44,664 nucleotides of DNA from IMG/VR virus record IMGVR_UViG_3300025009_000030, positions 1-44,664 of that record; one strand, written 5' to 3'. The position numbers were made by a program, and so were the translations under genes. How positions within the stretch are numbered: position 1 is the stretch's first letter; each line of letters opens with the position of its first letter. Below the pieces are notes generated by a model. That model was not told the origin of the DNA, ran no database searches, and saw only the letters and a program-made list of their open reading frames with translations. Below are positions 1 through 44,664 of this stretch, in pieces. The DNA comes from a virus.

Positions 1-127
1 AGAAACAACTTCCGGTTGTGCCTTCTGTAACTCTGCTATCCTTGCTTCTACTTCTGCTATCTGTTGTTGAACAATAACCTTCTTTGGTTGGTTACTGTTG
101 AACAGGTCGTGTGAACCCTGTACTTCC
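1..127. repeat. Left copy of 127-bp terminal redundancy
   Basis: This stretch is identical to the last 127 bases of the window (44538-44664). An overlap of exactly 127 bp at contig ends is what a k=127 assembler leaves on a circular molecule. A continuous open reading frame crosses the join, which supports true circularity or circular permutation. It is not likely to be a biological terminal repeat. Confidence 0.95.
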
Positions 128-3100
128 ATGTCTTTCAACTTCGCCTGTAACGGCATATAGGTTTCTTGAATGAACTTGTTGTAGAGTTCGTTCTTCTGTT
201 GGATAGTGGGATTAGTAAATTGTTCCAATGACTTCCTGAAATTGGTCATTTCAGAGGTCATTTGGTTTCTAATCTTGGTGAGTTCCGCTCTCCACTCTAT
301 TACTTTGGGGTCGTTGCCAGACATAGCAATCATAGCCCTGTCAGCAACCACGTTAATATCAGCATCTAGTTTCTGTGTTTCAGTCCACATTTCCTCGATG
401 GTCTGTTTGGTGAGGTTGAAATCTGCTTGTCTTGCTTCGTAGTTGTCGAAGTCTTTAGCAAAGTGTTCTCGCCACTTCTGGTTCTTCATATCGAAGAACT
501 TGTTGAAGTTCTCGTTACCGTCAAGAATAGACTTTAGAACTACATCGGCTTCCGGGGATTTGTTGGATAGTGCCTCAAAAATACCCTTATAGGTTTCTGC
601 CTGCCATTGAGTTAGTCTCTTGAACTCATCAGCGTTTATCTTTACCTGTGCTTCGTACTGCCTGCTCCAAACATCTTTCGTAACAATGTCTTTGATAGCG
701 TGTAACTGATCCCACGCCAACCACTTACCGTTAATCGTCTGCTCCCGAAGCATGAACATATCAGAGAGAATAGAGTAGGCAGCAGGTAGTCCTTCTGTCT
801 TTACCTGTGCGATAACATCTGGAACTCTGGATTGAATGTCTATCTCGGATAACTTGTTGATGTAATCGTTCCAGTGTAAGTCAATGTTATCGAAGGTTGT
901 AGCCAGGTCGGAGATGTTCTTCGCACCGTTGATACCGTTTATCAGCTCGTCATAGATACCAGTCTTTAGAAGTATCTCTCGGTAGAACTCTGGGTTTGTG
1001 GCGATCTTCTCATTCGAGTTGGCAAACTTTGACAGCACATCATCTATCACGACTTTGGCAACTACGGGGTCGTTGATATGTGATAAAGCACCATCTACAT
1101 CCGTAACCTTGCTAGAGCCTTCCAGAATACCTTTGAGCGTTTTTACTGTTTCTGGTGGCAAGGACTTGACTATCTCCGCAGGTATCTCTACTCTGCGAAT
1201 CTTACCCATTGCGTTCTTGTACTCAACAGCAAAGGACTGTCTGGATTCCACTGATTCAATCCACCTAGAACCTTTTGTGGCAAACCCGAATATGTCCCCA
1301 ACCTTTTTTATAGCCCTGTCAATTCCACCTTCCAGAAACTTACTGCCCATTGCGGTCTTATTCTTGTTCTTGAAGATAGAATCGGTGTTGTTCATCAGGT
1401 CTTGCGTGAACCCACCCTGAATATCCTGCCTTGCTACAGATGGTTCGTATTGAGCAACAAATTTATCCCAATCTATATATCCATAGTTGTTAGAAGCGAT
1501 CCTGGTAATCATGTTGTTTACAGCGTTGTAGAGCATATATCTTGGGTTGAGAGATAAGACTGCTAAAGACTGCAACGCCTTCATGGTGTGAGATAATCTC
1601 ATCCATCCTGGGTCGTTATCCTTGATCCCAAACCGTTCTTTCATAAATCCATCAAGGCTATCTGAAATGGAATTGATTATCTTGTATCCCAACATACTGT
1701 CGTTGTAAGGTAATGGGTTGTCCTTATTGGTAAACATCTGCAAGTCGATCTTCATAGCAGAGGTATCGCCATTCGGGAATAACGAATTGGCAGCGTCCAC
1801 CTTTGAGGGGTCAGCCATGTAAGCCTTTATAAGACTGTCAAAGTTAGTTCCCTCTTTGAAGTTCTTTAGTAAAGTGGCTTCATCCATCCCGAAGAAACGA
1901 GCATACTTGGTAAGGTTTGCCCTGTTCTCTACGGTCTTGTTGAAATCTTCAATAACCTTTGCAACCGAGCCACCATCCACCGCTTTCTTCAAAGCAGTAG
2001 CAACAGCAGCCCCAATAGGAGAGTTGAACTCCCTGTAATCCATGAAGTCCCTTGCAAGTCCAACTTCCTCGAATATGTCACCGATCTTCTGTGCTGTTAG
2101 AGCAGGGTCGGCTTGTGTGGCAGCCCGAATCAACTTGACTAAAGTGTTGCTGTCTTTCCCTGCGAGGTCATTCATATAGAACAAACGGTCTACAAGCGTG
2201 TACTCGAAGTTGAGAGCCTTTGCTTCTGGAGTTAATTCTTTAGCAACCTGTACTGACCTCTTGTTCGGGTCTTGAGCTTCCAGGCGTTTTGGCAATCCAT
2301 CATCCGTAAGCCCTGCGATCATCTTCTGGAATCTTGTGTAGTCAGCAGGTGCTTGATAAGGTATCTTTCCTTTGAGAGTAGACGGAATGTTCCCTTGTAA
2401 GAAGTTCTTGTAGGCATCCATAGCCCCAACAAAACCTTTAGAGCCATGTAACTTCCCACCTGAAATGAGTTCAACCGCACCATTAAAGGGGAAGGGAATA
2501 GCATCTACAACCGGATTACCTTGTGAGAACTTTCCTGCGTACTGTAAGGCGGGGTTTCCTTGCCTCTTACCAACCAATTCAACCATCTTTGCATTAGCAT
2601 AAGGGGCAACATTGAGAGGGTCTAGGATAGTCTGTAGTGCGAAGTCGTTAAGTTGTCCTTCAACCCCAAACCTCGAAATGAAATCTTGTTTGTACTTCTG
2701 CCAGTTATCAGGATCAGAAACGATCTGGTCACGAAGGTTATCAAGTGCCTTTGCCCCAACGGTAAATCCAGAGGGAATAGGTACAGGTTTACTCTCTCCA
2801 GAAGATATGTCCCACATATATCCTTCTGGTAGTGGTTTGCCTTCGCTCAAAGGAAGTAAGGCGTTGGCAGTTTTACCTAATGAAGTCCATGATAACTTAC
2901 CTGCCTTCCACGCTGCGCCAAGATTCCCAACAACCTCTTGAAAGTCATCATCCCCTGCGGAGGCTTGCATGATTACACCAAACGCACCAGCCACCGCCTC
3001 TGATAGGAAGTTGAATACCTTTTGTACACCTTCTTGTGCATACTTGAACTGAATCGGGTTGTTAGTTTCGAGCCAATCTCGAAGTCCGGGGTTAGCATCA

Positions 3101-4089
3101 ATGAGGTCGTCTATCTTCTTTTCTATTGACCGCCCAAGTTTTGTTTTCGATCCGAATGGGCCAGCAGACAGCCACTTCAATGTTTCAATAGCGCCGAGTT
3201 CTTTACCTGTAACCATCTGCCTTGCTGTAGCAGAACCGAAGATAACCGCAGTGGTAAGTCCTACAGGATTGGCAAGCATCCCTGGGTTCTTCGATATACC
3301 TAGTGCTTGAAAGAACGTCCCAAGTCTGCTCAACAAGAATGATGTTCCGCCACCAGTACCTACGGCAGAAAGCCCAACCTGTGCGATATTCCCGCCAGTC
3401 AATTTACCTGGTTGTGGGGTCATAAATCCGTATAACGCCCTCTGATAAAGCGTGAGGTCTTTTGGATTAACTGTGTTCTCTAAAGAATTGGTGTCAGTTG
3501 CGAACTGTTCTATCTGTGAGGGTAGAGTGGGTTCGGGCAACTGCTTAAGAGCCTGTGCTACAGGGGAATCTTCCTGCAAAGCACCCCATTGATCGGGAGT
3601 TTTGTACCCATTAGCATACTTTAGATACTCGTAAGCCGTATTGACTACATTCTTATCCAGCCATTCAGGTAGAACGGCAGCAGGATTCTTGTCGATATAG
3701 TCCTTGAATCGAGCAATACGCTGTGGATTCTCCCAAAAGCCTAAAGGTCTGTTCGGGTTCTGCTGTTGATATTCGTATCCATGAGTTCCTAACTCTGGAA
3801 GGGTGGGGTAAATCGACACATTGTTCTTGATTGCCTGATTTACAATGTGCTGATTCTGCATGGGGTTTTTAGGCCATGCGTTCTTGTCCTGATCCTGCAA
3901 CCGTTGATTGACCACCGCAGCCTGTTCCTGTGGGGTCATCTTGTGGTACGCCTGCAATTCCTCTTGTGTCATGGGTCTGTTGTACTTGACAGCCCCAACG
4001 ATAAGAGGTTTAGGAGTGTTTAGGTTCTTTTGTTTAGGTTTCTTGCCAGGCGCTACACCCTTATAGATCGGAATGTACTCATCGGACAC
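1..4089 (-). CDS. Giant virion protein, N-terminal 1,363 codons (continues at 44537)
   Basis: Start is GTG at 4089, overlapping the TAG stop of the upstream gene, with GGAGAA about 7 nt before it. I read every in-frame codon from 4089 to 1 and found no stop; the frame continues at 44537 to the stop at 41691, giving 2,311 aa. Residues about 237-290 are glycine-rich and hydrophobic and could insert in a membrane. Around residues 837-860 lies a segment with NPRYMLYNAVNN, of the type seen in the large polyvalent or internal virion proteins of short-tailed phages. It sits between the portal cluster and the scaffold, where ejected core proteins are often encoded. An internal capsid protein delivered with DNA is inferred; no tape-measure role is needed because other long-tail genes are missing. 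Confidence 0.85.
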   Translation of the reverse strand, partial: MSDEYIPIYKGVAPGKKPKQKNLNTPKPLIVGAVKYNRPMTQEELQAYHKMTPQEQAAVVNQRLQDQDKNAWPKNPMQNQHIVNQAIKNNVSIYPTLPELGTHGYEYQQQNPNRPLGFWENPQRIARFKDYIDKNPAAVLPEWLDKNVVNTAYEYLKYANGYKTPDQWGALQEDSPVAQALKQLPEPTLPSQIEQFATDTNSLENTVNPKDLTLYQRALYGFMTPQPGKLTGGNIAQVGLSAVGTGGGTSFLLSRLGTFFQALGISKNPGMLANPVGLTTAVIFGSATARQMVTGKELGAIETLKWLSAGPFGSKTKLGRSIEKKIDDLIDANPGLRDWLETNNPIQFKYAQEGVQKVFNFLSEAVAGAFGVIMQASAGDDDFQEVVGNLGAAWKAGKLSWTSLGKTANALLPLSEGKPLPEGYMWDISSGESKPVPIPSGFTVGAKALDNLRDQIVSDPDNWQKYKQDFISRFGVEGQLNDFALQTILDPLNVAPYANAKMVELVGKRQGNPALQYAGKFSQGNPVVDAIPFPFNGAVELISGGKLHGSKGFVGAMDAYKNFLQGNIPSTLKGKIPYQAPADYTRFQKMIAGLTDDGLPKRLEAQDPNKRSVQVAKELTPEAKALNFEYTLVDRLFYMNDLAGKDSNTLVKLIRAATQADPALTAQKIGDIFEEVGLARDFMDYREFNSPIGAAVATALKKAVDGGSVAKVIEDFNKTVENRANLTKYARFFGMDEATLLKNFKEGTNFDSLIKAYMADPSKVDAANSLFPNGDTSAMKIDLQMFTNKDNPLPYNDSMLGYKIINSISDSLDGFMKERFGIKDNDPGWMRLSHTMKALQSLAVLSLNPRYMLYNAVNNMITRIASNNYGYIDWDKFVAQYEPSVARQDIQGGFTQDLMNNTDSIFKNKNKTAMGSKFLEGGIDRAIKKVGDIFGFATKGSRWIESVESRQSFAVEYKNAMGKIRRVEIPAEIVKSLPPETVKTLKGILEGSSKVTDVDGALSHINDPVVAKVVIDDVLSKFANSNEKIATNPEFYREILLKTGIYDELINGINGAKNISDLATTFDNIDLHWNDYINKLSEIDIQSRVPDVIAQVKTEGLPAAYSILSDMFMLREQTINGKWLAWDQLHAIKDIVTKDVWSRQYEAQVKINADEFKRLTQWQAETYKGIFEALSNKSPEADVVLKSILDGNENFNKFFDMKNQKWREHFAKDFDNYEARQADFNLTKQTIEEMWTETQKLDADINVVADRAMIAMSGNDPKVIEWRAELTKIRNQMTSEMTNFRKSLEQFTNPTIQQKNELYNKFIQETYMPLQAKLKDMEVQGSHDLFNSNQPKKVIVQQQIAEVEARIAELQKAQPEVVS

Positions 4090-4808
4090 TAGATTCTCCA
4101 GTTCACCAAGCCACTATCCCTGTAACCCTTATCTCCACCGTATCCGCCGCCACCCCAACTGTAGTCGGGAAGCGGAATTTCATACCCGCCAGCGTAGCCC
4201 TGATCCTCGCCACCACCATCATCTCCCCTTAACCAGTCTGTCATTTCTGGGAACATGAAACCGTATTTTTCAAAGAGGTAGTTGAAGGCAGTTTCTTCGT
4301 CAACACCAGAGGGGAATCGACTGTCAATTTCTGCCCTGAAACCATACTTATCCATGAAACCCTGCAACCAAGTTGGGAAGTCGGTGTTACTGTAATCCTC
4401 TGGCTTAAGGTTCATTCCTGCGCCCATAGGGGTATCAAGGGTTGTCTGTGGAGCGACACTTGAAGCCTGTGGTAGGGGAATGTTTCCGCCAGCACCAAGA
4501 GCGTTGTATGCGCCAACACCAGCGTTTCTAGCAGATTCCGTAACGGGAGTAACAGCCCCTACGGGTTTACCACCAGTTCCAGTATCGGTGTATCCAAATG
4601 GGTTGGGGTTGCCAACACCACCGCCAATCCACCCACCGCTTGTAGGAGTAGGGGTTGGGAGATTTGGGTTTCCCATACCAGCACCATACCATTGTCCACC
4701 ACCTGCTATATTGCCTAATTGCGCGCTTGCGTTGAATGGCTTTGGTAGCGGAACAACAGGTCTGTCTAAAATATTTTGTGCATCTTCTTGTCCGTAAGGA
4801 TTTGGCAT
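4089..4808 (-). CDS. Gly/Pro/Asn-rich structural protein, unknown
   Basis: Encodes 239 aa starting at an ATG with AAAGGAG 8 nt upstream. Residues 30-125 and 200-232 are dominated by G, P, N and T and are probably disordered. A compact, acidic and aromatic segment (about 140-195, FPTWLQGFMDKYGF...) looks folded. The gene lies between the portal cluster and the giant protein and overlaps the latter's GTG start. I do not recognise a family. An internal capsid or assembly protein fits the position only. Confidence 0.8.
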   Translation of the reverse strand: MPNPYGQEDAQNILDRPVVPLPKPFNASAQLGNIAGGGQWYGAGMGNPNLPTPTPTSGGWIGGGVGNPNPFGYTDTGTGGKPVGAVTPVTESARNAGVGAYNALGAGGNIPLPQASSVAPQTTLDTPMGAGMNLKPEDYSNTDFPTWLQGFMDKYGFRAEIDSRFPSGVDEETAFNYLFEKYGFMFPEMTDWLRGDDGGGEDQGYAGGYEIPLPDYSWGGGGYGGDKGYRDSGLVNWRI

Positions 4809-4811
4809 CTT

Positions 4812-5027
4812 CTACTCCTTTAGTGAATATCTTTCTAGTAATCTACTCATTGCTTCTGGTCTGTTCTTCATGGCGTATTCCATTTGAACAGGGTCTTGCA
4901 TAAGGTTCTGGATGAAGGCTCTTTTAAATTCTTCCTCCTCTTGATTGACAACGCCCTTCTTGTTCTTATACCGAGCAAGTCTGGCTTTGGCTTTCATGTG
5001 AGATGACTGTAGGTTTCTCTCGTCCAT
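4812..5027 (-). CDS. Small charged helical protein after portal
   Basis: Encodes 71 aa; the ATG overlaps the portal stop (TAATG). It is highly charged and helical, with KARLARYKNKK near residue 15 and EEEEFKRAFIQNLM near residue 30. The family is not recognised. Coupled translation with the portal suggests a head-assembly or internal virion role. Confidence 0.75.
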   Translation of the reverse strand: MDERNLQSSHMKAKARLARYKNKKGVVNQEEEEFKRAFIQNLMQDPVQMEYAMKNRPEAMSRLLERYSLKE

Positions 5028-6787
5028 TACATACCTACATTCGATGGGGTGTTACCACCCTGCGGAGGTTGACCAGAGAAGGGGAGCGGATTTTGGATAT
5101 TAGCTTCGCCAGGGGCAGCGACTTCATTCATCATAGGAAGTCCGGTCACGCCTGGACTAGGGGTGGATGTGTTTTCCGCTCCCCTCATCTGGCTTATTGC
5201 TTCTTGCGGTATGCCCCCCTGTGGGTTCTGGGGGTTGGATTGTTGTAGTTTTGCCATCAGTTCGGCTTGTGCTGTCAGAGATATTTCTTTTTCAGCCTGT
5301 ATTTCTTCCCACATCTCGTCAGGCTGATCTATCCCTAACCAAGTTTCTCTGGCGTATGCCATTGAAACAAGTGGATTCTCACCGAATGTAGCCTGTGTCG
5401 CCATAACCACGTTCTGTCTTTCGTCTGTAGGCATGGCTATGTCTAACTTGCAGTCCAATTCAAAGGTTTCTGGAATGTCTTTGGCGTAGAACTCTATAAT
5501 GCCTTTTTCACCAGTGACTTGTATCTTATCTCCCGTACCTTTGAGCATATTCAAGGCGATCTTCATAACATTCGCTAAAGCAAAGGATATTTTCCTCTGG
5601 TAAGGTATCAAGGGCAGTCTACCAGATTGAGATAAGAGAGAAACCATTGAGAATGGGGCGTTTGCACCCAGAGGTTCTCCCAAAGTCTGGCTGTAGATGG
5701 TGGATTCCTCGCTCTTTTGGTCGGCTATGTCCATTAACTGCATGATGGCAGGGTCGATAGCCTGTTTTGCCAGTTGTCCGAACTCCTCATCCTTTGTGAT
5801 CTTGATAACACCACCTGGAATGGAGTAATCGGGCTTGAAGTCGCTGTCTGGGTTACTAGATTTGAACACAAACAGGGGATTTGCACCGATGGCGAACACT
5901 AAACTGTTGGAAACCGTAAGTCCCAAGTTCTGTCTGTTCCACACACCGCTTTGAGCAAGGGTATAGAGGAAGGGTTGGCGCGTTTGGATAGTAGTACCTG
6001 CAAAAGTTTCGCTTCCTTCTACTAATTGGTCAACAATCGGTATCTCTGGAAGCCCATGCTCCACCGCTAACACTGGATTCTGGAACTCTGTCAGCCAAAT
6101 ATAGTGGTGAGTGTCGTTCCAATACTCGTTGTAGGTTACTTTGTCGTAGGATTTCTTGTTCGGGTCTAAATCTGTGGCTGTTTTATCCCCGTGCATAGCC
6201 TTGAAGTCGCCCCAGGTGATTAAACTTGACGAATAAAAGGCACTCAACCCCATAATATCGAACTCTGGATAGCAATTAGCAGGGTTTAGGGTCTGGAATA
6301 AGACGGGAGTTGTCTTTAATATCCTTTCAGCGCGTCTTTTCTGACCGTCTGTGGTGGCAGAATCGACCAAATCCTGCACCATAACGACTTTAATAACGAT
6401 CTCTGAATACAAAAGGGCATGAAGAATAGGCTCATACCACATAGGATTGTTGGCAACCCTCGAAGAAGCCCATGTAATCGCCTGTGCAACCTTCTCAATC
6501 GGGGTAGAAAGTTGTACAGTTTCAGGGACATTCAACTCTCTGGGTACGTACCACTTCGGAGTAGTTGCTGAAAGTAGTCTTTGCGCTCCCAAAATCTTGT
6601 TTCTCGGAGATGGGTCTAGGGTTTTCTTGATCCACTCGGCAGAAGGCAGGTTATCATCCACCAATGCGTACATATTCTCGTAGGTCTTGAAACTCTGGTT
6701 ACGAGATGAATACTCTGACTTCAACTTTGTAGCGTGTGCTTGAATGTCAGCGAAGATTAAGGGGTCGGTTATGTTCTTATTGTCCAT
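5027..6787 (-). CDS. Portal protein
   Basis: Encodes 586 aa immediately after the large terminase (TAAATG junction), with AAGGGAT as ribosome site. It makes the dodecameric ring at the capsid vertex through which DNA enters and leaves. Support: position terL-portal, length in the range of podoviral portals, a mixed alpha/beta core of about 500 residues, a long helical part near residues 440-505, and a Gln/Pro/Gly-rich, probably disordered C-terminus (about 515-586). No short signature motif is diagnostic for portals, so the call rests on synteny, size and composition. Confidence 0.82.
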   Translation of the reverse strand: MDNKNITDPLIFADIQAHATKLKSEYSSRNQSFKTYENMYALVDDNLPSAEWIKKTLDPSPRNKILGAQRLLSATTPKWYVPRELNVPETVQLSTPIEKVAQAITWASSRVANNPMWYEPILHALLYSEIVIKVVMVQDLVDSATTDGQKRRAERILKTTPVLFQTLNPANCYPEFDIMGLSAFYSSSLITWGDFKAMHGDKTATDLDPNKKSYDKVTYNEYWNDTHHYIWLTEFQNPVLAVEHGLPEIPIVDQLVEGSETFAGTTIQTRQPFLYTLAQSGVWNRQNLGLTVSNSLVFAIGANPLFVFKSSNPDSDFKPDYSIPGGVIKITKDEEFGQLAKQAIDPAIMQLMDIADQKSEESTIYSQTLGEPLGANAPFSMVSLLSQSGRLPLIPYQRKISFALANVMKIALNMLKGTGDKIQVTGEKGIIEFYAKDIPETFELDCKLDIAMPTDERQNVVMATQATFGENPLVSMAYARETWLGIDQPDEMWEEIQAEKEISLTAQAELMAKLQQSNPQNPQGGIPQEAISQMRGAENTSTPSPGVTGLPMMNEVAAPGEANIQNPLPFSGQPPQGGNTPSNVGM

Positions 6788-8137
6788 TTATATCCCTTTC
6801 AAAGCCATGTAAGGATTCATGGTTATTGCCCTTCTGGTTATCGGGTTTACGTCTGTTCTCAATGAACTCAATGCGTACTTAAGTGCGTCATACAAATGGT
6901 CATCAGTCCCCTTACTGGCCACATCTTCTATATCTCCCTTGTCGGGGTCGTTCAGCATGAGGTAGGGGAAGGTACGGATGAACTCTTTACAGGTGTTGAA
7001 CACCATAAATCCTGGTCGTCCATCGGGAAGTTTCTCTAAAATTCTGTCTATCTTCCTCTTACCCGAAAGTCGATTGTTGTCGCCTTTAGTAAGATAAATG
7101 CCTTCTTTCAAATACTCGTCTACAGAGCTGGTAACTTCCTCTTTACCTTTAGTGTTAGGTGTCCACATACTAGGATCAGCGAAGGAAGCAGAGATGTTCT
7201 CTTGTGGGGGAGTGGATTCACGAATGTATTTAGCCTGCCACCTGTCCATAAGTTTTGTTTTTATGAGTTCTCTGTAAAGATAAACTCGCCCAGATGAAGG
7301 GTCTTTGGCAACCCACACGCAAGCGAAAGGTGCTGTGTATCCCCAATCTATTCCTCTGAACTTCAACCAGTGAGCAGGGACTTCAAATGGCTCACAGATA
7401 TGATCGTCACAGAACTGCGGAAATGCTTGCCCTGAAAACACATTCCAGTCGCCATCAATCCACGCCTTTTGGATCTGTTCGGGGAGCATACGTAGCCCAT
7501 CCCAATAACTCTGGTCAAGGTGTTCATTGTCAGAGGGTAGTGCTTGCACGAACTCAAATGAACTGGCAAAGTTTGCCATTTCGGGGGGGAAGTTCTTGTC
7601 AATCCACAACTGCTTCACCCACGCATACCCACCTGGATTGGCAGTTGCGATAAACTTCGGTGTCTTGAAATTAGGCCATCGGATTGAGCCTATTAGAATG
7701 TCAAAGGTATCTTTCTTTACTTTCTCGATCTGGTCTACACCAATGGCTGCGAACTCTGCACCCATATACTTTTCTGGATTGTCAAGGTTACGGAGCATGA
7801 TAGCCCCACCACCGTATTCGGGTTTTACAAAGAATCCCAATCCCTCTGTCTTTGTGGTCTTTACTTCACCCAACCATTGAGGAAACTCGGTTGAGATTTT
7901 AGAAATCTGCCTATCTTGCAGCACAGGGTAACTCTCGCAAGCAAGCATCACTCTCGCATTTTCATAACCCTGCTTGTACATCTCAATAAGGAACTGTAAC
8001 AAGTACCACCGCAATAGCCAGGACTTTCCACCACCCCTAGCCCCGCCGTACAACACAAACTTACTGCGCCTGATTGCTTCGAGTGCAGTCTTTTGTTTAT
8101 CGGTAGGGGTAAAGAGTTCACTCCACTTCATCAGCAC
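6788..8137 (-). CDS. terL: Terminase large subunit (packaging ATPase/nuclease)
   Basis: Encodes 449 aa. Translocates DNA into the prohead and cuts it. Walker A is GGARGGGKS (31-39). The Walker B strand ends GVDQ (133-136); the usual catalytic Glu after Asp is Gln here, and the nearest Glu is E138. The coupling motif is ATANPGG (164-170). RNase H-type nuclease acidic residues are D264 in GIDWG, D321 in FADPSM and the DDHLYDALKY cluster (412-421). The start is GTG at 8137 or ATG at 8131, both inside the end of the small-subunit gene (20-bp overlap), so translation is coupled. With Erf-type recombination genes present, headful packaging is plausible but not shown. Confidence 0.95.
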   Translation of the reverse strand: MLMKWSELFTPTDKQKTALEAIRRSKFVLYGGARGGGKSWLLRWYLLQFLIEMYKQGYENARVMLACESYPVLQDRQISKISTEFPQWLGEVKTTKTEGLGFFVKPEYGGGAIMLRNLDNPEKYMGAEFAAIGVDQIEKVKKDTFDILIGSIRWPNFKTPKFIATANPGGYAWVKQLWIDKNFPPEMANFASSFEFVQALPSDNEHLDQSYWDGLRMLPEQIQKAWIDGDWNVFSGQAFPQFCDDHICEPFEVPAHWLKFRGIDWGYTAPFACVWVAKDPSSGRVYLYRELIKTKLMDRWQAKYIRESTPPQENISASFADPSMWTPNTKGKEEVTSSVDEYLKEGIYLTKGDNNRLSGKRKIDRILEKLPDGRPGFMVFNTCKEFIRTFPYLMLNDPDKGDIEDVASKGTDDHLYDALKYALSSLRTDVNPITRRAITMNPYMALKGI

Positions 8138-8546
8138 TACTTTCAGCAGGAGATACTACTTTGGATTGCGAATCAAAAATAGTGTCCTGTGCGTCAAACT
8201 GTAAGACATTCCTGTTCGTCTGATCTACAACCTGAACAGGCGGGCCGTCCAATGTCAACACGATCTTCCAAAAGGCTTCCATGAACTCTTTAGGCGAGAA
8301 GTCCATCACAAGCCCAGACTTCAAAGTAATCGAACCGGTAAGCATGACCTCTCCCATATAGTCAGCCATAACATCTTTTGGGATTCCAGTCTTTGTTGTA
8401 CCGTTCTCTAAAACAACGGTAAAGGTTTTGTCACATATCGCCTTCCTCAACGCTTCCGTGAACTTTTGCTCTGGGTCTTTCTTGGGTCGTCCAAGTTGTT
8501 TTCCTTGTAGTCCTTGTTGACCGCTTTGTCCTTTTGGCCATGTCAT
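8118..8546 (-). CDS. terS: Probable terminase small subunit
   Basis: Encodes 142 aa directly upstream of terL. The N-terminus WPKGQSGQQGLQGKQLGRPKK is a variant of the KGQSGNPKGRPK signature (DUF5681-like) common in phage DNA-binding proteins beside the large terminase. Middle residues are helical, and the C-terminus is acidic (SSADEVE). It would recognise the packaging site and regulate TerL. It overlaps the upstream frame by 116 bp and terL by 20 bp. A recognisable HTH is not obvious, so the call depends on position and the N-terminal motif. Confidence 0.7.
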   Translation of the reverse strand: MTWPKGQSGQQGLQGKQLGRPKKDPEQKFTEALRKAICDKTFTVVLENGTTKTGIPKDVMADYMGEVMLTGSITLKSGLVMDFSPKEFMEAFWKIVLTLDGPPVQVVDQTNRNVLQFDAQDTIFDSQSKVVSPAESSADEVE

Positions 8547-8883
8547 AGGGGGCTTCCGTTTCTTCTATTTGTACTGTCAACCATTCTGCTTTCATGTAAG
8601 CGTTCAATAATGCTTCTACGTGTGGATCACCATTGAGCGCATCGTACACTATGTAGATAGTGTTATCTCTCACGTCTATTCGATACTGCACCATCTGACC
8701 AATAACATCTTCGTGTGTTTCTTTTCCGTTGATATGAGCCAGTAACCACTTGTCTTTACTTGCTAATACTGATACTAAAGGAACGATAGATGTATCGGTT
8801 TCATTCAAAGCGAAGGTAAAGCGGTGCTTCTTTAGCCTTACTAAAAATTTAGGGGGGTGCATGAAACAGTTAAACTCTAGCAA
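8431..8883 (-). CDS. Hypothetical protein overlapping the terS frame
   Basis: Encodes 150 aa from a TTG at 8883, chosen because AAGGAGG lies 4 nt before it; the first ATG (8862) is too far from any ribosome site. Residues 1-112 are ordinary mixed sequence. The last ~38 are a Lys/Arg/Thr-rich string (KRTKRSTRTTRKTT) produced by reading the terS region in another frame. The function is not recognised. The basic tail may be incidental, or may bind DNA. Confidence 0.65.
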   Translation of the reverse strand: MLEFNCFMHPPKFLVRLKKHRFTFALNETDTSIVPLVSVLASKDKWLLAHINGKETHEDVIGQMVQYRIDVRDNTIYIVYDALNGDPHVEALLNAYMKAEWLTVQIEETEAPYDMAKRTKRSTRTTRKTTWTTQERPRAKVHGSVEEGDM

Positions 8884-8906
8884 TTTACCTCCTTGAAATG
8901 ACTATT

Positions 8907-10421
8907 TTATAGTGGCGTTCTCGTTATCGTTTTTCCTGCGCTCTGTAAATCGTAGTAATCGTTGATTGTCAGGAATGGCAGGTTCTTGCTCACACAGTAC
9001 CAAACCAGCGCCCGAAGCCGCCAGGTTTCCCACATTGTTGTATCTGTGGCAGGGTCAATCAGTTTATGTCCATAAAATAAAATCGTCTTTCCTTCTGCAA
9101 TAGCCTGGTCAACTAACAACATGGCTGCTTGAATCGTTTCTCCTGAACCCATTCGCATTGTTGACCAAATCTCATAGTTGTTTGCTGCCACATAATCAGG
9201 AAATTCAGCAGGAGAGGTATAAACCTTTCTGCCAGTAAGTATCCCTGCTGCAATCGCGGCAGTTTTCACATCAGCATCATATCCGCCATTCGGATAAGAA
9301 AGGTGCATACTCGCTTTTGTTAATCCCATTCCATCCAATACGGTTTTTGCATCTGCAATTTTTGCCGTAGCGGTTGCCACGTCCACATCTGATAGTGTGG
9401 TCTGGTCAGTAGTATGGTTTGCAATCGACCATCCAGCCGCGTCCATTTCCAGTAATTCAGCAGTCGTAACAAACGCAGGGTCATTTTCTCCATCAATAGC
9501 ATCCGTCATCACATAAAAAGTTGCGGGTATACCAAGTGGTTCTAAAACATTTTTGAAGGCTTCGGTATAAACCGATTCATACTCATCATCAAAAGTAAGC
9601 ATGACTGCCGGAACGCCGCCGCCTTGCGGAATATTCCAACTGGTTTGCGTGAACGCCGCCGCGGGATTAAAATTTGCTGCCGCCAGCATTTCTTCTGCGG
9701 TTACCTCTCTATTTATTAACATGTAGTGGGCGTAATATCCAAGCGCCTTCCACGTATCTGTGCGACCAAGATAACACTGTGCAGATGCCAAAGCTCCAGA
9801 CCATGTACCAAGCTCAGTTAATGTTCCGCCTAGTTGAACACCTTTTCGATACGAATTAGCGCGGTCATTGGATTTAGACCATGTAAAACCAAGACATACC
9901 CAACCAGCATCTGCAACGCCAATATTCGTTAGCGATTTTACCGTTCCTCCTGCATCATAGGTAAATATTAATCGGTTGGTTGATGATTTGTTTATGAGGA
10001 TGTAGTTGTTACCATCCTTGCCAAGATTAATAATGTTATGTACCGCGTTGTCATCCCACGCGGCTTGTGGAATCTTTACCCAAATGATAATGCCGCCCTC
10101 TTCTGGGTCAAATGGAGCATCAAGACCAGCGGAATATAGGTTTACGGTGCTAGTTGCTCCATCAAAGTATGCTGATTTGTACCCGTCACCAATACCGGGC
10201 TGCCCTAGCGTAATCCCCGTATACGCACCATTCAGTCCATTCCCGCTTTGGTCTACTGCAACTGCACCCGATAGGTCGCCAAGAGTGAGATATTGCACAA
10301 GGTTCGCGCCAAACAGCGTTTTCATTGCAGTAATGTAGGCACTTTTATAAACACTTCCAGTTGCCACTCGCAACCTGCGTTTGCGATCTAAAATATTTCT
10401 GTGTTTCTGCGCGTTATTCAT
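8907..10421 (-). CDS. Tail spike/appendage: LamG-like domain + polysaccharide deacetylase (CE4)
   Basis: Encodes 504 aa. Residues about 35-250 form a LamG/concanavalin-like jelly roll, with a DQSGNGLNGAYTG start and AYFDGATS. Residues about 270-500 form a NodB-type deacetylase, with motif 1 TFDDE (276-280), motif 2 NHTTD (335-339), motif 3 YPNGGYD (386-392) and motif 5 YGHK (450-453). CE4 enzymes remove N- or O-acetyl groups from glycans with a metal held by Asp-His-His. Here the second His of H-x3-H appears to be Gln or Asp, so metal binding may differ. Location in the leftward structural block suggests a virion depolymerase-like part acting on host surface glycan at adsorption. Confidence 0.85.
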   Translation of the reverse strand: MNNAQKHRNILDRKRRLRVATGSVYKSAYITAMKTLFGANLVQYLTLGDLSGAVAVDQSGNGLNGAYTGITLGQPGIGDGYKSAYFDGATSTVNLYSAGLDAPFDPEEGGIIIWVKIPQAAWDDNAVHNIINLGKDGNNYILINKSSTNRLIFTYDAGGTVKSLTNIGVADAGWVCLGFTWSKSNDRANSYRKGVQLGGTLTELGTWSGALASAQCYLGRTDTWKALGYYAHYMLINREVTAEEMLAAANFNPAAAFTQTSWNIPQGGGVPAVMLTFDDEYESVYTEAFKNVLEPLGIPATFYVMTDAIDGENDPAFVTTAELLEMDAAGWSIANHTTDQTTLSDVDVATATAKIADAKTVLDGMGLTKASMHLSYPNGGYDADVKTAAIAAGILTGRKVYTSPAEFPDYVAANNYEIWSTMRMGSGETIQAAMLLVDQAIAEGKTILFYGHKLIDPATDTTMWETWRLRALVWYCVSKNLPFLTINDYYDLQSAGKTITRTPL

Positions 10422-10426
10422 ACGAC

Positions 10427-10804
10427 CTACGTAATGAACAGATAGACAGTACCGCCTTTAGCATTACCCGCAGCAGCAATCGTCAAGGTAAGAGTTGAAT
10501 CACACACATTTCCTAATCCATCCGACTGATCTAAATACTCTGTGGCAGTAGCCGAGCAGTCTGCACCGTTGCCTTCCAATACATCAATACTGTTCTCGTC
10601 AAGAATGGTCATGTCATAGAGGGTTGTGGGTGCTGTTCCGCCGCCATCAGGGACAATAACTACTTTCGAGATAACGCCTGTTACTTTGTTTGTACAAGCA
10701 GAACTAACCGCACCACCATCAGTAGAGAGCCAGTCCCACTTAATCAGTTTTACAGGGCGGTATTCCTCACATTTTTCAGTTTTAGTAACAACTTGTGCTG
10801 TCAT
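10427..10804 (-). CDS. Small structural protein, unknown
   Basis: Encodes 125 aa with an ATGA overlap to the previous gene. It is predicted beta-rich and Thr/Gly/Asp-rich with no signal peptide. Cysteines occur at about residues 12, 37, 83, 100, which is unusual for a virion protein. It sits just upstream of the deacetylase spike, so an adaptor or partner of the spike is possible. No family is recognised. Confidence 0.75.
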   Translation of the reverse strand: MTAQVVTKTEKCEEYRPVKLIKWDWLSTDGGAVSSACTNKVTGVISKVVIVPDGGGTAPTTLYDMTILDENSIDVLEGNGADCSATATEYLDQSDGLGNVCDSTLTLTIAAAGNAKGGTVYLFIT

Positions 10805-11052
10805 TTTTTACCTTTCCACAGGGGCATGATAAGATTCTGAAACTTCCCATAAGCGCCAGAAGCACCCTGCCCGAATACTGTATTAACTCCTGGTTGTGTT
10901 ATCCTTGCTGATGTAGGTTTCCCTATCTGCATAGGATCAACGCCAAACAAGCCCTTACCACCCTTGAAGTAATCGCGGTAGTAGGCTACCTGTTCTTGCA
11001 AATCTTCCCACCACTTTTTCAAGTCTTTCGGGGGTTCTCTGTAATAGGACAC
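10801..11052 (-). CDS. Small virion-region protein, unknown
   Basis: Encodes 83 aa from GTG at 11052 with an excellent AGGAGG 4 nt upstream. The N-terminus is helical and charged (DLKKWWEDLQEQVAYYRDYF); the C-terminus is Gly-rich. A perfect TGTCAAACTTTGACA palindrome (11066-11080) lies directly before the ribosome site. Confidence 0.75.
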   Translation of the reverse strand: MSYYREPPKDLKKWWEDLQEQVAYYRDYFKGGKGLFGVDPMQIGKPTSARITQPGVNTVFGQGASGAYGKFQNLIMPLWKGKK

Positions 11053-11065
11053 AATGCCTCCTAAA

Positions 11066-11080
11066 TGTCAAACTTTGACA
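11066..11080. promoter_or_regulatory. Palindromic operator-like site TGTCAAACTTTGACA (perfect)
   Basis: A 15-bp perfect palindrome with one central base fills the gap between the stop at 11081 and the AGGAGG of the next gene. It is one of four perfect copies in the genome (others at 16622, 21263, 42110). Each half contains TTGACA. See the finding on dispersed palindromes. Confidence 0.75.
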
Positions 11081-11278
11081 TTAATCCAATCCGTGTTGTT
11101 TACGCAGTTCGTGGTAATCAGCCCACGTCATCTTGAAAGACAAATCTTCCCAATCAATAGGCTCTTTGACTTCTACAGGCTCGAACATAACTGGCTTCTT
11201 GGGTTTCTTCGCCCCCCATACTCTTTCGGGTACTTCATTTGGATCAGCAGGGATTTGTTCAACGACTTTTTTCGGCAT
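11081..11278 (-). CDS. First gene of the leftward late block, unknown 65-aa protein
   Basis: Short, Pro/Lys/Glu-rich, starting at ATG with AAGGAG 8 nt upstream. A TAGAAA/TATCAT promoter at 11310-11338 would start transcription about 25 nt before the gene. The C-terminus (WADYHELRKQHGLD) is helical. No family is recognised. Confidence 0.75.
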   Translation of the reverse strand: MPKKVVEQIPADPNEVPERVWGAKKPKKPVMFEPVEVKEPIDWEDLSFKMTWADYHELRKQHGLD

Positions 11279-11309
11279 ATCTACTCCTTCGTGATATATA
11301 CTACCATTG

Positions 11310-11338
11310 ATGATAACATATTCAGAACATTTTTTCTA
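11310..11338 (-). promoter_or_regulatory. Late promoter for 11278 leftward (TAGAAA-17-TATCAT, TGn)
   Basis: On the minus strand, TAGAAA is at 11338-11333. A 17-bp spacer ends in TGT, followed by TATCAT at 11315-11310. The 17 bases AAATAGAAAAAATGTTC are identical to those upstream of the scaffold gene. It is back-to-back with the ncRNA promoter, with the two -35 boxes 5 bp apart. Confidence 0.75.
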
Positions 11339-11343
11339 TTTAC

Positions 11344-11372
11344 TAGAATATATAATACGATTATGGTAAAAT
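11344..11372 (+). promoter_or_regulatory. Promoter of the large ncRNA (TAGAAT-17-TAAAAT, TGn)
   Basis: TAGAAT (11344-11349), 17-bp spacer ending TGG, TAAAAT (11367-11372). The expected start is about 11379, exactly at the first base pairs of the RNA's 5' hairpin. A second TATAAT at 11351-11356 lacks a matching -35. Confidence 0.7.
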
Positions 11373-11557
11373 AAATGCAGGACAATCCCTCCTCTCTTGT
11401 CCTGGGTGGGTCAGCTTGTTAGCAACCCCGTCCCCGTCTTAGTCACGGGATCAACGGGGCCCGGCGGTACAATTCCGCAGCCCACCCAATTAGTTCTTTT
11501 ACAATGTTTAGAAACAGGCTGCTCAGGTCTGCCAGGACGGTGAGGTAGCAGATGTAT

Positions 11558-11628
11558 GCCAGACACCTTAGCCTGATGAGGAGTAATCCGAAACGCTTTA
11601 TGCGTAGCTTAGCGCCCCCTAGTCTGGT
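11558..11628 (+). ncRNA. Hammerhead ribozyme, type I topology
   Basis: Core CTGATGA 11573-11579. Stem II GGA-GTAA-TCC 11580-11589. GAA 11590-11592. Stem III ACGC-TTTAT-GCGT 11593-11605. Cleavage-site A11606. Inner stem I pairs 11567-11572 with 11607-11612 (five pairs and one U-U); after an internal loop it continues with CCAGAC 11559-11564 / GTCTGG 11622-11627. All core bases match the hammerhead consensus, and the site triplet is GUA. The RNA ends leave through stem I. Cleavage would fall between 11606 and 11607 and leave the two halves held by stem I and the 12-bp outer stem. Confidence 0.85.
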
Positions 11629-11905
11629 TGGTTGGGGTCAGGCCGTCCACTTTAGCATCATGTTTCTAAACAAATGCTCCGAGCGTAATAGGCGTAGACT
11701 TACTGCCTTCTCATAGCTAACACGGGACGCGGTCTAACCAACAGTTATAGGGCAAACGGGTGCAAATCCCTACCGGAGCAACTAGCGATGATGTCGCTAA
11801 CAGTTTCCTTGTCCTGCAAAAACAAGGTGGTGGATACCGAGTGTTCACACACACGGCCCAAACCAAGCCATGACGACTGGCGGTATACAAATGAGTCGCC
11901 GAAAG

Positions 11906-11967
11906 AACTCCCTTGTGTTGACATCCCTCTCGTGATGAATGAGAGACCCACAGGGGAGTTTTGTTTT
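11906..11967 (+). terminator. Rho-independent terminator of the large ncRNA
   Basis: AACTCCCTTGTG (11906-11917) pairs with CACAGGGGAGTT (11949-11960) with one G-U. The inner hairpin is CTCTC 11927-11931 / GAGAG 11941-11945. The stem runs into TTTTGTTTT (11959-11967). Confidence 0.75.
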
Positions 11968-11970
11968 ACC

Positions 11971-12400
11971 AGGTTATCATTTATGCTAACTTACTGAAAT
12001 TCAACTAAAACCCCCACTAGGCGCGCAGTTCAAATTTGAGATCGACACACACTCTGCGGAAAAACAGGGGATAGTTCCACTGACTGTCCGAGTTTGGTTG
12101 GTACTCCCACTCACACCGCCACCCCTACCTTCAATGGGTGCGGTGCTATCACTTCTTCTTTATTCTACTTGTAATGATAACAACTTGTAGTCATGGTTTC
12201 GATAACTACACTTATCACGACCATGACTACGAATATGCACACGCTCACGCACGCATCACACACCCACACACGCGCAGCTCCCACACACCAGGCGATCCAC
12301 GGCCATGCTGCCCTATACCCTCATGCTATCATACTGACATAGCCCCATAACCCTACTTGTATTGAGCATTCAGGTATAGGGACGGGGCGATCCAACAACC
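11971..12400. other. Non-coding, hairpin-rich control region
   Basis: No credible gene. Contents: hairpin 12114-12145 (ten pairs, one bulged C, CACCGC-CACCC / GGGTG-CGGTG); a long hairpin 12187-12230 (GTAGTCATGGT / ACCATGACTAC plus inner GATAA/TTATC); a CA-rich purine-pyrimidine alternating stretch about 12236-12292; and a 9-bp inverted repeat CCCTATACC 12311-12319 / GGTATAGGG 12372-12380. The strand of any transcript is unclear; it could be a second structured RNA or an origin/packaging region. Confidence 0.55.
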
Positions 12401-12404
12401 AGGA

Positions 12405-12439
12405 TAATTGTTTCTAGACATAATTACCTAATTGTTTCT
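12405..12439 (+). repeat. Direct repeats TAATTGTTTCT x2
   Basis: Eleven-base copies lie at 12405-12415 and 12429-12439 (period 24) in an AT-rich stretch, followed by tandem ATACAATG/ATACAATT at 12447-12461. Candidate protein-binding or origin iterons; no function is shown. Confidence 0.6.
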
Positions 12440-12516
12440 TCCAATAATACAATGATACAATTCCTGGACTGTGTCAAGATGTATGGATTGGGATACAAAA
12501 CGATGATCCTAACGCA

Positions 12517-12572
12517 TAGAACAAATATCCTAGAACACAACATTAGAGTTTATAGAACATAACATTAGAGTT
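12517..12572 (+). repeat. Direct repeats TAGAACAYAACATTAGAGTT x2 upstream of early promoter
   Basis: Copies at 12531-12550 and 12553-12572 differ at one base and have a 22-bp period. A partial copy (TAGAACAA) starts at 12517. The array ends 11 bp before the -35 box of the main early promoter, so an activator or repressor array, or origin iterons, are the likely options. Confidence 0.7.
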
Positions 12573-12583
12573 ATCCAAAACAC

Positions 12584-12611
12584 TTGAATTCTATATATAT
12601 CCGTGTATAAT
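12584..12611 (+). promoter_or_regulatory. Main early rightward promoter
   Basis: TTGAAT (12584-12589), 16-bp spacer, TATAAT (12606-12611) preceded by TG. It looks like a normal housekeeping-sigma promoter, unlike the TAGAAA class elsewhere. It reads into the gene starting at 12636. Confidence 0.75.
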
Positions 12612-12635
12612 GAAAGCATACAAGAGAGGACACAC

Positions 12636-12890
12636 ATGAAAATAACAGAAAATCAAGCAAAGGCTACGCTAAAGATACACAACGCGCTAAAGGACATACA
12701 TCAGAACCTGCCGACACAGGGCGCACTATTGGAGCTAACCATAGATTTCGGTTGTCTTCTGGCAGTAAGGGACTTGCTAAAAGATTGGGACGCGGACAAG
12801 GTAGAGGGGACATTCTTATCTGCCCTTATTGTAAGCATTGCTAATGCCCAATCAGACGTAATCGAGATTATGAATAAGAAAGGTTTATAA
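12636..12890 (+). CDS. First early gene, hypothetical 84-aa protein
   Basis: ATG at 12636 is preceded by GAGAGGA; an earlier in-frame ATG at 12603 lies inside the promoter and was rejected. The protein is helical and soluble (LTIDFGCLLAVRDLLKDWDADKVEG). The family is not recognised. First position in the early operon suggests a role in host takeover. Confidence 0.75.
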   Translation: MKITENQAKATLKIHNALKDIHQNLPTQGALLELTIDFGCLLAVRDLLKDWDADKVEGTFLSALIVSIANAQSDVIEIMNKKGL

Positions 12891-12900
12891 CCCTATCTAC

Positions 12901-12984
12901 CTGACTGCAATACCTATACCATGTTACATCTATTGCAGTCAGTCAATGGGATTATAAATAACGGGTTGCGCATGTTACACGCAA
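12901..12984 (+). promoter_or_regulatory. Two leader hairpins sharing the loop CATGTTACA
   Basis: Hairpin 1 is an 11-bp perfect stem, CTGACTGCAAT 12901-12911 / ATTGCAGTCAG 12932-12942, with CATGTTACA in its loop (12920-12928). Hairpin 2 is TTGCG 12966-12970 / CGCAA 12980-12984 around a loop that is exactly CATGTTACA. Both precede the gene at 12999. Neither is followed by a T run, so they are not simple terminators. Confidence 0.6.
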
Positions 12985-12998
12985 AGAAAGGGTAGAAA

Positions 12999-13181
12999 AT
13001 GAACTTACACAGTCAATATAAAGGATGCAGCATTTATGCGCCAATTGATCCATCAGACAAGTTATCTTACTGCGCTCGCGTCTACAATCACTTTATTTAT
13101 GCAAATACTCTACGCGGGATTAAGAGAATGATTACATTAGAATTGGCAGCTCGTAAACCTGGCGCGGGCCGGATCGCATAA
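12999..13181 (+). CDS. Hypothetical 60-aa early protein
   Basis: Starts at ATG after AAGGGT; the stop overlaps the next ATG by one base. Composition is mixed, with a basic C-terminus (RKPGAGRIA). No family is recognised. Confidence 0.65.
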   Translation: MNLHSQYKGCSIYAPIDPSDKLSYCARVYNHFIYANTLRGIKRMITLELAARKPGAGRIA

Positions 13182-13285
13182 TGGGCGTGATTATCTTTAC
13201 CTTAGTATTGTTTGGTTGTATCCTGGGTTTATATGGGATAGAGTACGTAGTAATTCTGGTAATCAATAGTATAAAGAGAGGATAA
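13181..13285 (+). CDS. 34-aa single-span membrane microprotein
   Basis: ATG overlaps the previous stop (TAATG). Residues 3-30 are almost entirely hydrophobic (IIFTLVLFGCILGLYG...), followed by NSIKRG, which predicts one membrane span with a basic cytoplasmic end. Function unknown; small early membrane peptides can inhibit host functions or exclude other phages. Confidence 0.6.
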   Translation: MGVIIFTLVLFGCILGLYGIEYVVILVINSIKRG

Positions 13286-13291
13286 AATAAA

Positions 13292-13639
13292 ATGACTACA
13301 AAACTTGAAACGCGCGTAAAGAATATCTGCAAGGAATATGCAAAGGATTATGAAAGCGGGATGGCTGGGTTTATTGATGATCTACGCAAGGGCGGCTGCC
13401 AATCAGGCATGATTTCAGAGCTGATTTACTACACCGACACAGTAAAGTTTTATAAGAGGTATGCTAATGATATTGACGTCTTACTATCCTCTGCATGTGA
13501 TGATGCTGGCTGTACCCCGTCCGGTTTGTTTGGTAAGGCATGGGACAATTGCGATCCTTTAGCGCGCGACACACAGAACCAAAACCTTTTAGCCTGGTTT
13601 GCATTTGAGGAAACCGCGTTCAGACTGTTTGACAACTAA
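13292..13639 (+). CDS. Hypothetical 115-aa early protein
   Basis: ATG with GAGAGGA 12 nt upstream. It is helical, acidic and soluble, with cysteines at about 13, 36, 68, 73 and 86. It resembles small phage proteins of unknown function that end in a WFAFEETAFRLF-type helix. No function assigned. Confidence 0.75.
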   Translation: MTTKLETRVKNICKEYAKDYESGMAGFIDDLRKGGCQSGMISELIYYTDTVKFYKRYANDIDVLLSSACDDAGCTPSGLFGKAWDNCDPLARDTQNQNLLAWFAFEETAFRLFDN

Positions 13640-13641
13640 CC

Positions 13642-13656
13642 TGTCAATCTTTGACA
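13642..13656. promoter_or_regulatory. Palindromic operator-like site, one mismatch
   Basis: TGTCAATCTTTGACA lies between the stop at 13639 and the leader hairpin at 13661. It is a near-perfect member of the dispersed TGTCAAA-N-TTTGACA set. Confidence 0.6.
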
Positions 13657-13660
13657 CCGC

Positions 13661-13683
13661 ACCTGTCCGGTTTATAGGCAGGT
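13661..13683 (+). promoter_or_regulatory. Leader hairpin copy 1 with GGTTTATA loop
   Basis: ACCTG pairs with CAGGT around a bulged T, CC/GG and loop GGTTTATA. It is followed at once by AGAGAGGA and the ATG of the next gene. A second copy before 14040 has compensating base changes (GCTTA/TAAGT). Confidence 0.65.
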
Positions 13684-13695
13684 AGAGAGGATAAA

Positions 13696-13989
13696 ATGAC
13701 ATACAGAATAACGGAACTGGATTTACAAGGGGTTGTTGATACCCTGAATAAAATTACCGGACACCCTAAGGATGCCTGGACTAAGGACGACAAGGGTTTA
13801 TATCATTCGGTTATAGGTTGCTATGTTTTGTCTCACGCATACGGCGGAGTAGAATTACAGCAAATTTGCACGGATGGCGGAGGGGTTGATACTCCATTAG
13901 GTTCAGGTCACATAACCAAGCGCGAGTTATACGGCAAGATGCACGCATACATGAATGGCCTGTTTGACGCTGCTAAACTTGTGAAGTAA
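13696..13989 (+). CDS. Conserved-type phage protein, 97 aa
   Basis: Starts at ATG after AGAGAGGA. Sequence pattern: YRITELDLQGVVDTLN...G-x-YH...AYGGVEL...GGV...KRELY-x-KM-x-AYMNGL, which I recognise as a widespread small phage protein of unknown function. It lies between two leaders with the same hairpin. Confidence 0.75.
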   Translation: MTYRITELDLQGVVDTLNKITGHPKDAWTKDDKGLYHSVIGCYVLSHAYGGVELQQICTDGGGVDTPLGSGHITKRELYGKMHAYMNGLFDAAKLVK

Positions 13990-14000
13990 CCTTACCCCGC

Positions 14001-14023
14001 GCTTATCCGGTTTATAGGTAAGT
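14001..14023 (+). promoter_or_regulatory. Leader hairpin copy 2 with GGTTTATA loop
   Basis: GCTTA/TAAGT stem, bulged T, CC/GG and the same loop GGTTTATA as at 13661-13683, then AGAGAGGA. Stem pairs differ from copy 1 at three positions while pairing is kept, so the RNA fold is what is conserved. Confidence 0.65.
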
Positions 14024-14039
14024 AGAGAGGAATTACACA

Positions 14040-14261
14040 ATGAATACATCACTAAAGGATGCAAACAAGCGCGGGTTATTCACTAAAGAGCAGCTTGTCA
14101 AGAAGTATCACGGGAAATTTATTGACACTTACCCTCACCATACAGAACTAATGGGAAGTGACTATAAATGGATCACGGTTTACGAAGTACGCAAGGTATC
14201 AAGTGTAATCCGTGAGAACTGCAACCCACCGGAAGAACTGGAGGGACAATACCATGACTGA
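14040..14261 (+). CDS. Hypothetical 73-aa early protein
   Basis: ATG after AGAGAGGAATTACACA. Basic N-terminus and acidic C-terminus. Its last eight bases overlap the next gene. No family recognised. Confidence 0.7.
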   Translation: MNTSLKDANKRGLFTKEQLVKKYHGKFIDTYPHHTELMGSDYKWITVYEVRKVSSVIRENCNPPEELEGQYHD

Positions 14262-14517
14262 CTTTGTAACCATCCTGAACGCAACCAAACCTATTATCTT
14301 AGGCCATCCTGATATTCACGTAGAAACACGCGGTAAATGGGTTTGGATCACCGGTAATACTTCACCAGTAAGGGACGAGCTTATCAAGGCAGGGTATAAA
14401 TACTCTAAGAGTAAGGGGTGTTTTTACTGGTCTCCTGGTGGTTATCGTAAACGCTCTAAGAGTGAACTACCACTGGATAAAATTCGTGTGTTATATGATG
14501 GGGTGCAGATATGCTAA
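14254..14517 (+). CDS. Hypothetical 87-aa protein
   Basis: ATG at 14254 has GGAGGGA 8 nt upstream; an upstream in-frame ATG at 14212 has none. The basic aromatic C-terminal half (YKYSKSKGCFYW...YRKRSK...DKIR) resembles a small fold common in phage and plasmid accessory proteins. Nucleic-acid binding is plausible from charge only. Confidence 0.7.
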   Translation: MTDFVTILNATKPIILGHPDIHVETRGKWVWITGNTSPVRDELIKAGYKYSKSKGCFYWSPGGYRKRSKSELPLDKIRVLYDGVQIC

Positions 14518-15338
14518 CCATTAATGCGAAGTCTTTAACTAAAGCAATCAGGGAATTTCAATCAATAAAAAGTGTTAGAACTTTACCCTGTCTTAACTAT
14601 GTCCTGTTATGTGGGGATAGCACCGGAACTTATGCCCTTTATACTGACAGCGAGATGGAATATAAGAGGGTTGAGGTATCGGGGTCAGGGGATGGTTACT
14701 ATCCTGTTTTACTCAAAGTGATTAAAGATATTGCTAGACTATCCACTGATAGCATAGAGGTTTCACAAATTGCCTGGAGTACGGCGGGTTATAAGATCAG
14801 GGAATATAAAAACGAATATTATAACCTACACAAACCGCCGACAAGTTGTAGAGGGGATAACTATAGATTCAATCAATGCCCTATTGATTGCCCTTACTTC
14901 AATCAGCCTACAAAATATACCATTAACCGCAACCGCAGGGGAAGGATCACTGGAATTAATGATGATGGTTATTGTAGCAATCAAGACAAACCGCATCAGG
15001 GTTATTGTATACGGGGTTATGATACCTGGCAGGGTAAGGATGGAGAGAATAAGGTTATAGTTTCTGCTGATGGTTGCACCTGGACACTTAATACCTTACC
15101 GCTTGACGACTTCCCACACTTCGAGCGCGACACACACAGCACAAGTGTTATTCCCTATACTGGAGAAGTGAGTCCGGTCAAACCCAAACCAGTAAAGCAA
15201 GAAGTAAGGCAGGCCAAACCAGAACCCAAACCAGTAAAGCCAGTAGTTATCACGGTTACAAATTCAGGGATCGACCTGGATTCTATGACTGCCTTAGAGT
15301 TTGGTGAGCTGGTAAAATCTATGTTAGTTGGAGGGTAA
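14511..15338 (+). CDS. Protein with a beta-clamp-like N-terminal domain, Cys-rich insert and Pro/Lys linker
   Basis: Encodes 275 aa. Residues 1-90 follow the pattern of the first domain of DNA polymerase III beta (L-x-AI...RTLPCLNYVLL...LYTDSEMEYKRVEV). Residues about 112-170 hold seven cysteines in pairs, like a metal-binding insert. Residues 218-248 are repeats of KPKPVK/KPEP. The C-terminal 25 residues form a small acidic helix. A clamp-like or processivity function is only a fold-level guess; one domain alone could not form a closed ring without oligomerising. Confidence 0.6.
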   Translation: MLTINAKSLTKAIREFQSIKSVRTLPCLNYVLLCGDSTGTYALYTDSEMEYKRVEVSGSGDGYYPVLLKVIKDIARLSTDSIEVSQIAWSTAGYKIREYKNEYYNLHKPPTSCRGDNYRFNQCPIDCPYFNQPTKYTINRNRRGRITGINDDGYCSNQDKPHQGYCIRGYDTWQGKDGENKVIVSADGCTWTLNTLPLDDFPHFERDTHSTSVIPYTGEVSPVKPKPVKQEVRQAKPEPKPVKPVVITVTNSGIDLDSMTALEFGELVKSMLVGG

Positions 15339-15339
15339 A

Positions 15340-15555
15340 ATGGAATACACAAGGGTAACTCTCAAAGAAGCGCGGAAGTTATGGGACAATGGCGAAAAGA
15401 TTTATTTGTTGCCCAGTATAGAAGGAGATCCCATATTTAACATTTGGGTATATGTGGACAAGTCAGAACACAAAGTCTTCGATAAGTTTGTAAGTGATTA
15501 TAAGCGACTAACTGGTGGACGTGCTATGCGTTATTACATTGAGAGGGTATGGTGA
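15340..15555 (+). CDS. Hypothetical 71-aa protein
   Basis: ATG at 15340 with GGAGGG just upstream and adjacent to the previous stop. The pattern VTLKEARKLWDNGEKIYLLPS is seen in small phage and mobile-element proteins of unknown function. No further assignment. Confidence 0.65.
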   Translation: MEYTRVTLKEARKLWDNGEKIYLLPSIEGDPIFNIWVYVDKSEHKVFDKFVSDYKRLTGGRAMRYYIERVW

Positions 15556-15559
15556 CAGC

Positions 15560-15793
15560 ATGAAACCTAAAGGCGGGGCGCGTCCTGGTGCTGGGCGTAA
15601 AAAGACTAACCATCATGGTAAAGCAGTCCTTATCTATCTTTACCCAGAACACGTGAACTTCTTGCATGGTGTAAATGGTAGTAATCTTATCAGACAGTTA
15701 CTTGACGTAGAGATGAAACAGTATGCAGAAGAAAGACGGGTTGCAGAACTTGAACGCATCCGTAATAATACCTGGAGAATTGGAGGATTGTAA
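15560..15793 (+). CDS. Small basic protein with GGARPGAGRKK N-terminus
   Basis: Encodes 77 aa from ATG 15560. The N-terminal GGARPGAGRKK is a common opening of phage-encoded small DNA-associated proteins. It is followed by a beta strand (AVLIYLYPEHVNFL) and helices (NLIRQLLDVEM, EERRVAELERIRN). This order would suit a ribbon-helix-helix regulator, but the match is weak. Confidence 0.6.
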   Translation: MKPKGGARPGAGRKKTNHHGKAVLIYLYPEHVNFLHGVNGSNLIRQLLDVEMKQYAEERRVAELERIRNNTWRIGGL

Positions 15794-15794
15794 A

Positions 15795-16055
15795 ATGAAA
15801 TCACCAAAGCAATATCTAATTTATTTTGACGGTGGAGAAGATTGTCGTGGTATGTTTTCTATGGACAAAATGGAACGAAAAGACTGGAATATGCGTGCTA
15901 AAAATAACGGTCACGTTGGTTATCTCATAGGCTATAGGTATTGGGAGAATAAACAGGAAACCGTTATTGTTTATTTCAAAACCAAACCGGATGAAAAAGA
16001 AATCTTACGCCGTAGGTCTAATTCATTTATCGCGGCAAGGTGGTATTCACTATGA
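15795..16055 (+). CDS. Hypothetical 86-aa protein
   Basis: ATG after TTGGAGG. Mixed basic and aromatic protein with no recognised domain; it overlaps the next gene by four bases (ATGA). Confidence 0.65.
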   Translation: MKSPKQYLIYFDGGEDCRGMFSMDKMERKDWNMRAKNNGHVGYLIGYRYWENKQETVIVYFKTKPDEKEILRRRSNSFIAARWYSL

Positions 16056-16327
16056 CTAAAAAGGGTGAGCGCATTGAGGTTACAGAACTACGCACCGTGA
16101 TAACGCCAATCAATCTATCCGAGTATGTGAAGTCACAGCCTGGATATGAAACAGAACAGGAACTAATGCTATACAAGAAGTTTGCAAGCGTATTCCTAAT
16201 GGCTTATCATGGACTGGATGATAGGCATGACCTAACAGACAGTGTATGTATGCGGTTCTTCATCCTTACCCTAGAGGACTTGTTCAAAGGGAAAGATTTA
16301 CCCAAAGAATTTTGGAGTAAAGAATGA
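16052..16327 (+). CDS. Hypothetical 91-aa protein
   Basis: ATG at 16052 overlaps the previous stop. Mostly helical with no recognised family. Its stop overlaps the ATG of the hydrophobic peptide that follows. Confidence 0.65.
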   Translation: MTKKGERIEVTELRTVITPINLSEYVKSQPGYETEQELMLYKKFASVFLMAYHGLDDRHDLTDSVCMRFFILTLEDLFKGKDLPKEFWSKE

Positions 16328-16383
16328 TACTCATACTTGTGCTATTTGTCCTGTTATGTTTGGTAAACTATTTAGATTTGTGA
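16324..16383 (+). CDS. 19-aa hydrophobic peptide
   Basis: MILILVLFVLLCLVNYLDL begins at an ATGA overlap with the preceding gene. It is almost pure hydrophobic and about one membrane span long. Expression depends on coupling, as there is no separate ribosome site. It may be a real membrane peptide or chance. Confidence 0.4.
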   Translation: MILILVLFVLLCLVNYLDL

Positions 16384-16392
16384 GAGGTAATC

Positions 16393-16617
16393 ATGGACGA
16401 AATACTAAAGTTTAGAACAAATAGCGGTGACAGACCCGCATCATACGCCGAGGAGATTTGGATAGTTACTTGGTATGTGGAAGATAAGCGGGGTTATGCT
16501 ACACTACACAGTTCTTATTCGTACAGCATACCAACGCAGGCATCAAAGGCTATTGCGTTTTACAGGGATTTAGAATCAAAAGGGTTTTCTCCAATCATAG
16601 AGGCAACATTTCTGTAA
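16393..16617 (+). CDS. Hypothetical 74-aa protein, last of the left early cluster
   Basis: ATG after GAGAGGTAATC. Soluble, mixed alpha/beta, not recognised. The palindromic operator and a terminator follow within 45 bp. Confidence 0.7.
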   Translation: MDEILKFRTNSGDRPASYAEEIWIVTWYVEDKRGYATLHSSYSYSIPTQASKAIAFYRDLESKGFSPIIEATFL

Positions 16618-16620
16618 CGA

Positions 16621-16637
16621 TTGTCAAACTTTGACAA
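16621..16637. promoter_or_regulatory. 17-bp perfect palindrome TTGTCAAACTTTGACAA
   Basis: This is the longest copy of the dispersed operator-like palindrome. It sits 3 bp after a stop codon and touches the left arm of the terminator at 16636. Bound protein here could influence termination or block elongation. Confidence 0.75.
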
Positions 16638-16660
16638 ACCCCTCATTACCGAGGGGTTTT
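16636..16660 (+). terminator. Rho-independent terminator of the left early cluster
   Basis: AAACCCCTC 16636-16644, loop ATTACC, GAGGGGTTTT 16651-16660. It ends the 12636-16617 gene set. Confidence 0.85.
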
Positions 16661-16781
16661 CATATTGTCTACCGGACTGGATAGATCATGTGCCGCTTTT
16701 AGATCGTCTGTGTCCTGGTAAACAGGATGAATGTCATGTGATACTTGTTACATTTTATGACAGCTTTTGTGGCATTTGAAT
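16661..16781 (+). other. Intergenic stretch with two hairpins
   Basis: No gene. Hairpins: TCCTG-GTAAA-CAGGA 16713-16727, and TGTCAT 16732-16737 / ATGACA 16757-16762. The latter loop holds TTGTTACA, similar to the CATGTTACA loops at 12.9 kb. They may be parts of a leader or operator. Confidence 0.4.
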
Positions 16782-16799
16782 GAACGAATGTTCTATAAT
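16782..16799 (+). promoter_or_regulatory. LexA/SOS-box-like palindrome overlapping a -10 box
   Basis: GAAC-GAAT-GTTC (16782-16793) fits the inner part of the Gram-positive SOS consensus CGAACRNRYGTTYC. It directly abuts TATAAT (16794-16799). A clear -35 at normal spacing is not seen (TTGAAT is only 12 bp upstream). It would place the second early cluster under DNA-damage control if LexA binds. Confidence 0.5.
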
Positions 16800-16816
16800 A
16801 AATGTGGAGGTTTTAG

Positions 16817-16993
16817 ATGATTTCTTTTGCGGAGCTGGCAATAAAGAGGCTAGACAAATTGGGGTTCGATCAGGAAGAAGAAACTATTGCTTTGTCCTAT
16901 GACCCCGATACCAATGGTCGCATCTTGTGGATTCTTACCTCTACAGATAGCGAGATTAATGAGTGGTTTGATTCTATATCGGAGAAAGTATGA
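16817..16993 (+). CDS. Small acidic 58-aa protein
   Basis: ATG after GTGGAGG. It reads MISFAELAIKRLDKLGF at the start and ends with DSISEKV; its stop overlaps the next gene. It is acidic, with no recognised domain. It is the first gene after the SOS-like site. Confidence 0.65.
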   Translation: MISFAELAIKRLDKLGFDQEEETIALSYDPDTNGRILWILTSTDSEINEWFDSISEKV

Positions 16994-17478
16994 GCGAAAG
17001 AAACTTAGCAATATTCAATGACTACAAAGAAATGGGCGTTATGCAGTTGGTTGGCAATAAGTACGGAATAACCAGGGAAAGAGTTAGGCAAATAGTCTCT
17101 AGGTTTGGCTATAAAAAACCAAAGAAAGTTGTCCTAACCAAAGAAGAAAAACAAGCAATAAGGTATGACAAATTTGTTGCATTGTTCTGGTCGCATATAT
17201 CTAAAACAGAAACGGGTTGTTGGGAGTGGACATTATCAAGACTTCCTTATGGCTATGGACGAGTTGCTTTTCTTGGGAATAAAAATCAATATGCCCATAG
17301 GGTTGCTTGGATTCTAACACATGGAGATATTCCTGATGGCTTGTGCGTTTGTCATAAGTGTGATAACCCGCCTTGTATAAATCCAGATCATTTATTCATT
17401 GGAACTTATGCCGATAATGCACACGATAGAGATGCGAAGGGCAGGAATAGGTGGGAAAAAAAGAAAACTCATGCTTGA
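16990..17478 (+). CDS. HNH homing-type endonuclease with N-terminal HTH
   Basis: Encodes 162 aa. Residues about 15-42 form an HTH of the sigma-4/invertase type (GNKYGITRERVRQIVSRFG). Residues 98-155 form an HNH_3-type nuclease: YAHRVAWILTHGDIP, then CHKCDNPPCINPDHLFIGT. Such proteins cut a specific site and copy their gene into it. It is free-standing, ATGA-coupled to the upstream gene, and not inside an intron. A catalytic His lies in the AHR segment. Confidence 0.85.
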   Translation: MSERNLAIFNDYKEMGVMQLVGNKYGITRERVRQIVSRFGYKKPKKVVLTKEEKQAIRYDKFVALFWSHISKTETGCWEWTLSRLPYGYGRVAFLGNKNQYAHRVAWILTHGDIPDGLCVCHKCDNPPCINPDHLFIGTYADNAHDRDAKGRNRWEKKKTHA

Positions 17479-17542
17479 CTTTTCCAATTTGTCGTGCAAT
17501 ACTGTATATGTAATTCTTACTAAACATAGTAGAGAGGACACA

Positions 17543-17740
17543 ATGAGGGAACTTATCAAGCGTTTTATCAAGTGGTTCAAAAAAAAGTTTCTCGGACACA
17601 GATACATCGAAGTACAAACCACACCCACCACCAAGATTTACGAAGATCACACCGCAGAAGAAAAACGCAAGAAGATTCATAGGAAGATGGCGCAGAAATC
17701 CCGCAGGATCAATCGCCTTTGGGCGCAGAGAAAGGGATGA
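17543..17740 (+). CDS. Basic amphipathic 65-aa protein
   Basis: ATG after AGAGAGGACACA. Very Lys/Arg-rich at both ends (LIKRFIKWFKKKFLGHR; RKKIHRKMAQKSRRINRLW). The N-terminal helix is amphipathic, suggesting membrane-surface or nucleic-acid binding. No family recognised. Confidence 0.65.
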   Translation: MRELIKRFIKWFKKKFLGHRYIEVQTTPTTKIYEDHTAEEKRKKIHRKMAQKSRRINRLWAQRKG

Positions 17741-17741
17741 C

Positions 17742-18158
17742 ATGGCTCTCAACATTAACGTCTGTGAACGAGATCGAGTGTACACATGGGCTGACCTGAA
17801 ACCTAAACAAAAGAACGCCGACCTGGTAGCCTACGAAATAGCCAGAGATATTGAGCAGGAACAGTATCGAGAGTGGACGGATAAAGTAGATTCCTGGATC
17901 GCTAATGGTCAGTATGAAGAAATGGAGGAGGAACTGGATAAATGTAAGCGGTTGGAACTTCACGCACAGCAACTTCACAAACAGATGAATTGCCCCCACC
18001 CAGACGATTGTTTGGAAGATATAGGTCAGGATGTATTCGTAGGCGGTGAGTGGATACACCGTCAGCATCTTATTTGTGGGTTGTGCGGTAAAGAATTTCA
18101 TAAACCCATCATAGTAAATACATTGGAGAATAGTGGAAATGACAATAATATCCCTTAA
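17742..18158 (+). CDS. 138-aa protein with C-terminal zinc-ribbon-like segment
   Basis: ATG at 17742, one base after the previous stop. Helical acidic middle (about 30-80), then Cys/His pattern CPHPDDC...HLICGLCGKEFH (about 83-118) fitting one zinc site. Function unknown. Confidence 0.65.
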   Translation: MALNINVCERDRVYTWADLKPKQKNADLVAYEIARDIEQEQYREWTDKVDSWIANGQYEEMEEELDKCKRLELHAQQLHKQMNCPHPDDCLEDIGQDVFVGGEWIHRQHLICGLCGKEFHKPIIVNTLENSGNDNNIP

Positions 18159-18441
18159 TAATCCCAAAGAATCACAGGTTTTTCACTTTTTGGAGGCTGA
18201 TATGGAAGCAGCGAGAGTAGACCAGGTTTTTCAGGAGGGGAGTGTTACAAGACAGAGTGTTGATAATTCCATCATTGAACTATCTGCTGTTCTCAAAAAG
18301 ATTGAAGCAATGAACCGCGTCAATGAACTTCCACTTGAAGCAAGGAGATTGTTGTTTGAAATACAAGGTGGTGTCTATCGTGCATTTTCAGAAGCCCGTG
18401 ATGCACAGGTTATTCTAAAATTTGGAAAGAGAGAAAAGTAA
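18139..18441 (+). CDS. Hypothetical 100-aa helical protein
   Basis: ATG at 18139 overlaps the previous gene by 20 bp. Helical with no cysteines; ends one base before the Erf gene. Not recognised; co-location suggests a recombination accessory factor. Confidence 0.65.
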   Translation: MTIISLNNPKESQVFHFLEADMEAARVDQVFQEGSVTRQSVDNSIIELSAVLKKIEAMNRVNELPLEARRLLFEIQGGVYRAFSEARDAQVILKFGKREK

Positions 18442-18442
18442 A

Positions 18443-19132
18443 ATGGATCACAAGAACATTCAAGAAGCACTACACGCTATCTATAATGACGTGGGTTATG
18501 TGCAGAAACAGAAGAACGATAACCTCAATTACTCTTTCGCAGGCGAGGGTGCGTTCATCCGTGAACTACGCCCTGCCATGATCGAGCATGGAGTAACCAT
18601 TAGTGTGTCAAAGATGGACGCTCTTACCCAGGAGCATTACATCACTGGCAAGTATGACACAAAGATGGTGCGCTCTACCATTCACGCAGCAGTAACCTTC
18701 TCCCATGTATCCGGCGATTCCATTACAGTTGAGGCTTACGGTGAAGGCTCTGACGCTGGCGATAAGTCATTGAACAAGGCTATGACTGACGCTTACAAAT
18801 ACGCCTTACGCCAAACCTTTATGATCGAAACCGGAGATGACCCCGACAAGGACGAGGAAGATAAAAGCCTCACAGCAGCAGCCAAGAAACTAGGCGCAGT
18901 TGAAACAGGTGTAGTACCAGTGAAATCAGAGGGCGGTATGACTATCGAGATGGCAAAGTCTGCCAAGTCCTCAACTACTGGTAAGACCTACGGTGAGTTA
19001 TCCAAAGAAGAATTGATCCAACACTTCAACGGATTATCCCAGAAGAAAAAGAAACTTGATGAATGGAACGAGGAAGATCAGTTCAAGTTCGATGCTGCCA
19101 AAACCCTGATACAGAATTTTGGGAAGTCGTAG
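18443..19132 (+). CDS. erf: ERF-family single-strand annealing recombinase
   Basis: Encodes 229 aa from ATG 18443. The ERF signature is clear at about residues 110-145: GEGSDAGDKSLNKAMTDAYKYAL followed by TGDDPD. The N-terminal annealing core spans about residues 1-145, and the C-terminal half is a linker plus a charged helical tail (KKKKLDEWNEEDQF). It anneals complementary single strands during phage recombination and circularisation, probably with the SSB at 21077. No exonuclease partner is obvious. Confidence 0.92.
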   Translation: MDHKNIQEALHAIYNDVGYVQKQKNDNLNYSFAGEGAFIRELRPAMIEHGVTISVSKMDALTQEHYITGKYDTKMVRSTIHAAVTFSHVSGDSITVEAYGEGSDAGDKSLNKAMTDAYKYALRQTFMIETGDDPDKDEEDKSLTAAAKKLGAVETGVVPVKSEGGMTIEMAKSAKSSTTGKTYGELSKEELIQHFNGLSQKKKKLDEWNEEDQFKFDAAKTLIQNFGKS

Positions 19133-19148
19133 TAGATACGACAAAAAA

Positions 19149-19177
19149 TAGAAATAACTATTGAATTATGATACACT
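19149..19177 (+). promoter_or_regulatory. TAGAAA-class promoter for the replication initiator
   Basis: TAGAAA 19149-19154, 17-bp spacer ending TGA, TACACT 19172-19177. The expected start is near 19184, two bases before the first leader stem at 19186. Confidence 0.7.
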
Positions 19178-19185
19178 ATATATCA

Positions 19186-19276
19186 GTTGAGGTTAGCATT
19201 ATGAATAAGTGACAAAAGCCTGCTTTCCAAGTGCTGACCTCAACTCTCAACACTTATTCGGAAGGCAGGCATTTGT
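19186..19276 (+). promoter_or_regulatory. Leader RNA with interlocked or alternative hairpins
   Basis: Stem A is GTTGAGGTTAGC 19186-19197 with GCTGACCTCAAC 19233-19244 (12 pairs, one G-U). Stem B is GCCTGCTTTCCAAGTG 19218-19233 with CACTT 19251-19255 plus GGAAGGCAGGC 19260-19270, followed by ATTTGTTTT. The arms interleave, making either a pseudoknot or an A/B switch. ATAAGTG 19205-19211 can also compete for CACTTAT 19251-19257. B resembles a terminator just before the ribosome site TGGAGAC, so attenuation of the initiator gene is likely. Confidence 0.7.
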
Positions 19277-19289
19277 TTTCTGGAGACAA

Positions 19290-20171
19290 ATGGAATATAA
19301 CAACGAACCCACATCACACCAAATAGGCGAGGACGTTAGGATTACCGCGTTTTATTTCATGCCTAACATAACGGACTACAAGAAACTCTCGCCTTATGCC
19401 TTTCGCCTTTACGCCCACTTCAAAAGGGTAACTGGCGAGGAAGGTAAGTGTTGGCAGTCAGTAAACACGATAGCCAAATACTGCAAGATGTCTACTGGTA
19501 TGGTTACGAAGGCAAGGAAAGAACTCTATGACGCGGGGTTGATCGACATTCGCAGAGTACCTAACAACAAGGGATTTGATTACTACTCAATAACCATCAG
19601 AGATATTTGGGACGAGAACAAAGCACATAGTATGAACCCAAATAAAGACAAAGAATTTACTGCCCCTTCACCACATGAACAGACCCCTTCATACAGTGAA
19701 CAGCCCCCTTCACCACATGAAATAAGTAATACCCCATTAAGTAATACCCCTGATAAGAATACCCCTTTATCAACATTCGTTGAAAAACCCGAACCTGTCT
19801 ACGAAGAATTTAACAATCAAGCGGATATGCCACAGTCTTTCGTGGATGAATACAAACCAGTCAAACCTCCAAAGAAAAGTAAATCAGATCCCCGTTACTT
19901 ACACATAGCTTATTCCGCTTTTTACTCTGTTACTTCTCGCAGACCGAATAGAGAATTAGTGGACACCATCATTGAGATCATCGGAGATACGCCAGATACC
20001 GATAAGTTACGCGCTTGCCATAAAGAGTGGTTGATGCGTGGCTACAACCAGAACAGTATCAAGTGGTTGGAGTGGTATCGAGATGGTATTCCAGGGATAA
20101 AGAGGAATGAAGTCAAAGCCTTCCGTCCTACTGATGAGAATGATCCGTTTTGGGATGTGGTGCATAGATGA
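19290..20171 (+). CDS. Replication initiator-like protein with winged HTH
   Basis: Encodes 293 aa from ATG 19290 after TGGAGACAA. In-frame sequence further upstream is the leader hairpin and was not counted. Residues about 22-110 form an HTH_36-type winged helix (QSVNTIAKYCKMSTGMVTKARKELYDAGLIDI). A Pro/Ser/Thr linker with SPHE repeats follows (about 125-195). A C-terminal helical domain (about 200-293) contains WLMRGYNQNSIKWLEWY. This is the usual plan of phage replication initiation proteins that bind the origin and recruit host helicase. Confidence 0.75.
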   Translation: MEYNNEPTSHQIGEDVRITAFYFMPNITDYKKLSPYAFRLYAHFKRVTGEEGKCWQSVNTIAKYCKMSTGMVTKARKELYDAGLIDIRRVPNNKGFDYYSITIRDIWDENKAHSMNPNKDKEFTAPSPHEQTPSYSEQPPSPHEISNTPLSNTPDKNTPLSTFVEKPEPVYEEFNNQADMPQSFVDEYKPVKPPKKSKSDPRYLHIAYSAFYSVTSRRPNRELVDTIIEIIGDTPDTDKLRACHKEWLMRGYNQNSIKWLEWYRDGIPGIKRNEVKAFRPTDENDPFWDVVHR

Positions 20172-20464
20172 ACCACCAGGAGATGTTTGACCTACTTGTA
20201 TCAAAGAGGGGGAATCGGTGTGAACAATGCTATTGGAATGTTCCTACTGAAATGCACCACTGTATTGTAAGACGGTCAAAGAAACACCCAGAGTTTGACG
20301 TGGAACAAAATCTTATGTTGGTCTGTAGGGCGTGTCACTCCGATGGGTATGTAGATTCTTACGAGTGCGCGGTTGGATTCTGGGGTCGCCAGGTCGAGCG
20401 CGGATATGACATGGACACTTGGTACAGATCATTAAATCTAAAGTCGAAAGAGTTTTTCAAATGA
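20168..20464 (+). CDS. Small HNH endonuclease
   Basis: Encodes 98 aa with ATGA overlap to the initiator. Pattern: RCEQCYWNVPTEMHHCIVRR...NLMLVCRACHSDGYV, i.e. two CxxC pairs with a central MHH, typical of a minimal HNH domain. It may be a homing endonuclease or a DNA-processing nuclease in the replication module. Confidence 0.8.
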   Translation: MNHQEMFDLLVSKRGNRCEQCYWNVPTEMHHCIVRRSKKHPEFDVEQNLMLVCRACHSDGYVDSYECAVGFWGRQVERGYDMDTWYRSLNLKSKEFFK

Positions 20465-21066
20465 ATAAAGTGTGTACAAGATGTAAGCAAGAAAAGCCAG
20501 TTGAAATGTTCTGTAAGCACAAAAGAATGAAAGACGGACTTAACTCGTGGTGTAAGAGTTGCGCAAACGAAGTGGCAAAAATTAACAGAGAAAACGACCC
20601 AGAATTATATAGAGAAAGGTGTAAAAAATATTATCGCACCCACACGGAGAGAGTAAGCGCAGCCAACAAGAAATACAGAGCTGCCCATACAGAAGAAACA
20701 AAACTTAAAAATAAACTTTATCGAGAAAACCACAAAGAAGAAATAAAGGAGTATCGCTGCAGCCACGTTGAATATCACAGAACAAAAAGGCGTGAATGTC
20801 ATTTGAAGCATCAATATAACTTGTCACAAGAAGAATACGAAGCATTAGTTAATTTTCAAAAAGGAGTATGTGCAATTTGTGGAAAAGAAGAAACAGCGGT
20901 TGATCCTAGATATAAAACCGTTAGAAAAATGGCGGTTGACCACGATCACGAAACAGGAAAAGTTAGGGGGTTGTTATGTAGCAGGTGTAACAAGGGAATA
21001 GGGGCTATGGAAGATAGTCCAGAACTATTACTAAAAGCAGTTGTATATCTTGAAAGACAATTTTAA
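20461..21066 (+). CDS. Endonuclease VII-type (HNH) nuclease, probable homing endonuclease
   Basis: Encodes 201 aa from ATG 20461 (ATGA overlap). The N-terminal zinc knuckle is CTRCKQEKP...WCKSCAN (about 5-32). The middle is a long, highly charged helical region. The C-terminal recombination-endonuclease-VII domain has CAICGK...VDHDHETGKVRGLLCSRCNKGIG...SPELL (about 139-195). Such genes are often free-standing homing elements; a junction-resolving role near erf and ssb is also possible. Confidence 0.85.
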   Translation: MNKVCTRCKQEKPVEMFCKHKRMKDGLNSWCKSCANEVAKINRENDPELYRERCKKYYRTHTERVSAANKKYRAAHTEETKLKNKLYRENHKEEIKEYRCSHVEYHRTKRRECHLKHQYNLSQEEYEALVNFQKGVCAICGKEETAVDPRYKTVRKMAVDHDHETGKVRGLLCSRCNKGIGAMEDSPELLLKAVVYLERQF

Positions 21067-21076
21067 AGGAGAATAA

Positions 21077-21400
21077 ATGAATCAGTTGCCAGTAATAACC
21101 GCAGTAGGTAGAATTTCAAACGACAGTGTTATGCGCTTCACAGCACAGGCCGAACCAGTAACCAACTTCTCTATTATGCTCTACACAGGGGGAAGTAAAG
21201 CAAAGGGGTATGAGCCTTCGTTATTCGTCAAGGTATCTTGTTGGAATGAACTCGCTGAACAGTGTCAAAGTTTGACAAAAGGACAGCGCGTAAGAGTAGA
21301 AGGTACTCCCCGCCCAAAGAGAATGTACAAGAACGCAGATGGTGTGGAAGTCCAGGCTGATCTTGAAATCAACGCAAGTAAAGTAGAGGTGGTGGAGTAA
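21077..21400 (+). CDS. ssb: Single-stranded DNA-binding protein
   Basis: Encodes 107 aa, ATG after AAAGGAG. OB-fold pattern of bacterial SSB: VGRISNDSVMRFTA...VTNFSIMLYTG...SLFVKVSCWNELAEQCQSLTKGQRVRVEGTPRPKRMY...LEINASKVEVVE. It is short and lacks the acidic C-terminal tip that recruits host partners. The gene contains a perfect copy of the dispersed palindrome at 21263-21277. Confidence 0.9.
   Translation: MNQLPVITAVGRISNDSVMRFTAQAEPVTNFSIMLYTGGSKAKGYEPSLFVKVSCWNELAEQCQSLTKGQRVRVEGTPRPKRMYKNADGVEVQADLEINASKVEVVE
21263..21277. promoter_or_regulatory. Perfect palindrome TGTCAAAGTTTGACA inside ssb
   Basis: A perfect copy of the operator-like site within coding sequence, encoding part of QCQSLTK. 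A site in the middle of a gene argues for a stoperator- or structure-type function rather than a plain promoter operator. Confidence 0.65.
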
Positions 21401-21567
21401 TGGAATCCGTTGACTTCAACGACAGATACCTAGACCCACCCATCATTCCAGAATACGCATCGTGTATTCGTTGTGGCGACAAGCACCATGCGGATGATCT
21501 AACAGACGATGGGTTGTGCGATTCCTGCCAACAATTCGAGGAAGCATGCGAACAGGAATTGGAATGA
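21400..21567 (+). CDS. 55-aa zinc-ribbon protein
   Basis: ATG overlaps the ssb stop (TAATG). CIRCGDKHHADDL...GLCDSCQQF gives a four-cysteine zinc site; the rest is acidic. Too short for the usual gene-length cutoff, but the coupling and the zinc motif support it. Confidence 0.7.
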   Translation: MESVDFNDRYLDPPIIPEYASCIRCGDKHHADDLTDDGLCDSCQQFEEACEQELE

Positions 21568-21605
21568 CAGTGGCGCTTCTGCCACGCTAGATTGAGGAGA
21601 GAGAG

Positions 21606-22196
21606 ATGGAAATGTATAAATGTACGGTGTGTGGAAAGGTTATGTCATTTGATGAAGCGTTTGATCACCGAATCCACGAGGGACGCGAACACTTTGAATT
21701 GCAGTCCGAAGCCGACACCCTCCGCGCCGAGAATGCGAAGTTGCGGGAGGCGTTGAAAAAGTTTGAATCCCTTACTCCCGGAGGGTCAGAATTTGCGGAT
21801 GATTGGGAACGAATATTCAAGTGGGTCAAGGAACGGTCATCATTTGTAACGGAAGTTGCTATACAGCGCAACCAATATCGAGACGACCTCGCCCGCCTGC
21901 GTGAACTGCTGGGGGAGATCAATGAAAATCTACAGGATGCCATCGACCTAGCGCGAACAGGGTTAGCGCCAATAGCAATGGGAGTTAACGAGGTTCAATG
22001 GATGAACCATAAAATTTATAAACTAACTGGCGGATTAGTTGCTTTACAATCCCGCATCCAATCAGAGCTGAAGGGTATCTGTTCTGAATGTGGCGGAACT
22101 GGCGAGGTTCAATGGGATTATGACGACCCGAATGTTGAAGCCACCGTTAAAGCAAAAGCGCCATGCCCGAAATGTCAATCAGAGTTGAAGGAATAG
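21606..22196 (+). CDS. 196-aa zinc-finger/coiled-coil protein
   Basis: ATG after GAGAGAGAG. N-terminal C2H2-like CTVCGKVMSFDEAFDHRIHEGREH. Middle coiled-coil (ENAKLREALKKFE; ARLRELLGEINENL). C-terminal DnaJ-type zinc knuckle CSECGGTGEV...CPKCQ. Function unknown; modular architecture is common in early phage accessory genes. Confidence 0.7.
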   Translation: MEMYKCTVCGKVMSFDEAFDHRIHEGREHFELQSEADTLRAENAKLREALKKFESLTPGGSEFADDWERIFKWVKERSSFVTEVAIQRNQYRDDLARLRELLGEINENLQDAIDLARTGLAPIAMGVNEVQWMNHKIYKLTGGLVALQSRIQSELKGICSECGGTGEVQWDYDDPNVEATVKAKAPCPKCQSELKE

Positions 22197-22208
22197 AGGA
22201 GAGAGAAA

Positions 22209-22571
22209 ATGAGCGAATTTACTAAAGAAAATATTGACGAGTTTCGAGTGTATCGCAACAATATGCCATCGTGGATTAAGGGACACTCAAGATATGACAA
22301 AATACCCACGAAACTATTTGAAGATGCGCTTGACGAAATCACCTCACTCCGCGCCGAGTTGGAGCGTGTGAAGGCGGCGTTACAGAATGCCGATGATACA
22401 GTAATGGATATCATCGGCAAAGCGTTGTCTGGCGAATGTGAAAAATATTTGAACTATGACCTGTCTGGAAACAAATATTGCAAGTGGGGAATTGTTGAAA
22501 AAGATATTCGCGCCGCACTTCTTAATGCACAGCAGACTACGCTCCCCGCTGCACCAGAGGAGGGGGAATGA
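22209..22571 (+). CDS. Hypothetical 120-aa protein
   Basis: ATG after AGAGGAGAGAG. It has a helical coil (LRAELERVKAALQNAD, about 46-62), a short metal-like Cys pair, and an acidic end. It begins a long run of ATGA-overlapped small genes. Not recognised. Confidence 0.65.
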   Translation: MSEFTKENIDEFRVYRNNMPSWIKGHSRYDKIPTKLFEDALDEITSLRAELERVKAALQNADDTVMDIIGKALSGECEKYLNYDLSGNKYCKWGIVEKDIRAALLNAQQTTLPAAPEEGE

Positions 22572-22795
22572 AAACAGAATACCAATATCTCGTTTTCGTT
22601 CAGCAACCCAGTAATGGAAAGACTTCAATTTGGTCATGCCAAAACAAACATTATGGCGAAGAACTTGGCATCGTTAAATGGTTTGGGTCATGGCGGCAGT
22701 ATTGTTATTTTCCAACCGTTCCGGCTACTTATTCAACTGGTTGCCTACAAGACATTTCTAGTTTTATTGAGCAATTGAAGGGAGAGCAAAAATGA
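22568..22795 (+). CDS. Hypothetical 75-aa protein
   Basis: Overlaps neighbours by four bases on each side. Aromatic-rich N-terminal half (YQYLVFVQQ...SIWSCQNKHY...WFGSWRQYCYF). No family recognised. Confidence 0.65.
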   Translation: MKTEYQYLVFVQQPSNGKTSIWSCQNKHYGEELGIVKWFGSWRQYCYFPTVPATYSTGCLQDISSFIEQLKGEQK

Positions 22796-23175
22796 TACCA
22801 GAATCGAAACTGAATTGGTCAACCGTGAAGCCGACATTCGAGGAAGTGAAGGGGAAAAGGATTAAGTTAGTGTGGCGCTATATCAAAAACCAAGTAGCCG
22901 ATAATGAAATCATTGTCAATAATAAGAATATCTATGACATTGCGTTTGACGGGGATTTCATCTGCTACGCTGACCTGACCGCCCCTGTGTCACCCCTGCC
23001 GTTGTGGGGGAAGTTGCCGGAGATATGTCACATTACTAAGGGGTTTTATGCTGAATGTAGAATAACAGAACGCGACGATTATTTTTCAGTGACTACGTGG
23101 AATTATTCCACCGAAGCCGAAGCCATCCTCGCCTGGAATCGGATAGCCGAAGCGCTGGATGAGGTGGAGAGGTGA
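22792..23175 (+). CDS. Hypothetical 127-aa protein, Lar-like C-terminus
   Basis: The C-terminal pattern YSTEAEAILAWNRIAEAL is like the end of Lar-type restriction-alleviation proteins, but the CPFCG zinc motif expected before it is not present. Function left open. Confidence 0.6.
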   Translation: MIPESKLNWSTVKPTFEEVKGKRIKLVWRYIKNQVADNEIIVNNKNIYDIAFDGDFICYADLTAPVSPLPLWGKLPEICHITKGFYAECRITERDDYFSVTTWNYSTEAEAILAWNRIAEALDEVER

Positions 23176-23282
23176 GTGAATTGGTTATCTTAGCTTTGTT
23201 ATGTGTCGTGGTGACCTTGTTTATAGTGGGCATATCGTGGTTGATAAACAAACTGTGCGACTGGATAGGGTTGAAGAAATGA
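23172..23282 (+). CDS. 36-aa single-span membrane protein
   Basis: GTG start overlaps the previous stop; GGTGGAGAG precedes it. Residues 4-25 are hydrophobic (LVILALLCVVVTLFIVGISW), then NKLCDWIGLKK. Coupled on both sides (next gene starts in its ATGA). One membrane span; role unknown. Confidence 0.55.
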   Translation: MSELVILALLCVVVTLFIVGISWLINKLCDWIGLKK

Positions 23283-23467
23283 CCCACCTCACCCCTGCAC
23301 AGCGTAGAGACTACTCGGTAGCGGTCAAGAATGGCACGACTGCGAATGCCCTGGCGAATATCAGGCTGGCGATCTGCTTTGACCCGAATCGTGGCAGCGA
23401 CTGGTGGAAGTTGCACCGTGATGAGGTTATGGCGGAGTTGGCTAAATTAGAAGAGGAGAAGAAATGA
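23279..23467 (+). CDS. Hypothetical 62-aa protein
   Basis: ATG at 23279 chosen because of the ATGA overlap; a longer frame from 23201 would overlap the membrane protein fully. Helical and charged, with LTPAQRRDYSVAVKNGTTANAL. No family recognised. Confidence 0.6.
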   Translation: MTHLTPAQRRDYSVAVKNGTTANALANIRLAICFDPNRGSDWWKLHRDEVMAELAKLEEEKK

Positions 23468-23727
23468 GGGCAATAATTTTCCATAGTGTCGCAGAATACT
23501 GTGATACTGCAATGAAGATGACCATTAAGCACAATAAAAATGAAGTGAGAACAGAAATTTGGGCTTCCTATGATGGAAAAATAAAGGTAGAAACACAAAC
23601 ATATTTTTCTGCGAATAGAGCGTATAAGAAGTTTTTAGAAAAGGTTGGCGGTGCTATTTGTGGTGGGTGGAAAGTTCTAAATGCTTATCCAGAAAGAGAA
23701 ACCTGGGAAACAAAGAGGACGAAATGA
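23464..23727 (+). CDS. Hypothetical 87-aa protein
   Basis: ATGA-coupled both sides. Beta-rich N-terminal half, basic. Not recognised. Confidence 0.6.
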   Translation: MRAIIFHSVAEYCDTAMKMTIKHNKNEVRTEIWASYDGKIKVETQTYFSANRAYKKFLEKVGGAICGGWKVLNAYPERETWETKRTK

Positions 23728-23894
23728 TAACTTGCCCGAAGTGTAAGGGAACGTTTAAAGAATTTATCATTTACGTTGACGAGAATGGTGATAGTGGCTG
23801 TGGTGGTGCAATTCAAGATTGTCCCTTCTGCTCCGGCACAGGTCGCGTCACACTGTTGAGATGGATACTGGCAAAGATTGGAGTGAAGGGATGA
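23724..23894 (+). CDS. 56-aa DnaJ-type zinc protein
   Basis: ATG in the ATGA overlap. CPKCKGTF...DCPFCSGTGRV gives two CxxCxG motifs like DnaJ zinc knuckles. The C-terminus is a short hydrophobic helix (LLRWILAKIG). Probably a scaffold or partner-binding zinc protein; no function known. Confidence 0.65.
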   Translation: MITCPKCKGTFKEFIIYVDENGDSGCGGAIQDCPFCSGTGRVTLLRWILAKIGVKG

Positions 23895-24172
23895 ACATTC
23901 AACAAGTTATCAAGGCTTTGGAAATTTCGAGAGCGGGAGAGACCACCACTATATTGTCAAGTGAATTATCTGTTATTTTACTGGATTATATATCCTCCAT
24001 CGAATCCTCCCGTGACGCATGGAAGAAATTGGCAGAGGAGTTGGGGGATGTAATCACGAAAGACGATGGAGTGTGTTGCGGATTATTTGTGTACGGAGTT
24101 GGAAACGCAGGACTACATATTCCCGACTGCCCCATTGAGCAGTTGAGGAAATTGAAGGAGGTGGAGGGATGA
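23891..24172 (+). CDS. Hypothetical 93-aa protein
   Basis: ATG at 23891 after GTGAAGGG. Helical (SVILLDYISSIESSRDAWKKLAEELG), with a Cys pair in DDGVCCGLF. Not recognised. Confidence 0.65.
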   Translation: MNIQQVIKALEISRAGETTTILSSELSVILLDYISSIESSRDAWKKLAEELGDVITKDDGVCCGLFVYGVGNAGLHIPDCPIEQLRKLKEVEG

Positions 24173-24372
24173 TTGAACAAGATGGATTTATGTGGTATTT
24201 GAGTTGGAAAACTGGCGAACTTAAAAAGTTTTGTTCGGTTGAGGAATGGGAGTATCGCAAAAAAGCAGTAAAAGAAATCGGAGAAACAGAATCTTTGGAA
24301 GATAAACAGGCATTGCTTGAAAAAGCGCAAAAGGAATTGCGGACTAGAAGAAAGCAAAGGAAATCCAAATGA
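24169..24372 (+). CDS. Hypothetical 67-aa basic helical protein
   Basis: ATGA-coupled. The last 30 residues form a basic coiled helix (ALLEKAQKELRTRRKQRKSK). Precedes the nuclease gene. Not recognised. Confidence 0.65.
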   Translation: MIEQDGFMWYLSWKTGELKKFCSVEEWEYRKKAVKEIGETESLEDKQALLEKAQKELRTRRKQRKSK

Positions 24373-24689
24373 CCCCTGACCTTGCCGACACACTAGAGTT
24401 TCAACTCCGCGCCGTGGGGATCGAGGCTATCCGCGAGTATAAGTTTTGCGACACACGGAAGTTTCGCGCGGACATCTGCATCCCTGAACGCCACTTAATT
24501 ATCGAGTGCAACGGGGGTACTTGGATGGTGAAGTCAGGACATTCAAGTTCAGTAGGAATCCACCGTGACTACGAGAAGGCTAACCTGGCGCAACTCCTGG
24601 GATTCACTTATCTGCAATATACCCGTAAGGAAATTGAGGACGGGAGCGCATTATCCGAGATCGAGCAGTATTTGGAGAGGACAAAATGA
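24369..24689 (+). CDS. PD-(D/E)XK nuclease (Vsr/DUF559-like)
   Basis: Encodes 106 aa. Pattern: E10 in LEFQLRAVG; RKFRADICIPERHLIIECNGG (D35, E47, C48 in the usual ExK/ExE position); H-x-n-IHRDYEKANLAQLLGF; YTRKEI. This matches the small phage endonucleases with a very-short-patch-repair-like fold. Position after erf/ssb genes suggests DNA repair, recombination or host-DNA attack. Confidence 0.75.
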   Translation: MTPDLADTLEFQLRAVGIEAIREYKFCDTRKFRADICIPERHLIIECNGGTWMVKSGHSSSVGIHRDYEKANLAQLLGFTYLQYTRKEIEDGSALSEIEQYLERTK

Positions 24690-24994
24690 CCGACATAAAC
24701 GCAAGGATAGCGAAGGCGAAGGGGATGCAGGAGGACAATTTCAGCATTAATGGTGTTCAAATGTGGTTTGACGAAACCGGGACATTTCCACTTCCCCAAT
24801 ACACAACCGACTGGCGACTGGCGGGGGAACTGTTGGAAAGTATGCGATTTACTGGTGTGAGTTTGTACTATCAGACAATGATGGAAAAATGGGGAATCGG
24901 CTGGCGAGATGAATACGGGTCACACAATAACATATTTGCCGACACCCCACAAATGGCAATATGCCTAGCGTGGCTGGAATGGAGCGAGGGATGA
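24686..24994 (+). CDS. Hypothetical 102-aa phage protein
   Basis: DWRLAGELLESMRF...ADTPQMAICLAWLEW is a pattern common in small phage proteins of unknown function (DUF2591-like). ATGA-coupled both sides. Confidence 0.65.
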   Translation: MTDINARIAKAKGMQEDNFSINGVQMWFDETGTFPLPQYTTDWRLAGELLESMRFTGVSLYYQTMMEKWGIGWRDEYGSHNNIFADTPQMAICLAWLEWSEG

Positions 24995-25296
24995 AATTTG
25001 AGACCGGAAAACTATTATTGGAAGTGTCGGCAAGCACCGCAACTTCTCTAACGCTGACACCAGAACAAAGTGGGGTTATTTTGTATGAAATAGACCGCCT
25101 CCAGCAAGCCTCACGGTGGATACCTGTATCAAACCCGCCGAAGCATCCGAATTGGGTGATTGTACAGGACTTGGTTGGAAGCGTATTTCCTGCCACATTC
25201 AAAAAAGGAAAGTGGACTGACGACTTATTAGACCCAAATGACGGGTATCCAGATATTGTCAAATGGCGCGAAATGCCACCACCAGAGGGGGAATGA
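24991..25296 (+). CDS. DUF551-like protein
   Basis: Encodes 101 aa. The C-terminal ~55 residues (WIPVSNPPKHPNWVIVQ ... PDIVKWREMPPP) follow the DUF551 plan, W-I-P-V...P...V...KW-x-P-x-P-P-E, frequent in phage early regions. No biochemical role is known. The N-terminal part is a helix-strand extension. Confidence 0.75.
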   Translation: MKFETGKLLLEVSASTATSLTLTPEQSGVILYEIDRLQQASRWIPVSNPPKHPNWVIVQDLVGSVFPATFKKGKWTDDLLDPNDGYPDIVKWREMPPPEGE

Positions 25297-25649
25297 TGGG
25301 ACTGTTTAATTATGTCGTTGTTGAAAGCGATGTGATGCCGGAGAACTTACGCGGAGCAAGGTTTCAGACAAAAGACGGTCCTTGTGAGTTGTACATGGAA
25401 ACCTACACAATCACAAAAGAAGGTCGCCTTATGTTTCTTGAAAAGGTATATGAGTGGAAACCAGACGAAGCAAAAAAGGACTCCGATAGGTTTTTTGAGA
25501 AATATGGCGGTGCGCTAAAAACCAAAAGAGAAACACTTATTGATACAAATTATCACGGAATACTTAATTTTTATGGACACGGAGTTGATTGTGATGCGAA
25601 ATTCACAGATGGTAATTTAGTCTCAATAACATACGGATTAGACCAATGA
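25293..25649 (+). CDS. Hypothetical 118-aa protein
   Basis: Two candidate starts, ATG 25293 and ATG 25296; GGGGGA is upstream. The pattern of partial beta strands (FQTKDGPCELYMETYTIT...YHGILNFYGH) is seen in phage proteins of unknown function. Confidence 0.65.
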   Translation: MMGLFNYVVVESDVMPENLRGARFQTKDGPCELYMETYTITKEGRLMFLEKVYEWKPDEAKKDSDRFFEKYGGALKTKRETLIDTNYHGILNFYGHGVDCDAKFTDGNLVSITYGLDQ

Positions 25650-26104
25650 CCGCCACTCCGCTATCTGTGATGATGAACTTCTTTGCACCAGAAACAGACA
25701 GTTACTCTTTCATCTGTAACGGATGCGGAAGTTTGGTGGAGATTACAGCAGGAAGCACACGCAACAAAAGAAAGTTGTGTGATGAGTGCAGAACAGTATC
25801 GGTAAACCAGAGGGCAAGCAACTACCACTTCACCCACGACATTAACGAGAACACTAAAACAGTTGGCGATCCTAGTTTAGATTTAGTTCTCGCTGTGATA
25901 AGACAAGCTAAAACCGACAGATGGAAAGGATGGCATCCAAAACAAGACAAGGAGGAGTTGAGTTTACAAGAGTGTGACCCTGTAGAGTTTCTCGCAGAAG
26001 GAGCGGAACTCTGGTTGAGATGTGCAGGAATCAATATTGACCTGGATATAGAAAGGAATTTGAGGAAACTTACAGACAAGAGAAATAATAGAAGACGCCA
26101 GTAG
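25646..26104 (+). CDS. 152-aa protein with N-terminal zinc ribbon
   Basis: CNGCGSLVEI...KLCDECRTV (about 24-50) is a four-cysteine zinc site. The C-terminal 100 residues are helical, with a Glu/Trp-rich segment and a basic tail (DKRNNRRRQ). Not recognised. It ends the long coupled run; a TAGAAA promoter for the holin overlaps its last codons. Confidence 0.65.
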   Translation: MTATPLSVMMNFFAPETDSYSFICNGCGSLVEITAGSTRNKRKLCDECRTVSVNQRASNYHFTHDINENTKTVGDPSLDLVLAVIRQAKTDRWKGWHPKQDKEELSLQECDPVEFLAEGAELWLRCAGINIDLDIERNLRKLTDKRNNRRRQ

Positions 26105-26117
26105 TTTGTGCTACAAT
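26089..26117 (+). promoter_or_regulatory. TAGAAA-class promoter for the holin
   Basis: TAGAAG 26089-26094, 17-bp spacer ending TGC, TACAAT 26112-26117. Expected start near 26124, about 40 nt before the holin ATG. It gives the holin its own, presumably late, control inside the early block. Confidence 0.7.
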
Positions 26118-26162
26118 CTAGTAGTAAATCAGGTAACACACATTCAAACAGGAGAGTAAATT

Positions 26163-26543
26163 ATGTTTTTAGATTTCGTTAGTGTGTTCTTACAACAGGT
26201 TCTTGAAATTGTTATTCCCGTTTTGGCAACTGCATTAGCAGGACTTGTGATTGCCTGGTTGACACAGGTTATCAACAACATCAAAGCAAAGCTGACCGCC
26301 AACCAACAGTGGATCATCGAGGAAATTGTATCAACTGCGGTTATGGCTGCCGAACAGGTGGGGCTTACACAACTGGCTCTCGACAAGAAGCAATACGCTC
26401 TTGGTGTCGCTGAAAATTGGTTGGCAGTAAAGGGAATCAAACTTGATCTTGGAATCCTGGACGCTATGATCGAGGCTGCGGTTCTGGATGAGTTCAATCG
26501 CAGGCGTGTTCCATCTTCGTTTGTTGAGAGCGAACCCGAATAG
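26163..26543 (+). CDS. Holin, LL-H family
   Basis: Encodes 126 aa; ATG after CAGGAGAG. One N-terminal membrane span (about 8-37, LEIVIPVLATALAGLVIAWL), then a helical, amphipathic cytoplasmic part with TAVMAAEQVGL and LGVAENWLAVKGIKLDL, as in phage LL-H holins. It would time lysis by permeabilising the membrane for the endolysin at 33478. It is far from the endolysin but has its own promoter. Confidence 0.8.
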   Translation: MFLDFVSVFLQQVLEIVIPVLATALAGLVIAWLTQVINNIKAKLTANQQWIIEEIVSTAVMAAEQVGLTQLALDKKQYALGVAENWLAVKGIKLDLGILDAMIEAAVLDEFNRRRVPSSFVESEPE

Positions 26544-26752
26544 TGCAGAGAACAGAGAGCAGAATCCTAATTGCCGCAAAGGTGTATGGGAGCGTCTGTA
26601 AGCAGGGCGGAAGAACCGCAAAGGAACTCGCAACTGAACTCAATGTCAGATTGCAATGCGTGTCCGAAGCCCTGCTTGCTCTGGAATCCGATGGACTACT
26701 ACTGTATGAGGATGAACGGGGTGGGTTGTATCCGTTCACAGAGGAGAAGTAA
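26543..26752 (+). CDS. Small winged-helix DNA-binding protein
   Basis: Encodes 69 aa from GTG at 26543 (overlaps holin stop). Helix-turn-helix RTAKELATELNVRLQCVSEALLALESDGLLLY followed by a wing (EDERGGLYPF) gives the full wHTH fold with nothing else. It may be the factor that uses the TAGAAA promoters or binds the dispersed palindromes, but this is only a candidate. Confidence 0.75.
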   Translation: MQRTESRILIAAKVYGSVCKQGGRTAKELATELNVRLQCVSEALLALESDGLLLYEDERGGLYPFTEEK

Positions 26753-26976
26753 TGGAATTTGATTTTGATATGCCAGGTGGAATTGTCAAAGTTTGCCAAA
26801 ACGAAACAATAGAAATGCTACCGCAACCAGAACGAGGACACTGTGAGTATTGTGGATGCTTCTCGAAGATGGATGCGAGAGGGTGTTGCATTTGTTGTGG
26901 CGCACCTATGACAAGTTTATGGGCGTTGCCGTTGATGGTTTGGAAAACAACGCAAGACCCGTATATGTGGAGGTAG
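26752..26976 (+). CDS. 74-aa zinc-ribbon protein, paralog 1
   Basis: HCEYCGCFSKMDARGCCICCGAPM forms a rubredoxin-like four-cysteine knuckle. The upstream sequence GGIVKVCQNE contains the palindrome at 26785-26799. It is a paralog of the next gene, with the same knuckle and pre-motif. Function unknown. Confidence 0.7.
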   Translation: MEFDFDMPGGIVKVCQNETIEMLPQPERGHCEYCGCFSKMDARGCCICCGAPMTSLWALPLMVWKTTQDPYMWR

Positions 26977-26979
26977 ATT

Positions 26980-27261
26980 ATGACATTTACTAACGAAGTT
27001 TATGGTCAATGGTTGGGAGAACCAATCCGCCACACACTAGATTTAAATAATTATGATGTGGATACCCACATAACTCTACGCCATAACGATTCTGTCAAAT
27101 TTTGCCAACCAAAACACTTTTGCTCATACTGTCAGTCTAATTCTATTGACGATATGAGAGGTAACTGTTGTTGCTGTGGCGCACCGAGAGGGGAAGATAA
27201 ATCGCGATACGTTCTCACAAGCCCCGCGATATTCGGAGAAAACTCATTGATTTCAAAGTAA
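26980..27261 (+). CDS. 93-aa zinc-ribbon protein, paralog 2
   Basis: FCSYCQSNSIDDMRGNCCCCGAPRG shares the CxxC...CxCCGAP layout of the previous gene; SVKFCQP matches IVKVCQN. Tandem duplication followed by divergence. The palindrome variant at 27093-27107 sits at the same protein position. Confidence 0.7.
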   Translation: MTFTNEVYGQWLGEPIRHTLDLNNYDVDTHITLRHNDSVKFCQPKHFCSYCQSNSIDDMRGNCCCCGAPRGEDKSRYVLTSPAIFGENSLISK

Positions 27262-27340
27262 ACGGCAAGAGCGTGGCTGGGATTGGACGACAGAGAGGAT
27301 ATGTGGAACGATATTCAATCGATGTACACAATGGAGTGGA

Positions 27341-28060
27341 ATGAACCTAGACGAAGTAAATAAGATCATAGAACAACCCTACTCTACGTGGCCTATCAAG
27401 GTGTTGGGTTTTGTACCTAACGAAAGGTCACTACCTGCCCCAGAGAAAGTCTTGCCATCATTGTTTCATTATGCACAACAAGGACTTAGTTTCCTACACT
27501 TACCCTATAGTAGAACAGACGTTGTAAGAAATAAAGCAGCTCTGGCGCTTCTTGCTAATCCATCGTTTGATTTCATCCTCATGCTCGACAATGACCACGC
27601 CCATGACCCAGACATTCTCCAGTTGTTATGCAGGTGGCCATTACTCGACCCATCCATAAGAGTAGTGGGTGGGTTGAACTTCCAGCGAAATGAACCCTTT
27701 CACCCTGCGTTCCACGAGTATGACGAACAAGGAAAGAAGATAATCTCAATCACTTGGCCTGATACTTTATTCCCTGTAGATGTGTGTGGAACAGGATCAT
27801 TACTTATCCATCGTTCAGTATTCACAGACATTGACGCTAATTGTGCGTGGTTTAGATTCGAGTATGACGGTGCAGATAACGACTACTGGCCTGGTGAAGA
27901 TGTTTACTTTGCAAGGTTGTGTAAAGAGAACGGTATTCAACAGTATGTAGACCCTGAATGTAGAAGTCCTCACCTTCACGAACAGTTGATCGGAGAAGAA
28001 GAATTTAGAAGGCATTTTGCAGAACACGGATTGGGTAATCAGTTTGGGGAGATACGATGA
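27341..28060 (+). CDS. Glycosyltransferase (GT-A, GT2-like)
   Basis: Encodes 239 aa; ATG after TGGAGTGGA. The metal-binding motif MLDNDH (about 79-85) is DxD-like, and VVGGLNF, GTGSLLIHRSVF and WPGEDVYFARLCKENGI follow as in GT-A enzymes. First gene of a modification module with a second transferase, a DUF115 protein and a DNA methyltransferase. Target unknown; DNA, capsid or host surface are options. Confidence 0.75.
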   Translation: MNLDEVNKIIEQPYSTWPIKVLGFVPNERSLPAPEKVLPSLFHYAQQGLSFLHLPYSRTDVVRNKAALALLANPSFDFILMLDNDHAHDPDILQLLCRWPLLDPSIRVVGGLNFQRNEPFHPAFHEYDEQGKKIISITWPDTLFPVDVCGTGSLLIHRSVFTDIDANCAWFRFEYDGADNDYWPGEDVYFARLCKENGIQQYVDPECRSPHLHEQLIGEEEFRRHFAEHGLGNQFGEIR

Positions 28061-29019
28061 CAGTTGAGTTGATACTTGGCGACTGCCTTGAATCCTTACA
28101 AGCGATTGAATCCAGTACAGTTCAATGCTGTGTCACTTCCCCGCCTTACTATGGTCTACGAGATTATGGAGTAGATGGTCAGATTGGCTTGGAATCCACG
28201 CCTGATGAATATGTATCAAAATTGGTACAGGTATTCCGAGAAGTCAAACGTGTGCTGAAAGATGACGGACTACTTTGGTTAAATCTTGGAGATTCTTATG
28301 CTGGTGGCGCTTCAAAAGGTGAGAAAGAGGGAGTAAAGCAAAAGACTAATCACGGTGCTACGTGGGGAGAAAACGATAATCTTGCAACTTTGAAAGCAAA
28401 CTTACCTGGATTAAAAACAAAAGACCTAATCGGTATCCCCTGGATGGTCGCCTTCGCCTTACGTGCCGATGGATGGTATTTACGGAGTGATATTATCTGG
28501 GCGAAACCAAATCCGATGCCGGAAAGTGTCAAGGATAGACCGACTAAATCACACGAGTATATGTTCCTGTTGTCGAAGTCACAGAAATATTACTATGATG
28601 CAGATTCTATTCGAGAGCCGTTACAAGAAGTTAGTATTGAGCGTGCAAAACACGGATGGCACGGTAGGGGAATTGATGATACTGGAAATTATGGCGGGCT
28701 TACTCATACCGACAAAATGGGGGAACGATTTGCACCTGAAAATGGCAGGAATAAAAGAAGTGTTTGGACAATCAACACTAGTGGATTTGCTGGCGCTCAC
28801 TTCGCAGTAATGCCGGAGAAGTTAGTCGAGCCGTGTATCCTGGCAGGGAGTAAACCTGGTGATGTAATCCTTGACCCGTTTTCAGGATCGGGAACGGTGG
28901 GAGTGGTAGCGGTAAAGAATGGCAGAAGTTACAAGGGGATTGATTTGAATACCGAATACATTGAAATGCAGCGAATTAGAATATTTGATGCTCAACAACA
29001 AATGAGGCTACCACTATGA
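28057..29019 (+). CDS. DNA methyltransferase (N4-cytosine/N6-adenine, beta class)
   Basis: Encodes 320 aa. Catalytic motif IV is TSPPY (27-31), and the S-adenosylmethionine motif I is DPFSGSG (273-279). The order IV before I is the beta class. LWLNLGDSYAGG and the KPNPMP...SHEYMFLLSKS block are typical of DNA amino-methyltransferases. There is no partner restriction enzyme, so its likely use is protection of phage DNA. ATGA-coupled to the glycosyltransferase. Confidence 0.9.
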   Translation: MTVELILGDCLESLQAIESSTVQCCVTSPPYYGLRDYGVDGQIGLESTPDEYVSKLVQVFREVKRVLKDDGLLWLNLGDSYAGGASKGEKEGVKQKTNHGATWGENDNLATLKANLPGLKTKDLIGIPWMVAFALRADGWYLRSDIIWAKPNPMPESVKDRPTKSHEYMFLLSKSQKYYYDADSIREPLQEVSIERAKHGWHGRGIDDTGNYGGLTHTDKMGERFAPENGRNKRSVWTINTSGFAGAHFAVMPEKLVEPCILAGSKPGDVILDPFSGSGTVGVVAVKNGRSYKGIDLNTEYIEMQRIRIFDAQQQMRLPL

Positions 29020-29615
29020 CAGAGTGTTACGTTCTAGGAAACGGTAAAAGCCTAGCGTCTGTAGATAATTTAATTCTTGATTCGCTCCCAACTTTCGGGA
29101 GTAACAGAATCTTCAAGAAGTACATCCCAAAATACTACTGCTGCATAAATCCTACAGAAGCACGTAAGTACCCACTAGAAATAGAGGTAATGGAGAGTAC
29201 AAAGTTTGTGACCAATCAAGTACCCATTCCAGGCTGTACACCGTTGAGGTCTACCAATACTGTGCAGTTCTCCACCAATCCTTATTGGGCGGTGCAAGAA
29301 GGATATTCAGTAACCTACGTTTTGATCCAGCTTGCACACTTCTTCGGATTCCGCACAGTCTATTTACTAGGCGTTGACCACCATTACGAGGACTACAAAG
29401 GTAAGCCAAACGAGTTAATCAAGTGGCAGGGGAAAGACCCCAATCACTTTGCAGAAGATTACTTGCAAGAGAACGATGCTTGGAATTGCCCTGATCTGAA
29501 ACGCAGCGAGTTCTTCTATAAGATAGCAAAGCAAGTGTTTGATGGAAGCGGAAGAAAGATTATCAATCTAACAGAAGGTAGCGAGTTGGATGTTTTTGAA
29601 AAGGGGAGACTATGA
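29016..29615 (+). CDS. DUF115/MptE-like protein
   Basis: Encodes 199 aa. CYVLGNGKSL near the N-terminus resembles a nucleotide-loop opening, and VYLLGVDHHYEDYKGKP (about 113-129) is the hallmark of DUF115, seen in flagellin and polysaccharide modification and in sugar/pterin transferases. Adjacent glycosyltransferases support a sugar-transfer or activation role. Start overlaps the methyltransferase stop. Confidence 0.7.
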   Translation: MTECYVLGNGKSLASVDNLILDSLPTFGSNRIFKKYIPKYYCCINPTEARKYPLEIEVMESTKFVTNQVPIPGCTPLRSTNTVQFSTNPYWAVQEGYSVTYVLIQLAHFFGFRTVYLLGVDHHYEDYKGKPNELIKWQGKDPNHFAEDYLQENDAWNCPDLKRSEFFYKIAKQVFDGSGRKIINLTEGSELDVFEKGRL

Positions 29616-30322
29616 CATCTGGTATATACGAAATACGAAACATGGTCAATGGACATAGGTATATTGGGTCGTCTTATGACTTACACCATAGAATGTTACA
29701 ACACTTTTGGGCGCTCAAGAAAAATGTTCATGGTTGCCGTCATCTTCAAAACGCATACAACAAATACGGCAAAGAAAATATTGTTTTTACACCTTTATTT
29801 GAGTGTGGCGTAGAATATTTAGAAATACTAGAGCAAGAAGAAATTGACATTCAAAAGCCAGAATACAATACCAGGATTATAGCCGATACTAATCGCGGGC
29901 TAACAAGAAGCGAAGAAGTTAAAAGAAAAATGTCTGAAAATCACTGGAACACCAGTGGGAAAAATAACCCGAACTATGGCAAGGTAATGTCGGAAGAACA
30001 AAAGAAAAAAATATCAATATCTAGAACCGGAATATTGCACACGCCAGAGGCAAGAGAAAAAATAAGCAACTCGAATAAAGGTAAAAAAAGATCACCAGAG
30101 GCTTGTGTAAATTTATCTAATGGACATAGAGGACAGATTGTTTCGGAAGAAACAAAACGAAAAATAAGTGCGTCAAAAAGTGGAAAGCCGCTCCCGGAAG
30201 AAACAAAAAGAAAAATGTCGGACACTTGGAAGTTGAAAATATATACGGACGAGGATAGAAAAATTATGAGCGAGAGAACAAAGAAATCGTGGGTTACAAG
30301 GAGAGAGAAATGTCAAGCATAG
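29612..30322 (+). CDS. GIY-YIG homing endonuclease with NUMOD3 repeats
   Basis: Encodes 236 aa. The GIY motif is at 4-6, YIG at 17-19, and R27 follows. The C-terminal ~130 residues are about six NUMOD3-type repeats (SEEVKRKMS, SEEQKKKIS, TPEAREKIS, SPEACVNLS, SEETKRKIS, PEETKRKMS). It is free-standing, inserted between the DUF115 protein and the second glycosyltransferase. Base composition is more AT-rich than its neighbours, which suggests separate origin. Confidence 0.92.
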   Translation: MTSGIYEIRNMVNGHRYIGSSYDLHHRMLQHFWALKKNVHGCRHLQNAYNKYGKENIVFTPLFECGVEYLEILEQEEIDIQKPEYNTRIIADTNRGLTRSEEVKRKMSENHWNTSGKNNPNYGKVMSEEQKKKISISRTGILHTPEAREKISNSNKGKKRSPEACVNLSNGHRGQIVSEETKRKISASKSGKPLPEETKRKMSDTWKLKIYTDEDRKIMSERTKKSWVTRREKCQA

Positions 30323-30990
30323 CGTCTATAATTTCAGCCTATTTTTGCGAATCATGGTTGCAAGGTCGAATAGAAAATTTACTCGAACAAACGCTCGTTC
30401 CTGAAATAATTGCCGTATCTCAATCTGGAAGTGAAGAAGCAAATATTATTTCAAAATACCCACAGGTTATTTCGATCCTAACACCAGGCGTGCCAACGGT
30501 ATATGCTTGCTGGAACATGGCAATAAAGGCTACTGACTGTGAACTAATCAACGTGGCCAACAGTGATGATCGACTGGACGTAAATGCTATCAAGGAGATG
30601 GTTGATGCCCTTCAAGAGAATCCCTCTATCGGATTGGCGTATTCAGACTGCCACGTTTGCAGTGAACTTAACGGTGAACCCGTTGCTTCTTTCGAGTGGG
30701 GAGAGGGTGACTTACTCGATGGATGTTACATCGGCCCATCTCCAGTCTACAGAAAAGAGTTGCACGAACTTCACGGTTATTTTCCCGAAGAATATGTGGT
30801 GGCAGGTGATTACTGGATGTGGCTGAACCTACAGCATAACGGAGTGAAGTTTCTACACATCAAGAAGAAACTGTGTACCTTCTGGGATAGAAGTGGGAAT
30901 CCGTCTGTTGTCAATAATTTGGAATACGCACAGGCTAATCGTACCGTTTGGGAGAGCGCACGTGCTAGGGAATATTGGAGGAAAAAATGA
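30310..30990 (+). CDS. Glycosyltransferase family 2
   Basis: Encodes 226 aa from ATG 30310 after AAGGAGAGAG (13 bp overlap with the endonuclease). GT2 pattern: IISAYFCESWLQGRIENLLEQTLVPEIIAVSQS at the N-terminus; the metal site VANSDDRLD (about 84-92); CTFWDRSGNPS near the C-terminus. It adds sugars from NDP-sugar donors. Together with the gene at 27341 it may glycosylate DNA or a surface protein. Confidence 0.85.
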   Translation: MSSIASIISAYFCESWLQGRIENLLEQTLVPEIIAVSQSGSEEANIISKYPQVISILTPGVPTVYACWNMAIKATDCELINVANSDDRLDVNAIKEMVDALQENPSIGLAYSDCHVCSELNGEPVASFEWGEGDLLDGCYIGPSPVYRKELHELHGYFPEEYVVAGDYWMWLNLQHNGVKFLHIKKKLCTFWDRSGNPSVVNNLEYAQANRTVWESARAREYWRKK

Positions 30991-31253
30991 AACCAACAAT
31001 AACTTGTACAAAGTGTGGAAAGTCTGGAGATACCATTTTCTTTGAACACGTTTGTTCTGATGGAGAAAAGCACGGTGGTATTCACATGAATTTTAGAAAC
31101 ATTACAGGCGAAACAGATGTTGAGAATAAGAAGTTGCGCGAACTGCTAAAAGAAGTTTGGATGTATGGAGGTGGCGCAATTAGTGAGTTAATCTCTGAAA
31201 AGGATTACAACGATTTAGAAGAGCGGGTTGAACAGGTGCTAGGAGAAGAATGA
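30987..31253 (+). CDS. 88-aa protein with one CxxC pair
   Basis: ATG at 30987 overlaps the transferase stop. TCTKCGKSGDTIFFEHVC is a zinc-like opening. The rest is helical and acidic. Not recognised. Confidence 0.65.
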   Translation: MKPTITCTKCGKSGDTIFFEHVCSDGEKHGGIHMNFRNITGETDVENKKLRELLKEVWMYGGGAISELISEKDYNDLEERVEQVLGEE

Positions 31254-31810
31254 CCATAACCACCTACGAAAGAATCATCCCCCCTGATGTGGTCAGCGAA
31301 CTTATCTCCATCGGTCAGAGTGTTTCGGAGCATGCCTTCCGCGTGGGAGATATAGCCAACGAGTGTGTCAACCTCAATAAGATGGCAGGGAATGACATTA
31401 CCCAACATATAGTCTATCAAGCCATTGGTGCGTTCTGTGGAAAAGCAGGGAGAACCGTTAGGTATTACGCAGAGGTAGCAGAGAAGTTTCCTTTAGAGAT
31501 ACGCAAGAAGTATGAATCCCTATCTTTTTCTCACTTCGCCTTTGCGGTAAAGTATGAGCATTGGCAAGAGATACTTGAATACGCTGTGGCAAACTTTGAC
31601 ATTCGGAATAGACCTGCATCAGTAGACCATTTGGTTGCCGTGTTCGGATTCCCTGAAAAAGAAATAACAACCAACTCAAACATCCTTGACCTGGTAAACA
31701 ATCTCCGTAAAGAAGTCTACAAGATACCAATGTCAGGGGATATGAGGAGATTGATAATGGACGCTTTACAACGGATCATAGAGGCTGTACAGATGACGGA
31801 GGTATCGTGA
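31250..31810 (+). CDS. 186-aa protein with HTH-like segment
   Basis: Residues about 55-90 (HIVYQAIGAFCGKAGRTVRYYAEVAEKFP) have the spacing of an HTH, followed by SLSFSHFAFAV. The C-terminal half is helical (ILDLVNNLRKEV...MRRLIMDALQRII). A DNA-binding or ParB-like accessory protein is possible. Contains a palindrome variant at 31587-31601. Confidence 0.6.
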   Translation: MTITTYERIIPPDVVSELISIGQSVSEHAFRVGDIANECVNLNKMAGNDITQHIVYQAIGAFCGKAGRTVRYYAEVAEKFPLEIRKKYESLSFSHFAFAVKYEHWQEILEYAVANFDIRNRPASVDHLVAVFGFPEKEITTNSNILDLVNNLRKEVYKIPMSGDMRRLIMDALQRIIEAVQMTEVS

Positions 31811-32004
31811 AAAAAGTCGTTACTTCCACAAGAAGATTAATTGGCAAGTCGTGTAAAAAGTGTGGGAAGAAAAAACTCTACCTTTATGATGATGGCGGTA
31901 GGTGTTCAACCACTTTTATTATATGTTCTAGTTGTGGATACTTGGTTGATATGAACGCTCTATCGCTAAAGTATGCCAACGCTTGTATATCGGAGGCACA
32001 TTGA
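31807..32004 (+). CDS. 65-aa zinc-ribbon protein
   Basis: GTG start overlapping the previous stop. CKKCGKKKLYLYDDGG...FIICSSCGYLVDM gives a four-cysteine ribbon. Function unknown. Confidence 0.6.
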   Translation: MKKVVTSTRRLIGKSCKKCGKKKLYLYDDGGRCSTTFIICSSCGYLVDMNALSLKYANACISEAH

Positions 32005-33023
32005 GAAGAAATAAGAAATGGTCAGAGGAAGATATAACCAAACTTGTAAGACTGGCAGAAGATACAAATTTGAAGTGGAAAGAGGTTGGCGAAGAACTCG
32101 GCGTTGATGGAGAAACCGCCAGAGATAAATACAGGAAACTCAATCCAGGCTCTTACGCCTTCCAGAAGATAGCAGAAAGTCCTTACCCGAAGTTCGACAA
32201 GGCACTAGAACAGTCCGGGGATTGTCTTGTTATCCCAGATGTAGAGTTTCCCTACCACAATGCAGACTTCCTCAATCACATACTGGAACTTGCAGATGCT
32301 TGGGGTATCAAGAACTGTAATCTCGCAGGGGATGTGATGCACTTCAACTCTATCTCGAAGTGGGAAGCCAACTGGAAGGCAAGCCACGCGCCATCTATAA
32401 GTGAAGATGCAGAAGCAGCCTTACTCGAAGCGATCCTACGACTTCCAGGTAAATATCAACAGACCATGCTTAACACAGTGGCAAAGTTTGACAGAGATGA
32501 GAACGATGATGTGGGATCAGAAGTAAAGGTGGCAAACAAAGCCCTCACAACTATTGGTGAAATGTTCGATGATGTGGTTTATGTAATCGGTAATCACGAT
32601 GGTAGATTACTTTCTGCTCTCAACAGCCCTATGTTTGCAGAGGACTTGAAACGCTTTGTCGTAGGGGATAATCCCAAGTTCCGTATCGCAGAGTTCTACT
32701 ACTCCACGCTTCATACTGAAATGGGCGACTACTCCATAGAACACCCCGTATCGGCGAGTAAAACAACCGCAGTAAACATAGCCACACAGAAACATTGTCA
32801 CGTCCTAATGGCACACTCTCACAGGTTCAGCGTTCAGAAAGACCCGTCAGATTTATACTGGTGTATCCAGATGGGAGCAGTGGTAGACGAACAAAGACTT
32901 GCATATGTAGCCCAGAGGACTAGGGGATCAGAGAAACACAGCACAGGCGCAACGATCATCAGGGGTGGTTATCCGTATAACCTATGTCCTACAACCCCCT
33001 GGGATTTATGGAAAAGATTATAA
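32001..33023 (+). CDS. Calcineurin-like phosphoesterase with SANT/Myb-like N-terminus
   Basis: Encodes 340 aa from TTG 32001, with CGGAGG 4 nt before it. Residues about 2-48 (KKWSEEDITKLVRLAEDTNLKWKEVGEELG...TARDKYRKL) are a Myb-like DNA-binding domain. The phosphoesterase core has VIPDVEFPY, NLAGDVMHF, VIGNHDG and VLMAHSHRF, the metal-binding motifs of the family. Such fusions occur in phages and may act on DNA or nucleotides. Last gene of the early block. Confidence 0.8.
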   Translation: MRRNKKWSEEDITKLVRLAEDTNLKWKEVGEELGVDGETARDKYRKLNPGSYAFQKIAESPYPKFDKALEQSGDCLVIPDVEFPYHNADFLNHILELADAWGIKNCNLAGDVMHFNSISKWEANWKASHAPSISEDAEAALLEAILRLPGKYQQTMLNTVAKFDRDENDDVGSEVKVANKALTTIGEMFDDVVYVIGNHDGRLLSALNSPMFAEDLKRFVVGDNPKFRIAEFYYSTLHTEMGDYSIEHPVSASKTTAVNIATQKHCHVLMAHSHRFSVQKDPSDLYWCIQMGAVVDEQRLAYVAQRTRGSEKHSTGATIIRGGYPYNLCPTTPWDLWKRL

Positions 33024-33052
33024 GTAGTAATTACTACAATTAGTGGTATAAT
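33024..33052 (+). promoter_or_regulatory. TAGTAA/TATAAT promoter of ncRNA 2, overlapped by a 14-bp palindrome
   Basis: TAGTAA 33025-33030, 16-bp spacer ending TGG, TATAAT 33047-33052. GTAGTAATTACTAC (33024-33037) is a perfect palindrome covering the -35 box, a candidate operator. Expected start about 33059. Confidence 0.6.
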
Positions 33053-33058
33053 GAAATA

Positions 33059-33151
33059 GGCGCACACGCTCACTAGATCAGGTGAGAACCACGTAGCTAA
33101 TACGCTACAGCGCCACTCATAGAACCCCTGTATCCCGAAAGGGCGGGGGTT
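33059..33151 (+). ncRNA. Small structured RNA with three-way junction and terminal hairpin
   Basis: GGCGC 33059-33063 / GCGCC 33110-33114 closes a junction with hairpins CTCAC 33069-33073 / GTGAG 33082-33086 and GTAGC 33093-33097 / GCTAC 33104-33108. A second hairpin follows: AACCCC 33123-33128 / GGGGTT 33146-33151 with inner CCC-GAAA-GGG. The start of the fold coincides with the predicted transcription start. No T run follows, so termination is unclear. The last hairpin may serve as terminator for both converging blocks. No known RNA family recognised. Confidence 0.55.
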
Positions 33152-33185
33152 CAGAGTTTAGTAGATTCTACGAAGGGCATTTATG

Positions 33186-33470
33186 TTAATGGATTGAGCC
33201 AGTTCGTATGAACAAAACAATAAGTCCGATGAGCTGGGTAATCATCACCATAGCCACAGCCCAAGTCCTTGTAGACCACTTTTCTTTCTTGTCTTTGTTT
33301 TCTTCCTCGTCCTTATCCTCGTTACAATGGCGATTCTCAATAACCGTAACCCTGTCAAGTAATCCTGGCTTGCCGTTGCCATTGATTGCCTTGTCCAATC
33401 TTTGTACAGTGGATTCGATGATCGCTACGCTGGTTGCTATCTTTTGGATGGTTTCGGTGTTTGTTGCCAT
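33186..33470 (-). CDS. Small membrane protein, XhlA/holin-like
   Basis: Encodes 94 aa. ATG at 33470 chosen because TAGGAG is 7 nt upstream; a longer frame from 33515 overlaps the endolysin. Coiled helix (about 5-45), a charged stretch (EDKDEEENKDKKEK), then one membrane span (about 70-91, WAVAMVMITQLIGLIVLFI). This is the layout of XhlA-type haemolysin/holin-accessory proteins. It follows the endolysin in the lysis cassette. Confidence 0.7.
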   Translation of the reverse strand: MATNTETIQKIATSVAIIESTVQRLDKAINGNGKPGLLDRVTVIENRHCNEDKDEEENKDKKEKWSTRTWAVAMVMITQLIGLIVLFIRTGSIH

Positions 33471-33477
33471 AATGCTC

Positions 33478-34191
33478 CTAGTGCAATTCGGGATGGGCGT
33501 TCCACAGTCTAGCAAGTTTCTGTGAATCAGTTAGTTCAACTGGTGTTTCTACTGGTTTAGCCACCAATGAGTAAATGTCATTAACTTTGTTCAAGTCAAT
33601 GTATTTATTCCCAACAGAGTTACCATAAAGGTATCCATTACCTTCTGATGTGTACTGCCATAAAGCATACTTGCTCCACGCACCAATAGGGGGGACTGTA
33701 ATAGGATTGTAGTTTGCCACCCACAAAGGTAAGTGTGTGAAGTTTCTAAAGATGTAACGACCTAAATAATCCTTTTGTCTGGTAAGCCCTGTATTGAGGT
33801 ACATTCCAGGATTGTGACCAACTTCAAGGATGTACTGCGTTACAAACTCCATAGCGTATTGCAACGCTTTTCCGTACATACTATCCAGTCTAGCCCAACC
33901 ACTACCAGAGTTATCTTCGAGGTCTAACATCCCTGTCAAGTTACCGAAGTCCCCCACTTTATCAAGGAAGAATTTACACTGATCCGCACCAGGCTTTCGG
34001 TAATCGAAGAAGTGGTACGCTCCTTTGTAAGTCAGGGGGCAGGATTCGGAGTGTTCCTTGAACTTGTAATCCGTGTAATTCCCGTAATCCCCACAACCAG
34101 TAGCCTTGATGTATACACCATCAACACCCTGCGCTACTTGTTTCGACCAATCTATTGATCCATTCCACTTAGACACATCTGTAAAAATCAC
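33478..34191 (-). CDS. Endolysin, GH25 lysozyme
   Basis: Encodes 237 aa from GTG at 34191 (overlaps the previous stop). GH25 muramidase features: DVSKWNG (5-11), GVYIKATG (25-32), GAYHFFDY (57-64), the catalytic-type acidic pair D90/E92 in MLDLED, LWVANY (156-161) and WQYTSEG (178-184). It cleaves between MurNAc and GlcNAc in the cell wall. A short C-terminal extension (LTDSQKLARLWNAHPELH) follows. No signal peptide, so it depends on the holin. Confidence 0.93.
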   Translation of the reverse strand: MIFTDVSKWNGSIDWSKQVAQGVDGVYIKATGCGDYGNYTDYKFKEHSESCPLTYKGAYHFFDYRKPGADQCKFFLDKVGDFGNLTGMLDLEDNSGSGWARLDSMYGKALQYAMEFVTQYILEVGHNPGMYLNTGLTRQKDYLGRYIFRNFTHLPLWVANYNPITVPPIGAWSKYALWQYTSEGNGYLYGNSVGNKYIDLNKVNDIYSLVAKPVETPVELTDSQKLARLWNAHPELH

Positions 34192-34814
34192 GATACACCA
34201 CTCACTTTCTTTATATCTGCTAGAGCAACACCTGAAATCTTCTTCACGTTTGCTTCCAATACGCCTGAAATCTTCTTCATGTTCACAGGGCCAGCCCCAC
34301 CCCCACCTGTACCGTAGTCAAGGCTTAAGAAGGCTGCCGCCACCCCATGACTTGCACCGCTATCTCTACCATCACAGACAGGGTTGTTTATTGCAGATGT
34401 TGAATACCCAAAACCACCTGCGCCACCAGTAAAATACGTCATAGCAACAAGATTACAGCGCAGTGAAGTAGGCCCGCCATCATCTGCGGTGATAATTCCT
34501 ATAAACACCGTAGTGTCTGCAAAACCAGTCATGGTTTCTTGAACTAAACCGCTTGAATTATAGGCTTTCGAGGTTGCTTCAAGAACACCGCCCAAGCCAT
34601 TCTGCCACCCAATCCACGTAGAAGCACCTGCAATTACTTGATCGCCAGTAGGAGGACTTAACCACCAGTACCAACCACCGCTTGTATTGGAAGCAGCCAC
34701 ACCACCAACAGTTGTGTTCGTTCTCGATATTAGAACATCACAAGTTGCAGGAACGGTAAGAGTGCCACCGCCTGCTACCACCGTTCTGTTCAATACAAGA
34801 GTAGGGACTGCCAT
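34188..34814 (-). CDS. Tail appendage protein with C-terminal KKISGV repeats
   Basis: Encodes 208 aa; ATG overlaps the previous stop (TAATG). It is Gly/Thr/Ser-rich, beta-type, and its C-terminus has three repeats of (N/D)-x-KK(I/V)SGV, common at ends of phage structural proteins. Probably a virion surface component made just before lysis genes. Confidence 0.7.
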   Translation of the reverse strand: MAVPTLVLNRTVVAGGGTLTVPATCDVLISRTNTTVGGVAASNTSGGWYWWLSPPTGDQVIAGASTWIGWQNGLGGVLEATSKAYNSSGLVQETMTGFADTTVFIGIITADDGGPTSLRCNLVAMTYFTGGAGGFGYSTSAINNPVCDGRDSGASHGVAAAFLSLDYGTGGGGAGPVNMKKISGVLEANVKKISGVALADIKKVSGVS

Positions 34815-35329
34815 TATGCGTGTTCCACAATAACTGATTCGGGTTTGAATATCATTCTGTCAGCGTGTGTTGCAACGCCAACAATAACTACACAGTCATC
34901 CTCTGCCGATGGCGCGGATTGAGATAACGTATTCCCTGTAGTTCCGGTAACGGTGAGGAATATCTTTCCCCCAGGTGTCCACGCCCAGGTATCATCCCTC
35001 GCTGTTCCAAATAAAAGGTAATCCCCTGTTCCGTCAGCAGCGATAGATTCTATTGCCATAGCCACAACCACAGCAGAAGCAATCGTGTCAGCGTCAGCAA
35101 TTTGCATCTCTCCGTCAGAGTTCACATAACACACATCCCCAAAGGCTTGTGCTTCGTTGGCTGTAAATTCTTCTATGATCCCGTAGGCGGAGTGGTCAGA
35201 AGCTGGAACTGAATAAGGGTACAGGCTTGAAGCCCTACCGCCAGTATCGAAGTCGGAGATGATTAGATTTATCTCTGTTTCGGTTACTGACGAAATATTG
35301 TTTATGGATTCGGAAATGACCAATCTCAT
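34814..35329 (-). CDS. Structural (appendage/decoration-like) protein
   Basis: Encodes 171 aa. The C-terminal domain (about 45-171) contains the pattern SDGEMQIADADTIAS...AIESIAADGTGDYLLFGTARDD...GKIFLT...GVATHADRMIFKP, a beta-rich module frequent in phage virion proteins of the head-decoration or fibre type. ATGA-coupled to neighbours. Exact location in the virion is unknown. Confidence 0.75.
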   Translation of the reverse strand: MRLVISESINNISSVTETEINLIISDFDTGGRASSLYPYSVPASDHSAYGIIEEFTANEAQAFGDVCYVNSDGEMQIADADTIASAVVVAMAIESIAADGTGDYLLFGTARDDTWAWTPGGKIFLTVTGTTGNTLSQSAPSAEDDCVVIVGVATHADRMIFKPESVIVEHA

Positions 35330-35679
35330 TGTGCTATCCTTGATATGATCTCAACATCACCATGTAAAATAGTGGTTACTATTCCTGCTCCAGATGTGAT
35401 TTGCAGGGCATACTTCGCCTTGTTGAAGGTAAAGGCTGCGCTCTGTGTCGCCGTAATGGTAATCACAAGTGTTCCAGTAGCAGGCGTAATGGCAATACCA
35501 GAGGCGTGTGTGAGTGATAACAAAGCAACAGAACTTGCTCTCTCGCGTATCTGTAACTTTGCGGTGTAGTCTGTCAAGTCTTTGGCAGCACCGTTGTTGT
35601 CCGTGACCTGTACAGTCATAGTCCACGTATCACCCTGCATAAAGGGGATTAGGTTGTACACGGGGTTTCTATCGCTCAT
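35326..35679 (-). CDS. BppU-like baseplate/appendage N-terminal domain protein
   Basis: Encodes 117 aa. Pattern: MQGDTWTMTVQVTDNNGAAKDLTDYTAKLQIRERASSVALLSLTHASGI...LVITITATQSAAF. This immunoglobulin-like domain starts BppU-type baseplate proteins. Here it is stand-alone and could join an appendage to the tail. Confidence 0.75.
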   Translation of the reverse strand: MSDRNPVYNLIPFMQGDTWTMTVQVTDNNGAAKDLTDYTAKLQIRERASSVALLSLTHASGIAITPATGTLVITITATQSAAFTFNKAKYALQITSGAGIVTTILHGDVEIISRIAQ

Positions 35680-36152
35680 AATGATATAGTCCTTCTAAAT
35701 ACTTCTTTGGTTGCGTCAAGGTCTGGTAGTTCATCTGTGTAGATACTTACTACTGGTGTTGCGTGTCCTTTGTAGGTTTCTGCCACTTTCGATTCCCGTA
35801 ACATATCTTCAAACTCTGTTCTTCCTGTGTGCCAGTAACGACCTTTGATACTTACTGGTGTCCATAAAGGTTTCGTGTACATCATAAAGTCGAGAACTAA
35901 ACCGCCAGCCATATCTCTACCGCCTGCTATCGGTACTTGATACTCGAACTCAACCTTGTAGTACATACTCGCAAGTATCCATCTCCATTCCTCAACCGAT
36001 CCTATTGCCTTGCCATCCCACATTGCAGGAGGCGGTGGTTCAGGGTCTTTCTTCACATGGTAGGCGTGACCTGCGATATACCCATCTCCATGCTTTACTT
36101 TTTTAGAGTTCTTCAACTGACCAGGTACTTTGTCGTACTTGATCTTGTTCAA
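35676..36152 (-). CDS. PD-(D/E)XK nuclease-like protein in the tail operon
   Basis: Encodes 158 aa from TTG 36152 with GGAG 5 nt before. Core: EEWRWILASMYYKVEFEYQVP...GGLVLDFMMYT...WTPVSIKGRYWHT...FEDMLRESK...VVSIYTDEL. The order E, D in VLDF, xxIKG, and H after YW suits a restriction-endonuclease (Vsr-like) fold. Presence among tail genes is unusual; it may enter the host with the DNA or be a homing-type insertion. Confidence 0.6.
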   Translation of the reverse strand: MNKIKYDKVPGQLKNSKKVKHGDGYIAGHAYHVKKDPEPPPPAMWDGKAIGSVEEWRWILASMYYKVEFEYQVPIAGGRDMAGGLVLDFMMYTKPLWTPVSIKGRYWHTGRTEFEDMLRESKVAETYKGHATPVVSIYTDELPDLDATKEVFRRTISL

Positions 36153-38737
36153 TCCAACTCCGTTGCAACCATCCTGTGCGTGTACCCTTCACGATGTTCC
36201 TGGAAAGGTTGAATAGGCGCAGGGTCTATAAACACTTGCTTGTTGTCAAACTCTGACATCGTACTTCTCATGGTTAGTTGAGTGACGTTGTTAGCCCACT
36301 CACGAAGTTGCGCTATCTTGTCCCCTGCGGTAATATCTTCCGCGTCCCCTCGCAAATTCACGTCATCATCTTTTGCTCTGTAAGAGAATGAGTAAGAGTA
36401 TTTGGGCGGAACTTTTGAGATAGCCTCGATAACCGTTGTCTTGATGATCGGTGTCTTACTGGCATCGTCAGTCATCAAACGCCAGCGCATACGAAGTCGG
36501 TATCCTGTCAGCCCCGTTTCAGAAAGAGAAATCTCTTGTTTAGGTGATGTGATAAATGGTTCTGCAAGAGGTATCCAACCGTCATCTTCGTTATCCAGTT
36601 GGTAGTCTGCTTCAACAATTACATGATCTTCGTCAAGGTTTTCTGCGAACATCTTAGCAGAGTTGTAGAGTTTATAAATATCAAACAACGTGGCGTACAT
36701 CCATCCAGTCGTAAGGGAACTTTCGTGGGTAAACTTGGTATTCGCGTCTTTCGATGGATCTACCGTGAGTGAGGGCATGGATAACCAGATGAGGTCTTGT
36801 CCTACATTTATCCACAATCTATCGGGTGAATCACCAGGTATGGTTTGTATGCAACTGTGCAAGATTCTCTGTCCTGCAACTGGAGCGCGGTAGAGTTCGT
36901 GATACCCCACAAGGTTGTAGCAGAGTAGAGAAGAAGTCCCTGTACCTGCATCCAAACACACGAAGAACTTGCCAGGATAACCGGACATTGAAGCCACGAC
37001 ACCTTGTCGTCCAGCAGGCAGACCGTAATCACGGTTCGGCCCCATATCAACCAGAGTGCCATCGTAGTATTTCTCTATCCCAGAACCGAGATTGAAGTAC
37101 AGGTAAACACCGTGAACTAAAGAAGCAATCCCATTCTGGTAGGACTGCATGGCTCTCATTTCTTTCAATGGTATTTCGTCAGGCTTATCAGCGTTGATAT
37201 TGAATACAGACCCTTCACGGAATACCCACAATAGTTTGGTTGAGCCGTACTCACACAAAGAAGTTATCGGGCCGTTGTCATCAAGGAAAGGAATAGCAGT
37301 ACCAAAAGTGAAGTCAGTCCATGTAGTAACAGGATCATCTTTCGCCACGCTGATTTGATTGGAAGCGTTTAGATTGTTGGCTTTCCATATCTGTAGTCCA
37401 TCCGTTGCATCACGAACAGAGGTCATAAACATAGCCTTGTTCGTGCCATCGTCTGCGTATTGGTAGGTGGCTGTTCCAGCGTTGTTGTACCACCTGAACC
37501 TTCTAATATTTACCGCATCCCCCTGACAGAAATAGACATAACCGTTGTTGATAAACACATCAGTTATTGGGGCAGTAAGTCCGTGTCCCGCTATCACCTG
37601 CCACTTATCTGTATTGACTATTGCGTATTCAGTAGCGGTGGTGTGTGTAACTACCCAGGGAGTGTCTAATGTAAGGGTTGTTCCATCGTTATCTGTGATT
37701 GTTCTCCAGGGTTTAGATTCGTTTGAACCAGGCCCGCCTATCAGAATGACAATCGCACCAATCCACTCGTCAACAACCCATGACTTTGTAGCGTCAACCA
37801 GAGTAGACAATGCGCCTGTGTTGGCATCGGCAGCGCCCAAATCCCCATTGAGATAAAGAACTGGAGCGCCAGTATCAGCAGACTTCAAGCACCATGCAGC
37901 CCTCTTATATGTAAAGAACTTCATTCTTGCAGGGGCAACATCAGCAGCTGTTACCCGATAATATAGATCAATCGAAGCAGCCATCCATGTAGTGTTATCG
38001 TCAGCTTGTTTGGTCGTACCGGAAGAATTATTAACCCCAACCTGCCAGTAGTCCTCGTCTGTGGCACTAGCAGCGTAGACCTTTACCCAATAAGCTGTAG
38101 TAGCCGTTAGTGCTTCTGCTGTAATGGTTGCTTTGTAAAACACCGCAAGCGTGTCGGTAATGTTGGCGGTGGTTACTGTGGCAGTTTGCAGAACGGCATC
38201 AGGATTACCACCACTATCCGAACACAACTCAATCGTCAGGGCAGCAGGAGTGCCTCGTCTGCGAAGGTGTAAGTAAATAGCGGCAGCAGAGTAACTCGCA
38301 GAAGCGGTGAACTTCTTTGCGAGATACATTGTCGGGCCTGATAACATCGAGTGCCAGGTAAGATTTCCAGGTAGAGAGTAGTCTGCATCCCTGAAACCTC
38401 TTGAATATGTTTCTTGTGGCCCTAACATGATCGTTCCGTTCATGGAGTTGCATCTGTAAGAATCCATGAAGCGAGAGGGGTCATCGTCAAAATCTTCACC
38501 ACCTCTACCGTTAGACCAATCTTCCTGTGCGATAGGCGAGTAGGGTGCTTCAAAGTCAGAGTATTTAGTATTCCCCGTGGTAGTCTTTACCGCAGTCCTG
38601 ATCGTGCTAGAACCGGATACAGAAAGGGGAGCGTGATTACCTTTGCTGTCAACTACAATAAGACCAATCTCTTTCTCGCCATCTGAAAAAGAGAAGTCGT
38701 GCGTGGGTTGCTTTTCGCCAGGGGTTACTCTAATCAT
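36149..38737 (-). CDS. Large tail nozzle-like protein
   Basis: Encodes 862 aa; TAATG overlap with the adaptor gene. It is the largest tail protein and follows the capsid-adaptor pair as gp12 follows gp11 in T7-like phages. Residues about 135-275 (WHSMLSGPTMYLAKKF...) look like a carbohydrate-binding insertion. The remaining two thirds are beta-rich with propeller-type repeats (VFINNGYVYFCQGD, LWVFREGSVF, GVYLYFNLGSGIEKYYDGTLV). It would form the tube end through which DNA leaves. Confidence 0.7.
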   Translation of the reverse strand: MIRVTPGEKQPTHDFSFSDGEKEIGLIVVDSKGNHAPLSVSGSSTIRTAVKTTTGNTKYSDFEAPYSPIAQEDWSNGRGGEDFDDDPSRFMDSYRCNSMNGTIMLGPQETYSRGFRDADYSLPGNLTWHSMLSGPTMYLAKKFTASASYSAAAIYLHLRRRGTPAALTIELCSDSGGNPDAVLQTATVTTANITDTLAVFYKATITAEALTATTAYWVKVYAASATDEDYWQVGVNNSSGTTKQADDNTTWMAASIDLYYRVTAADVAPARMKFFTYKRAAWCLKSADTGAPVLYLNGDLGAADANTGALSTLVDATKSWVVDEWIGAIVILIGGPGSNESKPWRTITDNDGTTLTLDTPWVVTHTTATEYAIVNTDKWQVIAGHGLTAPITDVFINNGYVYFCQGDAVNIRRFRWYNNAGTATYQYADDGTNKAMFMTSVRDATDGLQIWKANNLNASNQISVAKDDPVTTWTDFTFGTAIPFLDDNGPITSLCEYGSTKLLWVFREGSVFNINADKPDEIPLKEMRAMQSYQNGIASLVHGVYLYFNLGSGIEKYYDGTLVDMGPNRDYGLPAGRQGVVASMSGYPGKFFVCLDAGTGTSSLLCYNLVGYHELYRAPVAGQRILHSCIQTIPGDSPDRLWINVGQDLIWLSMPSLTVDPSKDANTKFTHESSLTTGWMYATLFDIYKLYNSAKMFAENLDEDHVIVEADYQLDNEDDGWIPLAEPFITSPKQEISLSETGLTGYRLRMRWRLMTDDASKTPIIKTTVIEAISKVPPKYSYSFSYRAKDDDVNLRGDAEDITAGDKIAQLREWANNVTQLTMRSTMSEFDNKQVFIDPAPIQPFQEHREGYTHRMVATELD

Positions 38738-39534
38738 TAGTAACTCGCATATTTAGGGTCAATTCCCTGCACGTAGTTGAATGTGTTGTGTCTCCTGTCT
38801 CTCATCTCTCTCTCTTTAGCCATAGCCTGATTCAAGAGTTCTATGATTACAGGATCATCTTTTCCGGTTTGTGAGATGTTATCTCGGTAGACATTCACAA
38901 CTGCCATCCACTTCAACCACTCCATATTTACATTCGGTGAAACAACTGTGCTGTATGCAGATAGAGAGGCGTGTGGACTTCTGTACCACAGCCTTATCTT
39001 CATGCCAGCAGTAGTCGGGGCTTTCTTCGGGTCGAAGTAGAGATACCCACCGTTTTCTTCCCAATAATAGTTAGGGGCGTAGGTGTAGGGGGAATCAGCA
39101 GAGGTAGCCACTTCCACTCTCTTGACACCTGAAACACCAGTAGGAAGTGTGTAAACGTGAGTAGAAGCCAAAACTACAAGAGTAGCGTCATAAGTGACCG
39201 CTTCTCCCATTTCATCAATCGCCCTTTGGAGAGCGACTTGCATTTGGTCAAAGGAATATTTAGGTGGGGCTACGGCGTATTGAACTCCCGCTACAATAGC
39301 ACCGCCAACAGTAGAAGGTACGGTTATCGTGTTTTCAGAGTATGCAGAAATTCTTGACGCTACGCCACTATAAGTACCACTCAATAGAAACAAAGTACCA
39401 TCGAGCCAGTATTCAGCAGGTTCGGTTCTATTTGTGTCTATAAGTGTGGTGGTCGAACCACCAGTAGCAGTTCCAACCCTAACGCCACCAAGAATTTCGG
39501 CAACGTCTAGCATTACATCTGCAAGCGTTGTCAT
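38737..39534 (-). CDS. Head-tail adaptor (gp11-like)
   Basis: Encodes 265 aa. N-terminal helix then beta-rich middle (GSTTTLIDTNRTEPAEYWLDGTLFLLSG), then QMQVALQRAIDEMGEAVTYD, a pattern seen in podoviral adaptors. It joins the portal to the nozzle. ATG after GAAGGATAACTT; a GC hairpin (39547-39568) lies immediately before. Confidence 0.75.
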   Translation of the reverse strand: MTTLADVMLDVAEILGGVRVGTATGGSTTTLIDTNRTEPAEYWLDGTLFLLSGTYSGVASRISAYSENTITVPSTVGGAIVAGVQYAVAPPKYSFDQMQVALQRAIDEMGEAVTYDATLVVLASTHVYTLPTGVSGVKRVEVATSADSPYTYAPNYYWEENGGYLYFDPKKAPTTAGMKIRLWYRSPHASLSAYSTVVSPNVNMEWLKWMAVVNVYRDNISQTGKDDPVIIELLNQAMAKEREMRDRRHNTFNYVQGIDPKYASY

Positions 39535-39546
39535 AAGTTATCCTTC

Positions 39547-39568
39547 GGGGAGGGCTTTCACCCTCCCC
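39547..39568 (-). terminator. GC-rich hairpin between capsid accessory gene and adaptor gene
   Basis: GGGGAGGG and CCCTCCCC around a 6-base loop, 8 perfect pairs. On the minus strand it is followed by GAAGGATAACTT, not by T residues, so it may be a partial terminator or an mRNA stabiliser that lowers adaptor expression relative to capsid. It ends 3 bases before the ribosome site. Confidence 0.5.
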
Positions 39569-39578
39569 TTATGGCGTT

Positions 39579-39935
39579 CTAGTGTTTGTTGTAGCGACCA
39601 GCAGGCACAACATCAATCGCAAAGGTCATGTTCGGGGTTGTCCCAGACATGGTTGCAACGTACTTGATGAACTGCATGGGGCGCACAGTGAAGAACTGCT
39701 CACCAACAGAGGTGGTCACACTCGCAAATGCGCCTAAATCCTGGTAAGTTCCACCAGTTGTAGCGCAGTGTTGCAGTTTGATCGCAGCAGTACCAGTAGC
39801 GCCAGTGATCGAGGTCACGTTCAAGCGAAACCGTAAAGGTTGCAGAACGCGAGTACCCAAGTCCACTACACTACCAGTTGTGGTCGTAGTAACAGCACCA
39901 CTTGACTTGATGATTAGGTTATTATCAGCAGGCAT
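39579..39935 (-). CDS. Capsid accessory/decoration-like protein
   Basis: Encodes 118 aa; ATG after AAGGAG. Predicted beta sandwich, Thr-rich (AVTTTTTGSVVDLG), in the spot right after the major capsid gene where decoration proteins lie (Bbp16-like layout). No enzymatic motif. Confidence 0.65.
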   Translation of the reverse strand: MPADNNLIIKSSGAVTTTTTGSVVDLGTRVLQPLRFRLNVTSITGATGTAAIKLQHCATTGGTYQDLGAFASVTTSVGEQFFTVRPMQFIKYVATMSGTTPNMTFAIDVVPAGRYNKH

Positions 39936-39945
39936 TTTAGTCTCC

Positions 39946-40914
39946 TTATGAAGCCTGAATACCGTAGATACGTGCTACGGAACGGGGGCTGACTAACATA
40001 ATGCCAGGATTCCAGTCGATGTAGGAACGGTAGGTGATCTGATCTTCCAACAGTCCAACATCTTCGGCTTCCACGTCTTTCCTCTGGAAACCTTTAAGGA
40101 ACTCGTCACCAAACTTCACAGCGTAGATTGAAGTTTCTGTACCACCAGTAACGGCAGTACCATCATTGAGTTCGGTGTTCAGGATGATTGAGGTTGATTG
40201 ATCGCCCTTCAAACCAATGTCTATGATGGCAGGCCCACCAACACCCCAAGTAACCTGTTTGCGCTCGTAGTTGTCCTTTGTGGTATCCAAAGTTCCAGCT
40301 TGGCGTAAAGCAGATTCAAGGCGCAGTTTGGTAGTCCGGTTCATCAGTAAAGCATCGGGTTTACCGTCAACGAACAGGGACATCAGTTCTTCAACCCTGT
40401 CAACCAAGAGGTTGTACCAGTTGGTTGTTGAGGTATCGGATGAAATATCAAGTCCATTACCGTCCACAGACTGACCAGCAGCAAGATCATTGATGACACG
40501 ATGGCGAATACCGACCATTTCTTTTGCATTGGTCACGGGATTGCCATTGATGAACATATCGTTGAATTTGTAAGCCAACGCCTGTGAGAACATTTTGGTT
40601 TGTACAGCACGAATATCCTGTACGGTGTTCTTGGCTTCGACATACTCTTTCGGAATGTCGATGTAGGCTGACAAGATACAGACCTGTTCCTCCATCGGTT
40701 CGAGAACGCCTTTACTAGCGGTCATTCCCTCGCCAATGTTACGGGCGGTGATGGTAGGAAGGGTTTTGTTGCGTAAGTATTCCACGCTTAGATTGCCAGT
40801 TGTCTCCCAGGGAAGTTTATCCATGATGAAGGATTCCTTGCGGAACACATCATAGATACCTTTCTTAAGAGGTTGGGTTGCCTGAGCGTAGAAATCAGAC
40901 AAAGTGTAAGACAT
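39946..40914 (-). CDS. Major capsid protein (HK97-type fold)
   Basis: Encodes 322 aa; ATG after AAGGAG. Placement after the scaffold, length and the mid-protein pattern (VEYLRNKTLP...IGEGMTASKGVLEPMEEQVCILSAYIDIPKEYVEAKNTVQD, then FNDMFINGN) fit the E-loop, spine helix and P-domain of HK97-like capsids. The A-domain C-terminal part (SLFVDGKPDALLMNRTTKLRLESALRQAG) is also typical. Confidence 0.85.
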   Translation of the reverse strand: MSYTLSDFYAQATQPLKKGIYDVFRKESFIMDKLPWETTGNLSVEYLRNKTLPTITARNIGEGMTASKGVLEPMEEQVCILSAYIDIPKEYVEAKNTVQDIRAVQTKMFSQALAYKFNDMFINGNPVTNAKEMVGIRHRVINDLAAGQSVDGNGLDISSDTSTTNWYNLLVDRVEELMSLFVDGKPDALLMNRTTKLRLESALRQAGTLDTTKDNYERKQVTWGVGGPAIIDIGLKGDQSTSIILNTELNDGTAVTGGTETSIYAVKFGDEFLKGFQRKDVEAEDVGLLEDQITYRSYIDWNPGIMLVSPRSVARIYGIQAS

Positions 40915-40932
40915 TGTTAGTCTCCTTCTAGA

Positions 40933-41640
40933 CTATTTTTTGTTGTAAGCCATTCCGAACAACTTGCTTGCATCGAGGTCAGGCAGTCCAGCACTTCCCT
41001 TTACAGGGGTGGTTGGAATCCTGGCTTGCGGATTCGCAGGTTGTTCTACCGAAGGAGTTTGTTTAGGTGCTAATCGACTTGACTTGGCTTTTACCGCCCG
41101 CTCGTAGGTTTCGTGCCATTCTCCGAAAGTTCCATCTGTTTTCACAGTGACAAATTCGGGGTCGGCGTTGGTGATGATCGTCCCGTTGTACTTGTCGGCG
41201 ATACGCCTTACATCCGCCATTAGCGGATTCTGTTGTTGAACAGGCGGGGCTTCTATCTGTTGTTCGGCTTTGATCTGTTCGCGTGTGGCTTGTTCAAGAC
41301 GTAACTTTTGTTCATACGTCAGGGGTGTTCCAGCCGCAACTTCATAAGCCTTAAGCCTGTCCTCAACTTCTTTGTTCAGTCGAGCGCCTAATTTGTCAGT
41401 GAGGCTCTGGGCTTGCTTGATTGCTTCGAGAGATTTCTGTGACGCAATCTCTGTGGCTCTCTTTTCAATCAACTCCAAAACCTTTTGTTCTGTCAAAGCT
41501 ACTTGCTGTTGTCCAGGCTCAAGTCCTTGTTCCTCCACTTTGGGCGCGGGTGTGGCTACCTCTGCCGGAGTGGGGGTTGGAACTGGTACAGGCTGCTCTA
41601 CCTGTTGGGGCTGAACCGTTGCATTTTCTAGTTCTGGCAT
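40933..41640 (-). CDS. Scaffold protein
   Basis: Encodes 235 aa. Pro/Gln/Val-rich N-terminus, a long charged coiled-coil (about 50-130, LIEKRATEIASQKSLEAIKQ...), a Pro/Gln segment and a C-terminal part that would contact the capsid protein. This is the usual composition of phage scaffolds, and it is directly upstream of the capsid gene. The ATG has AAAGGAG 8 nt before and its own TAGAAA-class promoter. Confidence 0.75.
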   Translation of the reverse strand: MPELENATVQPQQVEQPVPVPTPTPAEVATPAPKVEEQGLEPGQQQVALTEQKVLELIEKRATEIASQKSLEAIKQAQSLTDKLGARLNKEVEDRLKAYEVAAGTPLTYEQKLRLEQATREQIKAEQQIEAPPVQQQNPLMADVRRIADKYNGTIITNADPEFVTVKTDGTFGEWHETYERAVKAKSSRLAPKQTPSVEQPANPQARIPTTPVKGSAGLPDLDASKLFGMAYNKK

Positions 41641-41658
41641 ACAAATTACTCCTTTATT

Positions 41659-41687
41659 ATAGTATCATATTTGGAACATTTTTTCTA
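41659..41687 (-). promoter_or_regulatory. TAGAAA-class promoter of scaffold-capsid unit
   Basis: Minus strand TAGAAA 41687-41682, 17-bp spacer ending TGA, TACTAT 41664-41659. It starts 4 bp after the giant-gene stop. The 17 bases AAATAGAAAAAATGTTC are shared with the promoter at 11310-11338. Confidence 0.75.
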
Positions 41688-41690
41688 TTT

Positions 41691-44664
41691 TTAGTTACCG
41701 TATTTACTACTTAGATAGTTCAAGATCGGTTTCAATTCAGGGTGTTTCTCTATGTACTCCTCCTTCCAGGCTTGTGCTTCTGCTAATTCAGGGTTTGCAT
41801 CCCAGAATCCAGAGCGTTGATTCTTAGGTAAACTCCAATAGGTGTCCCATAAAGCAGAGTAGTTGGGATATAAACTATCCATCTCACGCTTGTAAGAACC
41901 ATATATAGAGGAATTGCTATCTGTCCAGAATGAATCCTGTGGTACTGGTTTACCTGTAATGGCAGGTTCTATGACCTTGCTCATCCACTTCTTGATAGTT
42001 CCGTATGGTCTGCCAGCCTGTTCCCACTCATAAGCGAGTAACTCCCACGCACCAGCAGTTAGTTGAATACCAGTCGAGTAGTAGTCGTTCAGTTGCTTCA
42101 AGAGTGCGCTGTCAAAGTTTGACAATGTAACATCAGGATTCTTTGAAACATTGACTGGTTGAGTGCTTGCGAACACTACGGATATTTCAGGGTGATCCTG
42201 CTCGTACTTATCTTTCCAGCTCCAGTAGGCTTTGAGTGAGGGGTTGGCTTTGAGGAACGCTGACTGCTCATTCTTTGGAAGGTCGTAGTAGGCGTTCTGT
42301 AGAGCGTAGTACAAGGGGAACATAGCCTCTCGTTCCTTGATGAACTGGTCGTAAGACTTGGTAATATCTTCTGACCACATTTCAAGATTCTGTACTTCAT
42401 CCGGTGCGGAGAAGTCGGGTAATGCTTCCGGTTTAGGAACTGTATTTCCTATTGTCTTTGTCCAGATCAACAAGGTTTCAAGAGGGATCATAGCCTGTGC
42501 TTCTGAACCACCGTTGAGGAATCTCTTTTCAAAGTCCTCACCGAGAGCGTCCCTGATAATCCTCTGGTTGGCTTTAGCTGCGACACCATAGGTATCCCAA
42601 ATATCTCCAATGATGAATTGCTTTAGTCGTGCTTCTGGGTCTTTTGTGTACAAAGCACTACGAGTTTCATATTCAGGGTGTTCGTTATAGAACTCTGTCA
42701 GTGCAGTTTTATCCCCCGACTTCCACTTGTTGTAAGCAAGGCTATATTCTGCTTGTTGATTCTTGTAGATGAGTTCTCCCTGTGGCAGTAAACCTTGTGG
42801 GAAGATAGACTGGAATGTAGCAGTGGTAATCTGCCAGAAGTTCGCACCGTTCAAAGCACCAACAATAGGCAGAATGCCAGGTGTTTTTAGAGAAAGTTCC
42901 TGTGCTACTCTCTTGTCTGCTTCTTCCCAAACAGTACCTTGATGACTTATCATGGCTTCTTTGGCTTCTCTTGAATTGATAGTGCCTTCAAATGCCATGT
43001 TGGATAACATTCTCTCCACGTAGTAGTCGCCAAACTGACCGTATTTGGCAACAGATGGTGACATTCCTATGGCTTTACGGGCGTTGGTTTCCAACCATGT
43101 GAGAGGAGTAGAGCCAGGTTTAGCACCCAAAAGACTTTCAATAGCCTGTCCTGTTTTCAATGCCGGAGTAGGACTGATCTTTTCTGGATGCCCCCACCCC
43201 AATCTCCACAAAATATCCCACTGCATACCAGGCTGCATCAAGAGACTAACAATACTGGATGGGTCTGATAAAGCACTCTCATCAGTAGCCTTTGACATAG
43301 CCAGATTCCACAGGTCGCCAGTCATTTTCTGTTTGGCTTCTTCTGCCTGTGCTTTAGATATTTTCCCTGCTTTGACCATATCGTTCAGGGCGTATCCAGC
43401 ACTCGTAGTAATATCTTCTTCTATTCCCATAATCTTTGAGAAGGGCTGTAGGGCTTGCGAGAACGGATAGAGTTGTGCCATCGGGTCTGACCACAATGTA
43501 TCTCCCATCCAATCAGGTAAATAAGGGGCAAATGCGCTCATCTTACCTTCTAGCCTTGAAGGGATACCGCTACGCTCCATGTTCTCCTGCGCCTGTCGGT
43601 AGCGGAAATACTGGTTGAAGATGGCAGGTCGATCAACCATTCTCAAAGCCCAGTTTCTCATGGTGTTGGTGTACCAAAATTGATACGGAAAGACGAAAGA
43701 TAAGGTGTTGTCAAAGTTTGTCTTTTTTGTGTAGTTGAGCATCACAAAATCTCGTTGAGATTCAGCCCAACTTTGAGCAAAATACTTATCAGAAGCAAGG
43801 TTCTGTTTCTCCAGAGCCAACCACTTCTTTATTGCGGGCATCATTTCAGGGGGGATACCCTGCTTCGGTTTAGGATTGTTTATCGCATCATACGCACTCG
43901 CCTTGATACTGTTCAACAAACTCTGGAGATAGGCGTATCCACCTTCGGTTGCGATCATGCTTTGGTTGGGAACAGAGGGGGTAGTACCAAAAGGTTGTTT
44001 GTTTAGTTCTTCTTGTTGTAAGCGTAGTCCGTCTAATTGTTGTTGGAGATTGGCTAGTTCTGGATTAGGTTGAGTAGATTCATTGTTTGCAGAATAATCT
44101 TGGTATTGTTTTTTTATTTCATATTCTGCCTTACCTGTTTTTGAAGTACGGATTGGTTTATCTCCAATCAATCCATCAGCAATTAGTTTATTGACTAATG
44201 CCGCCCCAGATTTAGAAACAGCATCCATAGTTACTGTCTTTGCGCCATTGGCAGACATAAGTGCCAATGCCTGTGAGACTAATTCAGTTCCCTTACCAGA
44301 ACCCCTTAGATTCTCTGGAACTTCAACATAGAATAATTCCCCACGTGTAGACGAAGAAAACACACCAGGGAAATCTGCATTTACAACATATCCCTGAACA
44401 AACCCGCCGTCCTTATGGTTCATCTGAAATTGTTCTTTATCCCCAATACCAACCTTTGTAGTAATACTTCCATCTTTTGACAAAGGAATGTAATAACCAG
44501 TGTTCTCATCTACCTTGACATTGAAATTTCTTTGTTTAGAAACAACTTCCGGTTGTGCCTTCTGTAACTCTGCTATCCTTGCTTCTACTTCTGCTATCTG
44601 TTGTTGAACAATAACCTTCTTTGGTTGGTTACTGTTGAACAGGTCGTGTGAACCCTGTACTTCC
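41691..44664 (-). CDS. Giant virion protein, C-terminal part with GNAT-like domain (continues from base 1)
   Basis: This is the rest of the 2,311-aa protein; positions 44538-44664 duplicate 1-127. Residues about 1410-1490 look like a GNAT acetyltransferase core: a beta strand ending VEVPENL, then the acetyl-CoA loop RGSGKG (about 1441-1446), then an AALVNKLIADGL helix. Next comes a Gln-rich coiled segment, then an aromatic stretch FVFPYQFWYTNTMRNW (about 1644-1659). The C-terminus carries two copies of a ~50-residue module, LPKN-x2-S-x-F...NP-x-L...WK-x2-Y...HPE, at about 42178-42325 and 41694-41873. The GNAT domain could modify host proteins after ejection, but that is inference. A small internal promoter for the scaffold follows the stop codon directly. 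Confidence 0.85.
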   Translation of the reverse strand, partial: EVQGSHDLFNSNQPKKVIVQQQIAEVEARIAELQKAQPEVVSKQRNFNVKVDENTGYYIPLSKDGSITTKVGIGDKEQFQMNHKDGGFVQGYVVNADFPGVFSSSTRGELFYVEVPENLRGSGKGTELVSQALALMSANGAKTVTMDAVSKSGAALVNKLIADGLIGDKPIRTSKTGKAEYEIKKQYQDYSANNESTQPNPELANLQQQLDGLRLQQEELNKQPFGTTPSVPNQSMIATEGGYAYLQSLLNSIKASAYDAINNPKPKQGIPPEMMPAIKKWLALEKQNLASDKYFAQSWAESQRDFVMLNYTKKTNFDNTLSFVFPYQFWYTNTMRNWALRMVDRPAIFNQYFRYRQAQENMERSGIPSRLEGKMSAFAPYLPDWMGDTLWSDPMAQLYPFSQALQPFSKIMGIEEDITTSAGYALNDMVKAGKISKAQAEEAKQKMTGDLWNLAMSKATDESALSDPSSIVSLLMQPGMQWDILWRLGWGHPEKISPTPALKTGQAIESLLGAKPGSTPLTWLETNARKAIGMSPSVAKYGQFGDYYVERMLSNMAFEGTINSREAKEAMISHQGTVWEEADKRVAQELSLKTPGILPIVGALNGANFWQITTATFQSIFPQGLLPQGELIYKNQQAEYSLAYNKWKSGDKTALTEFYNEHPEYETRSALYTKDPEARLKQFIIGDIWDTYGVAAKANQRIIRDALGEDFEKRFLNGGSEAQAMIPLETLLIWTKTIGNTVPKPEALPDFSAPDEVQNLEMWSEDITKSYDQFIKEREAMFPLYYALQNAYYDLPKNEQSAFLKANPSLKAYWSWKDKYEQDHPEISVVFASTQPVNVSKNPDVTLSNFDSALLKQLNDYYSTGIQLTAGAWELLAYEWEQAGRPYGTIKKWMSKVIEPAITGKPVPQDSFWTDSNSSIYGSYKREMDSLYPNYSALWDTYWSLPKNQRSGFWDANPELAEAQAWKEEYIEKHPELKPILNYLSSKYGN
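42110..42124. promoter_or_regulatory. Perfect palindrome TGTCAAAGTTTGACA inside the giant gene
   Basis: Fourth perfect copy. It lies within the coding sequence for the C-terminal region (sense strand encodes LSNFDS). Single-mismatch copies are at 1020-1034, 13642-13656, 26785-26799, 27093-27107, 31587-31601, 32479-32493 and 36244-36258. Confidence 0.65.
44538..44664. repeat. Right copy of 127-bp terminal redundancy
   Basis: Exact repeat of bases 1-127; remove one copy to obtain the 44,537-bp circle. Both copies lie inside the giant virion-protein gene and keep its frame. Confidence 0.95.

Follow-up and report, generated by a model that had tools for sequence, protein, structure and literature searches.

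Hammerhead ribozymes have been known in phages and prophages since about 2011, and phages also carry large structured noncoding RNAs, GOLLD and ROOL, near tRNA genes. Type I hammerheads have been described in PaP3, Bcep176 and HF1/HF2, and phage hammerheads assayed by others were active (Perreault et al., 2011, PMC3088659). Pseudoknots occur in hammerheads as well: in one known form loop I pairs with nucleotides beside stem II (PMC3088659), and in the pistol-like hammerhead a pseudoknot takes the place of helix II (PMC11300833).

The window analysed here is a 44,664-base virus record that encodes a large terminase, a major capsid protein and further proteins typical of tailed phages. Its hammerhead shares with those in PMC3088659 the core, the closed stems II and III, the NUH cleavage triplet and the intergenic position in phage DNA. 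Some of these published hammerheads also have a stem II that is very short, or mismatch U10.1-U11.1, as do some members of the family described below. The P0 × P1 / P2 × P3 frame of the family, with its conserved AAGTA, TAG and GTGA, in contrast, is not described in that paper as far as read. A pseudoknot organises the hammerhead both in the earlier pseudoknot hammerheads and in the family. In the latter, however, stem II is a simple hairpin, the two pseudoknots are located where stem I extends outward, and neither helix pair base-pairs with loop II. The pseudoknot at the shoulder of stem II, or replacing stem II, by which the earlier forms are recognised is absent from the window.

Hammerhead cores are common to the family and to RAGATH-1, HH9 and HH10 of Rfam; with these three models neither the window nor the family loci gave an above-threshold match, and L110 and L059 gave only weak ones at the level of the core. 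GOLLD and ROOL resemble the family in being structured noncoding RNAs of phage tRNA regions, and neither gave an Rfam match in the window or the family loci. A double-pseudoknot hammerhead was not found in the literature searched, which lay mostly outside subscription journals and contained no preprints, and one may have been published. We regard this form as a structural class of a known ribozyme that has no entry in Rfam 15, both of its pseudoknots being located in the outward part of stem I. The conserved and covarying frame is shared by cultured phages of Klebsiella, E. coli, Pseudomonas and Acinetobacter, in some cases directly within a tRNA array, which makes its role testable in infected laboratory strains.

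The hammerhead core and its noncoding cassette

The hammerhead lies in a noncoding stretch flanked by leftward structural genes and rightward early genes. This cassette is opened by a putative promoter:

11364 to 11372, plus strand: putative extended -10 promoter box, TGGTAAAAT

The position of the box matches in the relatives L003, L006 and L008 (TGATAAAAT/TGGTAAAAT), and L004 has TATAAT; a consensus promoter scan did not list the box at 11364-11372. The cassette transcript likely starts downstream of it and probably ends at a hairpin and T-run near 11967. Between these ends lie a leader hairpin, a strongly folding element at 11403-11489 (z -3.7), the domain of the hammerhead and another tRNA-like element at 11675-11781. 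Both elements are tRNA-like in having 7-bp acceptor-like closing stems and a T-loop-like GGGTGCAAATCCC, and ATTAG/ACTAG stands 3' of both, as it does 3' of tRNAs in relatives. Neither, however, was called as a tRNA by ARAGORN or Rfam, and we rejected this identity. Further on, positions 11739-11841 match the wcaG RNA weakly (19.1 bits against a gathering score of 42, E 0.41), and the matched GTTTCCTTGTCCTG...ACAAGGTGGTGG of the window is 86% conserved in L006.

The preliminary description had claimed a complete hammerhead core at this locus, and reading the sequence directly bears this out: all core bases and the three stems are present, as follows.

11570 to 11572, plus strand: AGC, the 5' strand of stem I, paired to GCT at 11607-11609
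11568-11611 and 11567-11612, plus strand: additional stem I pairs past a U.U mismatch
11573 to 11579, plus strand: core CTGATGA (C3 to A9), identical in 11 of 11 family sequences
11580 to 11589, plus strand: stem II GGA/TCC with GTAA loop, read directly
11590 to 11592, plus strand: core GAA (G12 A13 A14), GAAAC being identical in 11 of 11 family sequences
11593 to 11605, plus strand: stem III ACGC-TTTAT-GCGT including A15.1-U16.1, from direct reading and the family alignment
11606 to 11607, plus strand: predicted cleavage site 3' of A11606 (H17), the 5'-OH product beginning at G11607
11607 to 11612, plus strand: GCT, the 3' strand of stem I, then TAG; conserved across the family alignment

Stem II has 3 bp and stem III 4 bp, both are closed by loops and stem I is open, as in a type I hammerhead. 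Stem I consists of 3 bp plus the two pairs beyond the U.U mismatch, and the NUH cleavage triplet is GUA. Of the parts that could make a tertiary contact between loop II and stem I, the GTAA loop is present; a UA follows stem I on the 3' side in other phage hammerheads, whereas the window has only the TAG at 11610-12. The plain secondary-structure minimum breaks stem I in the window, at a cost of 4-6 kcal/mol versus 0-6.7 in other phage hammerheads. The plain minimum of the whole RNA, in which pseudoknots cannot appear, was given no weight.

We measured how often such a core arises by chance against 1.14 Gb of first-order random sequence with the dinucleotide make-up of the window. A general type I descriptor matched the window once, with 0.0003-0.005 matches expected depending on the loop length allowed (0.0003-0.001 at this tightness). 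A looser descriptor, with loops of up to ~60, matched twice, with 0.05 expected. The Rfam hammerhead check proposed in the preliminary description went the other way: nothing in the window exceeds the RF00163/RF00008 cut-offs, and there is no match even at E ≤ 10 on 101 bases. L035 carries a clear phage hammerhead that the same models fail to detect, and most of the hammerheads in L059 fall below their threshold. Since the Rfam cut-offs thus reject clear phage hammerheads, the miss reflects a database threshold and not the lack of a defining ribozyme feature. An exact pattern made from this core, with stem III GC-extended, found no match, and BLASTN of the window locus against phages found none either. 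A relaxed pattern recovered ~50 ordinary phage hammerheads, which served as a training set. The covariance model R1, built from 19 phage type I hammerheads with the window left out, gave the window 21.9 bits (E 0.004 in 395 kb), a score slightly biased toward the window by the GTAA loop that the training pattern shared with it; the second-best score in the 4 kb around the hammerhead was 6.5.

The double-pseudoknot frame and its family

Among the phage hammerheads only those of L110, L114 and the window have (A/G)GTAG before and GGGT(G/C)A after the core at matching distances. BLASTN from L110 led to the Klebsiella Taipeivirus phages Magnus, Madison, UPM 2146 and MDA2066, to the Klebsiella phages BaqKoxi, 05F01 and DP01 and to E. 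coli Gamaleyavirus phages. Further steps added Pseudomonas phita81A and relatives as well as the Acinetobacter phages Highwayman and Acba_21. Besides the window, two metagenomic contigs have the same architecture. The family spans at least two named viral families and other phages, and the viral family of the window is a different one. R1, the model of ordinary phage hammerheads, missed the cultured members on account of their different stem II. No Rfam family matched the double-pseudoknot form above threshold, and R3, a covariance model of the family, found no match in 299 bacterial genomes, in a run that included no positive control.

Comparison of the members gives a common 5' to 3' order: P0, P1, AAGTA, P0', P2, hammerhead, TAG, P3, P2', P3', GTGA, P1'. 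Thus, as predicted from sequence comparison, the conserved frame is made of two pseudoknots, P0 × P1 and P2 × P3, with the ribozyme inside P2. In the window the elements are:

11505 to 11516 / 11661 to 11672, plus strand: outer stem of perfect 12 bp, in the minimum-energy fold; window only, outside the family structure
11527 to 11532, plus strand: P0 5' strand GTCTGC, pairs with GCAGAT at 11548-11553 and crosses P1
11535 to 11541, plus strand: P1 5' strand GGACGGT, pairs with GCCGTCC at 11642-11648
11543 to 11547, plus strand: AGGTA, window version of the family AAGTA, between the P1 5' and P0 3' strands
11548 to 11553, plus strand: P0 3' strand GCAGAT, from the family alignment
11559 to 11564, plus strand: P2 5' strand CCAGAC, pairs with GTCTGG at 11622-11627
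11615 to 11618, plus strand: P3 5' strand CCCC, pairs with GGGG at 11634-11637 and crosses P2
11622 to 11627, plus strand: P2 3' strand GTCTGG, from the family alignment
11634 to 11637, plus strand: P3 3' strand GGGG, from family comparison
11637 to 11641, plus strand: GTCAG, window version of the family GTGAG, preceding the P1 3' strand
11642 to 11648, plus strand: P1 3' strand GCCGTCC, from the family alignment

P2 is the outward extension of hammerhead stem I past an internal loop. The larger folded RNA that the preliminary description had drawn around the hammerhead is therefore real, and its pairing would hold the cut halves together, but the conserved frame is the double pseudoknot and not the 12-bp outer stem. 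CCCC/GGGG (11615-18/11634-37) had also been considered as a hairpin that would compete with stem I and disrupt it; this was ruled out, as comparison identifies it as the conserved P3.

In an alignment of 11 family sequences, 96.9% of the cells pair, compared to 72.9% after shuffling and at most 42% with slid partners. The covariation score is 0.655, compared to 0.182 shuffled and at most 0.13 slid, and two-sided changes occur at 26 of 36 base pairs, although some of the sequences are closely related and stand for fewer independent events than the cell counts. The alignment was fitted to a model with P1, P2, stem I and stem III. P1 (family helix 2) is paired in 97% of the cells, with two-sided changes at 6 of 7 pairs, and P2 (family helix 3) in 97.5%, with 7 of 8. 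P0 and P3 were left out of the fitted model and are for this reason less biased witnesses of the structure: P0 (family helix 1) is paired in 100% of the cells, with two-sided changes at 5 of 6 pairs, and P3 (family helix 8) in 93%, with 5 of 6, both helices having been chosen by inspecting the same 11 sequences. The core is invariant, and at position 17, where cleavage requires a base other than G, all 11 sequences have A, C or T. Sequence and covariation together establish the core, the helices and the family.

The window itself is very probably a member. A model of five members, R2, also built without the window, places it in the correct full-length register, though at no better than E 0.23 in 314 kb (E 0.0009 on the surrounding 1.2 kb). 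R3, built from ten members with the window left out, gives it 24.1 bits and E 0.0027 in 382 kb, end to end. The window is the top match of R3 and the sole convincing end-to-end one; other hammerheads match chiefly at the core, and the hammerhead-like motifs of PaP3 do not match R3. P0 × P1 and P2 × P3 are present at the family spacings, and AGGTA and GTCAG differ from AAGTA and GTGAG by one change each. When the flanks were shuffled and the core kept, the full four-helix layout arose 3 times in 388,562 shuffles, which is to be read as ~1e-5 at best since both the family and the window were known when the permitted distances were chosen.

The copy in the window is the most divergent of the family. 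This divergence, the short stem II, the U.U in stem I, the silence of Rfam and the lack of a hammerhead in its nearest relatives would all fit a decayed or chance hammerhead that is inactive. We consider this improbable, since all catalytic positions are intact, the chance of such a core is ~0.001 or less, and the full layout is kept despite different sequence in nearly every helix, where decay would be expected to break pairs.

Predicted cleavage and possible roles

The reading we prefer, with a probability of about 0.72, is that a conserved RNA of tailed phages, folded as a double pseudoknot, contains a type I hammerhead that would self-cleave, probably in the processing of tRNA or noncoding transcripts. 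In this structure the open stem I continues outward as P2, P2 is interlocked with P3, and the domain is closed by the second pseudoknot, P0 × P1. Cleavage after A11606 would be co-transcriptional, during transcription of the noncoding cassette, and leave a 2',3'-cyclic phosphate at A11606 and a 5'-OH at G11607. The pseudoknots may keep stem I in a shape that favours efficient cleavage. P1, P2 and P3 would hold both halves together, so that the new ends stay buried and the nicked transcript exposes none of them. Self-cleavage would most likely serve to process the tRNAs and tRNA-like RNAs transcribed from the tRNA/noncoding region of the phage. Counted against this explanation are the weak standing of the window, the weakest member, the absence of a hammerhead from its close relatives, the zero score in Rfam and the distance of some members from tRNAs.

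Alternatively, the pseudoknotted RNA could be the working molecule, a stable noncoding or protein-binding RNA, which the hammerhead merely matures or, with both halves clamped together, reversibly nicks and re-ligates. The cut ends fall inside P1, P2 and P3, the unpaired AAGTA, TAG and GTGA are conserved although distant from the active site, and several members lie within long stretches without annotated genes, all of which speak for such a molecule. We nevertheless think it unlikely, if less so than decay, since the helix sequences vary freely, the catalytic core is the best conserved part and no known RNA family matches.

The unpaired AAGTA and GTGAG stand in the distal P0 × P1 domain, outside the core, and the crossing P0 and P1 could compete with other folds. 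This would also suit a natural switch, in which self-cleavage is switched on or off by the distal pseudoknot as it senses a ligand, a tRNA or a protein. AAGTA and GTGAG would, however, also be conserved in an internal loop of purely structural function, there is no ligand candidate, and the gene neighbourhoods vary among the members, which makes a switch doubtful. Equally doubtful, in our estimate, is the broader proposal that the distal double pseudoknot is a sensor or protein-binding platform and the RNA a phage hammerhead switch that extends across several phage families and is tied to tRNA arrays.

Processing of tRNA transcripts, the use favoured above, can be compared with where tRNAs lie. 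In 05F01 the family RNA begins ~15 nt after tRNA-Phe and in DP01 it ends 5 nt before tRNA-Ser; in phita81A, BaqKoxi and PD205 it lies about 200-870 nt from tRNAs, and in the other members the scanned stretches yielded no recognised tRNA. The link between the family RNA and tRNA genes is suggestive and not general. The closest terminase relatives of the window have tRNA genes at the equivalent locus (Glu in L004, Tyr and Thr in L006, Pro in L007 and L008), and in L003 this site is almost empty. No hammerhead was found anywhere in the records of the terminase relatives L003, L004, L006 and L008.

Some further elements were seen in these phages. The close relative L003 has, at 157-204 (minus strand), the promoter and leader hairpin alone, directly followed by another hairpin. 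A conserved spacer, AAACCTCTTGACAATGTTT ... CCCCGCTTCCA, precedes the tRNA genes of L004 and L006 (approximately 4494-4575 and 2440-2515, both minus strand). None of 2000 shuffles was as good, and an H-type pseudoknot could form. It matches no Rfam family, and the HDV-like ribozyme suggested by its helix order was dropped, as neither the sequence hallmarks, judged by eye, nor Rfam supported it. Homology of the window domain to this spacer was also rejected (one 12-nt match, p 0.06-0.09, without significance). Among the family loci, L151, L154, L155 and L158 have matches to the Rfam STnc100 sRNA near 2590-3037, at or above the cut-off; in the Taipeivirus phages these lie ~1 kb downstream of the hammerhead RNA.

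Other phage hammerheads

The search also returned hammerheads of other layouts. L089, a phage unrelated to the window, has an ordinary hammerhead with A at the cleavage site at 75-134 (plus strand); it comes from a metagenome sample shared with the relatives L004 and L006 and is without the double-pseudoknot frame. The podovirus-like contig L035 has, at 4305-4480 (plus strand) and just upstream of a small terminase-like gene, a hammerhead with a 3-bp stem II and GTAA loop that is nested in outer stems of its own, and which the double-pseudoknot family models do not match. The phage contigs L059, L063, L075, L076, L081 and L112 carry ordinary hammerheads in series, 10 of them within 14 kb of L059, each directly before a gene start, as are the hammerheads in PMC3088659. 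Finally, the hammerhead of L080 at 9975-10092 (minus strand) has its predicted cut a single base ahead of the point where a phage tRNA-Gly begins, and the 3' strand of its stem I is the acceptor strand of this tRNA, so that cutting there would almost complete the maturation of the tRNA 5' end, with no need for RNase P.
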